Source: Gammaproteobacteria bacterium
Lineage (GTDB): Bacteria > Pseudomonadota > Gammaproteobacteria > JAJPIJ01
Direction: 5' to 3'
Length of the DNA: 64,000 bases
NCBI GenBank assembly: GCA_022071965.1
Contig: JAJVIQ010000013.1
Location: 1-64,000 of the forward strand
The position numbers and the translations under genes are program-made. Below are positions 1 to 64,000 of this stretch, piece by piece. The notes beneath the pieces are model-generated. The model searched no databases. It saw only the letters and a program-made list of their open reading frames with translations, and had not been told where the DNA came from. The first letter of the stretch is position 1; the number at the start of each line of letters is the position of its first letter.

Positions 1-2
1 CC

Positions 3-1346
3 TATGACATCCGTGGCATCGTCGACAAGACGCTGACGGAGGATGCCGTGCGTGCCATCGGCCGGGCACTGGGCAGCGAGGCGCGCGCCCGCGGACAGAC
101 GGCGGTCGCGGCAGGCCGCGACGGGCGGCTGTCCGGCCCGCGCCTGGCCGGGGCGCTCAGCGACGGCGTGCGCGCCGCGGGCGTCGACGTGATCGACATC
201 GGCTGCGTGCCGACTCCGCTGACCTATTTTGCCGCCCACGAGCTCGGCTGCAACAGTTGCGTGAGCGTCACCGGCAGTCACAATCCGCCCGAATACAACG
301 GTCTGAAAATGGTGCTGGGCGGCGAGACGCTTTACGGCGACCTGATCCAGGCGCTACGCCGCCGCATCGAGCGCAACGACCTCGCGTGCGGCGCCGGCGG
401 GCTGCGCACGGCGGACGTCCGCGAGCGGTACGTCGAGCGTGTCGTCTCCGACGTGAAGCTCTCGCGCCCCATGAAGATCGTGGTCGACTGCGGCAACGGC
501 GTGGCGGGCGAGGTCGCGCCGCGCCTCTTCAGGCGCATGGGCTGCGAGGTCGTGGAGCTCTTCTGCGAGGTCGACGGCAACTTTCCCAACCACCACCCGG
601 ACCCCTCGAGGCTCGAGAATCTCCAGGATGTAATCCATACGCTCGCGAGCTCCGATGCCGAGCTCGGGCTCGCGTTCGACGGCGACGGCGATCGGCTGGG
701 CGTGGTGCTGAAGAGCGGCGAGGTCGTGTTTCCCGATCGGCAGCTGATGCTGTTTGCGCGCGATGTCCTTTCGCGGGTGCCGGGCGGCCAGATCATCTAC
801 GACGTGAAATGTACGCGTAATCTCGCGCCGGCGATCCGTGCCGCGGGCGGAGTTCCGTTGATGTGGAACACGGGCCACGCGCTCATCAAGGCCAAGCTGA
901 GGGAGACTGGCGCGCCGTTCGGCGGCGAGATGAGCGGCCACATGTTCTTCAAGGAGCGCTGGTACGGCTTCGACGACGGTCTCTACGCCGGCGCCCGGCT
1001 GCTCGAGATCGTATCGCGCGCGGCGGACGCGAATGCCGTGCTGGCCGCACTGCCGGATTCCATCGGCACGCCGGAGATCAATATCAAGATGGCCGAGGGC
1101 GAACCCTTCGAGCTGGTTGAGCGGCTCAAGGGTCGTGGCGAGTTTGCCGGCGAGATCGAACGCATCACCATCGACGGGTTGCGCGTGGAGTATGCCGACG
1201 GCTTCGGGCTCGCGCGGCCGTCGAACACCACCCCGGTGGTGGTGCTGCGTTTCGAGGCCGGGAACGAGGCGGCGCTGAAGAGGATACAGGCCGACTTCCG
1301 GCGCGCGCTGCAGACCGTCTGGCCCGGCCTCCCGGTACCCTTCTAG
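3..1346 (+). CDS. algC: Phosphomannomutase/phosphoglucomutase, 5'-truncated by window edge
   Basis: Alpha-D-phosphohexomutase that interconverts mannose-6-P/mannose-1-P and glucose-6-P/glucose-1-P for LPS and exopolysaccharide precursors. The frame is open from the window edge and begins with YDIRG, the conserved N-terminal motif of the family, so only a few residues are missing. Catalytic phosphoserine lies in TGSHNPP (Ser codon at 276-278), the Mg-binding loop DGDGDR near 677-695, the sugar-specificity loop GEMSGH near 925, and the phosphate-binding RPSNTT near the C-terminus. All four domains of the family are therefore present. The next gene is convergent; no clear terminator is seen in the 131-bp gap. 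The dual-specificity assignment over a ManB-only role is inferred from overall similarity to AlgC. Confidence 0.93.
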   Translation, partial: YDIRGIVDKTLTEDAVRAIGRALGSEARARGQTAVAAGRDGRLSGPRLAGALSDGVRAAGVDVIDIGCVPTPLTYFAAHELGCNSCVSVTGSHNPPEYNGLKMVLGGETLYGDLIQALRRRIERNDLACGAGGLRTADVRERYVERVVSDVKLSRPMKIVVDCGNGVAGEVAPRLFRRMGCEVVELFCEVDGNFPNHHPDPSRLENLQDVIHTLASSDAELGLAFDGDGDRLGVVLKSGEVVFPDRQLMLFARDVLSRVPGGQIIYDVKCTRNLAPAIRAAGGVPLMWNTGHALIKAKLRETGAPFGGEMSGHMFFKERWYGFDDGLYAGARLLEIVSRAADANAVLAALPDSIGTPEINIKMAEGEPFELVERLKGRGEFAGEIERITIDGLRVEYADGFGLARPSNTTPVVVLRFEAGNEAALKRIQADFRRALQTVWPGLPVPF

Positions 1347-1477
1347 CGGCCGGCGGGCAATTGGCGGCCAGTCGGCAGAAAATCTGATCGATACCGGGCA
1401 GCCAACCGGCCGAGGTTGACCAATGCGGCCGCAGGCGGGGGAACGCGGCCGGACCAGGAGGGGACGTGCCATGCCTC

Positions 1478-1792
1478 TCAGGGGTCGACGGCCGGCGCGC
1501 ACCGCCAGCATGCCCCGAACTGCGGCTCCAGCCACTCGCCGCACGTGGGGCATCGCCACTGCTCGCCCGTGATGGGCTGTCGGGGCAGCACCGCCTCGAC
1601 GATCTGCCGCGCCCTTGCCTCGTCGTGATCCCGCAGCACCCATAGTTCCGGCCAGCATTCCTGTGCCGGCAGATCGCCCACGCCACCGCCGAGGTAGTCA
1701 TTGCGGATGATGCAGTCTATGCCGTGATCGCTCAGCGCCCCGCTGAGCAGGCCGACGAACATCCGGTTCGGCGAGGTGTATATCCTGCGCAT
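1478..1792 (-). CDS. DUF2007 domain protein with C-terminal zinc ribbon
   Basis: Small 104-residue protein. The N-terminal ~70 residues (RRIYTSPNRMFVGLLSGALS, then the IIRNDYLGGGVGDLP region) resemble DUF2007, a ferredoxin-like fold family called putative prokaryotic signal transducing protein whose role is not established. The C-terminus carries CPTC and CWRC separated by about a dozen residues, a likely zinc ribbon. It follows the M16C protease gene by ~55 bp on the same strand and is probably its transcriptional partner. The start gives a full-length DUF2007 domain. Function unknown. Confidence 0.75.
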   Translation of the reverse strand: MRRIYTSPNRMFVGLLSGALSDHGIDCIIRNDYLGGGVGDLPAQECWPELWVLRDHDEARARQIVEAVLPRQPITGEQWRCPTCGEWLEPQFGACWRCAPAVDP

Positions 1793-1846
1793 GGGCGGGA
1801 GTGATGCACTCGGGTACGCGCGCCAGGGCGATTCTCTCCCGCCTCT

Positions 1847-4747
1847 TCAAATCGTCCTGGGCTCCAGCTGCAGGTGCGCATGCTTCTCCAGCGTCTCGCG
1901 GTTGGTGATGACCGCGGTGCTCGCCAGTTCCGGGCGCAGGTATTCACGGCCGACGCGTTGCAGGTCCGCGATCGTGGTGCGCAACACCCCGCTGCGATAG
2001 CGCCGGCGGAACTCCGGGGTGCGCCCGTGCAGCGCCTGGAAGTAGGCCTGGATGGCCTCGCCGGCGGGCGAGGCGGGTTGGTCGATCGCCTGGACGATGC
2101 CGAGCACGGCCTCCTCCAGTTCGCGATCGAGGTGCGCGCCCTGCAGCCATGCGAGTGCCTCGTCGAAGTCCTTGAGCGTGCCCTCCAGGCGCGGGTCGCG
2201 GTATGAAAAGAAGCGGAAGCTGCCGGAGTCGGAATCGTAGCGCGCGCCGCTGCCGTATGCGCCGCCCTGCTCGCGGATCGCACGGTGCAGATAGCCGTTG
2301 TGCAGAAACTTGCCCAGCACGCTGAATGCCGGGGCGTCGGGATGATCCGCCGGCACCGCGGGGAATGCGCGGGCGCAGAAATTGACCTGGGTGCTGGCGA
2401 TCCACGCCTCGTGCACCCGCCTGGGGGACCCGGCCCAGCCGAAGCTGCCGCCCGCGCGGCCGGCGCCGTCGTCGGCGAGCGTGGCGGCCAGCGTCGCCTC
2501 GAGCGCGCGTTGTTCGCTCTCCTGGCTCACCACCAGCAGGCGCGGTGGCTGGGCCGACACCTTTTCGCGGATCACGCGCAGGCGCCCGGCAAACTCGGTC
2601 AGCGCGGCCTCGTCCCCGAGCACGGTGTCGAGCTGCTTCAGCCTCGCGATCGACAGCGGTCCATCCCATAGGTTGTCGAGCTGCCCGACGGTGCCCATGC
2701 CGGAGGCTGCCGCCAACATGGCCAGCGTGTGCCCGCGATCGGTGACCGAGGACTCCTGCGCCGCGCGCATCTGCGCCACCACTTCGCGCACGCGCTGCCG
2801 CTCGCCGAAATCGACGGTTTCCATGGTCTCTCGCATGAGGCGGGCGAGGGCAGCCTGGTCGCGCGCCAGCGACTTGCCGGACAGCGCGATGTATCCACGC
2901 GCGTTTTTCACGCTGGCGATGTCGGCACGCAGCGAGACGTGTGCCGCGAGGCTGCCGAGCCGCGCCTGAAGGGCCTGCGTGGCGACGTAGTCGCGGCCGC
3001 CGCTGCCGACTTCCGGCAGCATGGTGTAGTACAGCACGAGCGCCTCGGTCTCCTCGGCGGTGAGCTCGGGCAGCTCGGCCACCCATTGCACGTAGACCAG
3101 GCCGTTTGTGCCGGCGGAGTACCAGGTCGCCGGGGTGCCTGCGATCGACTGTTCCCGGCCGACAGGTATGCGGAGGTCCGGCGGCACGTCGGCGATGCCC
3201 ACCTTGGGCAGCACGTCCGGGTCGTTGCCGTGGCGCTGGCGCTCGTCGAGCGTGGCGGCGCGCTCGATGATGGCCTGGCGCCGGGCGTCGTCCATCCCGC
3301 GCGCGAGCGCGTCGAGGCGCTGGCGTTCGGCCTGCTCGCGACGACTGGCGAGGTCCGGGTCGGGACTCATCACCAGCCGCACGCGGTGCGGGTTGTCGAG
3401 CAGCCGCCGCACCTGGCGCTTGATGAAATCCGGGTCCTTGATCTCCGCGCGCAGCTCCTCGATCGCGGCGTCCACGTCGAGAAAGGCGAAGGGATCGCCG
3501 CCGTGGGTCCTGGCGCCCAATATGCGGGTCAGCAGCTGCAGCCCGTGCGGGAAGTGCCCCCCGCCCAGCTCGCGCTGGGCGATCTCGAGCTGGGTGAGCA
3601 CCGCTTCGATCGTCTCCAGCGGCACGCCATCGCGGGCCACGCCCTCCAGCACGTCGACGATCAGCCGCTCCACCGCGTCGGCATCCCGGGCATTGGAGCC
3701 TTCCAGGCCGCAGATGAACATGGCCTCGCGCGCGGAGTCGTCCAGACCGCAGATCTCCAGCGGCGCGGTGCCGAGTGCGGTGGTCTCCAGCGCGTGCCTC
3801 AGCGGCGATCCGCTGTGCTGGAGCAGGACGTTGGACAGCAGCAGGTCGTGCATGTAGTGGCGCGCATCGCCGGTTTGGCCGAGCAGCCAGCCCATGGCGA
3901 CGTAGGTCGCGCCGCGCTCATCGCCGGAGCCGTCGTGCGTGTAGTAGCTCTCCACCCGCAGCGGCTCGAGATAGCGACGCTCGTCGTGCAGGTGGAGCTC
4001 GAGGACCCGCTTCTCGAAATGCCTCAATGCCCAGTCCTCGATCAGCGCCTGGGTGTCGCGCACCGGGAAATCCCCGTAGGTCATGAAGGTGGCGTTCGAG
4101 GGGTGATAGTGGCTGCGATGGAAGCTCACGAGCTGCTCGTAGCTGAGCGCGGGGATGTGCTCCGGGTCGCCGCCGCTGTTGTAGTGGTAGGTCGTGGTCG
4201 GGAACAGCAGCGACTGCAGCTCCATCTGCACCTGTGCGATGGGCGAGCTCATCGCGCCCTTCATCTCGTTGTAGACCACGCCGCGGTACATGAGCGGCGA
4301 GGACGGGTCGGCCGGCCGGGCGAACTCGATGCGGTGGCCCTCCTGCGCGAAGTCGAGCGGGTCGAGCCGCGGGAAGAAGACCGCGTCGAGATACACCGAC
4401 AGCAGGTTCTCGAAGTCCTTGCGGTTCTGCGTGGCGAACGGGTAGGCGGTCGCGTCGCTGCTGGTGAACGCGTTCATGAAGGTGTTGAGCGACCGGCGCA
4501 GCATCATGAAGAACGGGTCGCGCACGGGGTACCTGCGGCTGCCGCACAGCACGGTGTGCTCCAGGATGTGGGCGACGCCGGTGTGATCCATCGGCACCGT
4601 CGGGAACGCGACCATGAAGCAGTTGTTGCTGTCCTCGGCGACGAGGTGATAGTGCGCGGCCCCGGTCCGGTTGTGGCGGTATTCCTGCATCTCCACGTTC
4701 AGCGTGTCTATGCGCCGTGCGCGTACCAGTTCGAACGTCGTGGTCAT
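1847..4747 (-). CDS. M16C-family zinc metalloprotease (presequence-protease/insulinase-like)
   Basis: 966-residue peptidase of the pitrilysin clan. The inverted zinc motif HILEH lies at residues 60-64 (both His are ligands, Glu is catalytic), and a downstream YNEMKG segment probably supplies the third ligand. The long C-terminal half ends with an AIREQGGAYGSGA segment typical of the inactive M16 repeat. Bacterial M16C enzymes are cytosolic or periplasmic oligopeptidases related to mitochondrial PreP; no signal peptide is visible here. I chose the ATG at 4747, preceded by AGGGAAAAGAC, over an in-frame start 38 codons upstream whose extra residues look unlike coding sequence. It lies downstream of dps on the same strand. 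Substrate unknown. Confidence 0.88.
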   Translation of the reverse strand: MTTTFELVRARRIDTLNVEMQEYRHNRTGAAHYHLVAEDSNNCFMVAFPTVPMDHTGVAHILEHTVLCGSRRYPVRDPFFMMLRRSLNTFMNAFTSSDATAYPFATQNRKDFENLLSVYLDAVFFPRLDPLDFAQEGHRIEFARPADPSSPLMYRGVVYNEMKGAMSSPIAQVQMELQSLLFPTTTYHYNSGGDPEHIPALSYEQLVSFHRSHYHPSNATFMTYGDFPVRDTQALIEDWALRHFEKRVLELHLHDERRYLEPLRVESYYTHDGSGDERGATYVAMGWLLGQTGDARHYMHDLLLSNVLLQHSGSPLRHALETTALGTAPLEICGLDDSAREAMFICGLEGSNARDADAVERLIVDVLEGVARDGVPLETIEAVLTQLEIAQRELGGGHFPHGLQLLTRILGARTHGGDPFAFLDVDAAIEELRAEIKDPDFIKRQVRRLLDNPHRVRLVMSPDPDLASRREQAERQRLDALARGMDDARRQAIIERAATLDERQRHGNDPDVLPKVGIADVPPDLRIPVGREQSIAGTPATWYSAGTNGLVYVQWVAELPELTAEETEALVLYYTMLPEVGSGGRDYVATQALQARLGSLAAHVSLRADIASVKNARGYIALSGKSLARDQAALARLMRETMETVDFGERQRVREVVAQMRAAQESSVTDRGHTLAMLAAASGMGTVGQLDNLWDGPLSIARLKQLDTVLGDEAALTEFAGRLRVIREKVSAQPPRLLVVSQESEQRALEATLAATLADDGAGRAGGSFGWAGSPRRVHEAWIASTQVNFCARAFPAVPADHPDAPAFSVLGKFLHNGYLHRAIREQGGAYGSGARYDSDSGSFRFFSYRDPRLEGTLKDFDEALAWLQGAHLDRELEEAVLGIVQAIDQPASPAGEAIQAYFQALHGRTPEFRRRYRSGVLRTTIADLQRVGREYLRPELASTAVITNRETLEKHAHLQLEPRTI

Positions 4748-4909
4748 GTCTTTTCCCTGCTGCATGGTGGATTGCGACGCACGCACGCGCGCGCCGCTGC
4801 GGACCTCAGGCATGCAAACCCGGGGCGGCCCGGGGACGTGGTGCGATCCCCGGGGCGCCACGTCCTCCGGCGACGGCCGCCGCCGTGTATCTAACCGCGG
4901 TGACTGTCA

Positions 4910-5407
4910 CTACTCCAGCAGGCTGCGCAGCATCCATGCCGTCTTCTCGTGGATATCCAGGCGCTGGGTGAGCAGGTCCGCGGTGGGCTGATCGTCGGCC
5001 CGCTCCGCGGCCGGAAACACGCCGCGCGCCGTGCGTGCCACGGTCTCGTGGCCCGCTACCAGGACGCGGACCATGTCCATGGCCTTCGGCGGCGTCGCCG
5101 GCGCGTCGGAAAGGGTACTCAGCCTGCCGAACTGGGTGTACGAGCCCGGCGCCACATGACCCAGCGCGCGGATGCGCTCGGCGATCGGATCCACGGCGTT
5201 CCAGAGCTCCGTGTACTGCTCCATGAACATGGCGTGCAGGGTGTTGAACATGGGGCCGGTCACGTTCCAGTGGAAATTATGGGTCGTGAGGTAAAGCGTG
5301 TAGGTGTCCGCCAGGAGCCTGGACAGGCCCTGCGCGATCTTCGCGCGATCGGACGCGCTGATGCCGATGTCGATGCGTGCCGCCGCTGTTGTCGTCTTCG
5401 CCGCCAT
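4910..5407 (-). CDS. dps: Dps/ferritin-like DNA-protecting protein
   Basis: 165-residue ferritin-like protein expected to form a dodecamer that oxidises Fe(II) with peroxide, stores iron and shields DNA. The ferroxidase signature is visible: His in [11 protein letters not shown], then Asp and Glu in [10 protein letters not shown], matching the inter-subunit site of Dps. The N-terminal tail [11 protein letters not shown] is short and basic. The ATG at 5407 follows a strong Shine-Dalgarno (AGGAGG), so the 20 in-frame codons further upstream are not used. It sits directly downstream of oxyR and trxB on the same strand, consistent with a peroxide-response role, with its own likely promoter in the 143-bp gap. 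Confidence 0.92.
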
Positions 5408-5499
5408 GATCTCGCCTCCTCTTGGTGGTTTCGTCGGCCTGCCCGCCGCCCGCGGTATCCGGCCCAAATCTACGTCTTGGAAGGAAATTTATCCAATTG

Positions 5500-5532
5500 A
5501 TTATGACAACTCTTGCGATACATAGTTTCTAT
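5500..5532 (-). promoter_or_regulatory. Candidate dps promoter with ATAG/CTAT palindrome
   Basis: In the 143-bp gap between oxyR and dps the minus strand has a -10-like CATAAT (plus strand 5500-5505). Seventeen bases upstream the -35 position (AAACTA) is poor, as in activator-dependent promoters, and overlaps the palindrome ATAG-AAA-CTAT (5522-5532). OxyR recognises ATAG/CTAT elements, but its known E. coli consensus uses 7-bp spacing, so the fit is partial. Binding by OxyR is inference only. Confidence 0.35.
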
Positions 5533-5550
5533 CATGGCCGCCGCGCACCC

Positions 5551-6474
5551 CTACACCGGTTCGACGCCCGGCAGATTGCAGGCGAGTACCGCCTCGCGCA
5601 GGGCCTCCACCGCTGCCGTGCGCGTGAAGCTGTTGCGCCAGGCCAGCACGATGCGCCGATCCGGCTCCGGTCGGCTGAAAGGCAGATAGCGGACCAGCGC
5701 GTTTCTGCCGCCATGGGCGGCGGCGGCGGTCGACGGCATCACCGTCACGCCGGCGCCGGAGGCGACCATCATGCGCAGCGTCTCCAGAGAGCTGCCCTCG
5801 AGGATCCGCGTCATGGGGCCTGCCGCCTCGCTGGCGCGGTTCAGGGCCGGGAACACCTGCAGCACCTGGTCGCGAAAGCAGTGGCCCGCCCCCAGCATGA
5901 GCAGGTCTTCCCCGTCCAGCTCCTCGCCCTTGATCGACTTGCGCGATTCCCAGTGGTGGCCCTTGGGCACGGCGACCACGAAGGGCTCGTCGTACAGCGG
6001 TTGCACCGCCACCCCGGGCTCGCTGAAGGGCAGGGCGACGATGACGACATCCAGCTCGCCCTGCTTGAGCAGTTCGGCCAGCCGCGCCGTGTAGTTCTCC
6101 TGGATGATGAGCGGCATCTGCGGAGCGATCTTGCGCAGCTTGGGAATGAGCTGCGGCAGCAGGTACGGCCCGACCGTGAAGATCACGCCCAGACGCAATG
6201 CACCGGCCAGTGGATCCCTGCCCTGCCGGGCCAGCTCCCTGATGGCGGTGGCCTCGTCGAGCACTCGCTGCGCCTGCGCGACGATCCGCTGCCCGACGGG
6301 TGTCGGACGAACCTCGCTCGCGCTGCGCTCGAACAATGCGACACCGAGCTCATCCTCGAGTTTCCGGATCGCCACGCTGAGCGTCGGTTGGCTGACGAAG
6401 CACTTCTCCGCGGCGCGGCCGAAGTGGTGCTCGCGTGCGAGCGTCACCAGGTAGCGCAGTTCGGTCAGGGTCAT
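5551..6474 (-). CDS. oxyR: OxyR-type LysR-family peroxide regulator, Cys208 replaced by Phe
   Basis: 307-residue LysR-type transcription factor. The N-terminal winged helix (residues 1-60, with the recognition-helix SQPTLSVAIRKLE) and the OxyR-type effector domain are both complete. With this start the numbering matches E. coli OxyR: peroxidatic Cys199 is in GHCFRDQ, but residue 208, the resolving Cys in E. coli and Pseudomonas, is Phe (codon TTC at 5851-5853). Remaining cysteines are Cys25 in the DNA-binding domain and one near the C-terminus. The start at 6474 has GGGGAG upstream and gives the canonical MTLTELRYL. Transcribed after trxB (70-bp gap) and before dps. Whether it senses peroxide by disulfide formation is open. 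Confidence 0.92.
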   Translation of the reverse strand: MTLTELRYLVTLAREHHFGRAAEKCFVSQPTLSVAIRKLEDELGVALFERSASEVRPTPVGQRIVAQAQRVLDEATAIRELARQGRDPLAGALRLGVIFTVGPYLLPQLIPKLRKIAPQMPLIIQENYTARLAELLKQGELDVVIVALPFSEPGVAVQPLYDEPFVVAVPKGHHWESRKSIKGEELDGEDLLMLGAGHCFRDQVLQVFPALNRASEAAGPMTRILEGSSLETLRMMVASGAGVTVMPSTAAAAHGGRNALVRYLPFSRPEPDRRIVLAWRNSFTRTAAVEALREAVLACNLPGVEPV

Positions 6475-6544
6475 CGCCGTTTCTCCCCGGGCCGCGGGCC
6501 ATGCGGCTGCGCCGCGCGCCGATCGCTCCCGCATTTTCGCACGG

Positions 6545-7806
<1,262 letters not shown>

Positions 7807-8289
7807 ATGCCGTCCTTCGACGTGGTATCCGAGATCAATCGCCACGAACTCGGCAACGCCCTGGATCAGACCGCCCGGGAGGTCGCCACGCGCTTCGACT
7901 TCAAGGGTTCCGGCGCCCGGGTCGAACAGAATGAGCTCGCGCTGACGCTGGTGGCGCCCTCGGAGTTTCAGGTCCGCCAGCTGCTGGACATACTCAAGGC
8001 CAGGCTCGCCAGGCGCGGCATCGATCTCGCCGCGCTGAAGGTCGAAGACGTGGTGGTGAGCGGCAGCGAGGCCCGTCAGGCGGCACTGGTTCGCGAGGGG
8101 CTGGACAGTGATTTCGCGCGCAAGGTCGTCAGGCTCATCAAGGAGAGCGGGCTGAGGGTGCAGGCGCAGATCCAGGACAGGCAGGTGCGCGTCACGGGGA
8201 AGAAGCGCGACGACCTGCAGGCCGTGATCGCCTTGCTGCGCGCGGCGAAACTGGAGTTGCCGCTGCAGTATGTCAATTTTCGTGACTGA
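7807..8289 (+). CDS. yajQ: YajQ-family nucleotide-binding protein
   Basis: 160-residue cytosolic protein with two ferredoxin-like halves. The N-terminal MPSFDVVSEINRHELGNA and the RFDFKGSGA segment are hallmarks of the family. Members bind nucleic acid or nucleotides, and a Xanthomonas member is a c-di-GMP effector; which ligand applies here cannot be read from sequence. The ATG follows GGGAGGAATC. It begins a run of short same-strand genes through the PHP phosphatase. Confidence 0.94.
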   Translation: MPSFDVVSEINRHELGNALDQTAREVATRFDFKGSGARVEQNELALTLVAPSEFQVRQLLDILKARLARRGIDLAALKVEDVVVSGSEARQAALVREGLDSDFARKVVRLIKESGLRVQAQIQDRQVRVTGKKRDDLQAVIALLRAAKLELPLQYVNFRD

Positions 8290-8330
8290 CCCCGCTGCCC
8301 GCCGGCTGGCGCGGGATCGGTGATTTTTCC

Positions 8331-8525
8331 ATGGGACCCGACATCTTCGAACACCGTTTCACCTGTCCTTGCTGTGGGGAGACCGTATCGGTGCTGCTGG
8401 ACCTTTCGGTCGACGGCGTGCAGGACTACGTGGAGGACTGCGAGGTCTGTTGCAGGCCGATGCGGCTGACGGTCGGCGCCGAGGACGGGCTGCTGGCGGG
8501 TTTCGAGGCGACGCCGTCGGATTGA
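8331..8525 (+). CDS. CPXCG-motif cysteine-rich small protein
   Basis: 64-residue protein with two cysteine knuckles: CPCCGE at residues 12-17 and CEVCCRP at residues 37-43, separated by acidic LDLSVDGVQDYVEDC. This matches the CPXCG family of short zinc-binding proteins of unknown role. It lies 41 bp after yajQ and 25 bp before the next gene, probably co-transcribed. Confidence 0.8.
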   Translation: MGPDIFEHRFTCPCCGETVSVLLDLSVDGVQDYVEDCEVCCRPMRLTVGAEDGLLAGFEATPSD

Positions 8526-8550
8526 CGGGCGCGGGCGAGGAGACGACGAG

Positions 8551-8898
8551 GTGCTGGAAACTCTGATATTCATGGCCGCGCTCGTCGGGCTGGTCTGGTT
8601 CTGGGCCGACAGCATGCGCACGCGGGAGGTCGCCCTGCGGCACTGCGCGCGAGCCTGCCAGGATGCCAACGTGCAGTTTCTCGATCAGACGGTGGCACAG
8701 GCATCGCTCGGCCTGGGTCGTGACGCGCGCGGGCGGCTGGTGCTGCGCCGGCGCTACGGCTTTGAATTCAGCACCAATGGTACCGATCGCCATCGCGGGG
8801 TGGCGGCGATGACGGGCCGGATCGTGGAGTTCGTGCGCCTGGAGCATCCGGGTGGCCCCTTCATCATGACCGGTGGCACCGTCCATGCGATCAACTGA
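8551..8898 (+). CDS. DUF3301 family membrane-anchored protein
   Basis: 115 residues. A single N-terminal hydrophobic helix (residues 2-19, ETLIFMAALVGLVWFWAD) is followed by a basic segment and a small soluble domain with LRRRYGFEFSTNG, typical of DUF3301. Starts with GTG after GAGGAGACGACGAG. Its end overlaps the start of the following PHP gene by 14 bp, so translation is likely coupled. No function is known. Confidence 0.75.
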   Translation: MLETLIFMAALVGLVWFWADSMRTREVALRHCARACQDANVQFLDQTVAQASLGLGRDARGRLVLRRRYGFEFSTNGTDRHRGVAAMTGRIVEFVRLEHPGGPFIMTGGTVHAIN

Positions 8899-9766
8899 GA
8901 GATCACGGATCGACCTGCACGCGCACTCCAGCGCCTCCGACGGAGTGCTGGGGCCATCGGAACTGGTGGCGCGCGCCGCCGGGCGCGGCATCCAGGTGCT
9001 GGCGCTCACGGACCACGACACCACGGCCGGCATCGCCGAGGCGCGGCAGGCGGCCCGCCGCCACGGTGTCGGGCTGGTGCCGGCGATCGAGATGTCGACC
9101 GCGGCCGGCGGCAAACCGCTGCACGTGGTAGGCCTCGGGATCGACCCGGATGCGGCCAGCCTGCGTCGGGCGATCGGACGATTGCGGGAGCTGCGTGCGG
9201 AGCGGGCGCGCGGGATCGGTCACAGGCTGGAGCGCCTGGGGATCGCGGGGGCGTATGAAGGCGCCTGCGCCGAGGCGGGCGCCGCGGTCCCCGGCCGCGC
9301 GCATTTCGCACGCTGGCTGCTTGGTCGCGGCATCTGTGCCGACAACGCCGAGATCTTCAGCCGTCTCCTGGGACGCGGACGGCCCGCCTACGTGGCCACC
9401 CCGTGGCCGGAGCTCGAGGATACGGTCGCCTGCATTCGCGAGGCCGGCGGCGTGGCCGTGCTGGCGCATCCGATGCGGTACGAATTCACGGCAAGCTGGC
9501 TGCGGCGCATCGCGGCGCGCTTCCGGGAGTGCGGCGGCAGTGCCATGGAAGTGGTGATGGCCAATCAGCCGCGGCGCGATACCGCGACGGCGGCCGATAT
9601 CGCACGGCGTTGCGGGCTGAAGGGATCCGTGGGTTCGGATTTCCACGCGCCCGGCGCGCATGCCCCCGAGCTTGGCGTCTTCGGCGCTCTGCCGCCGGAC
9701 ATCGAGCCGGTCTGGGAGTCGCTGCCGGCCGCCTCAGTCCTCCCCGGCCGGACGGCGGCGCCGTGA
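8885..9766 (+). CDS. PHP-domain phosphoesterase (RNase AM/YciV-like)
   Basis: 293-residue metal-dependent phosphoesterase. PHP motifs are clear: DLHAHSSASDG near residue 9, LTDHDTT near residue 39, then AHP and GSDFHAPG near the C-terminus. E. coli YciV (RNase AM/TrpH) hydrolyses 3',5'-nucleotide bisphosphates and trims RNA 5' ends; this protein has the same length and motif order, so a similar activity is likely. The ATG at 8885 overlaps the upstream gene. Its 3' end overlaps the convergent arfB by 33 bp. Confidence 0.87.
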   Translation: MRSTERSRIDLHAHSSASDGVLGPSELVARAAGRGIQVLALTDHDTTAGIAEARQAARRHGVGLVPAIEMSTAAGGKPLHVVGLGIDPDAASLRRAIGRLRELRAERARGIGHRLERLGIAGAYEGACAEAGAAVPGRAHFARWLLGRGICADNAEIFSRLLGRGRPAYVATPWPELEDTVACIREAGGVAVLAHPMRYEFTASWLRRIAARFRECGGSAMEVVMANQPRRDTATAADIARRCGLKGSVGSDFHAPGAHAPELGVFGALPPDIEPVWESLPAASVLPGRTAAP

Positions 9767-10156
9767 TTTCACCAACGCGCGGCGCTGCTTGCCCTCCAGT
9801 CGTCGCCGCACCGCGGCCATGGGCACCCTGGTCCTGATCCGCGGTCTCGGCGCGACCAGCGCGGCCCTGACCAGCTCGGCAAGTCTCCGCAGCGCGTCTT
9901 CGCGATTGCGTTCCTGGGTGCGATGACGGCCGGCCTTGATCGTCAGCACTCCGCCGCTGCTCACGCGCTGGCCGGCGAGCTCGCGCAGGCGCCTGCGCAC
10001 CGCCGGCGACAGCACGCGGGAGGCATCGATGTTGAAGCGCAGCTGTGCAGCGGTCGCGACCTTGTTGACGTTCTGTCCGCCCGGTCCGCCGGCGCGCACG
10101 AAGGAGAGGTCGATCTCCTCATCGGGGATGGCGAGCGAGGAAGTGACGATCAGCAT
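9734..10156 (-). CDS. arfB: Alternative ribosome-rescue factor ArfB (YaeJ)
   Basis: 140-residue peptidyl-tRNA hydrolase related to class-I release factors. The GGQ catalytic motif is in RAGGPGGQNVNK near residue 25, and the C-terminal tail is strongly basic (many Arg, Lys), as needed to enter the empty mRNA channel of a stalled ribosome. Starts at ATG 10156, only 49 bp from divergent hemD. It runs convergently into the PHP gene, overlapping it by 33 bp. Confidence 0.93.
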   Translation of the reverse strand: MLIVTSSLAIPDEEIDLSFVRAGGPGGQNVNKVATAAQLRFNIDASRVLSPAVRRRLRELAGQRVSSGGVLTIKAGRHRTQERNREDALRRLAELVRAALVAPRPRIRTRVPMAAVRRRLEGKQRRALVKSRRRRPAGED

Positions 10157-10205
10157 GCAGCATTCTCGCTTGAACGCCGGCGGCGCGTCAGCTAACGTCG
10201 AGTCC

Positions 10206-11003
10206 ATGCCAAACCGGACGCCGAGGTTGCGCGGTATCAGTGTGGTGGTCACCCGGCCGGCGGGGCAATCCGCGCGGCTGCGCGAGATGATCGAGGTGCG
10301 TGGCGGGACGGCCGTGCTGCTGCCGCTCATGACCATCGAGCCCGTGATCAATCCCGGGTTGCCGAACATCGAGCGGGAGCGCATCTGCGCCGTTATTTTC
10401 GTGAGCGTGAACGCGGTGCGCCTGGGTCTGAAGGCCGTTCGCCCGCTGCTGCCGGCAGGCGGGGCCATCATCGGCGTCGGCCCCGCCACGGTGGCCGCGC
10501 TGCGGACGGCCGGGCAGATGCCCATGGCGATGCCGGACATCGACGCCAGCAGCGAGGGCTGGCTGACCACCACGGTCCTCTCCGCCGCCGCGGTCGCTGG
10601 CCGCGTCGTCGTCATCGTGCGCGGCCGCGGCGGCCGCGACCTGCTGACCCATACCCTCAGGGACCGCGGCGCCGAGGTGGCGCACGTGGAGGTGTACCAG
10701 CGTGTACCGAAACCGATCGCCGTCGGCGCGACACTGATGGCGGCCGACGTGGAGTGCCCGGACGTCCTGGTGCTGACCAGCGCGGAGGCCGCCGAGCACC
10801 TCGCCCACCTTCTCGACGCGCAGGGGTTGCAGGGGCTGCTCGCCGTGCCGGTCGCAGCGCTGAGCGCGCGCATCGCGGATCGCGCCCGCGACCTCGGATA
10901 CGGCGGCAGGGTGGAGATCGCCGAAGAGGCGAGCGATGCCGGTCTGCTGAAGGCGATCGAACGTCTCACGACCGCCCCGCCCGGCGCCGCGGGCGGCCCC
11001 TAG
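10206..11003 (+). CDS. hemD: Uroporphyrinogen-III synthase family protein
   Basis: 265 residues with the HemD two-lobed pattern: ISVVVTRPAGQSARLREMIE at the N-terminus, IFVSVNAVRLGLK, GVGPATVAALR, and LVLTSAEAAEHL in the C-terminal lobe. HemD cyclises hydroxymethylbilane to uroporphyrinogen III. Sequence identity in this family is low, so the assignment rests on motif order and length. hemC, its usual neighbour, is not in the window; this copy stands alone between arfB and convergent ppk, with only 6 bp to the ppk stop. Weak ribosome-binding site. Confidence 0.82.
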   Translation: MPNRTPRLRGISVVVTRPAGQSARLREMIEVRGGTAVLLPLMTIEPVINPGLPNIERERICAVIFVSVNAVRLGLKAVRPLLPAGGAIIGVGPATVAALRTAGQMPMAMPDIDASSEGWLTTTVLSAAAVAGRVVVIVRGRGGRDLLTHTLRDRGAEVAHVEVYQRVPKPIAVGATLMAADVECPDVLVLTSAEAAEHLAHLLDAQGLQGLLAVPVAALSARIADRARDLGYGGRVEIAEEASDAGLLKAIERLTTAPPGAAGGP

Positions 11004-11009
11004 CGGACA

Positions 11010-13079
11010 TCACCCGCAGTACTCATCCAGCAGCGCCTGCTGCGCCGAACGTTGCTTGTGGGCTCCCGATGTCAGCCGCCTGTAGCTGCCGTCGGCATTG
11101 AGCACCCACGCCTGCGTGTTGTCGGAGAGGTAGTTGTGCAACGACTCCTCCACCACCCGGGCGAGCAGGCGTTTGTCCTCCACCGGAAAGCAGATCTCCA
11201 CGCGCTTGTAGAGGTTGCGCTCCATCCAGTCGGCGCTGGAAAGAAATACGAGCGGTTCACCGCCGTTGAAGAAGTAGAAAACGCGCGAATGCTCCAGCAG
11301 CCGCCCGACGATCGAGCGCACGTGGACATTCTCCGAGATCCCCTTGATCCCCGGCCGCAGCACGCATACGCCGCGTACGATGAGATCGATCCTGACCCCT
11401 GCCTGCGAGGCCGCGTACAGCGCGCCGATCACGGTGGGGTCGGTGAGCTGGTTCATCTTCGCCATGATCCGCGCCGGCCTGCCTGCGCGCGCCGCGTCGG
11501 CCTCCTGCCTGATGAGTGTGAGCATGCTCCTGTGCAGTGTGAATGGCGACTGCAGGAGCTTGCGCAGCTTGCCGGGTCGGCCGAGCGCGGTGAGCTGCTG
11601 GAAGACCTTGTGCACGTCCTCGCAGATGGCGACGTCGCACGTCAGCAGGCTGAAATCGGTGTACAGGCGCGCCGTGCGCGCATGATAGTTGCCCGTGCCG
11701 AGATGCACGTAGCGCTTCAGCTGGCGTTCCTCGCGGCGCACCACCAGCGCCATTTTCGCGTGCGTCTTGTAGCCCACGACGCCGTATACGACGTGCGCGC
11801 CGGCCTCCTGCAGCCGGTCGGCCAGTTCGATGTTGGCCTCCTCGTCGAAGCGCGCCCGCAGCTCGATGACGACGGTGACCTCCTTGCCTTTCTTGGCCGC
11901 GTCGATCAGCGCCTGCGCGATCACGGAGTCCGATCCCGTGCGGTACAGCGTCTGCTTGATGGCAAGCACCTTGGGATCCATGGCGGCCTGCCGCAGAAAG
12001 TCCACCACCGGGGTGAAGGACTGGAACGGATGCAGCAGCAGCAGGTCGTCCTTGCGGATGATCTCGAAGATGTCGTTGTCGCCGGCAAGCCGCCTGGGCT
12101 GGCTTGGCGTGAATGGCGCGTACTTCAGATCGGGCCGGGCAACCAGGTCGTGTATGGCCATCAGGCGCGAAAGGTTGACCGGGCCGTTCACCTGGTAGAT
12201 GTCGTCCTCGCCCAGCTCGAACTGCGCCAGCAGGAAGCTGATCATCTCCGGCGGGCAGTTGTCGGCGATCTCGATGCGCACAGCATCGCCAAATCGGCGT
12301 GAGGGCAGCTCGCCCTTCAGCGCACGCAGCAGGTCCTCCACGTCTTCGTCGTCCACGAACAGGTCGCTGTTGCGGGTGACGCGGAACTGGTAACAGCCCG
12401 TCGCCTTCATGCCCGGAAACAGGTCCCCGACGTGCGCGTGGATGATGGAGGAGAGGAACACGAAATCGTGCGGACCCTGCGCGTAGCTCTCCGGCACGTT
12501 GATGACCCGCGGCAGCGAGCGCGGTGCCTGAACGATCGCGATTCCGCTGTTGCGGCCGAAGGCGTCCTTGCCCTCCAGCGACACCATGAAGTTCAGGCTC
12601 TTGTTGAGGATCTTCGGAAACGGATGAGCCGGGTCGAGTCCCATCGGACTGAGCACCGGCAGCAGCTCGCGGTTGAAGTAGCGCTTCACCCAGTCGGCGA
12701 GCTTGCCGTCCCAGTCCGCGCGCCGCGGAAAGCGCACGCCTTCACCGGCGAGCCGGGGGATCAATTCCTCGTTGAGCACGCGGTATTGCTCGACAACGAG
12801 CGCGTGGGTGACCTCGCTGATGCGCCGCAGCTGGTCCGGAGCGCGCAACTGGTCGGGCCCGGCCTGCAGCGATCCATAGTCGGCCTGCTGCTTCAGTCCG
12901 GAGACGCGGATTTCGAAGAACTCGTCGAGATTGGTGCTGACGATGCACAGGAACTTCAGGCGCTCGAGCAGCGGCACGTTCTCGTCCCGGGCCAGGTCGA
13001 GCACGCGCCGGTTGAACTCCAGTTGCGAGAGCTCGCGGTTGATGTACAGCTCGGGGCGTTGCAGGTCGCTCGGATCCAT
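11010..13079 (-). CDS. ppk: Polyphosphate kinase 1
   Basis: 689-residue enzyme that reversibly polymerises the gamma-phosphate of ATP into polyphosphate. The four-domain PPK1 architecture is complete: INRELSQLEFNRRVL at the N-terminus, and the catalytic PLD-like region with VGYKTHAKM and HLGTGNYHARTARLYTDF, containing the autophosphorylated His. The ATG at 13079 gives MDPSDLQRPELYINREL; an upstream in-frame ATG at 13121 lacks a ribosome-binding site. The gene lies ~1 kb from pstSCAB-phoU. No Pho box was found upstream. Confidence 0.95.
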   Translation of the reverse strand: MDPSDLQRPELYINRELSQLEFNRRVLDLARDENVPLLERLKFLCIVSTNLDEFFEIRVSGLKQQADYGSLQAGPDQLRAPDQLRRISEVTHALVVEQYRVLNEELIPRLAGEGVRFPRRADWDGKLADWVKRYFNRELLPVLSPMGLDPAHPFPKILNKSLNFMVSLEGKDAFGRNSGIAIVQAPRSLPRVINVPESYAQGPHDFVFLSSIIHAHVGDLFPGMKATGCYQFRVTRNSDLFVDDEDVEDLLRALKGELPSRRFGDAVRIEIADNCPPEMISFLLAQFELGEDDIYQVNGPVNLSRLMAIHDLVARPDLKYAPFTPSQPRRLAGDNDIFEIIRKDDLLLLHPFQSFTPVVDFLRQAAMDPKVLAIKQTLYRTGSDSVIAQALIDAAKKGKEVTVVIELRARFDEEANIELADRLQEAGAHVVYGVVGYKTHAKMALVVRREERQLKRYVHLGTGNYHARTARLYTDFSLLTCDVAICEDVHKVFQQLTALGRPGKLRKLLQSPFTLHRSMLTLIRQEADAARAGRPARIMAKMNQLTDPTVIGALYAASQAGVRIDLIVRGVCVLRPGIKGISENVHVRSIVGRLLEHSRVFYFFNGGEPLVFLSSADWMERNLYKRVEICFPVEDKRLLARVVEESLHNYLSDNTQAWVLNADGSYRRLTSGAHKQRSAQQALLDEYCG

Positions 13080-13136
13080 CGTGGCCGTCGCGCGCCCCGT
13101 ACGGGCGGGTCGCGGGAGCATTTCGTTATTGATTCA

Positions 13137-13150
13137 GCATGTTATCATGC
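13137..13150. promoter_or_regulatory. GCATG-N4-CATGC palindrome in ppk/methyltransferase divergent region
   Basis: A perfect 5-bp inverted repeat with a TTAT spacer in the short AT-rich patch between divergent ppk and the methyltransferase gene. It overlaps an extended -10-like TGTTATCAT (13140-13148) reading rightward, so it could be an operator. No regulator is implied by the sequence. Confidence 0.3.
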
Positions 13151-13223
13151 GCCGCGCACCGGCATCATGACCGCGTTACGACATCCTCCCGATTCCACCG
13201 ACCCCCGATCACCGGAGCAATGC

Positions 13224-14048
13224 ATGGCTCAGAATGCCGCGCCCCGCGGCGCCCGCACCATGGCGCAGAAGGCCGATCGCCACGTTCTCTACCAGCGCTC
13301 CGTGCAGTGCGCGGAGTCCGAGGTCGACTTCGTCGCCGAGGTCTACGGCAAGCTGCGGCGGCGCCGGCCGGCGACACTGAGGGAGGATTTCTGCGGCACC
13401 GCGCTGGTGGCCTGCGAGTGGGTCCGCCGCCGTCCCGGCAACATCGCCTTCGGCGTCGACCTCGACCCGGCGGTACTCGCCTGGGGCCGGGAACACAATC
13501 TCGCGGCACTGTCCTCCTCGGCGAAGTCGCGCATCACGCTGCTCAACGAGGACGTGCTGGAGGTGCGCACGCGTCCGGTGGACGTGGTGATGGCGATGAA
13601 CTTCAGCTACTGGCTGTTCAAGACGCGCGATCGGATGAAGTCCTACTTCCGGAACGTGCGCGCCGGGTTGGCGGCCGACGGGATGTTCTTCCTCGACGCG
13701 ATGGGCGGCTTCGACGCCTTCCGTGTTCTGCGCGAGCGCACGAAACATCGCGGCTTCACCTACGTCTGGCACCAGGCCGCCTACAATCCCGTCAGCGGCG
13801 ATTTCCTCTGCCACATCGACTTCTCGTTCCCGGACGGCTCCCGGCTTCCGAAGGCCTTTACCTACGACTGGCGGTTGTGGACGCTGCCGGAGCTGCGCGA
13901 GATGTTGCTGGAATCGGACTTCCGCAAGGTGACCATGTACTGGGAAGGCTGGGATGAGAAGAAGCAGAAGGGCACCGGGGAGTTCGAGCCAACCGAAGTG
14001 GGTGAGCCGGAGGCCGGCTGGATCGCCTATATCGTCGCCGAGAAGTGA
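13224..14048 (+). CDS. Class I SAM-dependent methyltransferase of unknown substrate
   Basis: 274 residues with a Rossmann methyltransferase core: EDFCGTALVACEW (the SAM-binding loop), VDLDPAVLAWG (acidic end of beta-2), LNEDVLEV and VVMAMNFSYWLF (motif IV region). A DFSFPDGS/FTYDWRLWTLPEL segment follows, typical of a conserved proteobacterial subfamily without characterised substrate. The ATG at 13224 follows GGAG by 6 bases; an upstream ATG at 13167 has no such site. It reads toward pstS and ends 23 bp before the pstS Pho box. Confidence 0.75.
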   Translation: MAQNAAPRGARTMAQKADRHVLYQRSVQCAESEVDFVAEVYGKLRRRRPATLREDFCGTALVACEWVRRRPGNIAFGVDLDPAVLAWGREHNLAALSSSAKSRITLLNEDVLEVRTRPVDVVMAMNFSYWLFKTRDRMKSYFRNVRAGLAADGMFFLDAMGGFDAFRVLRERTKHRGFTYVWHQAAYNPVSGDFLCHIDFSFPDGSRLPKAFTYDWRLWTLPELREMLLESDFRKVTMYWEGWDEKKQKGTGEFEPTEVGEPEAGWIAYIVAEK

Positions 14049-14070
14049 GTCCGACCTGCGGAGCCGCCGG

Positions 14071-14104
14071 GTGTCATAATCCCGTAACAAACCCTCCGTC
14101 TAAT
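14071..14104 (+). promoter_or_regulatory. Pho box and -10 of the pstS promoter
   Basis: Direct-repeat PhoB half-sites GTGTCAT (14071-14077) and CCGTAAC (14082-14088) separated by AATC, giving the 11-bp period of the Pho box. The -10 hexamer TCTAAT (14099-14104) begins exactly 10 bp after the box, the standard class-II arrangement where the Pho box replaces the -35. The pstS start is about 60 bases further down. The same geometry occurs at phoB and the porin gene. Confidence 0.85.
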
Positions 14105-14165
14105 GGCTCGGCGAGGGCGATGGTCTCGCCCGGCCGAATCCCTGTTCCAGCGGAGGATGAAGTCC

Positions 14166-15161
14166 ATGAAGTCAGACACGGATCTCCTGGCCGCCGCGAT
14201 CGCCGCGGGAGTGCTCGCGCAGGCGCCGGCCGCGGCGGCCGAGGGTGTCGCCCGGGTCGATCCGGCACTGAAGGACTACGAGAAGTCGAGCGGCGTCTCC
14301 GGCAACCTCTCCAGCATCGGTTCCGACACGCTCAACAACCTCATGACGCTGTGGGCCGAGGACTTCAAGCGCCTGTACCCGAACGTGAACATCCAGATCC
14401 AGGGCGCCGGTTCCTCGACCGCGCCGCCGGCGCTGACCGAGGGCACCGCCAACGTCGGCCCCATGAGCCGACTGATGAAGGACGAGGAGATCCAGGCCTT
14501 CGAGGGCAAGCACGGCTACAAGCCGACGGCCGTCCCGGTGGCCGTCGACGCGCTGGCGGTCTACGTGCACAAGGACAATCCCACCCCGGGCCTGAGCATG
14601 GCGCAGGTCGATGCCATCTTCTCGGCCACGCGCAAGTGCGGTTACGAGAAGGACATCCTCGCCTGGGGCGACGCCGGGCTCACGGGCGAGTGGGCGAGCA
14701 AGCCTGTCCAGCTGTTCGGCCGCAACTCCGTCTCCGGCACCTACGGCTATTTCAAGGAGCACGCGCTGTGCAAGGGTGACTTCCGGGACTCGGTGAACGA
14801 GCAGCCCGGTTCGGCCTCCGTGGTGCAGGGTGTGACCAAGTCGCTCAACGGCATCGGCTACTCCGGCATCGGCTACAAGACCTCGGGCGTGCGCGGGGTG
14901 CCGCTCGCCGCCGAAGGCGCCGACTACGTGGAGGCGACGGCCGAGAACGCGCTGTCGGGCAACTATCCGCTGGCACGCTTCCTCTACATCTACGTGAACA
15001 AGGCCCCCAACGAGCCGTTGCCGCCGCTGGAGCTGGAGTTCATGAAGATGGTGCTGTCGAAGGCCGGCCAGGAAGACACGATCAAGGACGGATACATCCC
15101 GCTGCAGGCACCGGCTGCCGACAAGGCGTTGAGCCTCCTTGAGGCGGCCGGCGGGCCGTAG
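14166..15161 (+). CDS. pstS: Phosphate ABC transporter substrate-binding protein PstS
   Basis: 331-residue periplasmic phosphate receptor. The signal peptide is about 22 residues ([17 protein letters not shown] then EG); its n-region is unusually acidic (MKSDTD). The mature protein shows the PstS phosphate-binding elements: [32 protein letters not shown] and [12 protein letters not shown]. It belongs to the longer PstS type of Pseudomonas-like bacteria rather than the E. coli type. I chose the ATG at 14166, 9 bases after GGAGG, over an in-frame ATG at 14157 that abuts that site. It leads the pst operon and is preceded by a Pho box. Confidence 0.94.
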
Positions 15162-15191
15162 CGGAGAGGCGGGAATAGCGCGCCTCGGCGG

Positions 15192-15213
15192 GCCTTGCGA
15201 AGTTTCGCGAGGC
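15192..15213. other. Hairpin between pstS and pstC
   Basis: Inverted repeat GCCTTGCG / CGCGAGGC (one G-T wobble) around loop AAGTTT, within the 112-bp gap after pstS. No T-run follows, so it is not a full terminator. Such intercistronic hairpins often stabilise the transcript of an abundant binding-protein gene relative to permease genes; that role is inference. Confidence 0.5.
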
Positions 15214-15273
15214 GCAGGCGGATCCCCCCGACGAGAACGCCGCACGCTGACAGGCCGGCATCGATCAACGTCC

Positions 15274-17559
15274 ATGACAACCACCGCCGACGACGCCGAG
15301 GTTCTCGCACGCCTGGACGCGCGGGTCGTCAGCCGTCGGCGCCTGTGGCGCGAGATCAGGGACCGCGGGTTCCGATACACCATGTGGATCGGCGGCATCG
15401 CCGTCATCGCCGCCATCGCGCTCATTTTCTTCTACCTCCTGTACGTGGTGTTCCCCCTGTTCCGGCCGGCGAGGGTCGAGGCCGTCACCAGCTACCCGCT
15501 GCCCGGCGGCTCCACCCCGACGGTGCTGCTCACCACCGAGGAGTACGGCGAGATCGGGGTGCGGATGCTCGCCGATGGCCGCGTGGTGTTCTTCGACACC
15601 GCCACCGGCCGCGTCACGGGCGAGGAAAAACCGGAGGTCCTGGACAGCAGCCCGATCACCGCCTTCGGGGCGGGACGCCAGAACCAGGGGCTCGCCGCCT
15701 ATGGACTCGCCGACGGCCGTGCGCTCGTGCTGAAACCGTCGTTCACGGTGAGCTATCCCCGGGACAGGCGCCGGATCGCCGCCGGGCTCACCTATCCCGC
15801 CGGCGAGGAGGCCGTGGTCGTCGACCCGGACGGTCGGCCGCTCACGATCCTCGCCGTTCAGGGCGGCGACTCGAAGACAACCATACTGGCCAAGACCGCC
15901 GATCAGCGACTGGTGATGGCGCGCGTGTCCAGGCAGGCCCCGACCCTGGACTTCGGCGACGGCGAACGGACCGTCAAGACCGAGAATTTCACGCTGCCGA
16001 TCGAGACCGCCCACGTGGAGCGTCTGCTGCTCGATGCCAGTCAGAGCCACCTCGTAGCCGTCAACGGCGACGGCAGCCTCGATTACTACGACATTCGCAA
16101 GCCGGGGGACGCCGTATTGGTGGATCACGCGGCGGCCGTGCCGCCCGGGGCGCACGTCACCGACATACGCTGGCTGGCAGGCGGCATATCTCTGCTCGTG
16201 GCCGATACCCGCGGGGTCGTCACGCAGTGGTTCCCGGTGCGCGACGTCAACAACGAGTACACGCTCGCCCGCGTGCGCGAGTACAGGATGGGCAACCGGC
16301 CGGTGACGGCGATCGTCCCGGAATTCTATCGCAAGGGGATCGGGGCGCTGGATGCGTCGGGAGGTTTCGGCCTTTACCACACCACCGCGGAGCGCGAAAT
16401 CGCCCGGCAGGAGGTGACCGACAAGCCGCTCAGGGCCGCGGTCATCTCCCCGCGCGCCGATCGGATGTTCATCGAGGACGCGGGCGGCACGCTGCATTAC
16501 TGGAGGCTGCACAACGAGCATCCGGAGATCTCCTGGCATTCGCTGTGGGGAAAGGTCTGGTACGAAAGCCGCCGGCAGCCGGAGTACATCTGGCAGTCCT
16601 CGGCGGCCAACAGCGACTTCGAGCCGAAGTTCTCCCTGACACCGCTCAGCGTGGGGACGCTCAAGGCGGCGTTCTACGCCATGCTGTTCGCGGTGCCGCT
16701 GGGCATCATGTCGGCGATCTACACGGCATACTTCATGAATTCGCGCATGCGCGAGGTCGTCAAGCCCGCCATCGAGCTCATGGGCGCGCTGCCGACGGTG
16801 ATACTCGGTTTTCTCGCCGGACTGTGGCTGGCACCGCTCGTCGAGTCCGACCTGGTGAGCGTGCTGCTGTACTTCCTGCTGGTCCCGTCGGCGGTGCTGC
16901 TCGCGGCATGGGGATGGTCGCGCATGCCGGAGGGCGTTCGTCACCGGGTGCCCGACGGCTACGAGGCGCTGCTGCTGATTCCGGTGATACTCCTGGCAAG
17001 CGCCGTGGTGATGCTGACCGGGCCGGGGATCGAGGATGCGATTTTCGGCGGCGACGCGCCGCAATGGGTGACCCGGCATCTGGGGCTGCGATACGACCAG
17101 CGCAATTCGCTGGTGGTTGGCATCGCGATGGGGTTCGCGGTGGTGCCGATCATCTTTTCGATCAGCGAGGACGCGATCATCGGCGTGCCGAAGCACCTGA
17201 CGATCGGGTCGCTGGCGCTGGGCGCCACGCCCTGGCAGACGCTGACGCGGGTCGTGCTGTTGACGGCTAGCCCGGGCATCTTTTCCGCGGTCATGATCGG
17301 GCTGGGGCGCGCGGTCGGGGAGACCATGATCGTGCTGATGGCGACCGGCAACACGCCGGTCATGGACTTCAATATCTTCGAGGGATTCCGCGCCCTGTCG
17401 GCGAACACCGCGGTGGAGATGCCCGAATCCGAGGTCGACAGCACACACTACCGCATCCTGTTCCTCGCCAGCCTCATCCTGTTCCTGTTCACGTTCCTCT
17501 TCAACACGATTGCCGAGATCGTGCGTCATCGCCTGCGCGCGAAGTACAGCCATCTGTGA
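15274..17559 (+). CDS. pstC: Phosphate ABC transporter permease PstC with large periplasmic domain
   Basis: 761-residue inner-membrane permease, more than twice the ~320 residues of E. coli PstC. One transmembrane helix (about residues 36-60) is followed by ~385 periplasmic residues rich in short beta-strand patterns (for example YPLPGGSTPTVLLTT, then repeated DGRVVFFD, DGRALVLK, GDGSLDYYD), suggestive of a beta-propeller-like domain. The permease core starts near residue 450 and includes the EAA-type loop [14 protein letters not shown]. Long PstC proteins are known in Pseudomonas- and Vibrio-like bacteria. pstA begins inside its stop codon (GTGA). Confidence 0.92.
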   Translation: MTTTADDAEVLARLDARVVSRRRLWREIRDRGFRYTMWIGGIAVIAAIALIFFYLLYVVFPLFRPARVEAVTSYPLPGGSTPTVLLTTEEYGEIGVRMLADGRVVFFDTATGRVTGEEKPEVLDSSPITAFGAGRQNQGLAAYGLADGRALVLKPSFTVSYPRDRRRIAAGLTYPAGEEAVVVDPDGRPLTILAVQGGDSKTTILAKTADQRLVMARVSRQAPTLDFGDGERTVKTENFTLPIETAHVERLLLDASQSHLVAVNGDGSLDYYDIRKPGDAVLVDHAAAVPPGAHVTDIRWLAGGISLLVADTRGVVTQWFPVRDVNNEYTLARVREYRMGNRPVTAIVPEFYRKGIGALDASGGFGLYHTTAEREIARQEVTDKPLRAAVISPRADRMFIEDAGGTLHYWRLHNEHPEISWHSLWGKVWYESRRQPEYIWQSSAANSDFEPKFSLTPLSVGTLKAAFYAMLFAVPLGIMSAIYTAYFMNSRMREVVKPAIELMGALPTVILGFLAGLWLAPLVESDLVSVLLYFLLVPSAVLLAAWGWSRMPEGVRHRVPDGYEALLLIPVILLASAVVMLTGPGIEDAIFGGDAPQWVTRHLGLRYDQRNSLVVGIAMGFAVVPIIFSISEDAIIGVPKHLTIGSLALGATPWQTLTRVVLLTASPGIFSAVMIGLGRAVGETMIVLMATGNTPVMDFNIFEGFRALSANTAVEMPESEVDSTHYRILFLASLILFLFTFLFNTIAEIVRHRLRAKYSHL

Positions 17560-19220
17560 ACGAGAATCTGCAGACCTGGGTGAGGAGCGGCAAGCCGTGG
17601 ATATGGCTCAACGCCGGGATGGCGAGCGCCGCCATCATCATGGTGGTCGGATTGCTGCTCTACATCGCGGTGCGCGGTCTGAGCCACTTCTGGCCGGACC
17701 CGGTGGTCCGTTTCGAATACGCCGAGGCCGACGGCAAACTGAGCAAGGTGTTGGGCGAGATCGTGGAAACGGAGACGCTCAGCGCCGCGCGCCTGAGGGC
17801 CATCGGCATGACGCCGCCACCCGGTGAGACGCGCGTGCAGCGCGTGCTCATCAAGACCGCCAATCGCGATCTGACGGGCGCGGACTTCCAGTGGTTCCTG
17901 CGCCACAATGTCCGCAACGAGGAGCATCCCGAGGGCGTGCTGGAACTGGAGCGCGAAGAGTGGGGCAACTTCATCGGCTTCCCGTTGGCGCTGAAGGAGA
18001 ATGGCAAGGTCGTGGAGCGCGGATCGGCCCTGAAGTCCGGGCTCGCCGCCCGCCTGCAGCGACGCGCCGCCATCAAGGCGGAGATCCGCGACATCGAGAA
18101 GGACCGCATCGGCGCGGTGAATCATCGCCTCGAGCAGATGCGGCGCCAGGAACGCAAGGCCGAGGCGGGCGGGATGCTGGATGCGGAGGCGCGGGCCGCG
18201 TTCGACGAGGAGCGCAAGTCGCTGGACCGCCAGTACGCGGCGCTCACCGGGCAGCTCGGAAAGTTCTACGCGGACATCAGGCGCGACTCGCTGCTGATGA
18301 AGACCGTGGACGGTACCGAGGTCGACATCCCGTTCGAGAAGATCGTGCGCGCGTACGAACCCAACGCCATGGGGCCGTTCGACCGGCTGGTGTTCTTCTT
18401 CGGCAAGTTCCGGGAGTTCGTCGCCGATGATCCGCGCGAGGCGAACACGGAGGGCGGCATCCACCCGGCCATATTCGGCACGGTGCTGATGGTCATCATC
18501 ATGGCGGTGATGGTCACGCCGTTCGGGGTGATGGCGGCCGTCTACCTGAGCGAGTACGCGAAACAGGGACCGCTCACGCGCATGATCCGGATCGCGGTCA
18601 ACAATCTCGCCGGTGTGCCGTCCGTCGTCTACGGCGTGTTCGGCCTGGGCTTCTTCGTCTATTTTCTTGGCGGCAGCATCGATGAACTCTTTTATCCGGA
18701 GGCGCTGCCCGCACCCACCTTCGGCACGCCTGGCCTGCTGTGGTCATCGCTGACTCTCGCGCTCCTGACCGTCCCGGTGGTGATCGTGGCGACTGAGGAG
18801 AGCCTTTCCCGCATCCCGAAAACGATACGGGAAGGCAGTCTTGCGCTGGGCGCCACCAAGGCCGAGACGCTATGGCGCACGGTGCTGCCGATGGCCACAC
18901 CCGGCATGATGACCGGCGTCATCCTCGCCATCGCACGCGCCGCCGGCGAGGTCGCGCCGCTGATGCTGGTGGGCGTCGTCAAACTGGCACCCTCCCTGCC
19001 GCTGGACGGCAACGCACCGTTCCTGCACCTGGACCGCAAGTTCATGCATCTGGGTTTCCACATCTACGACGTCGGCTTCCAGAGTCCGAATGTCGAAGCC
19101 GCGCGCCCGCTGGTCTATGCCACGGCCTTCCTGCTGGTCCTGGTGATCGTGGTGCTCAACCTGACGGCGATCCGAATTCGCAACCGTTTGCGGGAGAAGT
19201 ACAATGCAGCTGAGAGCTGA
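17556..19220 (+). CDS. pstA: Phosphate ABC transporter permease PstA with coiled-coil periplasmic insertion
   Basis: 554-residue permease, about twice the E. coli length. Helix 1 spans roughly residues 17-38; residues 40-300 are extracytoplasmic and include a highly charged stretch (about 160-245, with segments such as [15 protein letters not shown] and [15 protein letters not shown]) with heptad character, a probable coiled coil. The permease core follows, with the EAA loop [20 protein letters not shown]. Starts with GTG overlapping the pstC stop by 4 bp; overlaps pstB by 17 bp. It most likely pairs with PstC, so the two insertions may touch in the periplasm. Confidence 0.92.
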
Positions 19221-20094
19221 GGATGCCGTCCTGACTGACAGCAGCGAGAACTGGCCGCGCCATGCGGCCGGCGGGGCTCCGACCCACGCGGTTGAGCCTG
19301 CCGCGATGCAGAGCTTCGCCGACGAGACCCCGGACGACACGAGACCCTGTCTCACGGTCGAGCAGCTGAATCTCTGCTACGGCCCGAAGCAGGCCCTGAG
19401 ATCCATCGACATGGACATCCCCGAGAAGCGGGTGACCGCCTACATCGGCCCCAGCGGTTGCGGCAAGTCCACGCTGTTGCGCTGCTTCAACCGCATGAAC
19501 GATCTCTACGACAACGTGCGCGTCGAGGGATCAATCGCGCTGCACGGCCAGAACATCTACGACAAATCCGTCAACGTCGCCGACCTGCGGCGGCGCGTGG
19601 GCATGGTGTTCCAGAAGCCCAATCCGTTCCCCAAGTCCATCTACGAGAACGTCGCCTACGGACTGCGGCTCCAGGGCATCAACAAGCGCCGCATCCTCGA
19701 TCGCGTGATCGAACGATCGCTGAAGAGCGCGGCCTTGTGGGACGAGGTGAAGGATCGGCTGCATGACAACGCGCTCGGTCTCTCCGGGGGCCAGCAGCAA
19801 CGCCTGGTCATCGCACGCGCGATCGCCATCGAGCCGGAGGTGCTGTTGCTCGACGAGCCGTGCTCGGCGCTGGACCCGATCTCCACATTGAAGATTGAGG
19901 AGCTCATCTACGAGCTGAAATCGAACTACACGATCATCATCGTCACGCACAACATGCAGCAGGCGGCGCGCGTGTCGGACTACACCGCGTTCATGTACCT
20001 CGGCAGCCTGGTCGAGTTCGGCCCGACGAGAAGGATATTCACCAACCCCAAGGAAAAGCAGACCGAGGATTACATCACCGGTCGCTACGGCTGA
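19204..20094 (+). CDS. pstB: Phosphate ABC transporter ATPase PstB
   Basis: 296-residue ATPase that powers phosphate import. Walker [11 protein letters not shown]-loop [11 protein letters not shown], signature LSGGQQQR, Walker [13 protein letters not shown] and the switch His in VTHNMQQA are intact. About 45 residues precede the ABC core, longer than in E. coli and without recognisable motifs. The ATG at 19204 lies inside pstA with GGGAGAAG upstream, implying coupled translation. phoU follows by 34 bp. Confidence 0.97.
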
Positions 20095-20128
20095 TCGGCG
20101 GAAAGACGGCGAGGCGGAGACGCGCACT

Positions 20129-20836
20129 ATGCAGATGCCGGCCCATATTTCGCAGGAGTTCGAGCTGGAGCTCGAGAACATCCGTGCCAAGGTGCTGACC
20201 ATGGGCGGCCTCGTCGAGCAGCACCTCGCCAAGGCCACCGATGCCCTGCAACAGCGGCGCTTGGAGCTCGCCGACGAGGTCAGCGCCGACGACTTCAAGG
20301 TCAACACCCTGGAGGTGAATATCGACGAGGAGTGCACGCAGATACTGGCGCGCCGGCAACCGGCCGCCGGCGACCTGCGGCTGGTTCTCGCCGTGATCAA
20401 GATCATCCGCGACCTCGAACGCGTCGGCGACGAGACCGCGAAGATCAGCCGCATGGTGCTGCGGCTGATCGAGAACGAGAGCCCGAAGGCCTACTACATC
20501 AACGTGCTCGCCATGGCGAACCATGTTCGCCGTATCCTGCGCGACGCGCTCGATGCCTTCGCCCGCTCCGATGCGAATGCCGCACTGCACATCGCGCGCG
20601 AGGATCCGTCCGTCGACCGCGAATACGACGCCATCATGCGGCAGCTGGTGACCTACATGATGGAGGATCCGCGCAGCATTGGCACCGTCCTCAACGTGGT
20701 CTGGGTGGTGCGCGCGCTGGAACGCATCGGCGATCACGTCAACAACATCTGCGAGAGCATCATCTACCAGGTCAAGGGCATGGACGTGCGCCACGCCGAC
20801 CTGGACGAGATCGCCTCGAACATCCACAACGAGTAG
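20129..20836 (+). CDS. phoU: Phosphate-signalling regulator PhoU
   Basis: 235-residue all-helical protein with two PhoU three-helix bundles. The metal-cluster motifs are present: NTLEVNIDEECTQILARRQP and LRLVLAVIKIIRDLERVGDE in the first half, VWVVRALERIGDHVNNICE in the second. PhoU links Pst activity to PhoR kinase/phosphatase balance. Last gene of the pst operon; it ends facing phoR across a large inverted repeat. Confidence 0.96.
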   Translation: MQMPAHISQEFELELENIRAKVLTMGGLVEQHLAKATDALQQRRLELADEVSADDFKVNTLEVNIDEECTQILARRQPAAGDLRLVLAVIKIIRDLERVGDETAKISRMVLRLIENESPKAYYINVLAMANHVRRILRDALDAFARSDANAALHIAREDPSVDREYDAIMRQLVTYMMEDPRSIGTVLNVVWVVRALERIGDHVNNICESIIYQVKGMDVRHADLDEIASNIHNE

Positions 20837-20888
20837 TGCCGCGCCGGTGTCGCCGCCGGCTCACGGAAAACGGCCGCGGCGCCTTCCC

Positions 20889-20988
20889 GGCGGTCTGCCC
20901 TGCCTCGCTTGGCTACCGCTGCGTCGTGCTCCTCTGTCCATGCTGCGCGCGCCGCCGAGGCGCGCCAGGCGAGGCAGGGCAGACCGCC
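20889..20988. repeat. Large inverted repeat between convergent phoU and phoR
   Basis: Two 25-base arms, 20889-20913 and 20964-20988, are reverse complements with a single G-T wobble; the outer 20 bases match perfectly (left arm starts GGCGGTCTGCCCTGCCTCGC). The spacer is 50 bases and itself GC-rich. No T-run flanks either side. It could act as a bidirectional transcription barrier between the converging genes or be a remnant of a repeat element. Confidence 0.85.
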
Positions 20989-21014
20989 TCAGGCATCGGG
21001 CATCTGCAGTTACC

Positions 21015-22319
21015 TCAGGCGGACTCGGCCTGTTCGGCCCCGACCACGCGCCCGGGCGGAAAGTCGCAGCGGAAGAGGCTGCCCTTGCCGATGACGCTCT
21101 CGATGTGCAGGGTGGCGGCGTGGCGGTGGAGCACGTGCTTGACGATCGACAGGCCCAGGCCCGTGCCGCCGCTGTGGCGCGAGCGTCCGGCTTCCGCGCG
21201 GTAGAAGCGCTCGGTGATGCGCGGCAGGTGCAGATCCGGAATTCCGATGCCGTTGTCCTCGACCGCGAAATGCGCGCCCGCCCCGTCGCCGTACCAGCGT
21301 ATGCGTATGAATCCCCGGGGCGGAGTGTACTGCACCGCGTTGGTGACCAGGTTCGAGAACGCGCTGTAGAGTTCGCTCTCCGATCCCAGCAGGTGCAGCG
21401 TCGGATCGGCCTCCAGCGCGAACAGGTGGCGTCGGTCGCCGCTCAAGGTCTGCGCCTCGCCGTGTATCCGGCGCAGCATCTCCGGCACGCAGACCCGCTC
21501 GCCCGGAAGCGTCGACGGCTCGTTCTCGAGCCGCGAGACGAGCAGCAGATCCCGTATCATGCTCGTCATCCGATCCGTCTGCGCCTGCATCTGCGACAAC
21601 ACCGGCTTCCAGGCCTCGGGGCACTGCCGCTCCTGCGCGCGCAGCGTCTGCAGATAGCCGCTGACCACGGTCAGCGGGGTGCGCAACTCATGCGACACGT
21701 TGGCGAGGAAGTCGCTGCGCATCTGGCCCATGCGGTGCATGCGGGTGACGTCGCGCGCCAGGAACAGGCGCATGTCCTCGGCACAGGGCGCCAGGCGCAG
21801 GCTCAGCCGCAACCCGGGGTCGATCGGGGAGGGGATGTCGACGCTGGTGTCGGCTGCGGTCTCCGACTCCAGCAGCGCCGCCACGTCGGGATGGCGGAGG
21901 AGATTGGTGAGACGCTGGCGGCGGTCATCCGGCCAGCGTATCCCCAACTGGTCCTGGGCCGCGACGTTGGCCCAGCGGATCTCACCCTCCGGACCGAGCA
22001 TGACCGTCGCGTCGGGCAGCGCCGAGGTGGCATCCTCGAACTGCTTCAGCAGTGTCGCGAGCCGGCGCTTGCGCCGGCGATGACGGGTGCGCAGGAAATC
22101 GATCTCGGAGCAGATCGCCTCGAATACGCCGGGTACGTCGGGGGCCGGATGCGCCTTGCGGTCGCGCAGCCAGTCGAGCAACTGCCGCAGCCGCCAGTGC
22201 GACCACGCCGCGTATCCGGCAGCCGCGATGAGCAGGCCGGCCAGCAGCTGGCCGCTTGCCAGTCCGGACAGCAACGCGAGAACGAGAAATGCGGTGGCCC
22301 GCCGGAGATCGGCCTGCAT
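21015..22319 (-). CDS. phoR: Phosphate regulon sensor histidine kinase PhoR
   Basis: 434-residue membrane sensor kinase. Two adjacent hydrophobic segments (about residues 7-40) form a membrane hairpin with almost no periplasmic loop, as in other PhoR proteins that sense via the Pst/PhoU complex. A PAS-like region (ATSALPDATVMLGPEGEIRW) precedes the H-box FLANVSHELRTPLT, N-box LVTNAVQYTP, G1 VEDNGIGI and G2 GGTGLGLSIV. The start at 22319 gives MQADLRRATAFLV. It is downstream of phoB on the minus strand with an 82-bp gap. Confidence 0.95.
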   Translation of the reverse strand: MQADLRRATAFLVLALLSGLASGQLLAGLLIAAAGYAAWSHWRLRQLLDWLRDRKAHPAPDVPGVFEAICSEIDFLRTRHRRRKRRLATLLKQFEDATSALPDATVMLGPEGEIRWANVAAQDQLGIRWPDDRRQRLTNLLRHPDVAALLESETAADTSVDIPSPIDPGLRLSLRLAPCAEDMRLFLARDVTRMHRMGQMRSDFLANVSHELRTPLTVVSGYLQTLRAQERQCPEAWKPVLSQMQAQTDRMTSMIRDLLLVSRLENEPSTLPGERVCVPEMLRRIHGEAQTLSGDRRHLFALEADPTLHLLGSESELYSAFSNLVTNAVQYTPPRGFIRIRWYGDGAGAHFAVEDNGIGIPDLHLPRITERFYRAEAGRSRHSGGTGLGLSIVKHVLHRHAATLHIESVIGKGSLFRCDFPPGRVVGAEQAESA

Positions 22320-22401
22320 TGGCGCTGTGAACCTATTGAAGCCCGGTCTCCGCCAAGTGTAGGAACCGCGCCCCGCACTGTCCAATTGCGCGGACGTACG
22401 G

Positions 22402-23088
22402 CTACTGGGTGGAGAGGCGGTAGCCGACGCTGCGCACGGTCTGAATCAGGCAATCGTATCCGTGCCCGGAGAGCACCTTGCGCAGCCTGCGAATGTGCAC
22501 GTCCACCGTTCGCTCCTCGATGTAGACGTGATCGCCCCAGACCTGGTCGAGCAGCTGGTTACGGGTGAACACCCGTTCCGGGTGACTGATGAAGAAGTGC
22601 AGCAGGCGGAATTCGGTCGGGCTCAGATTCAGGTTGACCCCACGTACCGTGACCCGACGGGTCTCCGGGTCCAGCTTCAGGCCGGCGACCTCCATGGTCT
22701 CCCCGGTGCCGGTTGGCGTCGATCGCCTCAGCACGGCGCGCACCCGCGCCAGGAGCTCCAGGGTGGAGAACGGCTTGGTGACGTAGTCGTCGGCGCCGCT
22801 GTCCAGGCCCCGGATCTTGTCGGCCTCCGCATCCCTGGCCGTGAGCATGATGATCGGGATGCCCTGAGTGCGCGGGTCGCGCTTCAGGCGCCGCGCGTAG
22901 TCGAGCCCGCTGACGCCCGGCAGCATCCAGTCGAGCAGGATCAGGGCCGGGGCCTGCGCCGCCAGCGCGCCTGCCGCCTCCACGGCGCTTCCCGCCTCGT
23001 GGCAGCGGAATCCCTCCGCGGACAGGGTGAACTGCAGCATCTGCCGGATGGCCGGTTCGTCATCGACGATGAGGACTTGACTGTTCAT
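22402..23088 (-). CDS. phoB: Phosphate regulon response regulator PhoB
   Basis: 228-residue OmpR-family response regulator. The receiver domain has acidic VDDEP, the phosphoacceptor Asp in LLDWMLPG, LTARD and the KPF switch Lys. The winged-helix DNA-binding domain ends with VDVHIRRLRKVLSGHG, containing the recognition helix. The ATG at 23088 yields the standard MNSQVLIVDDEPAIR. Its promoter carries a near-consensus Pho box, so it should autoactivate. Confidence 0.96.
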   Translation of the reverse strand: MNSQVLIVDDEPAIRQMLQFTLSAEGFRCHEAGSAVEAAGALAAQAPALILLDWMLPGVSGLDYARRLKRDPRTQGIPIIMLTARDAEADKIRGLDSGADDYVTKPFSTLELLARVRAVLRRSTPTGTGETMEVAGLKLDPETRRVTVRGVNLNLSPTEFRLLHFFISHPERVFTRNQLLDQVWGDHVYIEERTVDVHIRRLRKVLSGHGYDCLIQTVRSVGYRLSTQ

Positions 23089-23112
23089 GGTCAAAGCGCG
23101 CCTTCGGCGCCC

Positions 23113-23146
23113 ATTAGATATCAGGGATCTTACAGGTTCGTGACAG
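23113..23146 (-). promoter_or_regulatory. Pho box and -10 of the phoB promoter
   Basis: On the minus strand: half-sites CTGTCAC and CTGTAAG separated by GAAC (plus-strand positions 23129-23146), then 10 bp, then -10 TCTAAT (23113-23118). Both half-sites match the PhoB consensus closely. The -10 hexamer is identical to that of pstS and the spacing is the same. Confidence 0.9.
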
Positions 23147-23196
23147 TGCCCCGGAACTCCCCGGACCATTGCGGCCGCCCCCGGGCGGTCATGTCG

Positions 23197-23230
23197 CTGA
23201 CATGCATTCGTCATGAACGCCGGATAGCAT
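23197..23230 (+). promoter_or_regulatory. Pho box-like element and -10 upstream of the phosphate porin
   Basis: Half-sites CTGACAT (23197-23203) and TCGTCAT (23208-23214) separated by GCAT, then 10 bp and a -10-like TAGCAT (23225-23230). The second half-site is weak, but the 7-4-7-10 geometry equals that at pstS and phoB. It points toward the porin gene, about 90 bases downstream, and is 50 bp from the phoB box on the other strand. Confidence 0.65.
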
Positions 23231-23318
23231 CTGTACCCGATCACCCTTTTCTCCACGCGCCCACGAGGGCGTGGGCGCGCGGGGACCTCCAAACAGCGTT
23301 CGACAAGAGGAAGACGTC

Positions 23319-24713
23319 ATGTCTCAGATCCACAGGAAGCGGTTGCCGCTGGTGCTGGCGGCGTGCGTGCTCGCGGCGGCGCCCGCACGGGCCGCCGATG
23401 ACGCGATGATGCGGTTGCTGGGAGTCCTCCGGGACAAGGGCACGCTCGATGAGGCGACGTACGAGTCGCTGGTGAATGCCGCGAAGGCCGACGCGGAGCA
23501 TCCGGGCGCCGCCAGGGAGGACATCGGGCGGAACGAGAAGAAGACGCCGAGGATCGATACCGAGAACAAGTTCGAGATCACCTCCGCCGACGGAGACTTC
23601 CAATGGCGGTTCATCGGCCTGTTGATGGCCGACTATTACATCCCGGATTCGGACATGACCCGGATCGACACCGAGGGCGAGATCCGGCGGGCGCGCCTCG
23701 GCATGCGGGGCAGGCTCTGGCAGCACTGGATCTGGAAGCTCGAGTACGATTTTGCCGGCGGCGACGCCTCGCTCAAGGACGGCTACCTCGGCTACGAGGA
23801 GGAATACGCGGGCGGGGAGTGGAGCGTGAAGGTCGGCCAGCATCATGTGCCGTTTGGCCTGGCCACGATGTCCAGCTCCAAGTACATGCTGTTCCTGGAA
23901 CGGCCGCTCATGTCCGACGTCGTACTGCAGCCGTCCCGACAGCTGGGATCCTCGTTCTTCGTCAACGGCGGCAACGACGGGCAGTTGTGGACGTTCCAGA
24001 CGGGCATCTACGGGGCGGAGGAGGTGGGCGATCCGGATACCTTCGACGAGCTCAGCATTGCCGCGCGCGGGACGGTGAATCCGTACATCGAGGACAAGAG
24101 CCACCTCGTGCATCTCGGCGGCGCGGTCTGGTACAAGGATCCCAACGACACCGAGGTGCGCGTTCGTCAGCGCCCGGGCGTGATCCGGGCCTCCGACAGC
24201 CGCTTCATCGACGCGGACTTCGGTACCGGCAACGTGGAAGACATCCTCGCCTTCAACGCCGAGGCCGTGGCGGTCTGGGGACCGGCGCACCTCCAGGCCG
24301 AGTACACCAACTGGAACGTCTCCCCCAATGGCGCCGCCTTCGGCGGCGACGACGTGACACTCGACGGGTATTACGTGGAGGCCAGCTACTTCCTCACCGG
24401 CGAGTCGATGCGCTTCGAGACGGACGAGGGCCATTTCAGCGGCATGAAGCCCAAGGGCATCGTGGGCCGGGGCGGCATCGGCGCCTGGCAGCTGGCGGCG
24501 CGCTACGACGTCATGGATCTCAACGACTTCGAGGATGGCGGCGTGAAAGGCGGCCGCGAGGAGGATTTCCGCGTGGCCCTGAACTGGTACCCGACCAATA
24601 CCATCCGCTTCATGGCCGACTACGTGACGGTGCTCGACCTCGACCGACCCGGCAGCGGGTTCGACGGAGACGAACCCAGCTCGGTCAACCTCCGCGCCAT
24701 GGTCTACTGGTAA
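23319..24713 (+). CDS. Phosphate-selective porin (OprO/OprP family)
   Basis: 464-residue outer-membrane channel. Signal peptide of about 25 residues ending ARA before ADDAMM. A short periplasmic helical region (residues ~25-70) precedes a beta-barrel with alternating strands such as WKLEYDFAGGDASLKDGYLGYE and VKVGQHHVPFGLATMSSS, the latter characteristic of OprO/P proteins. The C-terminus ends VYW, an aromatic terminus expected for BAM-dependent insertion. ATG preceded by AGAGGAAG. It is divergent from phoB with a Pho box-like element, consistent with phosphate or polyphosphate uptake under starvation. Confidence 0.9.
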   Translation: MSQIHRKRLPLVLAACVLAAAPARAADDAMMRLLGVLRDKGTLDEATYESLVNAAKADAEHPGAAREDIGRNEKKTPRIDTENKFEITSADGDFQWRFIGLLMADYYIPDSDMTRIDTEGEIRRARLGMRGRLWQHWIWKLEYDFAGGDASLKDGYLGYEEEYAGGEWSVKVGQHHVPFGLATMSSSKYMLFLERPLMSDVVLQPSRQLGSSFFVNGGNDGQLWTFQTGIYGAEEVGDPDTFDELSIAARGTVNPYIEDKSHLVHLGGAVWYKDPNDTEVRVRQRPGVIRASDSRFIDADFGTGNVEDILAFNAEAVAVWGPAHLQAEYTNWNVSPNGAAFGGDDVTLDGYYVEASYFLTGESMRFETDEGHFSGMKPKGIVGRGGIGAWQLAARYDVMDLNDFEDGGVKGGREEDFRVALNWYPTNTIRFMADYVTVLDLDRPGSGFDGDEPSSVNLRAMVYW

Positions 24714-24728
24714 TCCGCACTGCCGCGG

Positions 24729-24762
24729 CCGGGAGGGCAAGATCGCCCTCCCGGCACTTTTT
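24729..24762 (+). terminator. Rho-independent terminator after the phosphate porin gene
   Basis: Perfect 10-bp stem CCGGGAGGGC / GCCCTCCCGG with loop AAGATC, followed by CAC and TTTTT. It starts 16 bases after the porin stop codon. Confidence 0.93.
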
Positions 24763-24807
24763 CGGGCTATCCCCTTCGAACTGATTCACAGAATTCGAAC
24801 GCGCCGG

Positions 24808-24835
24808 TTTGCGGGCGCCGTTGCGGTGCTAGATT
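24808..24835 (+). promoter_or_regulatory. Candidate promoter of comEA
   Basis: -35-like TTTGCG (24808-24813), 16-bp spacer, -10 TAGATT (24830-24835) with an upstream TG making an extended -10 (TGCTAGATT). It lies about 120 bp upstream of the comEA start, after the porin terminator. Confidence 0.45.
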
Positions 24836-24957
24836 GACGCCGCGATGAACGGCGCGCGGATCGCGCCGCGTCATCGGCAGGAGCTACGCGGGCAGACGGC
24901 CGCTGCACGCGCAACGCAATGGACGCTGTTCAACAGTCATGAAAAGGAGATTCGCAA

Positions 24958-25233
24958 ATGGCTACATTCAGGAACCTCTCTCTCGCTGCACTTCTCGCCG
25001 TCAGTCCTCTGGCCTTCGGCGAACCCGTCGATATCAACACCGCGGATGCGGCCACCCTCGCCAAGGAACTGAACGGCGTGGGCGAGGCCAAGGCACAGGC
25101 GATAGTCGCCTACCGCGAGCAGCACGGCCCGTTCCAGTCGGTTGAGGAACTGGCGATGGTGGACGGGATCGGCGAGAAGACGCTGGCCGCCAACAAGGAC
25201 AAGCTCACGGTCTCCGCCACGGCGAAGCCGTAG
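24958..25233 (+). CDS. ComEA-type helix-hairpin-helix DNA-binding protein
   Basis: 91-residue exported protein: signal peptide [21 protein letters not shown], then the ComEA core [42 protein letters not shown], with helix-hairpin-helix turns NGVGEAKA and DGIGEKT. ComEA-like proteins bind double-stranded DNA in the periplasm, in many species for natural transformation; no other competence gene is here. AAGGAG precedes the ATG. It is a single-gene unit with its own terminator. Confidence 0.88.
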
Positions 25234-25262
25234 CCGTCCTTAAGCTTACGCAGTCCACGGCA

Positions 25263-25298
25263 GGGCGAGGCAGCGACACCCGTTGTCTCGCCCTTTTT
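25263..25298 (+). terminator. Rho-independent terminator after comEA
   Basis: Stem GGGCGAG (25263-25269) pairs with CTCGCCC (25287-25293); the TTTTT run follows at once. Inner bases GACA/TGTC can extend the structure. Confidence 0.85.
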
Positions 25299-25574
25299 CG
25301 TGGTCCCCGGGCGCGGGGGCCGCCCATGACGGGTGACGGCCCGGTCCCATGCACGGGGGCGGCACTCACCTGCCGGCCGGGCCCCGGCGCGTCAGCGGCT
25401 TGGCCGGGGCGCACGATGCCAGGTCTCGCTGCGCCTCCTGCCGGCGGGCGTCCGGCGGACCGGCGCGCGCGCGCCGAAGTTGTGACCGCCTCGGCGGCTG
25501 CGCTATTCTTGCCCGCCTGTCCGGCGCCCGTCCCGCGCCAACCGCCCGTCGCACGAAGAACCCATCGCCCTGCC
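25299..25574. other. GC-rich leader region upstream of leuS
   Basis: Together with the comEA terminator this makes a 341-base gap. The leuS frame is open from 25326, but the extra 83 codons are Pro/Ala/Arg/Gly-rich with no family counterpart, so I treat it as non-coding. A promoter candidate lies at 25480-25509. No small RNA is recognised. Confidence 0.6.
25480..25509 (+). promoter_or_regulatory. Candidate promoter of the leuS operon
   Basis: -35 TTGTGA (25480-25485), 18-bp spacer, -10 TATTCT (25504-25509), about 60 bp upstream of the leuS ATG. It would drive leuS and the coupled genes that follow. Confidence 0.55.
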
Positions 25575-28265
25575 ATGGAAGAACGCTATCACCCCGCCGC
25601 CATCGAGGCCGAGGTTCAGGCCCGCTGGGAACGGGATCAGACCTTTCGCGCCACCGAGGACCTGGGCGGCGAATCGGGGCGGGAGAAGTTCTACTGCCTG
25701 TCGATGTTTCCCTATCCTTCGGGCAAGCTGCACATGGGGCACGTGCGCAACTACACGATCGGGGACGTTGTTACGCGCTATCACCGCATGCGCGGCAGGA
25801 ATGTCCTGCAGCCGATGGGCTGGGACGCGTTCGGGCTGCCGGCGGAGAATGCCGCCATCCAGCACAACGTGCCGCCGGCGAAGTGGACCTACGAGAACAT
25901 CGCCTACATGCGCACGCAGCTCAAGTCGCTGGGATTCGCCATCGACTGGAGCCGCGAGATCGCCACCTGCGATCCGAAGTACTACAAGTGGAACCAGTGG
26001 CTGTTCCTGCGGATGCTCGAGAAGGGGATCGCCTACAAGAAGACCCAGGTCGTGAACTGGGATCCGGTAGACCAGACGGTGCTGGCCAACGAGCAGGTGA
26101 TCGACGGCCGCGGCTGGCGCACCGGCGCGGTCGTCGAGAAGCGCGAGATACCCGGGTATTACCTCGGGATCACCCGCTACGCCGAGGAGCTGCTCGCGGA
26201 TCTCGACAAGCTGCCCGGCTGGCCGGAGCGCGTGAAGACCATGCAGGCCAATTGGATCGGCAGGTCCCATGGCGTGCGGTTCGCGTTCCCGCACGACATT
26301 CGCGACGAGACCGGCGCGTTGGTGGGCGACGGCCGGCTGTGGGTCTTCACCACGCGCGCCGACACGATCATGGGCGTGACCTTCTGCGCGGTCGCGGCGG
26401 AGCATCCGCTGGCCGCCCACGCGGCGAAGGGCAACCCGGCGCTCGCCGAATTCATCGAGCGGTGCCGGCACGGATCGGTCATGGAGGCCGACCTCGCGGC
26501 CATGGAGAAGGAGGGCATGCCGACGGGCCTGCACGTCTCTCATCCGCTGACCGGCGAGAAGGTGGAGATCTGGGTGGGCAATTACGTGCTCATGGGCTAC
26601 GGGGAGGGCGCCGTCATGGCCGTCCCCGCTCACGACGAGCGGGATTTCGGCTTCGCCCTGAAATATGGACTGCCGATCAGACAGGTGGTCGCGGTGGAAG
26701 GCGAGTCATTCACCACCGAGCGCTGGCAGGAATGGTACGCCGACAAGGCCCGCGGGCGCTGCGTCAACTCGGGGCGCTACGACGGACTCCCCTATGAGGC
26801 CGCCGTCGATGCCATCGCCGCGGATCTGGCGGCACGCGGTCTTGGCGGGAAGAAGGTGCAATGGCGGCTGCGGGACTGGGGTGTATCCCGCCAGCGCTAC
26901 TGGGGTTGCCCCATACCCATCATCCACTGCCGTGCCTGCGGGGACGTGCCGGTGCCGGACGAGCAACTGCCGGTGGTGCTGCCGGAGGACTGCATCCCCG
27001 ACGGCTCGGGCAACCCGCTCGACAGGCGCGCGGATTTCCTCGCCTGCGTCTGTCCGCGGTGCGGCGGTCCGGCGCGCCGCGAGACCGATACGATGGACAC
27101 CTTCGTCGATTCCTCGTGGTACTACGCCCGCTATGCCTGCCCGCACAACGAGACGGCGATGGTGGACGCCGCGACCGGGTACTGGATGCCGGTGGACCAG
27201 TACATCGGCGGCATCGAGCACGCCATTCTGCACCTGCTGTACTCGCGCTTCTGGAGCAAGGTGATGCGCGATCTGGGCCTCGTGAAGTATGACGAGCCCT
27301 TCGAGCGGCTGCTGACGCAGGGCATGGTGCTCAACCACGTCTTCTCCCGCCGCACGGAAAAGGGCGGGATCCAGTACTACGCACCGGAGGAGGTCGAGAT
27401 CCAGCACGACGATGGCGGCCGCATCTGCGGCGCGAAGTCGTCGACGGACGGTGCGCCGGTGGTCTACGAGGGCGTCGGCACGATGTCCAAGTCCAAGCGC
27501 AACGGCGTCGATCCGCAGGCACTCATCGAACACTACGGCGCGGACACCGCGCGCTTCTTCATGATGTTCGCCTCGCCGCCCGAGCAGACCCTGGAATGGA
27601 GCGATTCCGGCGTGGAGGGGGCCTACCGCTTCCTGCGCCGACTCTGGACATTTGCGTTCAAATGCCAGGCGAACATTCGCCAGGAACTGAAGGAGCAGAG
27701 CAATGGCCGGTCCGCCAAAATTGACTGGAGTAAGGTTGCACCCGAGCAGAAGGCTGCGCGCAGGGCGATTCATTTGCACCTGAAACAGGCGGCCTTCGAC
27801 CTGGAGCGCCTGCAATTCAATACCGTCGCGTCCGCATGCATGAAGATATTGAATTCGCTCGAGGATGTGCCTGGCGCCGCCGAAGCGGGCAAGGGATACG
27901 CGCCATCAGCCAAGGTGCGCGACCAGATACTGACCGAAGGGACGAGCCTGTTACTCAGGCTGTTGTCGCCCATCTGCCCGCATGTCACCGATCACCTCTG
28001 GCGCGAACTCGGTTTCGGCAGCGACATGCTCGCCGCCGACTGGCCCGAGCCGGAGGACTCCGCCCTCGTGCTTGACGAGATCGAGCTCGTACTGCAGATC
28101 AACGGGAAGCTGCGCGGTAGTGTGCGTGTACCCGCGGGAGCGGACAGGGAGGCCACCGCCACGGCCGCACTGCGCACCGAGATCGCAGTAAAGTATGTCG
28201 CTGGCAAGCCCGTCAGGAACGTTGTAGTGGTACCCGGACGTCTGGTCAACATTGTAGTCGGTTGA
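25575..28265 (+). CDS. leuS: Leucyl-tRNA synthetase
   Basis: 896-residue class Ia synthetase. The HIGH-equivalent HMGH is in [19 protein letters not shown]; the editing domain is present, with the specificity region [12 protein letters not shown]; the KMSKS loop reads [13 protein letters not shown], so the first Lys of the consensus is Thr while the MSKS core is kept. Slightly longer than E. coli LeuRS (860). The ATG at 25575 gives [19 protein letters not shown], the standard N-terminus. lptE follows by 12 bp. Confidence 0.97.
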
Positions 28266-28277
28266 CGGGGGGCACGA

Positions 28278-28778
28278 ATGAAGTATGTGCTGATGGCGGC
28301 ATTGGTGATATTTGGCCTGAACGGCTGCGGCTACCATATGCGCGGATCGACCGGCCGGGACTGGCAGCTCGGACGCGTCTACATGAAGGGCGGGAGCGCC
28401 ACCGGCGCCGAGGTGCGCAGACTGCTCTCCCTGATTGGCGTGGAGTTCGCGTCGCAGGCCGGCCAGGCCGATACCATCATCACCTTCACCCGCGACGCGC
28501 AGGAGCGCCAGGTCCTGTCGGTCGATCCGGACACCGGCAAGGTGCGCGAGTACGAACTGATCGTGGACACGAGCATCCTCGTGGTCAGCGCCGACGGCAG
28601 GGTCCTGCTGGAGGATGACGACATCACCTTGCAGCGTGATTACACTTTCGATGAGACTGCCGCGCTCGGCAAGTACGAGCAGGAGGGCACGCTCTACAGG
28701 GAGATGCGCCGCGATCTCGCCGCCGCCATCGTGCGCCGCCTGCAGGCCCTGCACGCCGTGGCAACTTCCGCGAAATGA
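28278..28778 (+). CDS. lptE: LPS-assembly lipoprotein LptE
   Basis: 166-residue outer-membrane lipoprotein that plugs and assembles the LptD translocon. Lipobox LNGC with Cys at residue 17 after a short hydrophobic signal, followed by GYHMRGS, the LptE signature. Downstream strands include TIITFTRDAQERQVLSVD and YELIVDTSILV. Position between leuS and holA is the conserved gammaproteobacterial order. Its stop overlaps the holA start (ATGA). Confidence 0.93.
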   Translation: MKYVLMAALVIFGLNGCGYHMRGSTGRDWQLGRVYMKGGSATGAEVRRLLSLIGVEFASQAGQADTIITFTRDAQERQVLSVDPDTGKVREYELIVDTSILVVSADGRVLLEDDDITLQRDYTFDETAALGKYEQEGTLYREMRRDLAAAIVRRLQALHAVATSAK

Positions 28779-29797
28779 TCCGCCGCAATCCGGATCAACT
28801 GCTCGCCGGCCTGAAGGGCGGGCTCGCGCCGGTCTACCTGATCACCGGGGAGGAACCCCTGCAGCGCATGGAGTGTGCCGACGCCGTGCGCGCTGCCGCA
28901 CGTGCACAGGGCTTCGAGGATCGGATGGTTCTTGACTCCAGCACCGGCGTCGGCTGGGCAGCGCTGCGTTTCGAGGCCGACAGCCTGTCGCTGTTCGGAA
29001 GCAGGCGCATCATCGAGATCCGTCTGCAGGAGGCAAAGGTGGGAGCGGAAGGTGCCGAGGCGCTCCGGAGCTATTGCGCGAAACCGGCCACTGACACGCT
29101 GTTGCTGATCTCGGCGCCGAAGTTCGACGTCCGCGGCCAGGCCGCGGAGTGGTACAAGGCCGTCGATCGCGCCGGCGAGGTGGTGCAGGTGTGGCCGGTC
29201 AAGCCCGAGGAGATGCCGCGCTGGGTCGCGAAGCGGCTTCAGGCTCGTGGACTTGCGGCGACGCCCGAGGCGGTCCGGCTGCTCGCCGACCGGGTCGAGG
29301 GCAACCTGCTTGCCGCCGTGCAGGATATCGAGAAGCTCGCACTGATCTCGGGCTCCGGGCCCGTCGACGCGGACACCGTGCTCGCCGCGGTCGGGGACAG
29401 CGCGCGCTTCGATCTGTTCTCGCTCGCCGACACGGCGCTGAGCGGCGAGGCGGCGCGTTGCGTGCGGATCCTGAAGGGCCTCAGGGATGAAGGTGCCGAA
29501 CCGGTTTTGATATGCTGGGCCCTGACACGCGAGTTGCGTGCTGCGGGTCTGCTGTGCGCCGGCATGCGGCCCGAGCAGGGCATCCCGGGTTACCGCATGT
29601 TCGGCGATCGCGAGGGCACTTTGCGGGCGGCAGGCCAGCGATTGGGACTGAAGCCGCTGCGGCACCTGTTGCGCCGGGCCGCCCGCGTGGACCGCATCGT
29701 CAAGGGCGCCGCACCGGGGGATGCCTGGGGCGAACTGGTCTCGCTGTGCCTGGCCGCAGCCGGCAGGCCCGTGGGAGGATCGGCATGGATACGTTGA
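28775..29797 (+). CDS. holA: DNA polymerase III delta subunit
   Basis: 340-residue clamp-loader subunit that opens the beta sliding clamp. N-terminal AAA-like domain starts with [21 protein letters not shown]; conserved [14 protein letters not shown] and LTRELRA segments are present. The ATG overlaps the lptE stop by 4 bp, and the 3' end overlaps proA by 13 bp, so expression is tightly coupled. Confidence 0.95.
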
Positions 29798-31044
29798 ACA
29801 TCAAGCACTACATGCAGGAACTCGGCCGCAACGCGCGTGGCGCCGCGCTGGCCATGGCACGCGCCGACACCGGTACCAAGAACCGGGCGCTGCTCGCGAT
29901 AGCGGAGCGGATCCTCGCCGCGCAGGACGCCATCCTGGGCGCCAATGCCGCCGACATGGAGGCCGGTGACGGACTCGACCCGGCCCTGAAGGATCGGCTC
30001 GAGCTCAACGCCAGGCGCGTGCAGGCGATGGCGGAGGGGCTGCGGCAGGTGGCGCAGTTGCCGGATCCGGTCGGGGAGATCAGCGATCTGCGCTTTCGCC
30101 CCTCCGGCATCCAGGTGGGCACGATGCGCGTGCCGCTGGGCGTCGTCGGCATCATCTACGAGTCCCGGCCGAACGTCACCCAGGAGGCCGCGGCGCTGTG
30201 CCTGAAGGCCGGCAACGCCGTCATCCTGCGCGGCGGCTCCGAGGCCATCCGTTCCAACAACGCGATCGCGCGCTGCATACACGAGGGCCTCGATGCGGCC
30301 GGCCTGCCGCCGGCCGCGGTGCAGGTCGTGCAGACCACCGATCGCGCCGCGGTCGGGGAACTGGTGACGATGAACGAGTACGTCGATCTCATCGTTCCGC
30401 GCGGCGGCAAGGGTCTCATCGAGCGCATCTCGCGCGAGGCGCGTATCCCGGTGCTGAAGCATCTCGACGGCATCTGCCACGTCTACATCGATGATCGTGC
30501 CGATCTGGAGATGGCCGTGAAGGTCGCGTTCAACGCCAAGTGCCAGCGCTACGGCACCTGCAACACCATGGAGACCCTGCTGGTGCATGAGCGTGTGGCG
30601 AAGCTCGTCTTCTCCGCGCTCATTCCGCTCTACGAGCGGGAAGGCGTCGAGATCCGCGGCTGCGAGAAGACCTGCGAGCTGGTGGCGACCGCGCGCCCGG
30701 CGACCGAGGAGGACTGGCATACCGAGTATCTCGCGCCGATCCTGTCGGTGCGCGTGGTCGGCGGCATCGACGAGGCCATGGACCATATCCGGCGCTACGG
30801 ATCGGCGCACACCGACAGCATCGTCACCGGCGACATCGTGCGCGCCCGCCGCTTCCTCGCCGAGGTCGACTCCAGCTCGGTGATGGTCAACGCCTCGACG
30901 CGGTTCGCCGACGGCTTCGAGTACGGCCTCGGCGCGGAGATAGGCATCAGCACCGACAAGTTCCACGCCCGCGGCCCCGTCGGTCTGGAAGGGCTGACCA
31001 CCAGGAAGTGGATCGTCCTGGGCGACGGCCACATCCGGGTTTGA
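29785..31044 (+). CDS. proA: Glutamate-5-semialdehyde dehydrogenase (gamma-glutamyl phosphate reductase)
   Basis: 419-residue NADPH-dependent enzyme reducing gamma-glutamyl phosphate to glutamate semialdehyde in proline synthesis. Catalytic Cys lies in [17 protein letters not shown]; the [18 protein letters not shown] and GGSEAIRSN segments are diagnostic. The ATG at 29785 has GGAGG and lies within holA. proB is not adjacent. nadD starts within its stop region (TTGA). Confidence 0.97.
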
Positions 31045-31682
31045 AGCCGGTCGGACTGCTCGGCGGTTCCTTCGACCCCGTCCACCACGGCCATCTGCGG
31101 CTGGCGATCGAGGTGATGGAGGGGCTCGACCTCGATCACGTGCGGCTGGTTCCGCTCAACCTGCCCAACGCGACCAAGCTGCCGCTCGCCACGGGTGAGC
31201 AGCGGCTGGCGATGCTGCGCGCGGCGGTCGCCGGCGAACCGCGGCTGGTGCCCGATGATCGCGAATTGCGGCGTGGCGGGATTTCGTATACGGTGGAAAC
31301 GTTGCAGTCGTTGCGCGAGGAGCTGCCCCATCAACCGCTATGCCTCATCCTCGGCATGGATGCCTACCGCCGCATAGGAACCTGGCACCAGTGGCAGCGA
31401 TTACTGACGCTGTCGCACATCGTGATCGCCGCGCGCCCCGGCGCCGGCGTCATCGACCCCGCCGACCTGCCGGCGGAGTTCGCAGGCGCGGACACCGCCG
31501 ATCCTGACATGCTGCGCAGGCAACCGTGCGGCAGCGTCTGCCGGCAGACCATCCAGCAGCTAGAGATCTCCTCCACGCAGATCCGCGAGCGATTGCGTCA
31601 CGGCCTGAGCGTGCGTTATCTCCTGCCGGATGCCGTATGCGATTTCATCCACCGCCATCATCTGTATTCGAAACCGGCATGA
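31041..31682 (+). CDS. nadD: Nicotinate-nucleotide adenylyltransferase
   Basis: 213-residue enzyme forming deamido-NAD from nicotinate mononucleotide and ATP. Nucleotidyltransferase motif [15 protein letters not shown] at the N-terminus and the [10 protein letters not shown] motif near the C-terminus are intact. I chose TTG at 31041, which overlaps the proA stop by 4 bp and gives the canonical [11 protein letters not shown] start; a GTG at 31008 is a possible alternative. rsfS overlaps its stop (ATGA). Confidence 0.92.
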
Positions 31683-32035
31683 CATCGACGCCTAAAGAGA
31701 TCGCTGACGCCATGGTCACCGCGCTGGAGGACCTGAAGGCCGACAACATACAGGTGCTGGACGTGCGCGAACTCACCTCCATGTGCGATTACATGATCAT
31801 CGGCAGCGGCCGTTCCAACCGGCAGGTGCGCGCCATCGCCGACCGGGCGATCGAAGAGGCGCAGAGGCGCGGGATCAAGCCGCTCGGCACCGAGGGATAC
31901 GAGGGGGGCGAGTGGGTGCTGGTCGACCTGGGCGACGTGGTGGTGCACTGCATGCATCCGCTTACCCGCGCCTTCTATCAGCTCGAGAAGCTCTGGGGCG
32001 ACCCGGAGTTCGCGCGCCAGTCCACGGCCGTGTGA
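31679..32035 (+). CDS. rsfS: Ribosome silencing factor RsfS
   Basis: 118-residue protein that binds large-subunit protein L14 and blocks subunit joining in starvation. Conserved blocks KADNIQVLDVRELTSMCDYMIIGSG, EGYEGGEWVLVDLGDVVVH and REP-like FYQLEKLWGD are all seen. ATG overlaps the nadD stop by 4 bp. nadD-rsfS-rlmH order is widely conserved. Confidence 0.96.
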   Translation: MTSTPKEIADAMVTALEDLKADNIQVLDVRELTSMCDYMIIGSGRSNRQVRAIADRAIEEAQRRGIKPLGTEGYEGGEWVLVDLGDVVVHCMHPLTRAFYQLEKLWGDPEFARQSTAV

Positions 32036-32060
32036 TCGCACGGGTTCGTCTCCCCGGCCC

Positions 32061-32531
32061 GTGCGCGTAGTGCTCGCCGCGGTGGCGAAAAGACCGCCGG
32101 ATTGGATACGGGAGGGGTTCCGCGAGTACGCCAGGCGGCTGCCCCCGCAGCTGTCGCTCACTCTCAGCGAGATCGCGCCGTTCGCGCGCGACGGCAGCCA
32201 GAGCGCGGAGGCGGCCCGGCGCAGGGAGGCCGAACGCCTGCGCGCCGCCGTTCCGGAGGGCGCGAGCCTGATTGCCCTGGACGAGCACGGCCGCCAGTGG
32301 AGCACGGCAGAGCTGGTGACCCGGCTCGAGCGCTGGATGCAGGAAGGCCGTGATCTGGCCATGCTCGTCGGCGGCGCGGATGGCCTGGACCCTTCGATCA
32401 TCGAAGACGCCGACCACGTCTGGTCGCTGTCGAGACTGACCCTGCCGCATGCACTCGTGCCGGTCGTCCTCGCCGAGCAGCTGTACCGGGCCTGGAGCCT
32501 CCTCAACCGTCATCCGTACCACCGCGCCTGA
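32061..32531 (+). CDS. rlmH: 23S rRNA pseudouridine-1915 N3-methyltransferase RlmH
   Basis: 156-residue SPOUT methyltransferase that modifies helix 69 of 23S rRNA on assembled ribosomes. SAM-binding knot motifs: LIALDEHGRQWSTAE, MLVGGADGLD and LTLPHALVPVVLAEQLYRA, ending with NRHPYHR. Starts with GTG 25 bases after rsfS. The usual length is 155. Confidence 0.96.
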   Translation: MRVVLAAVAKRPPDWIREGFREYARRLPPQLSLTLSEIAPFARDGSQSAEAARRREAERLRAAVPEGASLIALDEHGRQWSTAELVTRLERWMQEGRDLAMLVGGADGLDPSIIEDADHVWSLSRLTLPHALVPVVLAEQLYRAWSLLNRHPYHRA

Positions 32532-32539
32532 GGGTTGCG

Positions 32540-33130
32540 ATGAGCGGGCGTGCCCCCTGCATCTACCTCGCCTCGCGGTCTCCGCGCCGCCGTGAACTGC
32601 TCGCGCAGATCGGCGTGGACCCCGCCCTGCTGGACGTCGAGGTCGACGAGAGCTGGGACGGCGAGGAGCCGCCCCGCGTGCACGTCATGCGACTGGCCCT
32701 GGAGAAGGCGCGGCGCGGGTGGGCCCAGGCGGCGACATCACGGCCTCTGCCGGTGCTGGCGGCCGACACGGCCGTCGTGCTCGACGACGCGATCCTCGGC
32801 AAGGCCGAGCAGCTCCACGAGGCGGCCGCCATGCTGAAGCGGCTTTCCGGCCGCAGTCACTGGGTGTTCTCGGGTGTGGCCCTCATCGACCTGCGTGGCG
32901 AGGAACGGTCGGTCGTGAACATGAGCCGCGTGGTGTTCCGGGCCCTCTCGGCGGAGGAGATCCGCGTATATTGCGACACCGGAGAGCCGCTCGGGAAGGC
33001 CGGTGGCTATGCCATACAGGGCCGTGCCGCCGCCTTCATCGAGCGCCTCGAGGGCAGCTACTCGGGCGTGATGGGATTACCGCTCTGCGAGACCGCGGCG
33101 CTGCTGCGCGCCGCGGCGGTGCCGATCTGA
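32540..33130 (+). CDS. Maf family nucleoside triphosphate pyrophosphatase (YhdE-like)
   Basis: 196-residue house-cleaning enzyme expected to hydrolyse dTTP/UTP or modified nucleotides. Hallmarks: YLASRSPRRRELLAQIGV, the catalytic LAADTAVVLDD and GKAGGYAIQGRAAAFIERLEGSYSGVMGLPL. The last block is typical of the YhdE subgroup. It lies 8 bp after rlmH and ends the operon; rng, a frequent partner, is absent here. Confidence 0.93.
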   Translation: MSGRAPCIYLASRSPRRRELLAQIGVDPALLDVEVDESWDGEEPPRVHVMRLALEKARRGWAQAATSRPLPVLAADTAVVLDDAILGKAEQLHEAAAMLKRLSGRSHWVFSGVALIDLRGEERSVVNMSRVVFRALSAEEIRVYCDTGEPLGKAGGYAIQGRAAAFIERLEGSYSGVMGLPLCETAALLRAAAVPI

Positions 33131-33217
33131 GAACACCTGACCCAGCGAGGCGCGCAGCCGGCGGGCACGTTCCCGAGACGCCCGCCAGGTTCGGACCCGT
33201 ACCGCCCGGAGCCGCTG

Positions 33218-33763
33218 TCAGAAGCGCGGGCGGGGCGAGGCGGTGTCGTAGCGCTTCAGGGAATCCTTGATCTCCTTGCGTGCGGCGGCGGCCGATCTCC
33301 AGCCCCTGACCTTGACCCACTTGCCCTTCTCGAGGTCCTTGTAGTGCTGGAAAAAGTGCGTGATCCGCTCGATGAGGCCGGGCGAGAGGTCGGTCGGCCT
33401 GCTGATGTGCGCGTACTTCCGATAGACCTTGTCGATGGGGACGGCGAGTATCTTGGCATCGATGCCGGATTCATCCTCCATCTCGAGCATGCCGACGGGC
33501 CGGCATACCACGGCCGACCCCGCGATCAGCGGCACCGGGGTCGGCACGAGGACGTCAACCGGGTCGCCGTCGCCGGCCAGGGTGTGCGGCACGTAGCCAT
33601 AATTGCAGGGATACACCATGGAGACTTCGAGGAAACGGTCGACGAAGATCGCGCCGGTCTCCTTGTCGACCTCGTACTTCACCGGCTCCCCGCGCATGGG
33701 GATCTCGACGATGACGTTGACCTCGTCCGGGGCCTTGCTGCCTGGTCCTACGTTGTTGATCAC
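33218..33763 (-). CDS. ppa: Inorganic pyrophosphatase (family I)
   Basis: 181-residue soluble pyrophosphatase. Active-site blocks: [20 protein letters not shown], the signature DGDPVDVLV with its Mg-binding Asp residues, and KVYRKYAHI. Starts at GTG 33763 after AAGGAAGCCAT; the nearby ATG is out of frame. The C-terminus ([16 protein letters not shown]) is as in other proteobacteria. Convergent with maf across 87 bp that holds a 7-bp GC hairpin (33160-33186) without a T-run. Confidence 0.96.
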
Positions 33764-33906
33764 ATGGCTTCCTTCGGTTGCAGGTTGCGTGTAGTCGGTA
33801 CCCGGCCGGTCGGTGTGCGGCCGCGCGGCGTCAGGGCCATTATCGCGGGCTTGTCGCAGTGCACAAGAGCCCCGGGCTTCATGCCGCCCTGCGGCCGCCG
33901 GCCGAT

Positions 33907-34218
33907 TCAGCCGAAGTGGCAAACGTAATCGAGGGTTTCCAGGGTCTCGATATCGAAGCTGCTGTTGCCGGGGACGCTGAAGGACTGGCCCCCCTCGTAG
34001 GTTGTCCATCCCGACTCGCCGGCGCGCCGGATCCGGCACCGCCCGGCCACCAGCTCCATGATCTCCGGCGCACCGGTATTGAAGGTGAGGCTGCTCGGAA
34101 AGATGACGCCGACGGTCTTGCGCGTCCCGTCCGGGGCCAGCACGGTATGGCTCACGCACTTGCCGTCGAAGTAGATGTTCGACTTCTTCAACAGGCTTAC
34201 GTTATCGAGTTGCGGCAC
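33907..34218 (-). CDS. ppnP: Pyrimidine/purine nucleoside phosphorylase PpnP
   Basis: 103-residue single-cupin protein. Conserved blocks: [36 protein letters not shown] and [23 protein letters not shown]. coli PpnP phosphorolyses several nucleosides to bases and ribose-1-phosphate. The GTG at 34218 follows GAGG and matches the family N-terminus; a 25-codon extension upstream is unlikely. Same strand as ppa, 143 bp upstream of it. Confidence 0.92.
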
Positions 34219-34252
34219 GTTGCGTTCCTCGGACGGCGTGACAACGCTGCAA

Positions 34253-34261
34253 ATGCTACCA
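34253..34261 (-). promoter_or_regulatory. Candidate extended -10 promoter of ppnP
   Basis: Minus-strand TGGTAGCAT (TG extension plus TAGCAT at 34253-34258), about 35 bases upstream of the ppnP GTG. No consensus -35 is seen, as expected for an extended -10 promoter. Confidence 0.4.
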
Positions 34262-34287
34262 GAATGCCGGCACCAGTCCGAATCGCG

Positions 34288-34317
34288 TTGCACCGTTGGC
34301 CGTGGTTAAGGTCAAAT
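34288..34317 (+). promoter_or_regulatory. Candidate promoter of the kdsD-lpt operon
   Basis: -35 TTGCAC (34288-34293), 18-bp spacer, -10 TCAAAT (34312-34317), 31 bp upstream of the kdsD start, in the divergent region with ppnP. Confidence 0.4.
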
Positions 34318-34347
34318 AGCGGACCATGTCCCTGATGCTCCGCGCAC

Positions 34348-35358
34348 ATGTCCTCGCCTGACCACGCCCGGCTAACTCCCGATCCGGGTACCGATGCCGG
34401 CCTGGTCGCCCTCGGTCGCGCCGTCATCGAGACCGAGGCGGCGGCCGTCACCGCGCTGGCGAGCCGGGTGGACGGGAATTTCGTCGCCGCGGCACGTCAC
34501 ATGCTCGCCTGCGAGGGGCGCATCGTGGTGCTCGGCATGGGCAAGTCGGGGCATATCGGCGGCAAGATCGCGGCTACGCTGGCGAGCACCGGCACGCCGG
34601 CGTTTTTCGTGCATCCCGGCGAGGCGAGCCATGGCGACATGGGGATGATCACCTCCAGGGACGTCGTACTCGCGCTGTCGAACTCCGGCGAGACCAACGA
34701 GCTGGTCATCCTGTTGCCGCTCATCAAGCGCCTGGGCGCTCCCCTCATCGCGCTGACCGGCAGGCCCGACTCGGCGATCGGCAAGGCGGCCACGGTGGTC
34801 ATCGACGTGAGCGTCGAACAGGAGGCGTGTCCGCTGCGCCTCGCGCCGACCTCCAGCACGACGGCGGCGCTTGCGATGGGGGACGCGCTGGCGATCGCGC
34901 TGCTCGACGCGCGCGGATTCACCGCGGACGATTTCGCGTTCGCGCATCCCGGGGGAACTCTGGGCAGGCGCCTGCTGCTGAAGGTCGGCGACCTCATTCA
35001 CACGGGTGACGAACTGCCTCGGGTGGGAGAAGACACGCTGTTGCGCGACGCACTGGTGGAGATGACGCGCAAGGGTTTCGGCATGACTTCCGTCATCGAT
35101 GCCGGCGGCAAGATTGCGGGGGTTTTCACCGACGGTGACCTGCGCCGCGCGCTGGATCGCTCGATCGACGTTCATGGCGCGCGCATGCGCGAGGTGATGA
35201 CCAGGCAGTTCAAGTCGATAGGCGCCGAGATGCTTGCCGCCGAGGCGCTGGCGCTGATGCAGAAATACAAGATCAGCGCACTGCTGGTGGTCGACGAATC
35301 AAGGGAATTGCAGGGTCTGCTGCACATGCAGGACCTGCTGCGCGCGGGCGTGGTCTGA
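34348..35358 (+). CDS. kdsD: D-arabinose-5-phosphate isomerase KdsD
   Basis: 336-residue aldose-ketose isomerase making arabinose-5-phosphate from ribulose-5-phosphate for Kdo. SIS domain (about residues 45-185) with GMGKSGHIGGKIAATLASTGTP, SNSGETNEL and LAPTSSTTAALAMGDALA, then two CBS domains (about 210-336). It precedes kdsC and the lpt genes as in most gammaproteobacteria. Confidence 0.96.
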   Translation: MSSPDHARLTPDPGTDAGLVALGRAVIETEAAAVTALASRVDGNFVAAARHMLACEGRIVVLGMGKSGHIGGKIAATLASTGTPAFFVHPGEASHGDMGMITSRDVVLALSNSGETNELVILLPLIKRLGAPLIALTGRPDSAIGKAATVVIDVSVEQEACPLRLAPTSSTTAALAMGDALAIALLDARGFTADDFAFAHPGGTLGRRLLLKVGDLIHTGDELPRVGEDTLLRDALVEMTRKGFGMTSVIDAGGKIAGVFTDGDLRRALDRSIDVHGARMREVMTRQFKSIGAEMLAAEALALMQKYKISALLVVDESRELQGLLHMQDLLRAGVV

Positions 35359-35371
35359 CGGTAGCGGGAAG

Positions 35372-35902
35372 ATGATGGAGGAGATACGCGCGCGCGCCGC
35401 CAAGGTGCGCCTGGTCTGCTTCGACGTCGATGGGACGCTGACGGACGGCCGCCTCATCCTCGGCGAGCGCGGCGAGGAGTACAAGGTCTTTCACTCTCGC
35501 GACGGACAGGGACTGGTGATGTTGCGGGAGGCGGGTCTGCATGTAGCGGTCATCACGGGGCGATCCTCGCCGATTGTCGCCGAGCGCATGGCCACGCTGG
35601 GGATACGGTCCGTCTTCCAGGGGACGAAGGCGAAACTGCCGGTATTCGAGGAGCTGCTTCGCGAGCTCGATCTCACTCACGAGCAGGCGGCCTTCGTCGG
35701 TGACGACCTGCCCGATCTTTCGGCGATGGTGAAATCCGGACTTGCGGTCGCCGTTGCCGACGCGCACCCCGAGATAAGGCGCCACGCGCATTGGACGACC
35801 GAGCTGGCGGGCGGCCGGGGTGCGGCGCGCGAGGTCAGCGATCTCATCCTCGATGCGCAGGGACTGCTCGCGGCGCAGCATGCGCGCTATCGCGTCGAGT
35901 AG
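35372..35902 (+). CDS. kdsC: 3-deoxy-D-manno-octulosonate-8-phosphatase KdsC
   Basis: 176-residue HAD-superfamily phosphatase releasing Kdo from Kdo-8-phosphate. HAD motif I CFDVDGTLTDGRL, motif II VITGRSS, and motif IV VGDDLPDLSAM are intact, with no large cap domain, as in the tetrameric KdsC type. Located 13 bp after kdsD; lptC begins 8 bp after it. Confidence 0.95.
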   Translation: MMEEIRARAAKVRLVCFDVDGTLTDGRLILGERGEEYKVFHSRDGQGLVMLREAGLHVAVITGRSSPIVAERMATLGIRSVFQGTKAKLPVFEELLRELDLTHEQAAFVGDDLPDLSAMVKSGLAVAVADAHPEIRRHAHWTTELAGGRGAAREVSDLILDAQGLLAAQHARYRVE

Positions 35903-35910
35903 CCGCTCGC

Positions 35911-36483
35911 GTGCTGAATCATCGAGCTCTCCTGCTGGTTGCCGTCGTGCTCGCGGCAGCCACGGCGTGGTGGCTGAGCGAAATTGGCAGCGGGGATCGC
36001 GCCACGCGCGCCTTGCGGGCGCATGAGCCGGATTACTACATGGAGAATTTCACCCAGTCGCGTATGAACGAGGACGGGAAGCTGCATCACCGCCTCACGG
36101 CGGACATGATGCTGCATTACCCGGACGACGACAGCACCGAGTTGGTCAAGCCGGTGCTCGAAGTCTACAATGAGGGGCCTCTGCCATGGCACGTGCGCGC
36201 GGAGAAGGGCTGGATCAGCGCGAACAACGATGTCGTGCTGTTGACCGGCGAAGTGCACATATGGCGCGACGACGAAAACGGCGTGCGCGAACTGGACGTG
36301 CTCACCCGTGATCTGCGCGTGGTGCCGAAGGATCGCTACGCGGAGACAGACAAGGCCGCCCGCATACACAGCCCCGGGGCGTTGTACAACGCCGTCGGAA
36401 TGCGCGCCATTTTCAAGGAAAACCGTCTCGAGCTGTTGAGCCGCGTGAAGGGCCGGCATGAATCCGCGAAAGAGAATTCTTGA
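35911..36483 (+). CDS. lptC: LPS export protein LptC
   Basis: 190-residue bitopic inner-membrane protein passing LPS from LptBFG to LptA. A single N-terminal helix (residues 5-22, RALLLVAVVLAAATAWWL) precedes the periplasmic beta-jellyroll with YYMENFTQSRMNEDGKLHHRL and VRAEKGWIS. Starts with GTG at 35911. Its 3' end overlaps lptA by 26 bp. Confidence 0.93.
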   Translation: MLNHRALLLVAVVLAAATAWWLSEIGSGDRATRALRAHEPDYYMENFTQSRMNEDGKLHHRLTADMMLHYPDDDSTELVKPVLEVYNEGPLPWHVRAEKGWISANNDVVLLTGEVHIWRDDENGVRELDVLTRDLRVVPKDRYAETDKAARIHSPGALYNAVGMRAIFKENRLELLSRVKGRHESAKENS

Positions 36484-37015
36484 AGCCCTGTTGTTCGCAG
36501 CCGCATGCGGCGCGAGTGGCGCCGGCATGGCGCTCGCCACCGACAAGGATCAACCCATCGAGATCGAGGCGGACTACGCCGAGCTGCGCAAGAATGAGCG
36601 CCAGACCATCTACAAGGGCAACGTCATCGTCACGCAGGGCAGCATACGCATGTGGGGCGACGTGCTCACCGTCCATTACGACGAGAACGACGAGCTCGAG
36701 GACGCCGTCCTCGTGGGCAAGCCGGCGCATTTCAAGCAGCGGCCGGACGGCGAGGGCGAGGACTTCGAGGGCGAGGCGTTGCGCATGGAGTACCGCGCCC
36801 AGGACGAGCGCCTGCATCTCATCGACGACGCGAAGCTCGTGCAGGGCAAGTCCTCGTTCAGCGGGCCGCTCATCGTCTACGACACCAAGAACAGCATCCT
36901 CACCGGCCAGGGCCGCCCCAAGACGGCGACCGAGGGCGCCAAAGGCGGCGAGAAGCCCGCCGGCGGCCGCGTGCGCATGATCATCCCGCCGAAGGAAGAG
37001 AAGGCCACGCCCTGA
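36458..37015 (+). CDS. lptA: LPS transport periplasmic protein LptA
   Basis: 185-residue periplasmic bridge protein. Signal peptide about 27 residues ending MALA before TDKDQP; OstA/LptA domain with PIEIEADYAELRKNERQTIYKGNV and repeated strands with DENDELEDAVLVGKPAHF. The C-terminal tail from about residue 150 is Gly/Lys/Pro-rich and probably disordered. Starts inside lptC. Confidence 0.94.
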   Translation: MNPRKRILEALLFAAACGASGAGMALATDKDQPIEIEADYAELRKNERQTIYKGNVIVTQGSIRMWGDVLTVHYDENDELEDAVLVGKPAHFKQRPDGEGEDFEGEALRMEYRAQDERLHLIDDAKLVQGKSSFSGPLIVYDTKNSILTGQGRPKTATEGAKGGEKPAGGRVRMIIPPKEEKATP

Positions 37016-37104
37016 GTATCGTCCGTCATGGCTAATCGTCTCCCGCAGTCGATCGGTCGCCGCGATGCGGCACCGTCTCGCGGCCTGCCCGCCGCGTCGT
37101 GCCG

Positions 37105-37830
37105 ATGAGCGAGCTCACCGCCCATAACCTGTCCAAGCGCTACAAGCAACGCGAGGTGGTCAAGGACGTCAGCCTGACCGTGAAGAGCGGCGAGGTGATC
37201 GGCCTGCTCGGCCCCAACGGTGCGGGAAAGACCACGAGCTTCCACATGATCGTGGGCCTCATTCCGTGCGACAACGGCCAGATCCTGGCCGATGGCAACG
37301 ACATCACGCACCGTCCCATGGACGAGCGGGCGCGCATGGGCCTGGGATACCTGCCGCAGGAGGCGTCGGTCTTCCGCAAGCTGTCCGTGGAGGACAACGT
37401 TCGCGCCGTGCTCGAGGTGCTGCCCCACCTGAATGCCAAGCAGCAGGCACGGCGGCTGGACAATCTGCTGCGCGAGTTCCATCTCGACCACCTGCGCGGC
37501 AGCATGGGTGTCAGCCTCTCCGGCGGGGAGCGCCGCCGCCTGGAGATCGCGCGGGCGCTGGCGACCGAGCCGCGCTTCATCCTGCTCGATGAGCCCTTCG
37601 CCGGCGTCGACCCGATCTCGGTCATCGACATCCAGAAGATCATCCAGCATCTCTGCAACATCGGCATCGGGGTCCTGGTCACCGACCATAACGTGCGCGA
37701 GACTCTCGGCATCTGCAATCGCGCCTACATCGTCAGCGAAGGGCGGATAATCGCCGAGGGAGACCCGGACACCATACTCGCGGACGACCACGTCCGGGAT
37801 GTCTATCTCGGGGCGGAATTCAAGCTCTGA
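37105..37830 (+). CDS. lptB: LPS export ABC transporter ATPase LptB
   Basis: 241-residue ATPase powering LPS extraction with LptFG (not in the window). Walker [11 protein letters not shown]-loop [17 protein letters not shown], signature LSGGERRR, Walker [13 protein letters not shown], switch His in VTDHNVRE. The ATG at 37105 ([14 protein letters not shown]) is preferred to GTG at 37099. An 89-bp gap separates it from lptA. Confidence 0.97.
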
Positions 37831-37973
37831 GCGGGGCTCCGCGACGGGAACGTGAGGCGGGTCATGTCGAGGCATGCACGCAGCGTGCCGTTTTGCGATT
37901 TTGGGTTAAACTACACAAAGAAGGCGGCGGCGAGCCGCCCGGTTTCCGCCCTGCGTGAGCAGATGTCTACCCG

Positions 37974-39494
37974 ATGAAACAATCCATCCAGCTCCGGCTC
38001 GGACAACACCTGACGATGACGCCGCAGCTGCAGCAGGCGATCCGGCTGCTGCAACTGTCGACGGTCGAACTGAACCTGGAGATACAGCAGGCGCTGGAAT
38101 CCAACATGATGCTGGAACTCTCCGAGGAGGGTTCCGAGGCCGCTGAGGAGGTCGACCGCTTTCTGCGCGACGGCGAGGCGGCCGGCGACAGTGGCAGCGC
38201 CGCGTCCAGCGCCGCGGCAGGGCAGGACGCCGAGCAGGGCTTCGAAGCGCCGGAGCACCACGAGTCCGACGACGCCCCGCGCGCCACCGACATCCCCGCC
38301 GAGCTGCCCGTGGACACCGCCTGGGAGGACATCTACGACGGCGGTCCCACGCTGCCCTCCGGAGGGGCCTCGGCGAGCGAGGACATGGAATTCGAGAGCC
38401 AGCGCAGCGCGACGGAGTCGCTGGTCGATCACCTGCGCTGGCAGCTCAATCTCACGCCCCTGAGCGAAACCGACGAGGCGATCGCTCTGGCGGTCATCGA
38501 CGCCGTCAGCGCCGACGGTTATCTCGAGGCGGGCATGGAGGAGCTGCAGGAGGCGGCCGGGGACGGTGTCGAGCCCGAGGAGATCGTGGCGGTCATCAAG
38601 CGCATCCAGCAGTTCGACCCGCCGGGGGTCTGCGCGCGTGACCTGCGCGAGTGTCTGCTGCTGCAACTGGCGCAACTGCCCGCGGCCACGCCCTGCCTGG
38701 CCGACGCCCGGCGCCTGGTCGAAGACCACCTGCAGCTGCTCGCGTCCCGCGATTACACCCAGTTGCTGCGCAAGATGAAGCTCGCCCGCGAGGATCTGCA
38801 GAAGGTGATCAACCTGATCCAGTCGCTGAACCCGCGGCCGGGATCCCAGTTTGCGGCGGAGGAGACCGAGTACGTCGTGCCGGACGTGTTCGTGCGCCGC
38901 AAGGTCGGCAAATGGCACGTGGAGCTCAATCCCGAGGCGGTCCCGTCCTTGCGCATCAACCGCCGCTATGCCGGCATGATCAGGCGGGCGGACAACAGTC
39001 CGGACAACAGCTCGCTGCGTGCACACCTGCAGGAAGCCCGCTGGTTCATCAAGAGCCTGCAGAGCCGGGGCGAGACCCTGCTGAAGGTGGCCACCGCCAT
39101 TGTCGAGCGGCAGCGTGCCTTTCTCGAGCACGGCGAAGAGGCCATGAAGCCACTGGTCCTGCACGACATCGCCGAGGCGCTGGGCATGCACGAATCGACG
39201 ATCTCGCGTGTCACGACCCGCAAGTACATGCACACGCCGCGCGGGATCTACGAACTGAAATATTTCTTCTCCAGCCACGTCAGCACGGCCGCCGGCGGTG
39301 AGGCCTCCTCGACCGCCATACGCGCGGTGATACGCAAGCTCATCGATGCGGAGAACGCGATGAAGCCCCTGAGCGACAGCACCATCGCACAGATACTCTC
39401 CGATCAGGGCATCAATGTCGCCCGGCGTACGGTGGCGAAGTACCGCGAGGCGATGAACATCCCGCCTTCGCACGAACGCAAACGACTGACATGA
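37974..39494 (+). CDS. rpoN: RNA polymerase sigma-54 factor
   Basis: 506-residue alternative sigma factor. Region I is Gln/Leu-rich ([21 protein letters not shown]) for activator interaction; region II is acidic (about residues 60-140); the core-binding and helix-turn-helix parts follow, and the RpoN box [10 protein letters not shown] that reads the -24 element is near the C-terminus. It sits between lptB and hpf, as is usual. A possible sigma-54 target is noted upstream of the EF-hand gene at 57.7 kb. Confidence 0.97.
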
Positions 39495-39537
39495 TGCTTG
39501 TCGATTCTATTCACCCCCGGATTTTCAGGAGCCACGC

Positions 39538-39852
39538 ATGCAAATCGAACTGACCGGAAACCATGTCGAGATTACCCCCGCCCTGCGTCAGTATGTGGAG
39601 GCCAAGTTCGAGCGAGTCGAACGCCATTTCGACAATCTGATAGGCATCCACGTGGTTCTGAGCGTGGAGAAACAGCGACACAAGGCCGAGGCGACGGTGC
39701 AGGCAGGCCGCGCGACCGTTTTCGCGGATGCCGTGGACGAGGATATGTACGCGGCCGTGGACTCGATGCTCGACAAGATCGATCGGCAGGTGAAGAAGCA
39801 CAAGGAGAAGATCACCGCGCATCGCGCCACCAGGCCGCGCGAGCAGGGTTGA
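39538..39852 (+). CDS. hpf: Ribosome hibernation promoting factor (short HPF)
   Basis: 104-residue short-form HPF that inserts in the decoding centre and supports 100S dimer formation in stationary phase. Beta-alpha fold with LTGNHVEITPALRQYVEAKFERVERHFD and VDEDMYAAVDSMLDKIDRQVKKHKEK. AGGAG precedes the ATG. Conserved place after rpoN. Confidence 0.95.
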   Translation: MQIELTGNHVEITPALRQYVEAKFERVERHFDNLIGIHVVLSVEKQRHKAEATVQAGRATVFADAVDEDMYAAVDSMLDKIDRQVKKHKEKITAHRATRPREQG

Positions 39853-39874
39853 CCTGGGCGATCGGAGCGCGACG

Positions 39875-40909
39875 GTGTCCTCGGTCACCATCAGTGAACT
39901 TTTCGAGGCGAACGCCGATCGCCTCCAATTGAAGTGGCTGGTGGGGCAGCAGGGGGCGCCGCGGGCCGTGGTGGCCCAGGCAATGCGATCCCCGGGGGCG
40001 CGGCCGACCGGCGATGACATCGATGCCGCCGGGCAGTCGCCGGTGGCGATCAATCAGGTCGCTCCGAGCCGGGCCCTGGTGGGGCACCTTAACCTCATAC
40101 ATCCCAACCAGGTGCAGGTGCTGGGCACTTCCGAGCTGCAGTACCTCGCCAGCCTGCGCGAGATCTCGCGGCAGGACGCGATCCGTCAGCTCTTCAGCCA
40201 CGCGCCGGTGAGCCTCATCATCGCCGAGGGGCGTTACTGTCCGGAGGACATCACGCAGATCTGCATGCACACGCAGACGCCGCTGTTCGTCACCGAGAGC
40301 AACAGCGACAAGGTCGTCGACACGCTGCACTATTTCCTCGGCAACCGGCTGGCTCAGGTCGTTACGCTGCACGGCGTGTTCATGGAAGTGACGGCCCTCG
40401 GCGTGCTGCTGGTCGGGCCGCCCGGCGTGGGCAAGAGCGAGCTCGCGCTGGAGCTGATCACCCGCGGCCACCGTCTGGTCGCCGACGACGCGCCCGAGTT
40501 CTCGCGCATCGCCCCGGACATCATCAGCGGCAACTGCCCGCCCTCGCTGGCGGACTTTCTGGAGGTACGCGGCATCGGCATCGTCAACGTCCGGCAGCTC
40601 TTCGGCGACAGCGCGGTGAAACGCAGCAAGTACCTGCGCCTAATCATCCGCCTGGAGCGCCTGGAGCGCGACCAGCTCGTCGACATCGACAGGCTGTCGG
40701 GCAGCTATCGCAACAGGCGCATACTCGACATGGACGTGCCCGAGATCACCATACCGGTGGCGCCTGGGCGCAACCTTGCCGTGCTCGTGGAATGCGCGGC
40801 CCGCAACCACATCCTGCGCACCAGCGGTTACAACTCCTCCGAGGACTTCATCCAGCGTCAGAACGACCTCATCGTCGCCCAGGAGCCGCCCGATGCCGCC
40901 ACTGGATAG
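39875..40909 (+). CDS. hprK: HPr kinase/phosphorylase
   Basis: 344-residue bifunctional enzyme phosphorylating or dephosphorylating HPr on Ser46. N-terminal MurF-like domain (to ~130), then the kinase domain with P-loop GPPGVGKSE near residue 181, RLVADDAPEF and the HprK signature EVRGIGIVNV. GTG start with GGAG nine bases upstream. ptsN, common between hpf and this position, is missing. The 3' end overlaps rapZ by 17 bp. Confidence 0.94.
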   Translation: MSSVTISELFEANADRLQLKWLVGQQGAPRAVVAQAMRSPGARPTGDDIDAAGQSPVAINQVAPSRALVGHLNLIHPNQVQVLGTSELQYLASLREISRQDAIRQLFSHAPVSLIIAEGRYCPEDITQICMHTQTPLFVTESNSDKVVDTLHYFLGNRLAQVVTLHGVFMEVTALGVLLVGPPGVGKSELALELITRGHRLVADDAPEFSRIAPDIISGNCPPSLADFLEVRGIGIVNVRQLFGDSAVKRSKYLRLIIRLERLERDQLVDIDRLSGSYRNRRILDMDVPEITIPVAPGRNLAVLVECAARNHILRTSGYNSSEDFIQRQNDLIVAQEPPDAATG

Positions 40910-41786
40910 GCGTCTGGTCATCGTCACCGGGCTCTCCGGGTCCGGCAAGACCGTCGTGCTGCATGCGCTCGAGGACCTCGGCTTCTACTGCATCGACAAC
41001 CTGCCGGTGGCCTTTCTCGGCCAGTTCGAGAAGGAGCTCGAGAACGACAGCTCGCCGCTCTATCAGCAGCTCGCTATGGGCATCGATGCCCGCAGCCCCG
41101 CGGAGAGCTTGGCCCAGGTCCCGGTGCTGTTGCAGCGCCTGCGGGAGACCGGGACCGCTACCGAGCTGGTGTTCGTCGACGCGCAGGACGAGGTCCTGCT
41201 GAAGCGCTACAGCGAGACGCGCCGCCGCCATCCGCTGTCCAATGAGAATGTCTCCCTCGCGCGCGCCATCGCCACCGAGCGGCGGCTCGTCGAGCCGCTG
41301 TCGGAGGGAGCGGATCTGCGCGTGGACACCACATACATGCACATTCATCAGTTGCGGGATTTCGTGCGCGAACGTATCGCGCGGCGGCCGCTCAACAGCC
41401 TGGCGCTGCAGTTCCTGTCCTTCGGATTCAAGCATGGGGTACCCGCGGAGTCTGATTTCGTGTTCGACCTGCGCTGTCTGCCGAATCCGCACTGGGAGGG
41501 AGGGCTCAGGGATCAGACCGGACGCGACCCGGGCGTCATCGCCTTCCTCGGCCGATCCGCGCAGGTGCAGTCCATGATTCAGCACATCGCGGACTTTCTG
41601 GCGCAATGGGTTCAGAGCTTCGAGAGGGAGAACCGCGTCTATCTCACGGTGGCCGTAGGCTGCACCGGTGGTCGGCACCGATCGGTATACGTCGCGGAGC
41701 GCCTCGCGGACCATTTCAAGAAGACCGGCAAGAACGCGCTCGTCAGTCACCGGGACATCGGCCGCGAGTCGTCCCTGGCGGGTTGA
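40893..41786 (+). CDS. rapZ: RNase adapter/nucleotide-binding protein RapZ (YvcJ family)
   Basis: 297-residue P-loop protein. Walker A GLSGSGKT at residues ~13-20, ALEDLGFYCIDNLPV after it, and the C-terminal domain with FGFKHGVPAESDFVFDLRCLPNP and VAVGCTGGRHRSVYVAERL. In E. coli RapZ delivers the GlmZ sRNA to RNase E to control glucosamine-6-phosphate synthesis. AGGAG precedes an ATG that lies inside hprK. Confidence 0.95.
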   Translation: MPPLDRRLVIVTGLSGSGKTVVLHALEDLGFYCIDNLPVAFLGQFEKELENDSSPLYQQLAMGIDARSPAESLAQVPVLLQRLRETGTATELVFVDAQDEVLLKRYSETRRRHPLSNENVSLARAIATERRLVEPLSEGADLRVDTTYMHIHQLRDFVRERIARRPLNSLALQFLSFGFKHGVPAESDFVFDLRCLPNPHWEGGLRDQTGRDPGVIAFLGRSAQVQSMIQHIADFLAQWVQSFERENRVYLTVAVGCTGGRHRSVYVAERLADHFKKTGKNALVSHRDIGRESSLAG

Positions 41787-41810
41787 CGCAATGCCGGGCG
41801 GAAGGGTCTT

Positions 41811-42215
41811 ATGAGTGTCGGACTATTGATCATCACCCACGACGACATCGGACGTGCGTTGCTGCATTCGGCCCACGTCGCGCTTGCGGATTCGCCGCTC
41901 GCCACCGGCATGATCAGCGCATCGCGCGATTGTGATCCGGAGGCACTGCTGCAGCAGGCAAGAACGGCACTCGCCAGGCTCGACACGGGAGACGGCGTCC
42001 TGGTCCTGACCGACCTGTTCGGGTCCACGCCCAGCAATATCGCGGCGCGACTGCTGGACTCCGGCCGCACGCGGGTGGTGACGGGCATCAATCTTCCGAT
42101 GCTGATACGCGTGCTGAACTATCCGCAACTCGAGCTCGGCGCCCTGGCCGCCAAGGCAGTGAGTGGAGGAGTGGACGGCGTGCTCGAGATGCCGGCGGCC
42201 GCGAAGGAACCCTGA
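41811..42215 (+). CDS. PTS EIIA component of the mannose/fructose (ManX) type
   Basis: 134-residue soluble EIIA. Phosphoacceptor His10 is in LLIITHDDIG, and VLVLTDLFGSTPSNIA is the second family motif. Standing alone with HPr and EI and with no EIIB/C here, it likely plays a regulatory rather than transport role, as in other proteobacteria with this cluster. Confidence 0.9.
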   Translation: MSVGLLIITHDDIGRALLHSAHVALADSPLATGMISASRDCDPEALLQQARTALARLDTGDGVLVLTDLFGSTPSNIAARLLDSGRTRVVTGINLPMLIRVLNYPQLELGALAAKAVSGGVDGVLEMPAAAKEP

Positions 42216-42220
42216 AGCGT

Positions 42221-42490
42221 ATGTACCGGCAATCGGTGACAATCTGCAACAAGCTCGGCATGCATGCCCGCGCCGCCGCGAAGTTCGTGCAGCTGGCCTC
42301 ACGGTATGAATCCGAGATCAAGATAAGCCGCGAAGCCAAGGAGGTGAACGGCAAGAGCATCATGGGCGTCATGATGCTGGCGGCTGGCAAGGGCACCAGC
42401 ATCGATATCGTCGGCGAGGGTCCCGATGCCCGGCAGGCGGTCGATGACCTCGCGCAGCTGGTGAAGGACCGGTTCGGAGAGGCTGAATGA
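42221..42490 (+). CDS. HPr-family phosphocarrier protein
   Basis: 89-residue HPr. His15, phosphorylated by EI, is in KLGMHARAAAKF; Ser46, the HprK target, is in NGKSIMGVMML. Keeping both sites fits the presence of hprK three genes upstream. It follows the EIIA gene by 5 bp and overlaps the EI gene by 4 bp (ATGA). Confidence 0.94.
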   Translation: MYRQSVTICNKLGMHARAAAKFVQLASRYESEIKISREAKEVNGKSIMGVMMLAAGKGTSIDIVGEGPDARQAVDDLAQLVKDRFGEAE

Positions 42491-44220
42491 CCTTCACCAT
42501 ACACGGTGTCGGAGTCTCGCGAGGCGTCGTCATCGGCCGGGTGCATATACTCGAACGCGACCAGCTCGAGGTCCAGGAATACGCCATCGCCAAGGAGAAG
42601 GTGAATGCGGAGATCCTGCGTCTGCAGAACGCCATCACGGCAGCCCGCCTCCAGCTCCGCGCGATACGCGAGCACGTGCCGAAGTCCACGGCGGCGGAGA
42701 TCGCCGCGTTCATCGACACCCACCTGCTGATGCTGGAGGACTCCTCCCTCACCCAGGAACCGGTTCGACTTATCGCCGAGCTGCGCTGCAACGCCGAGTG
42801 GGCGCTGAAACTGCAGCGCGACGCGCTGGTCGCCGTATTCGACGAGATGGACGATCCGTACCTGCGCACGCGGCGCGACGACGTCGACCACGTGGTCAAT
42901 CGCATACAGCGCATCCTCGCCAACCAGATCCCGGCCAAGCACGAGATACCCGACAGCCGGCTTCGCGACCTGGTGGTGCTGGCCGACGATCTGACCCCCG
43001 CCGACACCGTGCTCATGCAGCATCACGGCATCGCGGCCTTCATTACCGAGTACGGCGGGCCGACCTCGCACACGGCGATACTTGCCCGCAGCCTCGGTAT
43101 CCCCGCGATCGTGGGTGTGCATCAGGCGCGCCGCTATATCCGCGATGACGACACCGTCATCGTGGACGGCACGAACGGCGTGGTCATCGTCGAGCCGGAC
43201 GACAACATCCTCAGTTACTATCGCGACAAGCAGGCCGCCGACAGCCGCTATTACGCCGAGCTCGCCAAGCTGAAGGAGGCCCCGGCGACGACGATGGACG
43301 GCGTGGAGATAAGTCTGCTGGCGAACATCGAGCTGCCCGCGGACTTCGAGGCCGTGCGGCGGGTCGGCGCAAGGGGAATCGGGCTTTATCGCACCGAGTT
43401 CCTTTACATGAACCGGCCGCATCTGCCCGATGAAGACGAGCAGTTCGAGCGCTACTGCGACGTGTTGCACGCGCTCGACGGCATACCGGTGACGATCCGC
43501 ACGCTCGATCTCGGCGGTGACAAGACCGTCGACGGGGGCTATCAGGACCGGCCCGTGGCCGCCAATCCGGCGCTCGGACTCAGGGCCGTCCGGCTGTGCC
43601 TGAAGGATCCGTCATTGTTCCGGCCTCAGCTGAGGGCGATCCTGCGCGCCTCGGCGTTCGGGCCGGTTCGGCTCATGATTCCGATGCTGTCCAGCCTTCA
43701 CGAGATGCAGCAGGTCAAGATGCTGGTCGAGGAGGTGCGATCGGAGTTCCGCATGCGGGGCATCAAGTTCGACGAGGGCATGCAGGTCGGAGGCATGATC
43801 GAAGTGCCGGCGGCGGCGGTCTGCGCGGATCTGTTCGTCAAGCACGCGGATTTCCTTTCCATAGGGACCAACGATCTCATCCAGTACACGATGGCGATCG
43901 ACCGCGTCAACGACGAGGTCAACTATCTCTACGATCCACTGCACCCGGGCGTCGTGCGTCTGATCCGGCACACCATCGAGGCCGGCGAGAAGAGCGGCAA
44001 GACAGTGGCGATGTGCGGCGAGATGGCCGGAGACCCGCGCTACGTGCGCCTGCTGCTGGCGCTGGGGTTGAGGGAGTTCAGCGTGCATCCCGCGGCCCTG
44101 CTCGAGATCAAACGCATCATCAGGGACAGTCACGCCGGCGAACTCGCAAAGATGCAGTCCGCGATCCTCGCCTGTGCCTCGGGACGCGAGGTTGCGGCGG
44201 TCCTGGACAGGATCAACTGA
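42487..44220 (+). CDS. ptsI: PTS enzyme I (phosphoenolpyruvate-protein phosphotransferase)
   Basis: 577-residue enzyme moving phosphate from PEP to HPr. The phosphohistidine (His195) is in GGPTSHTAILARSLGIPAIVG; the PEP-binding TIM barrel has GIGLYRTEFLYM, LDLGGDK and the C-terminal SIGTNDLIQYTMAIDR and CGEMAGD. No N-terminal GAF domain, so it is a plain EI and not PtsP. Last gene of the rpoN-PTS run. Confidence 0.94.
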   Translation: MTFTIHGVGVSRGVVIGRVHILERDQLEVQEYAIAKEKVNAEILRLQNAITAARLQLRAIREHVPKSTAAEIAAFIDTHLLMLEDSSLTQEPVRLIAELRCNAEWALKLQRDALVAVFDEMDDPYLRTRRDDVDHVVNRIQRILANQIPAKHEIPDSRLRDLVVLADDLTPADTVLMQHHGIAAFITEYGGPTSHTAILARSLGIPAIVGVHQARRYIRDDDTVIVDGTNGVVIVEPDDNILSYYRDKQAADSRYYAELAKLKEAPATTMDGVEISLLANIELPADFEAVRRVGARGIGLYRTEFLYMNRPHLPDEDEQFERYCDVLHALDGIPVTIRTLDLGGDKTVDGGYQDRPVAANPALGLRAVRLCLKDPSLFRPQLRAILRASAFGPVRLMIPMLSSLHEMQQVKMLVEEVRSEFRMRGIKFDEGMQVGGMIEVPAAAVCADLFVKHADFLSIGTNDLIQYTMAIDRVNDEVNYLYDPLHPGVVRLIRHTIEAGEKSGKTVAMCGEMAGDPRYVRLLLALGLREFSVHPAALLEIKRIIRDSHAGELAKMQSAILACASGREVAAVLDRIN

Positions 44221-44345
44221 TCCACAGGCCGCGCTCCGAATCAGCGAGAAGCCGCCGGCGCCAGGCGGGCGATCCCCGCCGCGGAGACCAGCTCGACCGA
44301 CCGCAATACGATGCCGGTCGGACCCGCATCGGTGTGAATCTGTGG

Positions 44346-44573
44346 TTACAAACTCAACCGCTGAAAAAAATCTTCACCCAAATCTTCCTGCAGTGCCTCC
44401 GCGAGTCTCTTGCGTTCGAAATACTCCTCGATGCGCTGTCGCGACGGCTTGCCGGGGCGAGTTTTCGTGGATTTCGTCGCGGGCGCCTCGGAGTAGCCCT
44501 CCCCGGGGTCCTCATCCCCGTCCCTCCACGCCGCCTCGTCCGACATTCCTACGGGCAAGGATTTTTTGCTCAT
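44346..44573 (-). CDS. Small PA3496-family-like basic protein
   Basis: 75 residues, very polar: acidic N-terminal part (SDEAAWRDGDEDPGEG), a KSTKTRPGKPSRQRIEEYFERKRLAEAL helix-forming core, and an acidic end. The RRxxEEYxExRxL-like core resembles the PA3496 family, named a putative envelope integrity protein, but the role is not established. No signal peptide or membrane helix. It is convergent with ptsI. Confidence 0.6.
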   Translation of the reverse strand: MSKKSLPVGMSDEAAWRDGDEDPGEGYSEAPATKSTKTRPGKPSRQRIEEYFERKRLAEALQEDLGEDFFQRLSL

Positions 44574-44650
44574 TCACAGCCCCCCACACTTTCGCTGCAA
44601 CTTTCTGGACACTGATCCCCAGAAATACGATAGTGAAGATTGCGGGCAAC

Positions 44651-44679
44651 TAATTAATCCAAACGCTGCGGCTTGTAAA
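44651..44679 (-). promoter_or_regulatory. Candidate promoter for the small PA3496-like gene
   Basis: Minus-strand -35 TTTACA (44674-44679), 17-bp spacer, -10 TAATTA (44651-44656), 78 bp upstream of the start codon, in an AT-rich patch of an otherwise featureless 292-bp gap. Confidence 0.4.
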
Positions 44680-44865
44680 GAGATGCCGCGAACTCCTGTG
44701 CGCCAATCACAGGCGCAGGCGGATGCTGCAAAGCGAAATCGGGTGGAGAGTGTGAGCGCTCATCCGCGTGCAGACAGCGGCACGACGGCGCCCGGGTGTG
44801 AACGGTTGCGGCGGAGTCGATCTCGCAGGCCGGGCGTCGACCTGCCCCGGCCGTCGCGGCAGGCC

Positions 44866-45219
44866 TCAGTCCCAGCTGAAAATTACCCAGCTCGGCACGA
44901 CGAAATTCGAATTGAGCTGGCTCATCCGCGACTCGAGCTTGCCATCGCCGTCCGAGTCCACGAGGTAGTAGGGCTTGCCGATACTCGGAGTGACCTTGAC
45001 CATGTAGAGGCGTCCGGATACGCGATATTCCTCGACCTGGCCCTCCTTGTCGGCGCGAATGGTGACCTCCGGCTCCAGGCTTTCCCCGCTCTGGACGCGC
45101 GGCGGCGGCGGCGGTGCCGCCTCCGGGATCGGCTCAAGGCTCTCCTCGCGCGAGAGTGCGGCCGGGGTGGCCAGGATCGCAGCGATGAACGCGGCTAGGA
45201 CCTCATGTCTGAACATCAT
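44866..45219 (-). CDS. DUF2782 family exported protein
   Basis: 117 residues. Signal peptide about 23 residues (VLAAFIAAILATPAALS), then a Pro-rich linker (PIPEAAPPPPPR) and a compact domain with VTIRADKEGQVEEYRVSGRLYMVKVTP and YYLVDSDGDGKLESR. This pattern and its divergent placement beside polA match DUF2782 proteins of gammaproteobacteria such as Pseudomonas. Function unknown. Start may be either of two adjacent ATGs (45219 or 45216). Confidence 0.82.
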   Translation of the reverse strand: MMFRHEVLAAFIAAILATPAALSREESLEPIPEAAPPPPPRVQSGESLEPEVTIRADKEGQVEEYRVSGRLYMVKVTPSIGKPYYLVDSDGDGKLESRMSQLNSNFVVPSWVIFSWD

Positions 45220-45363
45220 AAGTCTCTGTGATCGCGGGGGTATCAGGTAATGATGTGCTGCGGGCACAGGTGCCGCGGGAACCCCCGCCGGTGCCGCCCC
45301 AAGCCTGCAGATAGCATCCACTACTTCCCCGGCTTTGTCCAACGCACCGCAAGGACCGCCGAA

Positions 45364-45372
45364 TGCTATCGT
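45364..45372 (+). promoter_or_regulatory. Candidate extended -10 promoter of polA
   Basis: TGCTATCGT, an extended -10 (TG-N-TATCGT), 37 bases upstream of the polA ATG. No good -35. Confidence 0.4.
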
Positions 45373-45408
45373 AGCCCCCATGAATGAGGCCGATCGCGAC
45401 ACCGCCGC

Positions 45409-48129
45409 ATGAACATGGATCCCGTGTTGCTGTTGGTCGACGGCTCCTCCTGGCTTTACCGCGCCTTTCATGCGCTGCCGGCATTGACCACCTCCCGCGG
45501 GGAACCCACCGGCGCGATACATGGCGTGGCGGCAATGCTGCGCCGGTTGATGAAGGACTATCAGCCCGCCTTTGCCGCCGTGGTTTTTGACGCGCGCGGT
45601 CCGACCTTCCGCGACGAGCTCTTTGCGGATTACAAGGCGCACCGCCCGCCCATGCCCGAGGAGCTGGCGGCGCAGATCGAACCGCTGCACGCGCTGGTGC
45701 GGGCGATGGGTCTGCCACTGCTGATGGTCGAGGGCGTGGAGGCCGACGACGTCATCGGTACGCTGGCGCGGCAGGCCGAGGACATGGGCATACGCACCTA
45801 CGTCGCCACCGGCGACAAGGACATGGCCCAGCTGGTCAGCGATCGGGTCACCCTCGTGAACACCATGGACGACACCACGCTCGACCCTGGCGGCGTGAAG
45901 GCGAAGTTCGGGGTCGAGCCGGCGCAGATGGTCGATTACCTGACGCTCATCGGCGACAGCGTCGACAACGTGCCCGGGGTGCCTAAGGTCGGACCGAAGA
46001 CGGCCGCGAGATGGATATGCGAGTTTGGCAGCCTCGATGAGGTCATCGCGCGGGCCGATGAGATCAAGGGGAAGGTCGGCGAGAACCTGCGCGCGGCCAT
46101 CGACCATCTGCCGCTGTCGCGGCGGCTGGTGACGCTCAGGCTCGATGTCCCGCTGACGGTCGGGCCGCGGGATCTGCGACCCGCGGCAGCCGATACCGAG
46201 GGGCTCAAGGCGCTGTACCGGGAGCTGGAGTTCAAGACCTGGCTGAACGAGCTGCTCGCGGCCGAGCGCACGGGCGGAGGCATGGCGGTTGTGGCGGCGC
46301 CGCGGACGGATCAGGAAGCCGGGAAGAGATACGAGTGCATACTCACCCGCGAGGATCTGGAGCGATGGCTCGAACGCCTGCGCGCCGCCGAGCTGTTCGC
46401 GTTCGACACCGAGACCACCGATCTCGACTACATGCGCGCCCGGCTGGTGGGCCTGTCGTTCGCGGTGCAGCCAGGCGAGGCCGCCTATGTCCCGGTCGCC
46501 CACGACTATGCCGGCGCGCCGGAGCAGCTCGCGCCGGATACGGTGCTCGAGGCGCTGCGGCCATTGCTCGAGGACCCAGACAGGGGGAAGCTCGGGCATA
46601 ACCTGAAATACGATCGCCACGTTCTGTCCAATCATGGCCTCGATCTGCGTGGGATCCGCCACGACTCGATGCTGGAGTCATACGTGCTCGACAGTACCGC
46701 CACGCGGCACGATCTCGATTCCCTGGCGCTGAAGTACCTGGGGCGGCGAACGATCCATTTCGAGGATGTCGCCGGCAAGGGCGCGAACCAGCTGACCTTC
46801 AACCGGGTGCCGCTCGAGGCGGCCAGCGAATACGCGGCCGAGGACGCTGACGTGAGCCTGCAGCTGCACCAGGGGTTCTGGCCCCGGCTGTCCTCCGATG
46901 CGCACCTGCGCAGTCTGTACGAGAGCATCGAGATCCCGCTGGTGCCGGTGCTCTCGCGGATGGAGCGGGCGGGCGTGCTGATCGATACCGCTTTGCTCGC
47001 GGCACAGGGCCGCTCGCTCGGCGAACGCATCGCCGCGCTGGAGCAGGAGGCGCACAGGGAGGCGGGGCAGCCCTTCAATCTCGGCTCTCCGAAGCAGATC
47101 CAGGCGATCCTGTTCGACAGGATGGGCATTGCACCCATCGAAAGGACACCTACCGGACAACCGTCGACCTCGGAATCGGTGCTGCAGGAACTGGCCGCAA
47201 CCTATCGCCTGCCGGCGCTCATCCTGGAGCATCGTGCCTTCAGCAAACTGAAATCCACCTACACCGATGCGCTGCCGCAGCAGGTCGACCCACGCACTGG
47301 CCGTGTGCACACGAGCTACCACCAGGCGGTGGCGGCGACCGGGCGCCTTTCCTCATCGGATCCGAACCTGCAGAACATACCGGTCCGCACCGAGGAGGGC
47401 CGGCGCATACGCCGCGCCTTCGTGGCATCGCCGGGCTGCCGGCTCGTGGCCGCGGACTACTCGCAGATCGAGCTGCGCATCATGGCGCACCTTTCGGGAG
47501 ACGAAGGACTCATCGGCGCATATGCACGCGGCGAGGACATCCATCGCGCCACGGCAGCTGAAGTCTTCGGACTGAGACCAGCGGAGGTCGGCGAGCATCA
47601 GCGGCGCGCCGCCAAGGCCATCAACTTCGGGCTCATCTACGGCATGTCGGCCTTTGGGCTGGCCCGCCAGCTCGGCATCGAGCGCAGCGCCGCGCAGCAG
47701 TACGTGGACCTGTATTTCTCGCGCTATCCCGGTGTGCGCGCATACATGAACCGGATCCGATCCGAGGCGCGCGAGCGCGGCTATGTGGAGACCCTCTTCG
47801 GGCGGCGCCTATACCTGCCGGACATCAACTCCCGCAACATGCAGCGGCGCCAGTATGCCGAACGGACCGCCATCAATGCTCCGATGCAGGGCTCGGCGGC
47901 CGATATCATCAAGCGTGCGATGATCGCGGTCGACGCGTGGCTGCAGGACAGCGCCCTGCGGGCGCGGCTCGTCATGCAGGTGCATGACGAGCTGGTGCTG
48001 GAGGTGGCCGAGGACGCGGTGGATGCCGTGCGCGCGCGGGTTCCACAGCTCATGAGCGGAGCGGCGACGCTCGCGGTCCCGCTGCTGGTCGACCTGGGAG
48101 TCGGCGCGAACTGGGACGAGGCGCATTGA
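45409..48129 (+). CDS. polA: DNA polymerase I
   Basis: 906-residue repair and Okazaki-maturation polymerase with all three domains: 5'-3' exonuclease (about 1-310; VDGSSWLYRAFHA, DSVDNVPGVPKVGPKTA), proofreading 3'-5' exonuclease (about 325-510, with FDTETTDLDYM and HNLKYDRHVL) and polymerase (motif A DYSQIELRIMAHLSGD, motif B RRAAKAINFGLIYGMSAFGL, motif C MQVHDELVLEV). Catalytic acidic residues of the exonuclease and polymerase are in place. Divergent from the DUF2782 gene. Confidence 0.98.
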   Translation: MNMDPVLLLVDGSSWLYRAFHALPALTTSRGEPTGAIHGVAAMLRRLMKDYQPAFAAVVFDARGPTFRDELFADYKAHRPPMPEELAAQIEPLHALVRAMGLPLLMVEGVEADDVIGTLARQAEDMGIRTYVATGDKDMAQLVSDRVTLVNTMDDTTLDPGGVKAKFGVEPAQMVDYLTLIGDSVDNVPGVPKVGPKTAARWICEFGSLDEVIARADEIKGKVGENLRAAIDHLPLSRRLVTLRLDVPLTVGPRDLRPAAADTEGLKALYRELEFKTWLNELLAAERTGGGMAVVAAPRTDQEAGKRYECILTREDLERWLERLRAAELFAFDTETTDLDYMRARLVGLSFAVQPGEAAYVPVAHDYAGAPEQLAPDTVLEALRPLLEDPDRGKLGHNLKYDRHVLSNHGLDLRGIRHDSMLESYVLDSTATRHDLDSLALKYLGRRTIHFEDVAGKGANQLTFNRVPLEAASEYAAEDADVSLQLHQGFWPRLSSDAHLRSLYESIEIPLVPVLSRMERAGVLIDTALLAAQGRSLGERIAALEQEAHREAGQPFNLGSPKQIQAILFDRMGIAPIERTPTGQPSTSESVLQELAATYRLPALILEHRAFSKLKSTYTDALPQQVDPRTGRVHTSYHQAVAATGRLSSSDPNLQNIPVRTEEGRRIRRAFVASPGCRLVAADYSQIELRIMAHLSGDEGLIGAYARGEDIHRATAAEVFGLRPAEVGEHQRRAAKAINFGLIYGMSAFGLARQLGIERSAAQQYVDLYFSRYPGVRAYMNRIRSEARERGYVETLFGRRLYLPDINSRNMQRRQYAERTAINAPMQGSAADIIKRAMIAVDAWLQDSALRARLVMQVHDELVLEVAEDAVDAVRARVPQLMSGAATLAVPLLVDLGVGANWDEAH

Positions 48130-48219
48130 CCGACCGGGCGCATCGGCGCGCGCGGGCGGGCCGCGGATTCTCCGGTTTTTCGATAGTGAGAACGCGATCT
48201 ACAACCGGCGCAGGGCCTG

Positions 48220-48228
48220 TGCTACCAT
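48220..48228 (+). promoter_or_regulatory. Candidate extended -10 promoter of hisA
   Basis: TGCTACCAT (TG-N-TACCAT) 88 bases upstream of the hisA ATG in a 187-bp gap after polA, followed by an AT-rich TTTAAAAA stretch. -35 poorly defined. Confidence 0.4.
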
Positions 48229-48316
48229 TTAAAAACCCGAAGCCTCACGACGCTCCGCACGTCATCGCTACCCCGGCAAGTCGTCTCTGCACCGTTCTCC
48301 CGCTGCGGTAAACCGA

Positions 48317-49066
48317 ATGCTTCTCATCCCTGCGATCGATATCAAGGACGGAAGGTGCGTCCGACTTCGCCAGGGCCGGATGGACGATGACAGGGTCTAT
48401 TCCGAGGATCCGGTCGCGATGGCCCGGCGCTGGGTGCAGGCGGGCGCAAGGCGGCTGCATATCGTTGATCTGAATGGCGCGACGAAAGGCCGGCCGGTGA
48501 ACGCGGAAATCGTCCACCGCATCTGCGAGGCATGCCCCGGGGTGCCGATCCAGGTCGGCGGCGGCATCCGGGACGAGGACACCATTCAGCAGTACCTGGA
48601 CGCCGGCGTCACCTTTGTCATCGTCGGCACCAAGGCGGTCACCGCGCCGCACTTCGTCGCCGATGTCTGCATGGAGTTCCCCAGTCACATCATCGTCGGC
48701 CTGGACGTGAAGGACGGCAGGGTGGCGATCGAGGGCTGGTCGAAGCTGGCGCGTCATGACGCGGTCGATCTGGCGCTGCAGTTCGAACAGGACGGCGTCT
48801 GCGCCATCATCTATACCGACATCAGCCGCGACGGCATGTTGAACGGTGTGAACATCGATTCGACGGTGGCATTCGCCCGTGAGTTGGCGATACCCGTGAT
48901 CGCCTCCGGCGGCGTGGCCAACCTCGATGACATACGCAGGCTCTGTGAGGTGGAGGGTGAAGGAATCTGCGCCGCGATTACCGGACGCGCCATTTACGAA
49001 GGCAGCATCGACTTCGCCGAGGCGCAGAAGCTCGCGGATTGCCTCGCCACACACGACAAGAAGTAG
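48317..49066 (+). CDS. hisA: ProFAR isomerase HisA
   Basis: 249-residue TIM-barrel isomerase in histidine synthesis. [15 protein letters not shown] carries the first catalytic Asp; [19 protein letters not shown] and [12 protein letters not shown] are phosphate-binding loops, and [14 protein letters not shown] carries the second Asp. hisF follows after 6 bp. Confidence 0.97.
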
Positions 49067-49072
49067 ATATCC

Positions 49073-49846
49073 ATGGCGCTCGCCCGGCGCATCATTCCCT
49101 GCCTGGACGTCGATGCCGGCAGGGTTGTCAAGGGCGTCCGGTTCGTCGACATCCGCGACGCCGGCGATCCGGTGGAGATCGCGCGTCGCTATGACGAGCA
49201 GGGCGCCGATGAGCTGTGCTTTCTCGACATCACCGCGAGTCATGAGCAGCGCGACACGATGGTCCATGTGGTGGAGGCCGTGGCCGCGCAGGTCTTCATT
49301 CCGCTGACCGTCGGTGGCGGCATCCGTACGGTCGAGGACATACGCCGCCTGCTGAATGCGGGCGCCGACAAGGTCAGTGTCAACAGTGCGGCCGTGGCGC
49401 GTCCGGAATTCGTCGGCGAGGCCTCCGCCCGCTTCGGCGCGCAGTGCATCGTCGTGGCGATCGATGCCCGGCGCGCGGCCGGGGATGGCGAGACAGCGCG
49501 CTGGGAGGTCTACACGCACGGCGGCCGCCGCGGGACGCGCATCGATGCGGTGGCGTGGGCGGTGCGTATGAATCGCCTGGGCGCGGGCGAGATCCTGCTC
49601 ACGAGCATGGACCGGGACGGCACAGGCGATGGTTTCGATCTTGCGCTCACGCGCGCGATTGCCGACGCGGTGAGTATTCCCGTCATCGCCTCCGGCGGCG
49701 TGGGCAATCTGCAGCACCTCGTCGATGGCGTGCGGGAGGGGCACGCCGACGCGGTGCTGGCCGCGAGTGTCTTCCATTTCGGTCAGTACAGCGTGGCGCA
49801 GGCCAAGGCCTGCATGCGCGCGGCCGGCATCGAAGTCCGTCTATAG
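49073..49846 (+). CDS. hisF: Imidazole glycerol phosphate synthase cyclase subunit HisF
   Basis: 257-residue TIM barrel that uses ammonia from HisH to form IGP and AICAR. Catalytic Asp in [15 protein letters not shown], phosphate loops [25 protein letters not shown] and [11 protein letters not shown], second Asp in [15 protein letters not shown]. hisH is not in the window. Confidence 0.97.
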
Positions 49847-49857
49847 GGTCGCGGATC

Positions 49858-50220
49858 GTGAACTGGCTGGATCAAATCAACTGGGCCGCCGATGGTCTAA
49901 TTCCGGTGATCGCCCAGGAAGCCGGCACCGGCAAGGTGCTGATGGTGGCCTGGATGAATCGCGAGGCGCTGGCGCTGACCGCGGCGGAGCGCAGGGCGGT
50001 CTACTGGTCCCGCTCGCGAGGCAGGTTGTGGCGCAAGGGCGAGGAATCCGGCCACACACAGACGGTGCGCGAGATTCGCCTGGATTGCGACAACGATGTT
50101 ATCCTTCTCCTTGTGGATCAAAAGGATGGCATCGCGTGCCACACTGGCCGCCACAGTTGCTTCTTCAAGCGCCTGCAGGACGATCAGTGGCTCGAGATCG
50201 AACGGATCATCGCAAAGTGA
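49858..50220 (+). CDS. hisI: Phosphoribosyl-AMP cyclohydrolase HisI
   Basis: 120-residue zinc enzyme opening the PR-AMP purine ring. Metal ligands lie in [12 protein letters not shown] and the [13 protein letters not shown] motif; the [17 protein letters not shown] block is diagnostic. GTG start 11 bp after hisF. HisI and HisE are separate here, not the fused HisIE of enterics. Confidence 0.96.
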
Positions 50221-50251
50221 CGGCCGCCAACGATTGGAGGACAACTCGGAC

Positions 50252-50950
50252 ATGAAACACCCCACTCACTTTCTCGGATACGTGTGGCTGCTGGCGTCGT
50301 TGCTCGGGAACATCGGCGAGGCGACCGCGGCCGAGGAGCAGCGGGTGAAGATCAAGGAGGCCACCGAGGTCATGGAGGACATCCTGGCCATCCCGGAGAA
50401 TGCCATTCCTCCCAGCCTGCTCGCCAACGCGCAGGCGATCGCGATCGTCCCGGGCGTGATCAAGGCGGGATTCATAGTCGGCGGCCGATATGGCAAGGGC
50501 ATCGTGATGCGCCGGGACCGCGCGCGGCGCGCCTGGAGCGACCCGGTTTTTCTGACCCTTGCCGGCGGGAGCGTCGGCTTTCAGGCGGGGGCTTCGGCCA
50601 CCGACGTGATCCTCGTGTTCAAGAATTACCGCGGGCTGGACAGCCTGGTGAACGGCAAATTCACCCTGGGTGCTGACGCCGCGGTCGCGGCGGGCCCGGT
50701 GGGCCGCAACGCGCAGGCCGCGACCGACGTGCAATTGAGATCCGAGATCCTGTCATACTCGCGCAGCCGCGGCCTGTTCGCCGGCGTTGCGCTGGACGGC
50801 TCGGTGATGGAGATCGACCACGCCGCCAACGCCAGCTACTACGGCAAGCGCGGCATCACGCCGCGGGAGATCTTCGAGAATCGCGCGCCCCGTCACCCCG
50901 CCGACGCGGCGCGGCTGAAGGCCCTCATCGCCAAGTACGCCGGCCGCTGA
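50252..50950 (+). CDS. Exported SYLF-domain (YSC84-like) protein
   Basis: 232 residues: signal peptide about 26 residues ending ATA before AEEQR, then the SYLF domain with [53 protein letters not shown] and the C-terminal [18 protein letters not shown] domains bind phosphoinositides in eukaryotes; bacterial members are exported and poorly understood. It is inserted between hisI (31 bp before) and hisE (1 bp after), which suggests co-transcription with histidine genes. Confidence 0.87.
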
Positions 50951-50951
50951 C

Positions 50952-51275
50952 GTGAGCGACGTGCTCGCCGAGCTGAACGACGTACTGCGGGCCCGCAAGA
51001 ACGCGGATCCGGAGACCTCCTACGTCGCCCGCTTGTATCAAAAGGGCCTCGACACGATACTGAAGAAGATCGGCGAGGAGGCCACGGAGACCGTCGTGGC
51101 GGCGAAGGGCGGCGACGCGCGCCAGGTCGTGCGCGAGACCGCCGACCTGTGGTTTCACAGCATGGTGCTGCTCAGCCATCTCGATATACCCGTCGCCGAG
51201 GTATTGGCGGAACTGGGACGGCGCGCGGGCAAATCGGGCCTGGAGGAGAAGGCAGGGCGCGATCCCCGTGGATGA
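50952..51275 (+). CDS. hisE: Phosphoribosyl-ATP pyrophosphatase HisE
   Basis: 107-residue MazG-like hydrolase that converts PR-ATP to PR-AMP. The metal-binding EExxE motif is in [15 protein letters not shown] with the partner [34 protein letters not shown] is diagnostic. GTG start, one base after the SYLF stop. tatA follows by 70 bp. Confidence 0.96.
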
Positions 51276-51345
51276 CGGCGCGCCTGGCACCGACCCTGAC
51301 AGCTTACACGCAACGGCCGGGCCGGCCCCGGCGGGAAGACGACAA

Positions 51346-51561
51346 ATGCGATTCGGAATCTGGGAATTACTGCTGATCCTTGCGATCGTCGTGCTGCTGT
51401 TCGGCACCCGAAAGATAAAGTCGCTGGGCGGCGATCTCGGCAGCGCCATCAAGGGCTTCCGTTCGGCGCTGCGCGACGGTGAGGAGGATGCCTCGAAGGC
51501 CACCGGCGACCGGGTGATCGAAGGCGACAGCGTCAAGCAGGGTGACAAGACCTCGTCCTAG
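51346..51561 (+). CDS. tatA: Twin-arginine translocase subunit TatA
   Basis: 71-residue pore-forming subunit: [39 protein letters not shown] shows the short transmembrane helix, the FGTRKI hinge and the amphipathic helix. The acidic/basic tail is typical. The first residues MRFG differ from the more usual MGFG. Confidence 0.94.
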
Positions 51562-51627
51562 GCCGCGGGTCGCCGCGTCGGGCGCCCCGGTTGCCCCGCC
51601 CGCGTCCTGCCCGCACCCGCTACGCGC

Positions 51628-51945
51628 ATGTTCGACATAGGTTTCTGGGAGTTGGTGGTCATCGCGGTGATCGCGCTGGTCGTGTTCGGGCCGGAGAAGC
51701 TGCCGCAGTTCGCACGCCGCGCCGGGTACTGGATAGGACGCATCCGCCGCCAGGTCAACGACGTGCGCAGCGAGATTGAGCGGGAGATCGCGTTCGACGA
51801 GATGCGCCGGGCGCGCGAGAAGATAGAATCTCCGCTGAACGCGCTCGCCAGCGACATCGAGAAGGTGACCAGGGCGGACGCGTCCAAGGTCGCGGGCCCC
51901 ACCGACCCGCCACCCGCCGAGGGCGCGCGGCCCAAGGAGCCGTGA
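51628..51945 (+). CDS. tatB: Twin-arginine translocase subunit TatB
   Basis: 105 residues: MFDIGFWELVVIAVIALVVFGPEKLPQFAR is the TatB N-terminus, with the FGPEKLP hinge. The long amphipathic helix with RRQVNDVRSEIEREIAFDEMRRA and a disordered Pro-rich tail follow. TatB receives twin-arginine substrates with TatC. Confidence 0.95.
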   Translation: MFDIGFWELVVIAVIALVVFGPEKLPQFARRAGYWIGRIRRQVNDVRSEIEREIAFDEMRRAREKIESPLNALASDIEKVTRADASKVAGPTDPPPAEGARPKEP

Positions 51946-51977
51946 CCCGCTTTGGGCCGCGCCACCACTGACTGGTC

Positions 51978-52757
51978 ATGAAATCCGAACATCCCGCGCC
52001 CCCGGGCGATCGCGAGCAGACCTTCATCGAGCATCTGGTCGAACTGCGCGCGCGGCTGATGCGCAGTCTGCTCGCGGTGCTGGTGATCGTGGTCGCCCTG
52101 TCGTTCTTCGCCAACGACATCTACACGTTGATGGCGCAGCCGATGATGAAACTGCTGCCGCCGAACTCGACGATGATCGCCACCGGTGTGGCGGCACCGT
52201 TCATGGCACCGTTCAAGCTGGTGGCCGTGCTCGGGTTGTTCATCGCGCTACCTTATGTTCTCTATCAGGTATGGGGATTCGTCGCGCCGGGCCTGTACGA
52301 ATCCGAGCAGCGTCTGGTATTGCCGGTGCTCATTTCCAGCACGCTGCTCTTCTACTGCGGAGCCGCGTTCGCCTATTTCGTGGTTTTCCCCGTCATCTTC
52401 GGATTCTTCACCAGCACGGCGCCCGCCGGGGTCACCGTGATGACCGACATCAACAGTTATCTCGATTTCATACTCTCCATGTTCGTGGCCTTCGGTGTGG
52501 TATTCGAGATCCCGGTGGCCACGGTGCTGCTGGTGCGTGCCGGTGTCATCGAGCGCGCCAAGCTGAAGGAGATGCGGCCCTACGTGATCGTGGGCTGCTT
52601 CGTGATCGGCGCATTCCTCACACCGCCGGACGTGGTTTCTCAGTCGCTGCTGGCCGTGCCGATGTGGCTGCTTTACGAGACGGGTGTGTGGGTGTCCGGC
52701 CTGCTGCCCAAGCGCGACGAGGACTCCGACACGCCGCGCATACATCCGGCCGGCTGA
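51978..52757 (+). CDS. tatC: Twin-arginine translocase subunit TatC
   Basis: 259-residue polytopic membrane protein with six predicted helices. The signal-recognition region near the N-terminus, EQTFIEHLVELRARLMRSLLAV, is conserved, as are ALPYVLYQVWGFVAPGLYESEQR and TPPDVVSQSLLAVPMWLLYE. Together with tatA and tatB this is a complete Tat system. Confidence 0.97.
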   Translation: MKSEHPAPPGDREQTFIEHLVELRARLMRSLLAVLVIVVALSFFANDIYTLMAQPMMKLLPPNSTMIATGVAAPFMAPFKLVAVLGLFIALPYVLYQVWGFVAPGLYESEQRLVLPVLISSTLLFYCGAAFAYFVVFPVIFGFFTSTAPAGVTVMTDINSYLDFILSMFVAFGVVFEIPVATVLLVRAGVIERAKLKEMRPYVIVGCFVIGAFLTPPDVVSQSLLAVPMWLLYETGVWVSGLLPKRDEDSDTPRIHPAG

Positions 52758-52798
52758 ATCCCGGCGGGTGTGCCGTGCATGCCGCGCCGAGCGCGGCG

Positions 52799-53017
52799 TC
52801 AGCGGCGGAAGAACCAGAATACGGCCGAAACGATCGCGCTCAGGATGAGACCGGTGACCAGCGGGATGTAGATACGCACGCCTTCGCGCTCAATGACGAT
52901 GTCGCCCGGCAGCCTGCCAAGGCCCAACCGGGCGATGATCGGCCACAGCAGCCCGACCACGATCATCAGCAGGCCGGCGCCGACGAGGATCCGGGAAATG
53001 GGGGGCAACTCCGGCAC
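52799..53017 (-). CDS. DUF2905 family small membrane protein
   Basis: 72 residues with two hydrophobic helices (about 10-30 and 52-70) and the conserved LGRLPGDIVIEREGVRIYIPLVTGLILS segment between them. GTG start with GGAG seven bases upstream. Role unknown. It follows rpiA on the same strand by 23 bp and is convergent with tatC. Confidence 0.85.
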   Translation of the reverse strand: MPELPPISRILVGAGLLMIVVGLLWPIIARLGLGRLPGDIVIEREGVRIYIPLVTGLILSAIVSAVFWFFRR

Positions 53018-53040
53018 CGCGAGGCTCCGCGCGACGGGTC

Positions 53041-53694
53041 CTAGATCTTCTCGACGCCGCTGTCGCGGCCGACGAGAAGCAGGTCGGCCGGGCGCCGGGC
53101 GAAGATGCCGTTGCACACCACGCCCGCGATCTGGTTGATCTCGGCCTCGAGCTCCCCGGGATCGAGGATCGTCAGACCGTGCACGTCGATGATGAGATTG
53201 CCGTTGTCGGTGGTGACTCCCATGCGCAACTCGGGACGGCCGCCGAGCCTGACGAGCTGCCGGCCTACGTAGCCGCGCGCCATCGGTATCACCTCGACCG
53301 GCAGCGGGAAGCGGCCGAGCACATCGACCAGCTTCGAGTCGTCGACGAGACAGATGAACCGGCGGCTGGCGGCGGCCACGATCTTCTCGCGCGTCAGCGC
53401 GCCCCCGCCGCCCTTGATGAGCATGCGCCGGGACGTGGCTTCGTCGGCACCATCGATGTACACACCCAGATCGCCGGTGCTGTTCAGTTCCACGACAGGG
53501 ATCCCGTGCCTCCGCAGCAACGCGGCGGAGGCCTCGGAGCTGGGTACCGCACCGGCGATCCGTCCCCTGATCGCCGCCAGTTTCGCGATGAAGAAGTTGA
53601 CCGTGCTGCCGGTGCCGACCCCGATAACGGCATCGTCCTCGACGTACGACAACGCCGCCTCGGCCACCTGCCGCTTCTTGTCGTCCTGGGTCAT
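53041..53694 (-). CDS. rpiA: Ribose-5-phosphate isomerase A
   Basis: 217-residue pentose-phosphate enzyme. Motifs: [48 protein letters not shown] (with catalytic Glu), and [23 protein letters not shown] (53697) and an ATG (53694) are adjacent in frame; I chose ATG. Divergent from ilvA across 47 bp. Confidence 0.96.
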
Positions 53695-53725
53695 CACCGG
53701 CCCTACTCGGAGACATGGGGTTAAA

Positions 53726-53734
53726 TGCTATTCT
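53726..53734 (+). promoter_or_regulatory. Candidate extended -10 promoter of ilvA (possibly leaderless)
   Basis: TGCTATTCT (extended -10, TATTCT at 53729-53734). Transcription would start about 7 bases later, at or next to the preferred ilvA ATG (53742), so the mRNA might be leaderless. No Shine-Dalgarno precedes that ATG. Confidence 0.45.
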
Positions 53735-53741
53735 ACCGTCG

Positions 53742-55256
53742 ATGTTCGAAGACTACCTGAAGATGATACTGCGTGCGCGCGTCTATGACGTGGCGCGCGA
53801 GACCCCGCTGGATTCCATGCCCGAGGTGTCGCGACGCCTGGACAACGCCGTATGGCTGAAGCGCGAGGATCTGCAGCCTGTGTTCTCCTACAAGCTGCGC
53901 GGCGCCTACAATCACATCGTCTCGCTCGACCCCGAGCGGCGGCGTCGGGGGGTCATCGCCGCATCCGCCGGCAACCACGCGCAAGGGGTGGCGCTGGCGG
54001 CTGCCCGCCTGCGGATCCCGGCGCTCATCGTGATGCCCAAGACCACGCCGGAAATCAAGGTTACTGCCGTACGCAGGCACGGCGCGGATATCGTGCTGCA
54101 CGGGAATACCTACGACGAGGCCAGCGAGCACGCCCACGGGCTGGCAGGAGAACGCGGGCTGACCTACGTTCCCCCTTACGACCATCCGCTGGTGATCGCC
54201 GGCCAGGGTACGGTGGGCATGGAGATCCTCCGGCAGTCCTCGCGGGATATCGACGCGATCTTCGTGCCCGTCGGGGGCGGCGGCCTCATCGCCGGCGTGG
54301 CGGCCTACGTCAAGGAGGTCGCGCCGCGGACCCGGATCCTCGCGGTGGAATCCGAGGAGGCCCCGACACTGCACGCCGCGCTTCGGGCCGGCGAGCGGGT
54401 GGTGCTGCCGTCGGTCGGTATCTTCGCCGACGGCGCCGCGGTCCGCCAGATCGGCGGCGAGACCTTCCGTATCGCGCGCCAGCTGGTGGATGACTCGTTG
54501 CTGGTGACCAATGACGAGCTCTGCGCTGCCATCAAGGACATCTTCGAGGACACCCGTGCGATCGCGGAGCCGGCCGGCGCGCTCGCGCTGGCGGGTATCA
54601 AGCAGTACGTCGCGAAGCACGGTCTGCGCGGCAAGCAGCTGGTGGGGATCTTCAGCGGTGCCAACGTCAATTTCGATCGGCTGCGCCACATCGCGGAACT
54701 CGCCGAGCTCGGCGAGCACCGCGAGGCGCTTATCGCCGTGACGATACCGGAGCGGCCGGGCAGCTTTCGCACTTTCTGCCACGCGCTCGGACCGCGCCAG
54801 ATCACCGAGTTCAACTACCGCTACGCCGATCCCGGCCGTGCGCACGTCTTCGCGGGCGTTCGGGTCCGCAGCGGCCTGAAGGAAAAGGACCAGCTCATCG
54901 ATTCGTTGCGCGAGAAGGGCTTCGAGGTGTCGGACCTGTCCGCGAACGAGATGGCGAAGATGCACGTGCGTTACATGGTGGGCGGCCACGGCAATCACGT
55001 CGAACACGAGCGGATCTTCCGGTTCGAGTTCCCGGAGCGCGGCGGCGCGCTGCTGCATTTCCTCGGGGAGCTGGGCAGCCGATGGAACATCAGCCTGTTC
55101 CACTACCGCAACCACGGCGCCGCCTATGGGCGCGTTCTCATGGGCATGCAGGTGCCGCCAGGGGATACGGCCGAGTTCCAGGGGTTTCTCGACGGTCTCG
55201 GCATGGTCCATGTCGAGGAGACGGGCAACCCCGCGTATCGGATGTTTCTCGGCTGA
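53742..55256 (+). CDS. ilvA: Threonine ammonia-lyase, biosynthetic
   Basis: 504-residue PLP enzyme converting threonine to 2-oxobutyrate, first step to isoleucine. PLP Lys is in PVFSYKLRGAYNH; SAGNHAQGVALAA and the glycine-rich VPVGGGGLIAGVAAY bind the cofactor. The C-terminal ~180 residues form two ACT-like regulatory domains (TIPERPGSFRTFCHALG and FEFPERGGALLHFLGELG), so allosteric inhibition by isoleucine is expected. MFEDYLKMILRARVYDVA aligns with Pseudomonas IlvA starts, so ATG 53742 is preferred over 53715. Confidence 0.96.
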   Translation: MFEDYLKMILRARVYDVARETPLDSMPEVSRRLDNAVWLKREDLQPVFSYKLRGAYNHIVSLDPERRRRGVIAASAGNHAQGVALAAARLRIPALIVMPKTTPEIKVTAVRRHGADIVLHGNTYDEASEHAHGLAGERGLTYVPPYDHPLVIAGQGTVGMEILRQSSRDIDAIFVPVGGGGLIAGVAAYVKEVAPRTRILAVESEEAPTLHAALRAGERVVLPSVGIFADGAAVRQIGGETFRIARQLVDDSLLVTNDELCAAIKDIFEDTRAIAEPAGALALAGIKQYVAKHGLRGKQLVGIFSGANVNFDRLRHIAELAELGEHREALIAVTIPERPGSFRTFCHALGPRQITEFNYRYADPGRAHVFAGVRVRSGLKEKDQLIDSLREKGFEVSDLSANEMAKMHVRYMVGGHGNHVEHERIFRFEFPERGGALLHFLGELGSRWNISLFHYRNHGAAYGRVLMGMQVPPGDTAEFQGFLDGLGMVHVEETGNPAYRMFLG

Positions 55257-55259
55257 GTC

Positions 55260-55913
55260 ATGGCCTACCTCGTCCTGCGCCGGCAGATCATCGCAGCGGC
55301 GAGATCCATCAACGACACCGGACTGAACCCCGGCAAGGCCGGGAACGTCAGCGCCCGCGTGCGCGCCGGATTCCTCATCACGCCGACCGGGACGACATAC
55401 GCGAAACTTGGGCCTGCGTCGATCGTGCACGTGAACGCTGACGGAACGGTGCCGGGGCGTCAGTTGCGGCCTTCCAGCGAATGGCGCGTTCATCGCGACA
55501 TATACGCCGCGAGGCCCGAGGCGGGCGCAATCGTGCACGTGCATTCGCCATATGCGACCGCCCTTGCATGCACGCGCCGCCCGATCCCGGCCTTTCACTA
55601 CATGGTTGCCGTCGCCGGCGGGGATTCCATACGCTGCGCTCCCTATGCAACTTTCGGCACGCAGGCGCTGTCTGACCACGCGTTGCGGGCGCTCGCCGGC
55701 CGTCGCGCCTGCCTGCTGGCCAATCACGGCATGCTCGCGTTCGGCGAGGATCTCGACGGCGCCATGGCGCTCGCGATCGAGGTCGAGTTCCTGGCGCGGC
55801 AGTATGCGCTGAGCCTGCAGATCGGCCGTCCCGTCCGACTCACACGCGCCGAGATGCGGATCGTGCAGGAGAAGTTCAAGGGCTACGGACGGCAGGAGCA
55901 CGGCAAGCGATGA
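55260..55913 (+). CDS. Class II aldolase/adducin family protein
   Basis: 217-residue fuculose-1-phosphate-aldolase-like protein. GLNPGKAGNVSARV is the phosphate-binding region, LRPSSEWRVHRDIY carries the catalytic Glu, HVHSPYATALA gives two zinc His and LLANHGMLAFG the third. Active-site residues are intact, so aldol cleavage of a sugar-phosphate is likely, but the substrate cannot be told. It starts 3 bp after ilvA and overlaps the next gene by 4 bp. Confidence 0.87.
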   Translation: MAYLVLRRQIIAAARSINDTGLNPGKAGNVSARVRAGFLITPTGTTYAKLGPASIVHVNADGTVPGRQLRPSSEWRVHRDIYAARPEAGAIVHVHSPYATALACTRRPIPAFHYMVAVAGGDSIRCAPYATFGTQALSDHALRALAGRRACLLANHGMLAFGEDLDGAMALAIEVEFLARQYALSLQIGRPVRLTRAEMRIVQEKFKGYGRQEHGKR

Positions 55914-56494
55914 CGAGAACCCACAATCCTTTCCCGGCGTCCGCGATGTTGCTCGCGTGGATGCTGTCGGCCTGCGCGCTGAGTCCGCAGATCGTGCCGC
56001 TGCAGCCGGCGCTGGCGATCGATGAATCGAATATCGGCCGGGGGCGGTCAGTCGCGTTGGACGCGATCGATCATCGCGCTGAGACGACTATCGGCACGCG
56101 TGGCGGCGTCTATCGGGACAGCGCTACCATCTCCACAGGAGGCGACGTCGCGGCGGCATTGCGAAGGTCGATGGCCGACGCGCTCGGTGCACAGGACTTC
56201 CGCGTTCTGGAAGCCGGCGCGCCAGCGGACTTCGGCATGACGATCGGCCTGGAAGAATTGTCCTACAGGGCCTATGGCGACCCGGTGGTGCGCACGGTGG
56301 AGATCGTGGCCAAGGTCTCGAACGCCATCACGCGCGGCGACCGGCGCTACGCCGCCAGCACCGGAGTTTCCGATACGCGCAAGGTGCTGCGCGCGCCGGC
56401 GCCGGAGGAGAACGAGGCGTACATCAACGATACGCTGGCCAGGGCACTCGAGAAACTCCTGAATGATCCGAACTTTCTGGAGTTCGTGAAGTGA
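55910..56494 (+). CDS. YajG-family lipoprotein
   Basis: 194 residues with lipobox LSAC (Cys at residue 22) after a hydrophobic signal. The domain pattern (SVALDAIDHRAETTIGTRG, LRRSMADALGAQDFRV, VKVSNAITR-like strands, DTLARALEKLLNDPNFLEFV at the end) matches YajG-like outer-membrane lipoproteins of unknown role. Starts inside the aldolase gene (ATGA) and is followed by a GTGA overlap. Confidence 0.8.
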   Translation: MTRTHNPFPASAMLLAWMLSACALSPQIVPLQPALAIDESNIGRGRSVALDAIDHRAETTIGTRGGVYRDSATISTGGDVAAALRRSMADALGAQDFRVLEAGAPADFGMTIGLEELSYRAYGDPVVRTVEIVAKVSNAITRGDRRYAASTGVSDTRKVLRAPAPEENEAYINDTLARALEKLLNDPNFLEFVK

Positions 56495-56904
56495 GCAGCC
56501 CGGCGTTCCACCTGGCCTTCCCGGTAACCGATCTCGCGGCGGCGCGCGCCTTCTACACCGGGGTGCTCGGCTGTCGCGAAGGCCGCAGGTCCGGGACATG
56601 GGTCGACTTCGACTTCTTCGGACACCAGTTGTCGGCGCACGTCGGTCCCACGGACGGCCCCCGGGTGGGATCGGTGGACGGACACCCGGTCCCGATTCCT
56701 CATTTCGGGGTGATCCTGCCATGGGAGGACTTTCAGCGCATGGCGGATCGGCTGCGTGCGCGCGGGGCGCGATTCCTGGTTGAACCGACGGTGAGGTTCG
56801 AGGGTCAAACCGGCGAACAGGCGACGATGTTCGTTCTGGGCCCGAGCGGAAATGTCCTGGAGTTCGAGTCATGTCGAGATGAAACGCAGGCATACGCCCG
56901 CTGA
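56491..56904 (+). CDS. VOC-fold (glyoxalase/bleomycin-resistance superfamily) protein
   Basis: 137-residue single-subunit VOC protein: FHLAFPVTDLAAARAFYTGVLGCREGRR is the first beta-alpha-beta module, and PHFGVILPWEDFQRMADRLRARG the second; His residues in HLAFP, HQLSAH and PHFGV and the Glu in LEFES could be metal ligands. Substrate unknown. GTG start overlaps the lipoprotein stop by 4 bp. Confidence 0.83.
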   Translation: MSSPAFHLAFPVTDLAAARAFYTGVLGCREGRRSGTWVDFDFFGHQLSAHVGPTDGPRVGSVDGHPVPIPHFGVILPWEDFQRMADRLRARGARFLVEPTVRFEGQTGEQATMFVLGPSGNVLEFESCRDETQAYAR

Positions 56905-56967
56905 TCGCGCGCATGAGGGTGATACCGCCGGTTTAACCGGATCGATGCAGGTCAGACGAGGACCACC

Positions 56968-57309
56968 ATGAGTCATTCGATGAAACGCCTGAGCCCGATG
57001 TTGTTCATGTTCATGACATTGACCGCCAGCGCCGTGGGGGGCGATCCGCCATGGCTACAGGTCATCAGGCAGGCCGACACCGATGCCGACGGGAGCGTGA
57101 GCATGAACGAAGTGAAGGAGTACGCGCACAATGACGAGTACGTCGGGTTCCAGGCCTTCATGGCCGATCACTTCATCGCGCTGGACACCAACGAGGACGG
57201 CATGGTCAGCGTCCAGGAGATGAGAGAGGGTCTGCTGCGCCTGGGCATCTCGGATGACGAGATCTCGGAGGGCTTCACCAAGGGTTTTGCGTTCATGTCG
57301 AGGGAGTAA
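56968..57309 (+). CDS. Exported EF-hand protein, copy 1
   Basis: 113 residues: signal peptide about 24 residues (SPMLFMFMTLTASAVGG), then two canonical 12-residue EF-hand loops, DTDADGSVSMNE and DTNEDGMVSVQE, each with acidic residues at 1, 3, 5 (or Asn at 3) and Glu at 12. Calcium binding in the periplasm is likely. Between loops is GFQAFMADHFIALD, shared with the second EF-hand protein 424 bp downstream. GAGG precedes the ATG. No terminator seen after it. Confidence 0.85.
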   Translation: MSHSMKRLSPMLFMFMTLTASAVGGDPPWLQVIRQADTDADGSVSMNEVKEYAHNDEYVGFQAFMADHFIALDTNEDGMVSVQEMREGLLRLGISDDEISEGFTKGFAFMSRE

Positions 57310-57732
57310 CGCCGCAGCACCCGCCGGTTTCCACGCGGATCACCTCCGCTCGCCGCCTGCCCCGGCTCTCCGCAGCGCCAGTTTCCGCGCCCGGCATCAC
57401 CGTCGGGACGGCCATGCCAGCCCGCCGGGTCCCACGTCCCGCACCCATCACCCTGCTGCCGCCCCGCGATCGGCCGAGCGGCCTCAGTATTTCGTGGCAT
57501 TGCTTCATCGCCGCAACCGGTAGTGGCGCGCGGCATGGTGGCGGACGGCGCGCGATCCACATATGCATTTGATTTGACAAGAATACACAACAATGTCGCC
57601 GACTGGCACGGCGATTGAGATATCGCCCGTAGACACCCCGAAACGGTTCGGAGGTGCGGAGAGCCATCGGTGACGTGAGACCCCTCACCGCCGAGGAGGC
57701 TATCGATACATCAACCCATTGAGGACGCTGCA
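57310..57732. other. Long gap with structured leader upstream of EF-hand copy 2
   Basis: A 423-base gap. The first ~240 bases are GC-rich with no convincing gene. 57552-57600 is AT-rich; it contains TTGACA (57574-57579) without a matching -10. A sigma-54-like element lies at 57604-57618. The leader then holds a 9-bp hairpin (57634-57656, loop ACGG, one bulged A) and overlapping alternative hairpins at 57668-57690 (CGGTGA/TCACCG or GTGAG/CTCAC). Confidence 0.6.
57604..57618 (+). promoter_or_regulatory. Sigma-54-like promoter element
   Basis: TGGCACG-GCGA-TTGA matches the -24/-12 consensus TGGCACR-N4-TTGC at all fixed positions except the final C of the -12 GC, which is A. That base is usually important, and about one such one-mismatch hit is expected by chance in a window of this size, so the call is tentative. 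Transcription would start near 57630, giving a ~100-nt leader. Confidence 0.3.
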
Positions 57733-58104
57733 ATGAAAAAGACATTCATCGCATTGGTGCTGACTTTCGCCGCCGGTTCGGCTTTCGCGGCGGGCGAGAC
57801 GGGATTCATGCCGTGGTCAAACTGGATGAAGGACATCTGGAGCGGTTATGACAGCAACAAGGACGGCGGGCTGAGCATGGACGAGATCAAGGAGATGAAT
57901 CATGTGCTCGGCGAGGACTTCAGCGGCTTCCAGCCGTGGATGACCGATCACTTCGCGGAACTCGATGCGAACAGGGACGGCGTGGTCGACACCGGCGAGC
58001 TGCACAACATGATGGTCGCTCACCAGTACACCGACAAGCAGATGGTGAACGAGTGGTACAAGAACACCGGCTTCATGCCGCACAACCCGGCCAATCAGAA
58101 CTGA
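57733..58104 (+). CDS. Exported EF-hand protein, copy 2
   Basis: 123 residues: clear signal peptide MKKTFIALVLTFAAGSAFA, then two canonical EF-hand loops DSNKDGGLSMDE and DANRDGVVDTGE, separated by GFQPWMTDHFAELD as in copy 1. The N- and C-terminal segments both contain TGFMP (residues ~23-27 and near the end). None of the loops has Pro at position 2, so it is not lanmodulin-like by that criterion. GAGG precedes the ATG; a strong terminator follows. Confidence 0.87.
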   Translation: MKKTFIALVLTFAAGSAFAAGETGFMPWSNWMKDIWSGYDSNKDGGLSMDEIKEMNHVLGEDFSGFQPWMTDHFAELDANRDGVVDTGELHNMMVAHQYTDKQMVNEWYKNTGFMPHNPANQN

Positions 58105-58152
58105 TCGCCGCAGGCTCCGATCTCCCCCACCGGTGAGCAACCGGTAGTCTTC

Positions 58153-58190
58153 AGGCCCATCCCGGCAGCGGGATGGGCCTTCTTTCTCTC
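58153..58190 (+). terminator. Rho-independent terminator after EF-hand copy 2
   Basis: Perfect 12-bp stem AGGCCCATCCCG / CGGGATGGGCCT with loop GCAG, followed by TCTTTCTCTC. It lies 15 bp from the stop of the convergent fae-like gene. Confidence 0.88.
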
Positions 58191-58204
58191 CCGGTCGGAT
58201 CGCG

Positions 58205-58753
58205 TCAATACCATTGACCGGTCGACTGATCGAACATGTCGTGCTTGACCTTCCTGCGGGTGGCCAGGAGCTCCTTGATCGCGGGTTCTCCCTTCATCGC
58301 GCGTCGTACCGCGAGCGTCGTCGCCTCGTAGTTGTTGCGGAACAGCTCGTCCTTGTCGAGATTCGGATCCTTCGGTGCGCGCGGATCGATCCAGATGAGC
58401 GCAAGGATGCACAGGTCGTTGACCTGCGCGGCGGGTATTATCCTTTCCTTCACGCAGTCGACGATCGCGTCGGCGACGGCGGATTGCACCACGCCTCCGA
58501 ACAGGTTCACGTACGCCTCGTCCTTGATCGTCACCTTGGTTGCCATCATCGTCGGCGGCCGCACCATGTAGTTGCAGGCCCGCACCGCGAACATGCAGGT
58601 ATGGCCCTTGCTTTGCGCCATCATGTTGGCGAAGGCGTGACCGACCGGTCCGCCGACATCGCCGATGAGTATCTCCGGCATTGCATCCGTGTACTGCCCA
58701 TCGGATGCGAACACCGTGGCCTCGCCGGCCCGGAACAGGATCTTCTTTGCCAT
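58205..58753 (-). CDS. Formaldehyde-activating enzyme (Fae) homologue lacking the catalytic His
   Basis: 182-residue Fae-fold protein. Fae catalyses condensation of formaldehyde with tetrahydromethanopterin. Family blocks are clear: GEATVFASDG, GPVGHAFANMMAQSKGHT, KVTIKDEAYVNLFGG, ERIIPAAQVNDLCIL and NYEATTLAVRRAMKGEP. By my alignment from memory the essential His17 of Methylorubrum Fae (in AHIDLIIG) corresponds to Met25 here (AMPEILIG), and its neighbour Asp20 to Glu27. It therefore belongs to a Fae-like paralogue group of uncertain function. The second of two ATGs is chosen, with GGAG nine bases upstream. No other C1 gene is in the window. Confidence 0.85.
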   Translation of the reverse strand: MAKKILFRAGEATVFASDGQYTDAMPEILIGDVGGPVGHAFANMMAQSKGHTCMFAVRACNYMVRPPTMMATKVTIKDEAYVNLFGGVVQSAVADAIVDCVKERIIPAAQVNDLCILALIWIDPRAPKDPNLDKDELFRNNYEATTLAVRRAMKGEPAIKELLATRRKVKHDMFDQSTGQWY

Positions 58754-59116
58754 TCTTGCCATCTCCTCGTTGTCTCTGGGGTCATTCATCCACACGCGGG
58801 GACGCGCCATCGCCCCCGCCACTCGATCATCACGCGCGTCCGCGCGCCGCGCCCATGCTCCCGGCGGTGCGGCAGGAGGATATCCTTTCGAGGATCCATT
58901 GCCTGCGCCCCACCGCGACGCTTGCAGGTCCCGTGCGGGTGCAGCAGACATCGCGACCCCGGACCGGCCGGGTCGCCGGCGCCGCCATGTTAGAGATTGG
59001 CCCACCGGCCAGCAACGGCTGCTTGATGACGGCGCGGCCCCCGGCCCGGGCTCGAGTGGTGGTTTCGGAATTCCCCCGTATAATGAGCCCCCTTTATCTC
59101 CCGCCGGAATCTTCAA
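58754..59116. other. Divergent intergenic region fae-like/typA
   Basis: A 363-base gap. The only strong signal is a TATAAT on the plus strand (59079-59084) for typA. The fae-like side shows a good Shine-Dalgarno but no recognisable promoter. I see no small gene or RNA. Confidence 0.6.
59079..59084 (+). promoter_or_regulatory. -10 box of the typA promoter
   Basis: Perfect TATAAT 33 bases upstream of the typA start. The -35 is unclear; TGGTTT (59058-59063) is a weak match with a short 15-bp spacer. Confidence 0.6.
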
Positions 59117-60940
59117 GTGATTGAGATGTTGAGAAATATCGCCATCGTCGCGCACGTCGACCATGGCAAGACGACGCTCGTGGACTGCCTGCTTCAGCAG
59201 TCGGGTACCCTGGGCGAGCGCGCGACCGCCCCCGAGCGCGTGATGGACAGCAGCGATCTCGAGCGCGAGCGCGGCATCACCATACTCGCCAAGAACACCG
59301 CGATACGCTGGCGCGAGTATCGCATCAACGTGGTCGACACGCCGGGCCACGCCGATTTCGGCGGCGAGGTCGAGCGCATACTCTCGATGGTGGATTCCGT
59401 CCTGTTGCTGGTCGACGCCGTCGACGGCCCGATGCCGCAGACGCGCTTCGTGACCCAGAAGGCCTTCGCCCGCGGGCTGAAGCCCATCGTGGTGGTCAAC
59501 AAGGTCGACCGGCCCGGCGCGCGGCCGGATTGGGTGATCGACCAGACCTTCGACCTGTTCGACCGCCTTGGCGCCAGCGACGAGCAGCTGGACTTCCCGA
59601 TCGTGTACGCCTCGGCGCTGGAAGGCTGGGCGACGCTCGACCACGGCGCCGACAAGGGTGTGGACATGACACCGCTGTTCGAGACCATCGTCAAGCGCGT
59701 GCCGCGGCCCGACGTCGACATCGAAGGGCCTTTCCAGATGCAGGTGAGCGCGCTCGACTATTCCAGCTACGTGGGCGCCATCGGCATCGGGCGCATCACG
59801 CGCGGCCGTGCAAGACCCGGGATGGCCATCGTGCGCGTTGACGGGCCCGGCAACGGGCACAATGCCCGGCTGCTGCAGGTCCTGGGGTTTTACGGTCTGG
59901 AGCGGGTGCCGATGGAGGAGGCGGCGGCGGGGGATATCGTGGCGGTCAGCGGCATCGAAGGCATCCGTATCTCGGATACGCTCTGCGATCCGGCGCATCC
60001 GGAGGCGCTGCCGCGACTGTCCGTGGACGAACCCACCGTCAGCATGACCTTCCAGGTGAACGATTCTCCCTCCGCCGGCCGCGACGGCAAATTCGTCACC
60101 AGCCGCCAGATCCGCGAGCGCCTGGAGCGCGAGCTGATCCACAACGTCGCGCTGCGCGTGGAGGACACCGGCGACCCGTCGAGTTTCCTCGTCTCCGGAC
60201 GAGGCGAACTGCACCTGTCGATCCTGATCGAGAACATGCGCCGGGAGGGATACGAGCTTGCGGTCGGGCGGCCGAAGGTGATCTACAAGCACATCGAGGG
60301 CGTGGTTCACGAGCCCTACGAGCAGCTCGCGGTGGACGTCGAGGAGCAGAGCCAGGGCGGCGTCATGGAAAAGCTCGGCAGCCGCCGCGGCGAACTGGTC
60401 AACATGATGCCTGACGGCAAGGGCCGTGTGCGGCTCGAATACATGATCCCCTCGCGCGGCCTGATCGGTTTCCGCACCGAGTTCATGACGCTGACCTCGG
60501 GCACCGGGCTGATGTATCACACCTTCGACAGCTACAAGCCGGCCAGGCCGGGCGCGATCGCACAGCGTACCAACGGAGTGCTCATCGCCATGGAGGAGGG
60601 TCAGGCGCTGGGCTACTCACTGTTCAACCTGCAGGAGCGGGGCCGGCTGTTCATTGGCCACGGCGATGAGGTCTACGAGGGCATGATCATCGGCATCCAC
60701 TCGCGCGACAACGATCTCGTTGTAAATCCGCTGAAGGGCAAGAAGCTCACCAACATCCGCGCCGCCGGTTCCGATGAGAACATCATCCTCACGCCGCCGA
60801 TCCGTCTCGATCTCGAGCAGGCCCTGGAATTCATCGATGACGACGAGCTCGTGGAGGTGACCCCCAAGGCCGTCCGCCTGCGCAAGAAGCTGCTCAGGGA
60901 GCACGAGCGCAAGCGCGCCGTTCGGGCCGTCGCGGAGTAG
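59117..60940 (+). CDS. typA: Ribosome-associated translational GTPase TypA/BipA
   Basis: 607-residue EF-G-like GTPase acting in ribosome assembly and stress. G1 AHVDHGKTT, switch [19 protein letters not shown]4 [13 protein letters not shown]; then domain II, an EF-G domain III ([18 protein letters not shown]), domain V and the TypA-specific C-terminal domain with [28 protein letters not shown] at 59117 gives [15 protein letters not shown], matching E. coli MIEKLRNIAI. Two short ORFs follow closely. Confidence 0.97.
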
Positions 60941-60946
60941 CACGGC

Positions 60947-61726
60947 ATGCGCCGCGCCGCGTCCATCGGCCAGGCGCGCGGCAGCGGATGGCGCCGCGCG
61001 GTGTGGGCGGTCATCGCCATGAGCGGACTGGCGGCGGCGCCACCGCCGCTGCCGGACCTCTGGCAGCGGCAGTTGCCGGAGATCGACGGAGGGGACAGCT
61101 ACATGGAGCTCGTGCCGATGGCCGACGGGGATGTCGCCGTCGTCCGCGGGAGCGAGGCGGTGGCCTTCTTTTCGGGCGCGGCCGTCCAGGCCGGGCACGA
61201 CCGTGCGGGCGCGACGCCCGGGACCACCAACCCCTACGAGGCCACGTTGGCCGATGGCGGTACCGTGCGTCGCATAGGGCCGCCAGGCTGCGTGCGGCGC
61301 CCCGGGGTGACCCTCGCCGTCGAGGATGCCGATCGACACACAGTCGCGGAATGCGCCCTGCTGTGGGTTCTCGAAGAGCCCCGGCTGCTGACGGCGGCCG
61401 AGTGCGATTTGCGCGACATGCCGCCCGTGATCCAGCGCATCGCCATACTCGATCCGCAACTGCTCGGATTGCGCGATGGCACGTTTCTGGCGGCAGATAC
61501 CCGTCTCGGGCTCGTTGTCCGCTTCACGCCGCGATTCGACAGCGGCACGCCGTTGTTGAACGATCGTCTGCTGCGCATGCCGGCGGCCGCGATCCGCGAT
61601 ATGGTGAAACGCTACGATCGGCCAGTGCGGGACGGTGGTTTCCACTGGGCCGGGTTCCAGCTCGAACTGGAGGGCTGGGCGCGGAGGCACCGGCGCCCGC
61701 CGGCACCGAACGGACACCCGCCATGA
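60947..61726 (+). CDS. Exported protein of unknown function
   Basis: 259 residues; not recognised. An N-terminal segment [19 protein letters not shown] looks like a signal peptide after a basic start. The mature part has two Cys-containing loops ([25 protein letters not shown]) that could form disulfides, and a basic, Pro-rich tail. It sits 6 bp after typA and overlaps dtd by 4 bp (ATGA), so it is probably co-transcribed with both. Confidence 0.65.
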
Positions 61727-62175
61727 TCGGCCTGTTGCAGCGGGTGCTGCAGGCGAGCGTGGAGGTCGGCGACGAGGTGATCGGACGCATCGACCATGGG
61801 TTGCTCGTCCTGATTGGAGTGGAGCGCGGCGATACGCGGACGGAGGCCGACCGGCTGCTCGACCGGCTGCTGGGTTATCGGGTGTTCGCCGACGCCGGGG
61901 GGAAAATGAACTTGAGTGTTCGCGACATTGGCGGCGGTCTGCTGCTGGTGCCGCAGTTCACGCTGCCTGCCGACACGCGCAAGGGGATGCGCCCGAGCTT
62001 CACGCCCGCGGCGGCGCCAGAGGAAGGCCGGATCCTGTTCGGTCATCTGGTTGGCAGGGCGCGAACGTCACACCCTGCCGTGGCGACCGGAGTCTTCGGT
62101 GCGCAGATGCGGCTCAGCCTTGTCAACGACGGGCCGGTAACGTTCTGGCTTCAGGTCTCTCCCGGCCGTCCCTGA
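61723..62175 (+). CDS. dtd: D-aminoacyl-tRNA deacylase
   Basis: 150-residue proofreading enzyme that removes D-amino acids (and glycine from tRNA-Ala). [15 protein letters not shown] is the standard N-terminus; the Gly-cisPro motif is in NDGPVTFWL. The other motif, usually SQFTL, reads PQFTL here. ATG overlaps the previous stop. Confidence 0.93.
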
Positions 62176-62358
62176 CGGCGGTGATTCCTGCCGAGGGCGT
62201 GGTTCCCCCTCCGCCCGGACAGGATTCGCTCCCCGATCCGCATGTCCCAGGCGCGCGCCCCGCCGGGCGCTGTAAGCCACGGTCCGGCCTGGCCTAAAGC
62301 GCGCACCGCGACGGCCGCTACCCTCGTCGACAATCCCGACAAGAACAGAGTGTGCGAC

Positions 62359-63159
62359 ATGAACCCGGCCTCACTGCAGCGATCATCGGAGATTCCCGAT
62401 CACGGCGCCCGCGCCGAGGAGCCCGTGCTGGTGTTCGAGTCAAATCTCGGCGGGCAACATGTCCGGGGGGTGTCATTGCTCGCGGAGAAATGCCACGGCG
62501 CCGTCGATGGCAAGGGTTGGGGGCATCATGGAAACGCCTATGGCATCCCCACGCTGGACAGCGAGATGATGCCGCTCACCCGCGGCGTGCTCACTAACTA
62601 CATCCAGGGCTTCCTCAAGTATGCCGCGGCTCATCCGCAACTGCAGTTTCGCGTGACCGCTTTCGGATACGGCAATCCGAATATCGGCATGGGCGAGATC
62701 GTCGAGATGTTCCGCCAGGCGCCACGCAACTGCCTGCTTCCCGGGCGGTGGATGGCGACGCTCGGCCGCCTCGACGTGGTGCGCCTGCTGCTGCTGGATG
62801 CAAGCGGCTCGATGCGGGAGACCGCGGCGCAGGACAGGCTCGATGAGTACTTCGCGATCAATGCCCCGCTGTGGTCGGAGAAGCCCGTGGAGATCGTGAG
62901 CGTGGGCGCCGCCGTCTCCGTGGTGGCCAACGACAGGTACGCGCGCCGCCGAAATCATCGACATCGAATCATCAGCGTCAGAGAAGACTTTTACAGGAAC
63001 TATCTCAACCAGGCGCGCGAGGAGATGGCCGTGTGGTATTCGACCAGGATGGTGACGGTCCTGGAGCCGGATCAGACCTCCCAGGGCAACATGCTGCGCC
63101 TGCTCCAGGCCGCGACCCGCGCCGGCCTGGAGATGGACGAGATCCAGATCGGTGATTGA
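62359..63159 (+). CDS. Unknown protein: phage-type FSNL domain plus distinct C-terminal part
   Basis: 266 residues. The N-terminal ~130 (VLVFESNLGGQHVRGVSLLAEKC, GWGHHGNAYGIPT, then FRVTAFGYGNPNIGMGEIVEMF and APRNCLLPGRW) resembles a domain found in many phage and bacterial hypothetical proteins with FGSN/GxGLxGxSYAIPT and APxNxxLP motifs. The C-terminal half begins RLLLLDASGSMRE, which resembles the DxSxS metal site of VWA domains, but the rest lacks other VWA hallmarks. The ATG at 62359 is chosen; an open frame extends 39 codons upstream without a ribosome-binding site. Isolated between dtd and convergent hemF. Confidence 0.6.
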   Translation: MNPASLQRSSEIPDHGARAEEPVLVFESNLGGQHVRGVSLLAEKCHGAVDGKGWGHHGNAYGIPTLDSEMMPLTRGVLTNYIQGFLKYAAAHPQLQFRVTAFGYGNPNIGMGEIVEMFRQAPRNCLLPGRWMATLGRLDVVRLLLLDASGSMRETAAQDRLDEYFAINAPLWSEKPVEIVSVGAAVSVVANDRYARRRNHRHRIISVREDFYRNYLNQAREEMAVWYSTRMVTVLEPDQTSQGNMLRLLQAATRAGLEMDEIQIGD

Positions 63160-63210
63160 TTCGTCATGGACGTGCGGGCGCGTTCAGCCGCCGCGCCTGT
63201 CCGTGGCCGT

Positions 63211-64000
<790 letters not shown>

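Follow-up and report, generated by a model that had tools for sequence, protein, structure and literature searches.

The 230-bp stretch at 23089-23318 of the window, by which we mean the whole 64 kb of DNA analyzed, very probably holds two divergent sigma-70 promoters activated by PhoB~P, one serving an autoregulated phoB and the other, with tandem half-sites, a porin gene. Genes, sites, spacing and conservation are direct observations. The earlier note had proposed that PhoB controls both genes jointly, and this prediction gained support from other families, in which the same gene layout, an 11-bp period on both strands and a 10-bp distance to the -10 were found.

phoB and a porin gene lie head-to-head in a phosphate cluster

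The source genome comprises 3.56 Mb in 39 contigs, and its phosphate cluster occupies 11010-24713 of the window. Genes follow in the order ppk (minus strand); pstS, pstC, pstA, pstB and phoU (plus strand); phoR and phoB (minus strand); and the porin gene (plus strand), with a single additional gene separating ppk from pstS. The profile score of pstC, 185.4, lies just below the curated cut-off of 196.45. The phosphate response regulator gene phoB (22402-23088, minus strand, 228 aa) encodes receiver and Trans_reg_C domains and scores 334.5 bits with TIGR02154, which places it above the equivalog cut-off of 296.2 and hence among the orthologues. Downstream of it, the sensor kinase gene phoR (21015-22385, minus strand; PhoR, HisKA and HATPase_c domains) reaches 401.6 bits with TIGR02966, for which the cut-off is 334.2. 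The porin gene (23319-24713, plus strand, 464 aa) belongs to the OprP/OprO family, with 175 bits for PF07396 against a threshold of 20.9 and structure matches to Porin P (2o4v, E 2.6e-21) and Porin O (4rjx, E 1.1e-19); none of the NCBIfam models searched with the porin matched. Family profiles and structure matches thus bear out the identities that had been given to phoB and the porin. In the Porin P/O alignment, RVRQRPGVIR stands opposite RIRPRMGMRG and three arginines align. These arginines may lie on the phosphate path. Phosphate is the predicted substrate of this OprP/OprO-type porin.

The start of phoB at 23088 and that of the porin gene at 23319 leave a 230-bp intergenic region, across which the two are arranged head-to-head. 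Neither terminators nor ordinary sigma-70 promoters were found when sought in 22900-23500, and 22300-24750 contained none of the known RNA families sought. A search of a plasmid collection with 22300-24713 returned nothing beyond short coding matches. The predicted 5′ leader of the porin gene contains a strong hairpin at 23256-23279 (10-bp stem, 4-base loop, fold z -2.48), which occurs as a single copy in the window and is partly kept in the sister species.

Outward-facing predicted Pho boxes in the intergenic region

In PhoB-activated sigma-70 promoters, the Pho box replaces the -35 element and lies about 10 bp before the -10. Both sides of the intergenic region fit this geometry, with 10 bp from box to -10, and the same geometry is seen in relatives. 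As in the Pho box defined in PMC4415409, the window sites pair 7-bp direct repeats that resemble CTGTCAT and follow each other at a period of 11 bp. On the phoB side, the predicted box CTGTCAC-gaac-CTGTAAG (23129-23146, minus strand) is followed after 10 bp by the -10 hexamer TCTAAT (23113-23118, minus strand), and T.TAAT-like hexamers occupy the same place in most other loci. On the porin side, the proximal box CTGACAT-gcat-TCGTCAT (23197-23214, plus strand) precedes the hexamer TAGCAT (23225-23230, plus strand), again by 10 bp. Each box sequence occurs exactly once in the window. The earlier note had described two outward-facing boxes 50 bp apart, with 10 bp from either box to its -10, and these coordinates proved exact to the base.

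What had been overlooked is an overlapping porin pair at 23186-23203, CGGTCAT-gtcg-CTGACAT, with 12/14 matches. Its distal half-site CGGTCAT (23186-23192, plus strand) sits one 11-bp step before the porin box, which yields an array of three half-sites and leaves 39 bp between the operators. Such a half-site recurs on the porin strand elsewhere. Being in register, it could raise occupancy via cooperative binding.

In the 64 kb, the pattern CTGTCAT-N4-CTGTCAT is matched in at least 11 of its 14 positions at four places, both strands considered; three of the four best window sites lie between phoB and the porin gene and one upstream of ppk. None of 300 dinucleotide shuffles of the intergenic region equaled the best observed pair on either strand, where the smallest p attainable with this number of shuffles is 1/301. 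The Pho-box pair is real and exceeds chance. Allowing C at position 7 as well added the pstS box at 14071-14088 and a match at 25586-25603 that falls within the next long reading frame. Over the whole genome, the pattern with up to 3 mismatches found 424 places versus 402 for a reversed control, and we dropped genome-wide motif counting as evidence because its signal was about that of the control. Motif matches alone are hence weak, and it is location and conservation that carry the case.

Matrices from other species single out the same stretches. A phoB-side matrix was built from 13 loci outside the genus (window, L032, L043 and L087 left out) and a porin-side matrix from 11 (window, L032, L034, L059 and L087 left out); neither contains the window or the sister species. 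With the former, the phoB box ranked first among 127934 positions in the 64 kb, the pstS box second, a site before ppk fourth and the porin pairs fifth and sixth. With the latter, 23186-23230 ranked first among 127912, scoring 18.7 with the next position at 9.5. The registers of the porin matrix are the best array matches of each locus, and L034, L059 and L087 had been omitted for their poor fit to the array; with loci chosen in this way, the matrix describes only fitting loci.

The claim that the porin site is the weaker one depends on the measure. It did not hold for plain matches, of which the porin pairs have 11 and 12 out of 14 and the phoB box 11, but it did hold for the phoB matrix from other species (12.7-12.8 vs 17.9), and the porin -10 is also the poorer. 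By matrix score and -10, phoB may have the stronger site, but the porin operator holds the extra in-register half-site. TAGCAT is a weak -10 of low rank on its own, which counts against a PhoB-activated porin promoter.

A further half-site might touch the phoB -10. CTGATAT at 23118-23124 (minus strand) matches 5/7 positions in the 11-bp register, contacts the hexamer and is a candidate of low confidence. It is possible, again with low confidence, that it serves as an auto-repression site of phoB. According to PMC6194859, a weak site at the -10 of the E. coli phoB promoter mediates repression when PhoB is abundant. By analogy, phoB would be activated as proposed and, in addition, switched down when high PhoB~P fills this weak half-site and blocks RNA polymerase, an extension of the divergent-promoter reading that we regard as rather unlikely. 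The equivalent place in 13 other loci averages only 3.0/7, and the repressing site described there for E. coli consists of two half-sites with odd spacing.

Recurrence of layout and operators in relatives

The sister species (G003), whose porin is 85% identical to that of the window, keeps 16/18 bases of the phoB box, 15/18 of the proximal porin box and 6/6 of the porin -10. Only 17/39 bases between the operators are kept. Two changes count against our reading: the phoB -10 retains 4/6 bases and reads TCTGAC, and the distal porin half-site is shifted from its register by an insertion of 4 bp. The third half-site is hence a family-level tendency rather than a strict rule. At the place matching 14044-21797, the sister species (L089) is without a pst operon, and phoR-phoB-porin follow almost directly after the ppk block, which includes a methyltransferase-like gene, named by eye.

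Among 369 class genomes, 48 contained relatives of the porin with E-values up to 1e-30, 60 in all, and we inspected the upstream side of every one of these, some stretches ending at contig edges. phoB stands head-to-head with the porin gene in 15 of the 60, each in a different genome and the source genome included. A counter-example of order is L100, where phoB, phoR and porin all point in the same direction. For comparison we used 16 distinct intergenic regions of 195 to 423 bp, among them those of the window and the sister species. L033 was added from a named collection, and L036 and L043 were removed before counting, their intergenic regions being identical to L032 and L034.

Over these 16 loci, the mean best pair score at period 11 was 11.62 on the phoB strand and 11.56 on the porin strand. 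Other periods from 8 to 24 gave 9.1-10.3, except for period 22 on the porin strand, a second peak at 11.0; the phoB strand reached 9.88 there, hardly a peak. The 47 porin relatives without adjoining phoB averaged 9.45 at period 11, almost no peak. Some of them, for instance L048, L091 and L058, nevertheless have excellent boxes. From this control set L060 (short upstream stretch) and L100 (phoB present) were removed, and four weaker matches, L038-L041, were included. In single-locus shuffles at p 0.05, 13/16 loci passed on each strand and 11/16 on both; L034, L042 and L087 failed on the porin strand and L059, L071 and L087 on the phoB strand. L032 passed on both, its best porin-strand pair being other than the promoter-proximal one. 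For porin-strand arrays, 10 bp to a TA...T hexamer was the best of spacings 5-16, and arrays of four half-sites scored 25.31 at this spacing versus 21.56-22.62 at others. With the same TA...T scoring the phoB strand peaked at spacing 12 (15.56), not 10 (15.19), probably because the hexamers there read TNTAAT; this peak counts against our reading.

These comparisons bear on whether the porin promoter belongs to the regulon at all. Only the phoB side might be a true PhoB promoter, the porin matches being a by-product and the porin constitutive or under another regulator. The weak porin -10 and the lower box score with the phoB-side matrix agree with such a view, as do the out-of-register distal half-site of the sister species and the absence of a clear box in most porin relatives without adjoining phoB. 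Nevertheless we consider it very improbable, given that the porin-strand array and its 10-bp spacing recur in other families, that the window porin promoter takes the top rank with a foreign matrix, and that the sister species keeps porin box and -10 but not the stretch between the operators.

Alternatively, both boxes could form one operator in which PhoB~P interacts across 39-50 bp, so that each promoter assists the other or competes with it. The back-to-back layout of the boxes is indeed conserved. But the intergenic length varies across the 16 loci and the middle is poorly conserved in the sister species, which gives no sign of a set geometry from box to box, so that a single operator seems improbable; coupling of the boxes at a fixed distance is unsupported by the varying lengths. 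The simplest reading is that of two predicted PhoB~P-activated promoters, independent of each other.

A porin tree of 31 rows with full-length ORFs, taken from L033, L035-L037 and L042-L068, requires 4 changes of the head-to-head label, at least 3 of them forced by well-supported branches, and we hence rejected a single origin of the pair. Shuffled labels needed 10.2 changes on average and never as few in 500 trials. The trait is thus clustered, but does not form a single clean clade.

Other Pho-box-like sites

Upstream of pstSCAB-phoU, the Pho box GTGTCAT-aatc-CCGTAAC (14071-14088, plus strand) is followed 10 bp on by TCTAAT at 14099-14104. A Pho-box-like site with at least 11/14 matches, ATGTCGT-aacg-CGGTCAT (13167-13184, minus strand), lies some 45 bp before ppk begins. 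No -10 was found at the expected place, and its fourth rank as a box alone with the phoB-side matrix fell to 57 once the -10 was included. A site of similar score also precedes ppk in the sister species.

Elsewhere in the genome, a Pho box with 1 mismatch, among the four best, lies at L090:5380-5397 on the minus strand (G000:C11:145379-145396), upstream of a DUF47-Pit operon (PF01865, PF01384). It has no -10 at activating distance and overlaps a possible -10, from which PhoB could repress low-affinity uptake. Another site, with 2 mismatches, at L007:1501-1518 (G000:C2:92193-92210) lies close to where a radical-SAM-like ORF begins, which presumably resembles HpnH of hopanoid synthesis; this match may be due to chance.

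Proposed regulation and comparison with known systems

From the features of the DNA we infer PhoB binding and activation at both promoters. When phosphate is scarce, PhoR would phosphorylate PhoB. Bound as a dimer to the one box at 23129-23146, PhoB~P would then substitute for a -35 and turn on phoB-phoR in positive autoregulation, and PhoB~P on the tandem half-sites 23186-23214 would turn on the OprP/OprO-type porin. With the nearby boxes at pstSCAB-phoU and possibly ppk, much of the cluster would come under PhoB control.

In E. coli, tandem half-sites are the target of PhoB~P, which acts with sigma-70 (PMC4415409 and PMC6194859), and phoB itself is PhoB-activated, its promoter affinity being among the highest of the regulon (PMC6194859, in part). 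The window resembles that promoter in a predicted PhoB box feeding phoB-phoR, in the proposed positive autoregulation and in candidate extra half-sites near the -10, although evidence for the third half-site near the phoB -10 is weaker in the window than in E. coli, and no divergent porin is described with the E. coli promoter in the accessible text of PMC6194859. Pseudomonas aeruginosa oprO likewise encodes an OprP/OprO-family porin with PhoB activation, which for the window is a prediction, and its expression drops in a phoB mutant; in contrast to the window porin, which is head-to-head with phoB, its PhoB box adjoins a TctD site (PMC4513871, in part). Several Pho boxes before one gene are also found at E. 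coli ugp (PMC4415409, in part). Unlike the ugp type, the window array consists of three half-sites. E. coli multi-Pho-box promoters such as ugp are not known to be divergent with phoB. Our title search of the open literature gave no phoB-porin divergent promoter; most subscription papers were outside its scope, so such a promoter may be published. The type of control is already known; our analysis adds that the head-to-head layout is recurrent and that the two operators differ.

We may tentatively speculate that the head-to-head phoB/porin pair is an old, conserved module of Gammaproteobacteria with a built-in asymmetry. A phoB promoter with two half-sites, perhaps with a repressing one besides, would face a porin array of three to four, giving an early, self-limited phoB and a sustained porin response.

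The evidence suggests that the window porin is a member of the Pho regulon rather than a generic PF07396 porin. Within one 230-bp stretch, a single activator would serve a regulator gene and an output gene through differently built PhoB operators. Enough lineages share this layout for one to ask directly if the timing or amplitude of responses in a regulon depends on the number of half-sites.

Follow-up and report, generated by a model that had tools for sequence, protein, structure and literature searches.

A Fae3-type homologue of formaldehyde-activating enzyme with Met and Glu at the catalytic His and Asp positions, from a genome with a tetrahydromethanopterin pathway

Introduction

What does a protein do that resembles formaldehyde-activating enzyme (Fae) and has neither the catalytic His of that enzyme nor the conserved Asp beside it? 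The question is raised by a gene of Gammaproteobacteria bacterium assembly GCA_022071965.1, located in the first 64,000 nucleotides of contig JAJVIQ010000013.1, the stretch that was analysed here as a whole (the window). Fae2 and Fae3 types have been named without an explained function (PMC3728764, PMC4109929). In a 2024 phylogeny five Fae groups were distinguished, with bacterial Fae as group 1 and archaeal Fae as group 5, and groups 2-4 were stated to have no known function (accessible text of PMC11748545).

Gene and family assignment

The open reading frame lies on the minus strand (58753-58205), with an ATG start at 58753 and a TGA stop ending at 58205, and encodes 182 amino acids with the N-terminus MAKKILFRAGEATVFASDGQYTDAMPEILIG. 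An SD-like GAGGAG is located upstream, and GC content by codon position was 59/41/84%. Values of dN/dS were 0.04-0.09 against the nearest relative (95% identical product) and 0.08-0.13 against two family members. The reading frame is thus a real, working gene under purifying selection, and a decaying pseudogene was ruled out by the conserved Met-Pro-Glu triplet described below together with the dN/dS range of 0.04-0.13. The following features are referred to throughout, with codon numbers of the encoded protein:

58205..58753, minus strand: fae-like gene, Fae3-type (clade A), 182 aa; from profile matches, alignment and tree
58679..58681, minus strand: codon 25, Met, at the catalytic-His position of Fae; from alignments, 89/89 clade-A sequences and 30/30 without motif filter
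58673..58675, minus strand: codon 27, Glu, at the conserved Asp (His+2) position of Fae; from alignments
58601..58603, minus strand: codon 51, His without exception in clades A and B, where canonical Fae usually has Phe; from alignment
58529..58537, minus strand: codons 73-75, Lys-Val-Thr, with Lys and Thr at the positions of Fae residues that contact the pterin; no variation in clade A
58484..58486, minus strand: codon 90, Gln, matching the pterin-contacting Gln of Fae; invariant in clade A
58754..59116, no strand: intergenic region of 363 bases from which the fae3-type gene and typA/bipA diverge; from ORF bounds
59117-60940, divergent from the fae3-type gene: typA/bipA, start at 59117
58153..58180, no strand: probable terminator, a hairpin of 12 pairs followed by a T-rich tail, where the fae3-type and EF-hand genes converge; by consensus match only

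The product was matched by the Pfam profile of Fae (PF08714) with 193.9 bits (E 2e-57, gathering cut-off 27) and by NCBIfam TIGR03126, the equivalog model for Fae, with 136.8 bits at a cut-off of 118. Its best PDB match was to the Methylobacterium extorquens Fae structures (1Y5Y/1Y60); an AlphaFold2 model with a mean pLDDT of 92 was superposed on 1Y60/1Y5Y with a target-normalised TM score of 0.91-0.94, and nothing else matched well. By profile and predicted structure, the protein is a secure Fae homologue with the Fae fold. With canonical Fae it has about 34% identity and the Lys, Thr and Gln of the pterin site in common; it differs in having Met and Glu where Fae has the catalytic His and Asp, in a Leu-to-Phe change, in a 5-residue insertion near position 130 and in belonging to a separate clade. 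Identity was 95% to the nearest relative and 55-72% to most other clade-A relatives.

Active-site residues

The active-site residues of Fae, as given in published structure and UniProt annotation, are taken here to be His17, Asp19, Leu48, Lys66, Thr68 and Gln83, with pterin contacts presumably made by Lys, Thr and Gln as annotated for 1Y60. The spacing of the window protein in the alignments fitted these positions. In the pairwise alignment to 1Y5Y, Met25 was opposite the His and Glu27 opposite the Asp of the AHIDL motif, as had been proposed in the initial annotation, and multiple and clade-wide alignments agreed; no His was found at that site. An alignment artefact hiding a His was ruled out by the same agreement. 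The His-Ile-Asp of functional Fae (AHID motif) is thus absent and replaced by Met-Pro-Glu. Both the loss of the His/Asp pair and a role other than that of an ordinary Fae, as suggested earlier, are supported.

Met25, Pro26, Glu27, His51 and Phe55, as well as Lys73, Thr75 and Gln90, were invariant in 89 clade-A sequences. The named scan for clade A used a pattern that itself contained MPE, so that its sequences were partly pattern-selected; invariance was therefore re-counted on 30 clade-A sequences retrieved by whole-protein search without a motif pattern, the window's own included, and Met-Pro-Glu, His51, Phe55 and the Lys/Thr/Gln set were present in 30/30. A chance variant of one genome was ruled out. 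His51 is a candidate for a relocated acid/base residue.

Phylogeny of Fae-like proteins

The survey drew on 369 genomes sampled across the class and 398 sampled across the phylum. The tree of 152 sequences comprised four supported groups: A (89 sequences, the window protein included), B (23), C, the canonical Fae (36), and D (4). Clade A, which is proteobacterial, was monophyletic with support of 100/92, the canonical clade was supported with 99/98, and A and B were sisters with 100/97. The phylogeny, which had been called for in the initial annotation, placed the window protein inside clade A and outside the canonical Fae clade; it carries the TDAMPE motif and is monophyletic with the named clade-A members. 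The catalytic triplet followed the groups strictly: all 89 sequences of A had Met-Pro-Glu, all 23 of B had Glu-Pro-Glu, all 36 of C had His-(Ile/Val)-Asp and all 4 of D had His-Ile-Asn. Since the triplets are invariant across clades A and B, the loss of the His is old, common to both clades and fixed.

Clade B, which is probably the Fae2 of the Methylophilaceae literature, likewise lacks the catalytic His and has the same Pro-Glu and the same His51, but differs from clade A in that Glu, not Met, takes the place of the His; identity is about 41%. This Glu was present in all 23 clade-B sequences, so that two different replacements of the His were fixed.

Group D is a fourth Fae-like group with an altered Thr site besides its His-Ile-Asn triplet, and was observed in Caballeronia/Paraburkholderia-type and other genomes (eight loci). 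Four complete genomes (G544, G563, G717, G719) had a group-D Fae as sole Fae homologue and no mch. Group D may accordingly act without tetrahydromethanopterin (H4MPT), and it may be a better candidate than clade A for a truly different reaction.

Local surroundings of the window gene

The fae3-type gene stands by itself: typA/bipA is its divergent neighbour on one side, and on the other an EF-hand gene that ends at 58104 runs towards it. No sigma-70 consensus promoter for it was found in the intergenic region 58754..59116. The divergent arrangement with typA/bipA was seen in 4/4 genomes of the family, the window's included. Two small, putatively exported EF-hand proteins are encoded on the plus strand at 56968-57309 and 57733-58104; this gene pair, convergent with the fae3-type gene, was kept beside it in the same 4/4 genomes, and on sequence inspection the EF-hand loops of both proteins were without the lanmodulin-type proline. 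No H4MPT-pathway genes were found near the clade-A gene in the window's own family (4 genomes).

H4MPT pathway in the same genome

The absence of methanopterin genes nearby, as recorded in the initial annotation, held within the window and failed at the level of the genome. In the assembly (3.56 Mb, 98.7% complete), a second, canonical Fae with AHIDL was located on another contig (C12, 41501-41971), surrounded by mch, mtdB (PF09176; named by Pfam, not by NCBIfam), fhcB, fhcA, fhcD, fhcC and formate dehydrogenase. All of the genes that were to be searched for (mch, mtdB, fhcABCD) were thus present, and a genome without the H4MPT pathway was ruled out. Contig C12 also carries biosynthesis-type genes (CitG-like, ATP-grasp, amino acid kinase, chorismate-binding). 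Four PQQ-dependent dehydrogenases of the methanol/ethanol type were above the family cut-off, one of them on C12. The formaldehyde-activating enzyme of this cell is the canonical Fae on C12, not the window protein.

Co-occurrence and operon linkage across clade A

Another Fae was present in 45/46 named clade-A genomes, in 10/11 clade-A genomes of the class sample (hypergeometric P 6e-9, phylogeny ignored) and in 12/12 of the phylum sample. mch was found in 52/54 clade-A genomes, the two misses being a genome of 75% completeness (G011) and a MAG-derived genome of unstated completeness (G404).

Neighbouring genes were chosen with composition scoring, against antisense ORFs in GC-rich DNA. At 30 loci the clade-A gene had fhcC as its immediate upstream neighbour on the same strand; the gap ranged from -28 to 118 bases and was mostly 30-70. 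Its immediate downstream neighbour was pabB in 28 loci. In Variovorax, Pfam profiles confirmed fhcA, fhcC, fhcD and pabB, and fhcB had a partial match in NCBIfam; on plasmids of Azoarcus sp. KH32C and Aquabacterium olei the fhc linkage is shown by independent annotation, in which the clade-A gene is labelled fae. Most of the fhc-linked loci fell into one Burkholderiales part of the tree, with 6 context changes on the tree, and hence represent few independent events. The adjacency to fhcC was absent at the window gene and in its family, and, being seen in 30 loci, mostly of Burkholderiales, is not a defining trait of clade A. In 12 Caballeronia/Burkholderia loci, the clade-A gene was closely followed by a gene that on sequence inspection was catalase-peroxidase-like.

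Clade A is tied to genomes with the H4MPT pathway and, in many lineages, to the fhcBADC operon. The view that this Fae homologue stands alone in a cell lacking H4MPT metabolism is not supported, given the pathway and canonical Fae in the same genome, mch in nearly all clade-A genomes and the many orthologues inside an fhc operon.

Published relatives

The Fae3 of Methyloversatilis universalis FAM5 was described as a "distant homologue" that is about 10-fold up on methylamine, and it is dispensable, its deletion causing no growth defect (PMC5023235). A M. universalis genome was found to encode one clade-A protein and two canonical-type proteins, and the published Fae3 should therefore be the clade-A protein. 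In Methylobacterium aquaticum 22A, fae2 is located on plasmid 1p (PMC7356819), of which the sole Fae homologue belonged to clade A. We infer that the window gene belongs with Fae3 of FAM5 and Fae2 of 22A in the same clade, and it differs from both in its position between typA/bipA and EF-hand genes.

Native fae2 of 22A cannot replace fae1, a fae1 mutant being without growth on methanol though fae2 is present, and deletion of fae2 led to slower growth on methanol and lower yield (PMC7356819). The failure of the fae1 mutant argues against a Fae reaction at a useful rate by clade A. For fae3 of Methylotuvimicrobium alcaliphilum 20Z, neither a deletion phenotype nor complementation of an M. extorquens Fae mutant was reported in the accessible text of PMC11748545. 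Groups 2-4 of that phylogeny are likewise Fae-like, of open function and apart from bacterial and archaeal Fae; clade A presumably equals one of them, the correspondence being one of group rather than sequence by sequence, and the accessible text makes no mention of the residue replacements or of the fhc linkage.

The window protein is a further member of a known, functionally open Fae3-type group. The strict Met/Glu replacement, with the His always exchanged for Met and the pterin residues retained, may be unreported, as may the link to the fhc operon; neither was found stated in the accessible papers, which is not proof of newness.

Proposed function and alternatives

Because a normal Fae and a full methanopterin pathway occur in the same cell, the clade-A protein is probably a pathway helper rather than a loner. 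Among the suggestions made earlier, binding of a pterin is favoured, and that pterin would most likely be H4MPT itself. We put at about even the chance that the protein is an auxiliary of the pathway that binds H4MPT or methylene-H4MPT and is not a formaldehyde-activating enzyme. The Fae fold and the H4MPT-contacting residues would have been kept, and the His/Asp pair that drives the condensation of formaldehyde with H4MPT lost; the ligand would be H4MPT or one of its C1-carrying intermediates, for example methylene-H4MPT, and the protein would act downstream of the true Fae as a carrier, as a buffer or as a partner that tunes flux, perhaps close to the Fhc formyltransferase/hydrolase complex. 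Several points weigh against this. Mutants of presumably equivalent genes are often without phenotype, as seen for fae3 in both M. universalis FAM5 (PMC5023235) and M. alcaliphilum 20Z (accessible text of PMC11748545), which lends no support to a contribution of such genes to the pathway. The operon linkage reflects the few events within Burkholderiales noted above, the window's own family has no pathway gene near its clade-A gene, and the conservation of Lys, Thr and Gln could reflect folding or pentamer assembly instead of binding.

An active pterin enzyme with different chemistry is unlikely; in it, Glu27 or a relocated His51 would serve as acid/base in C1 exchange between H4F and H4MPT, in release of formaldehyde from methylene-pterin, or in condensation with another aldehyde or pterin. 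In its favour, neither residue varies within clades A and B, the Asp site still holds an acidic residue, the methylamine induction of FAM5 Fae3 occurs where methylene-H4F forms (PMC5023235), and C1 shuttling has been proposed for Fae3 (PMC5023235, PMC6277846); the fae3 deletion in FAM5 without growth defect speaks against it. A sensor or regulator that reads the level of methylene-H4MPT or formaldehyde appears quite improbable. Sensing or signalling roles have been proposed for Fae-like proteins (PMC3728764, PMC4109929), the clade-A gene of Azospirillum oryzae immediately follows a chemotaxis receptor gene, and some Burkholderiales loci have genes for receptors or response regulators at a distance of a few genes. 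However, no DNA-binding, kinase or receptor domain was fused to the protein or regularly next to it, all recurrent immediate neighbours were metabolic (fhc, pabB, HAD), and a 22A strain without fae1, fae2 and hgd retains methylotaxis and formaldehyde taxis (PMC10613068).

A slow or back-up formaldehyde-activating enzyme that works despite the substitutions is, in our view, very improbable. The score is above the equivalog cut-off for Fae, clade-A genes are labelled fae in public records, and the condensation is also spontaneous, so that mere binding might accelerate it slightly; yet His and Asp are missing from every clade-A sequence, native fae2 did not rescue growth of the fae1 mutant in 22A (PMC7356819), and fae3 of M. 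alcaliphilum, a presumed equivalent, did not complement the M. extorquens Fae mutant according to the accessible text of PMC11748545.

For the favoured role as an H4MPT-binding auxiliary, a more specific form is tentative and rather doubtful: by replacement of His and Asp, the Fae pentamer may have been repurposed for a task at the Fhc complex, either keeping and passing on a C1-H4MPT intermediate or catalysing a new C1-exchange reaction. It would then be a distinct component of H4MPT metabolism and represent a step missing from current pathway maps.

Significance

Fae-like proteins of unexplained function are widespread in methylotrophs and in many soil Proteobacteria, and public records call them formaldehyde-activating enzyme though one large clade is without the catalytic residues. 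With the replaced and retained residues named, and with the fhc link, the old question of the role of Fae2 and Fae3 can be put directly to the test by binding assays and mutants.
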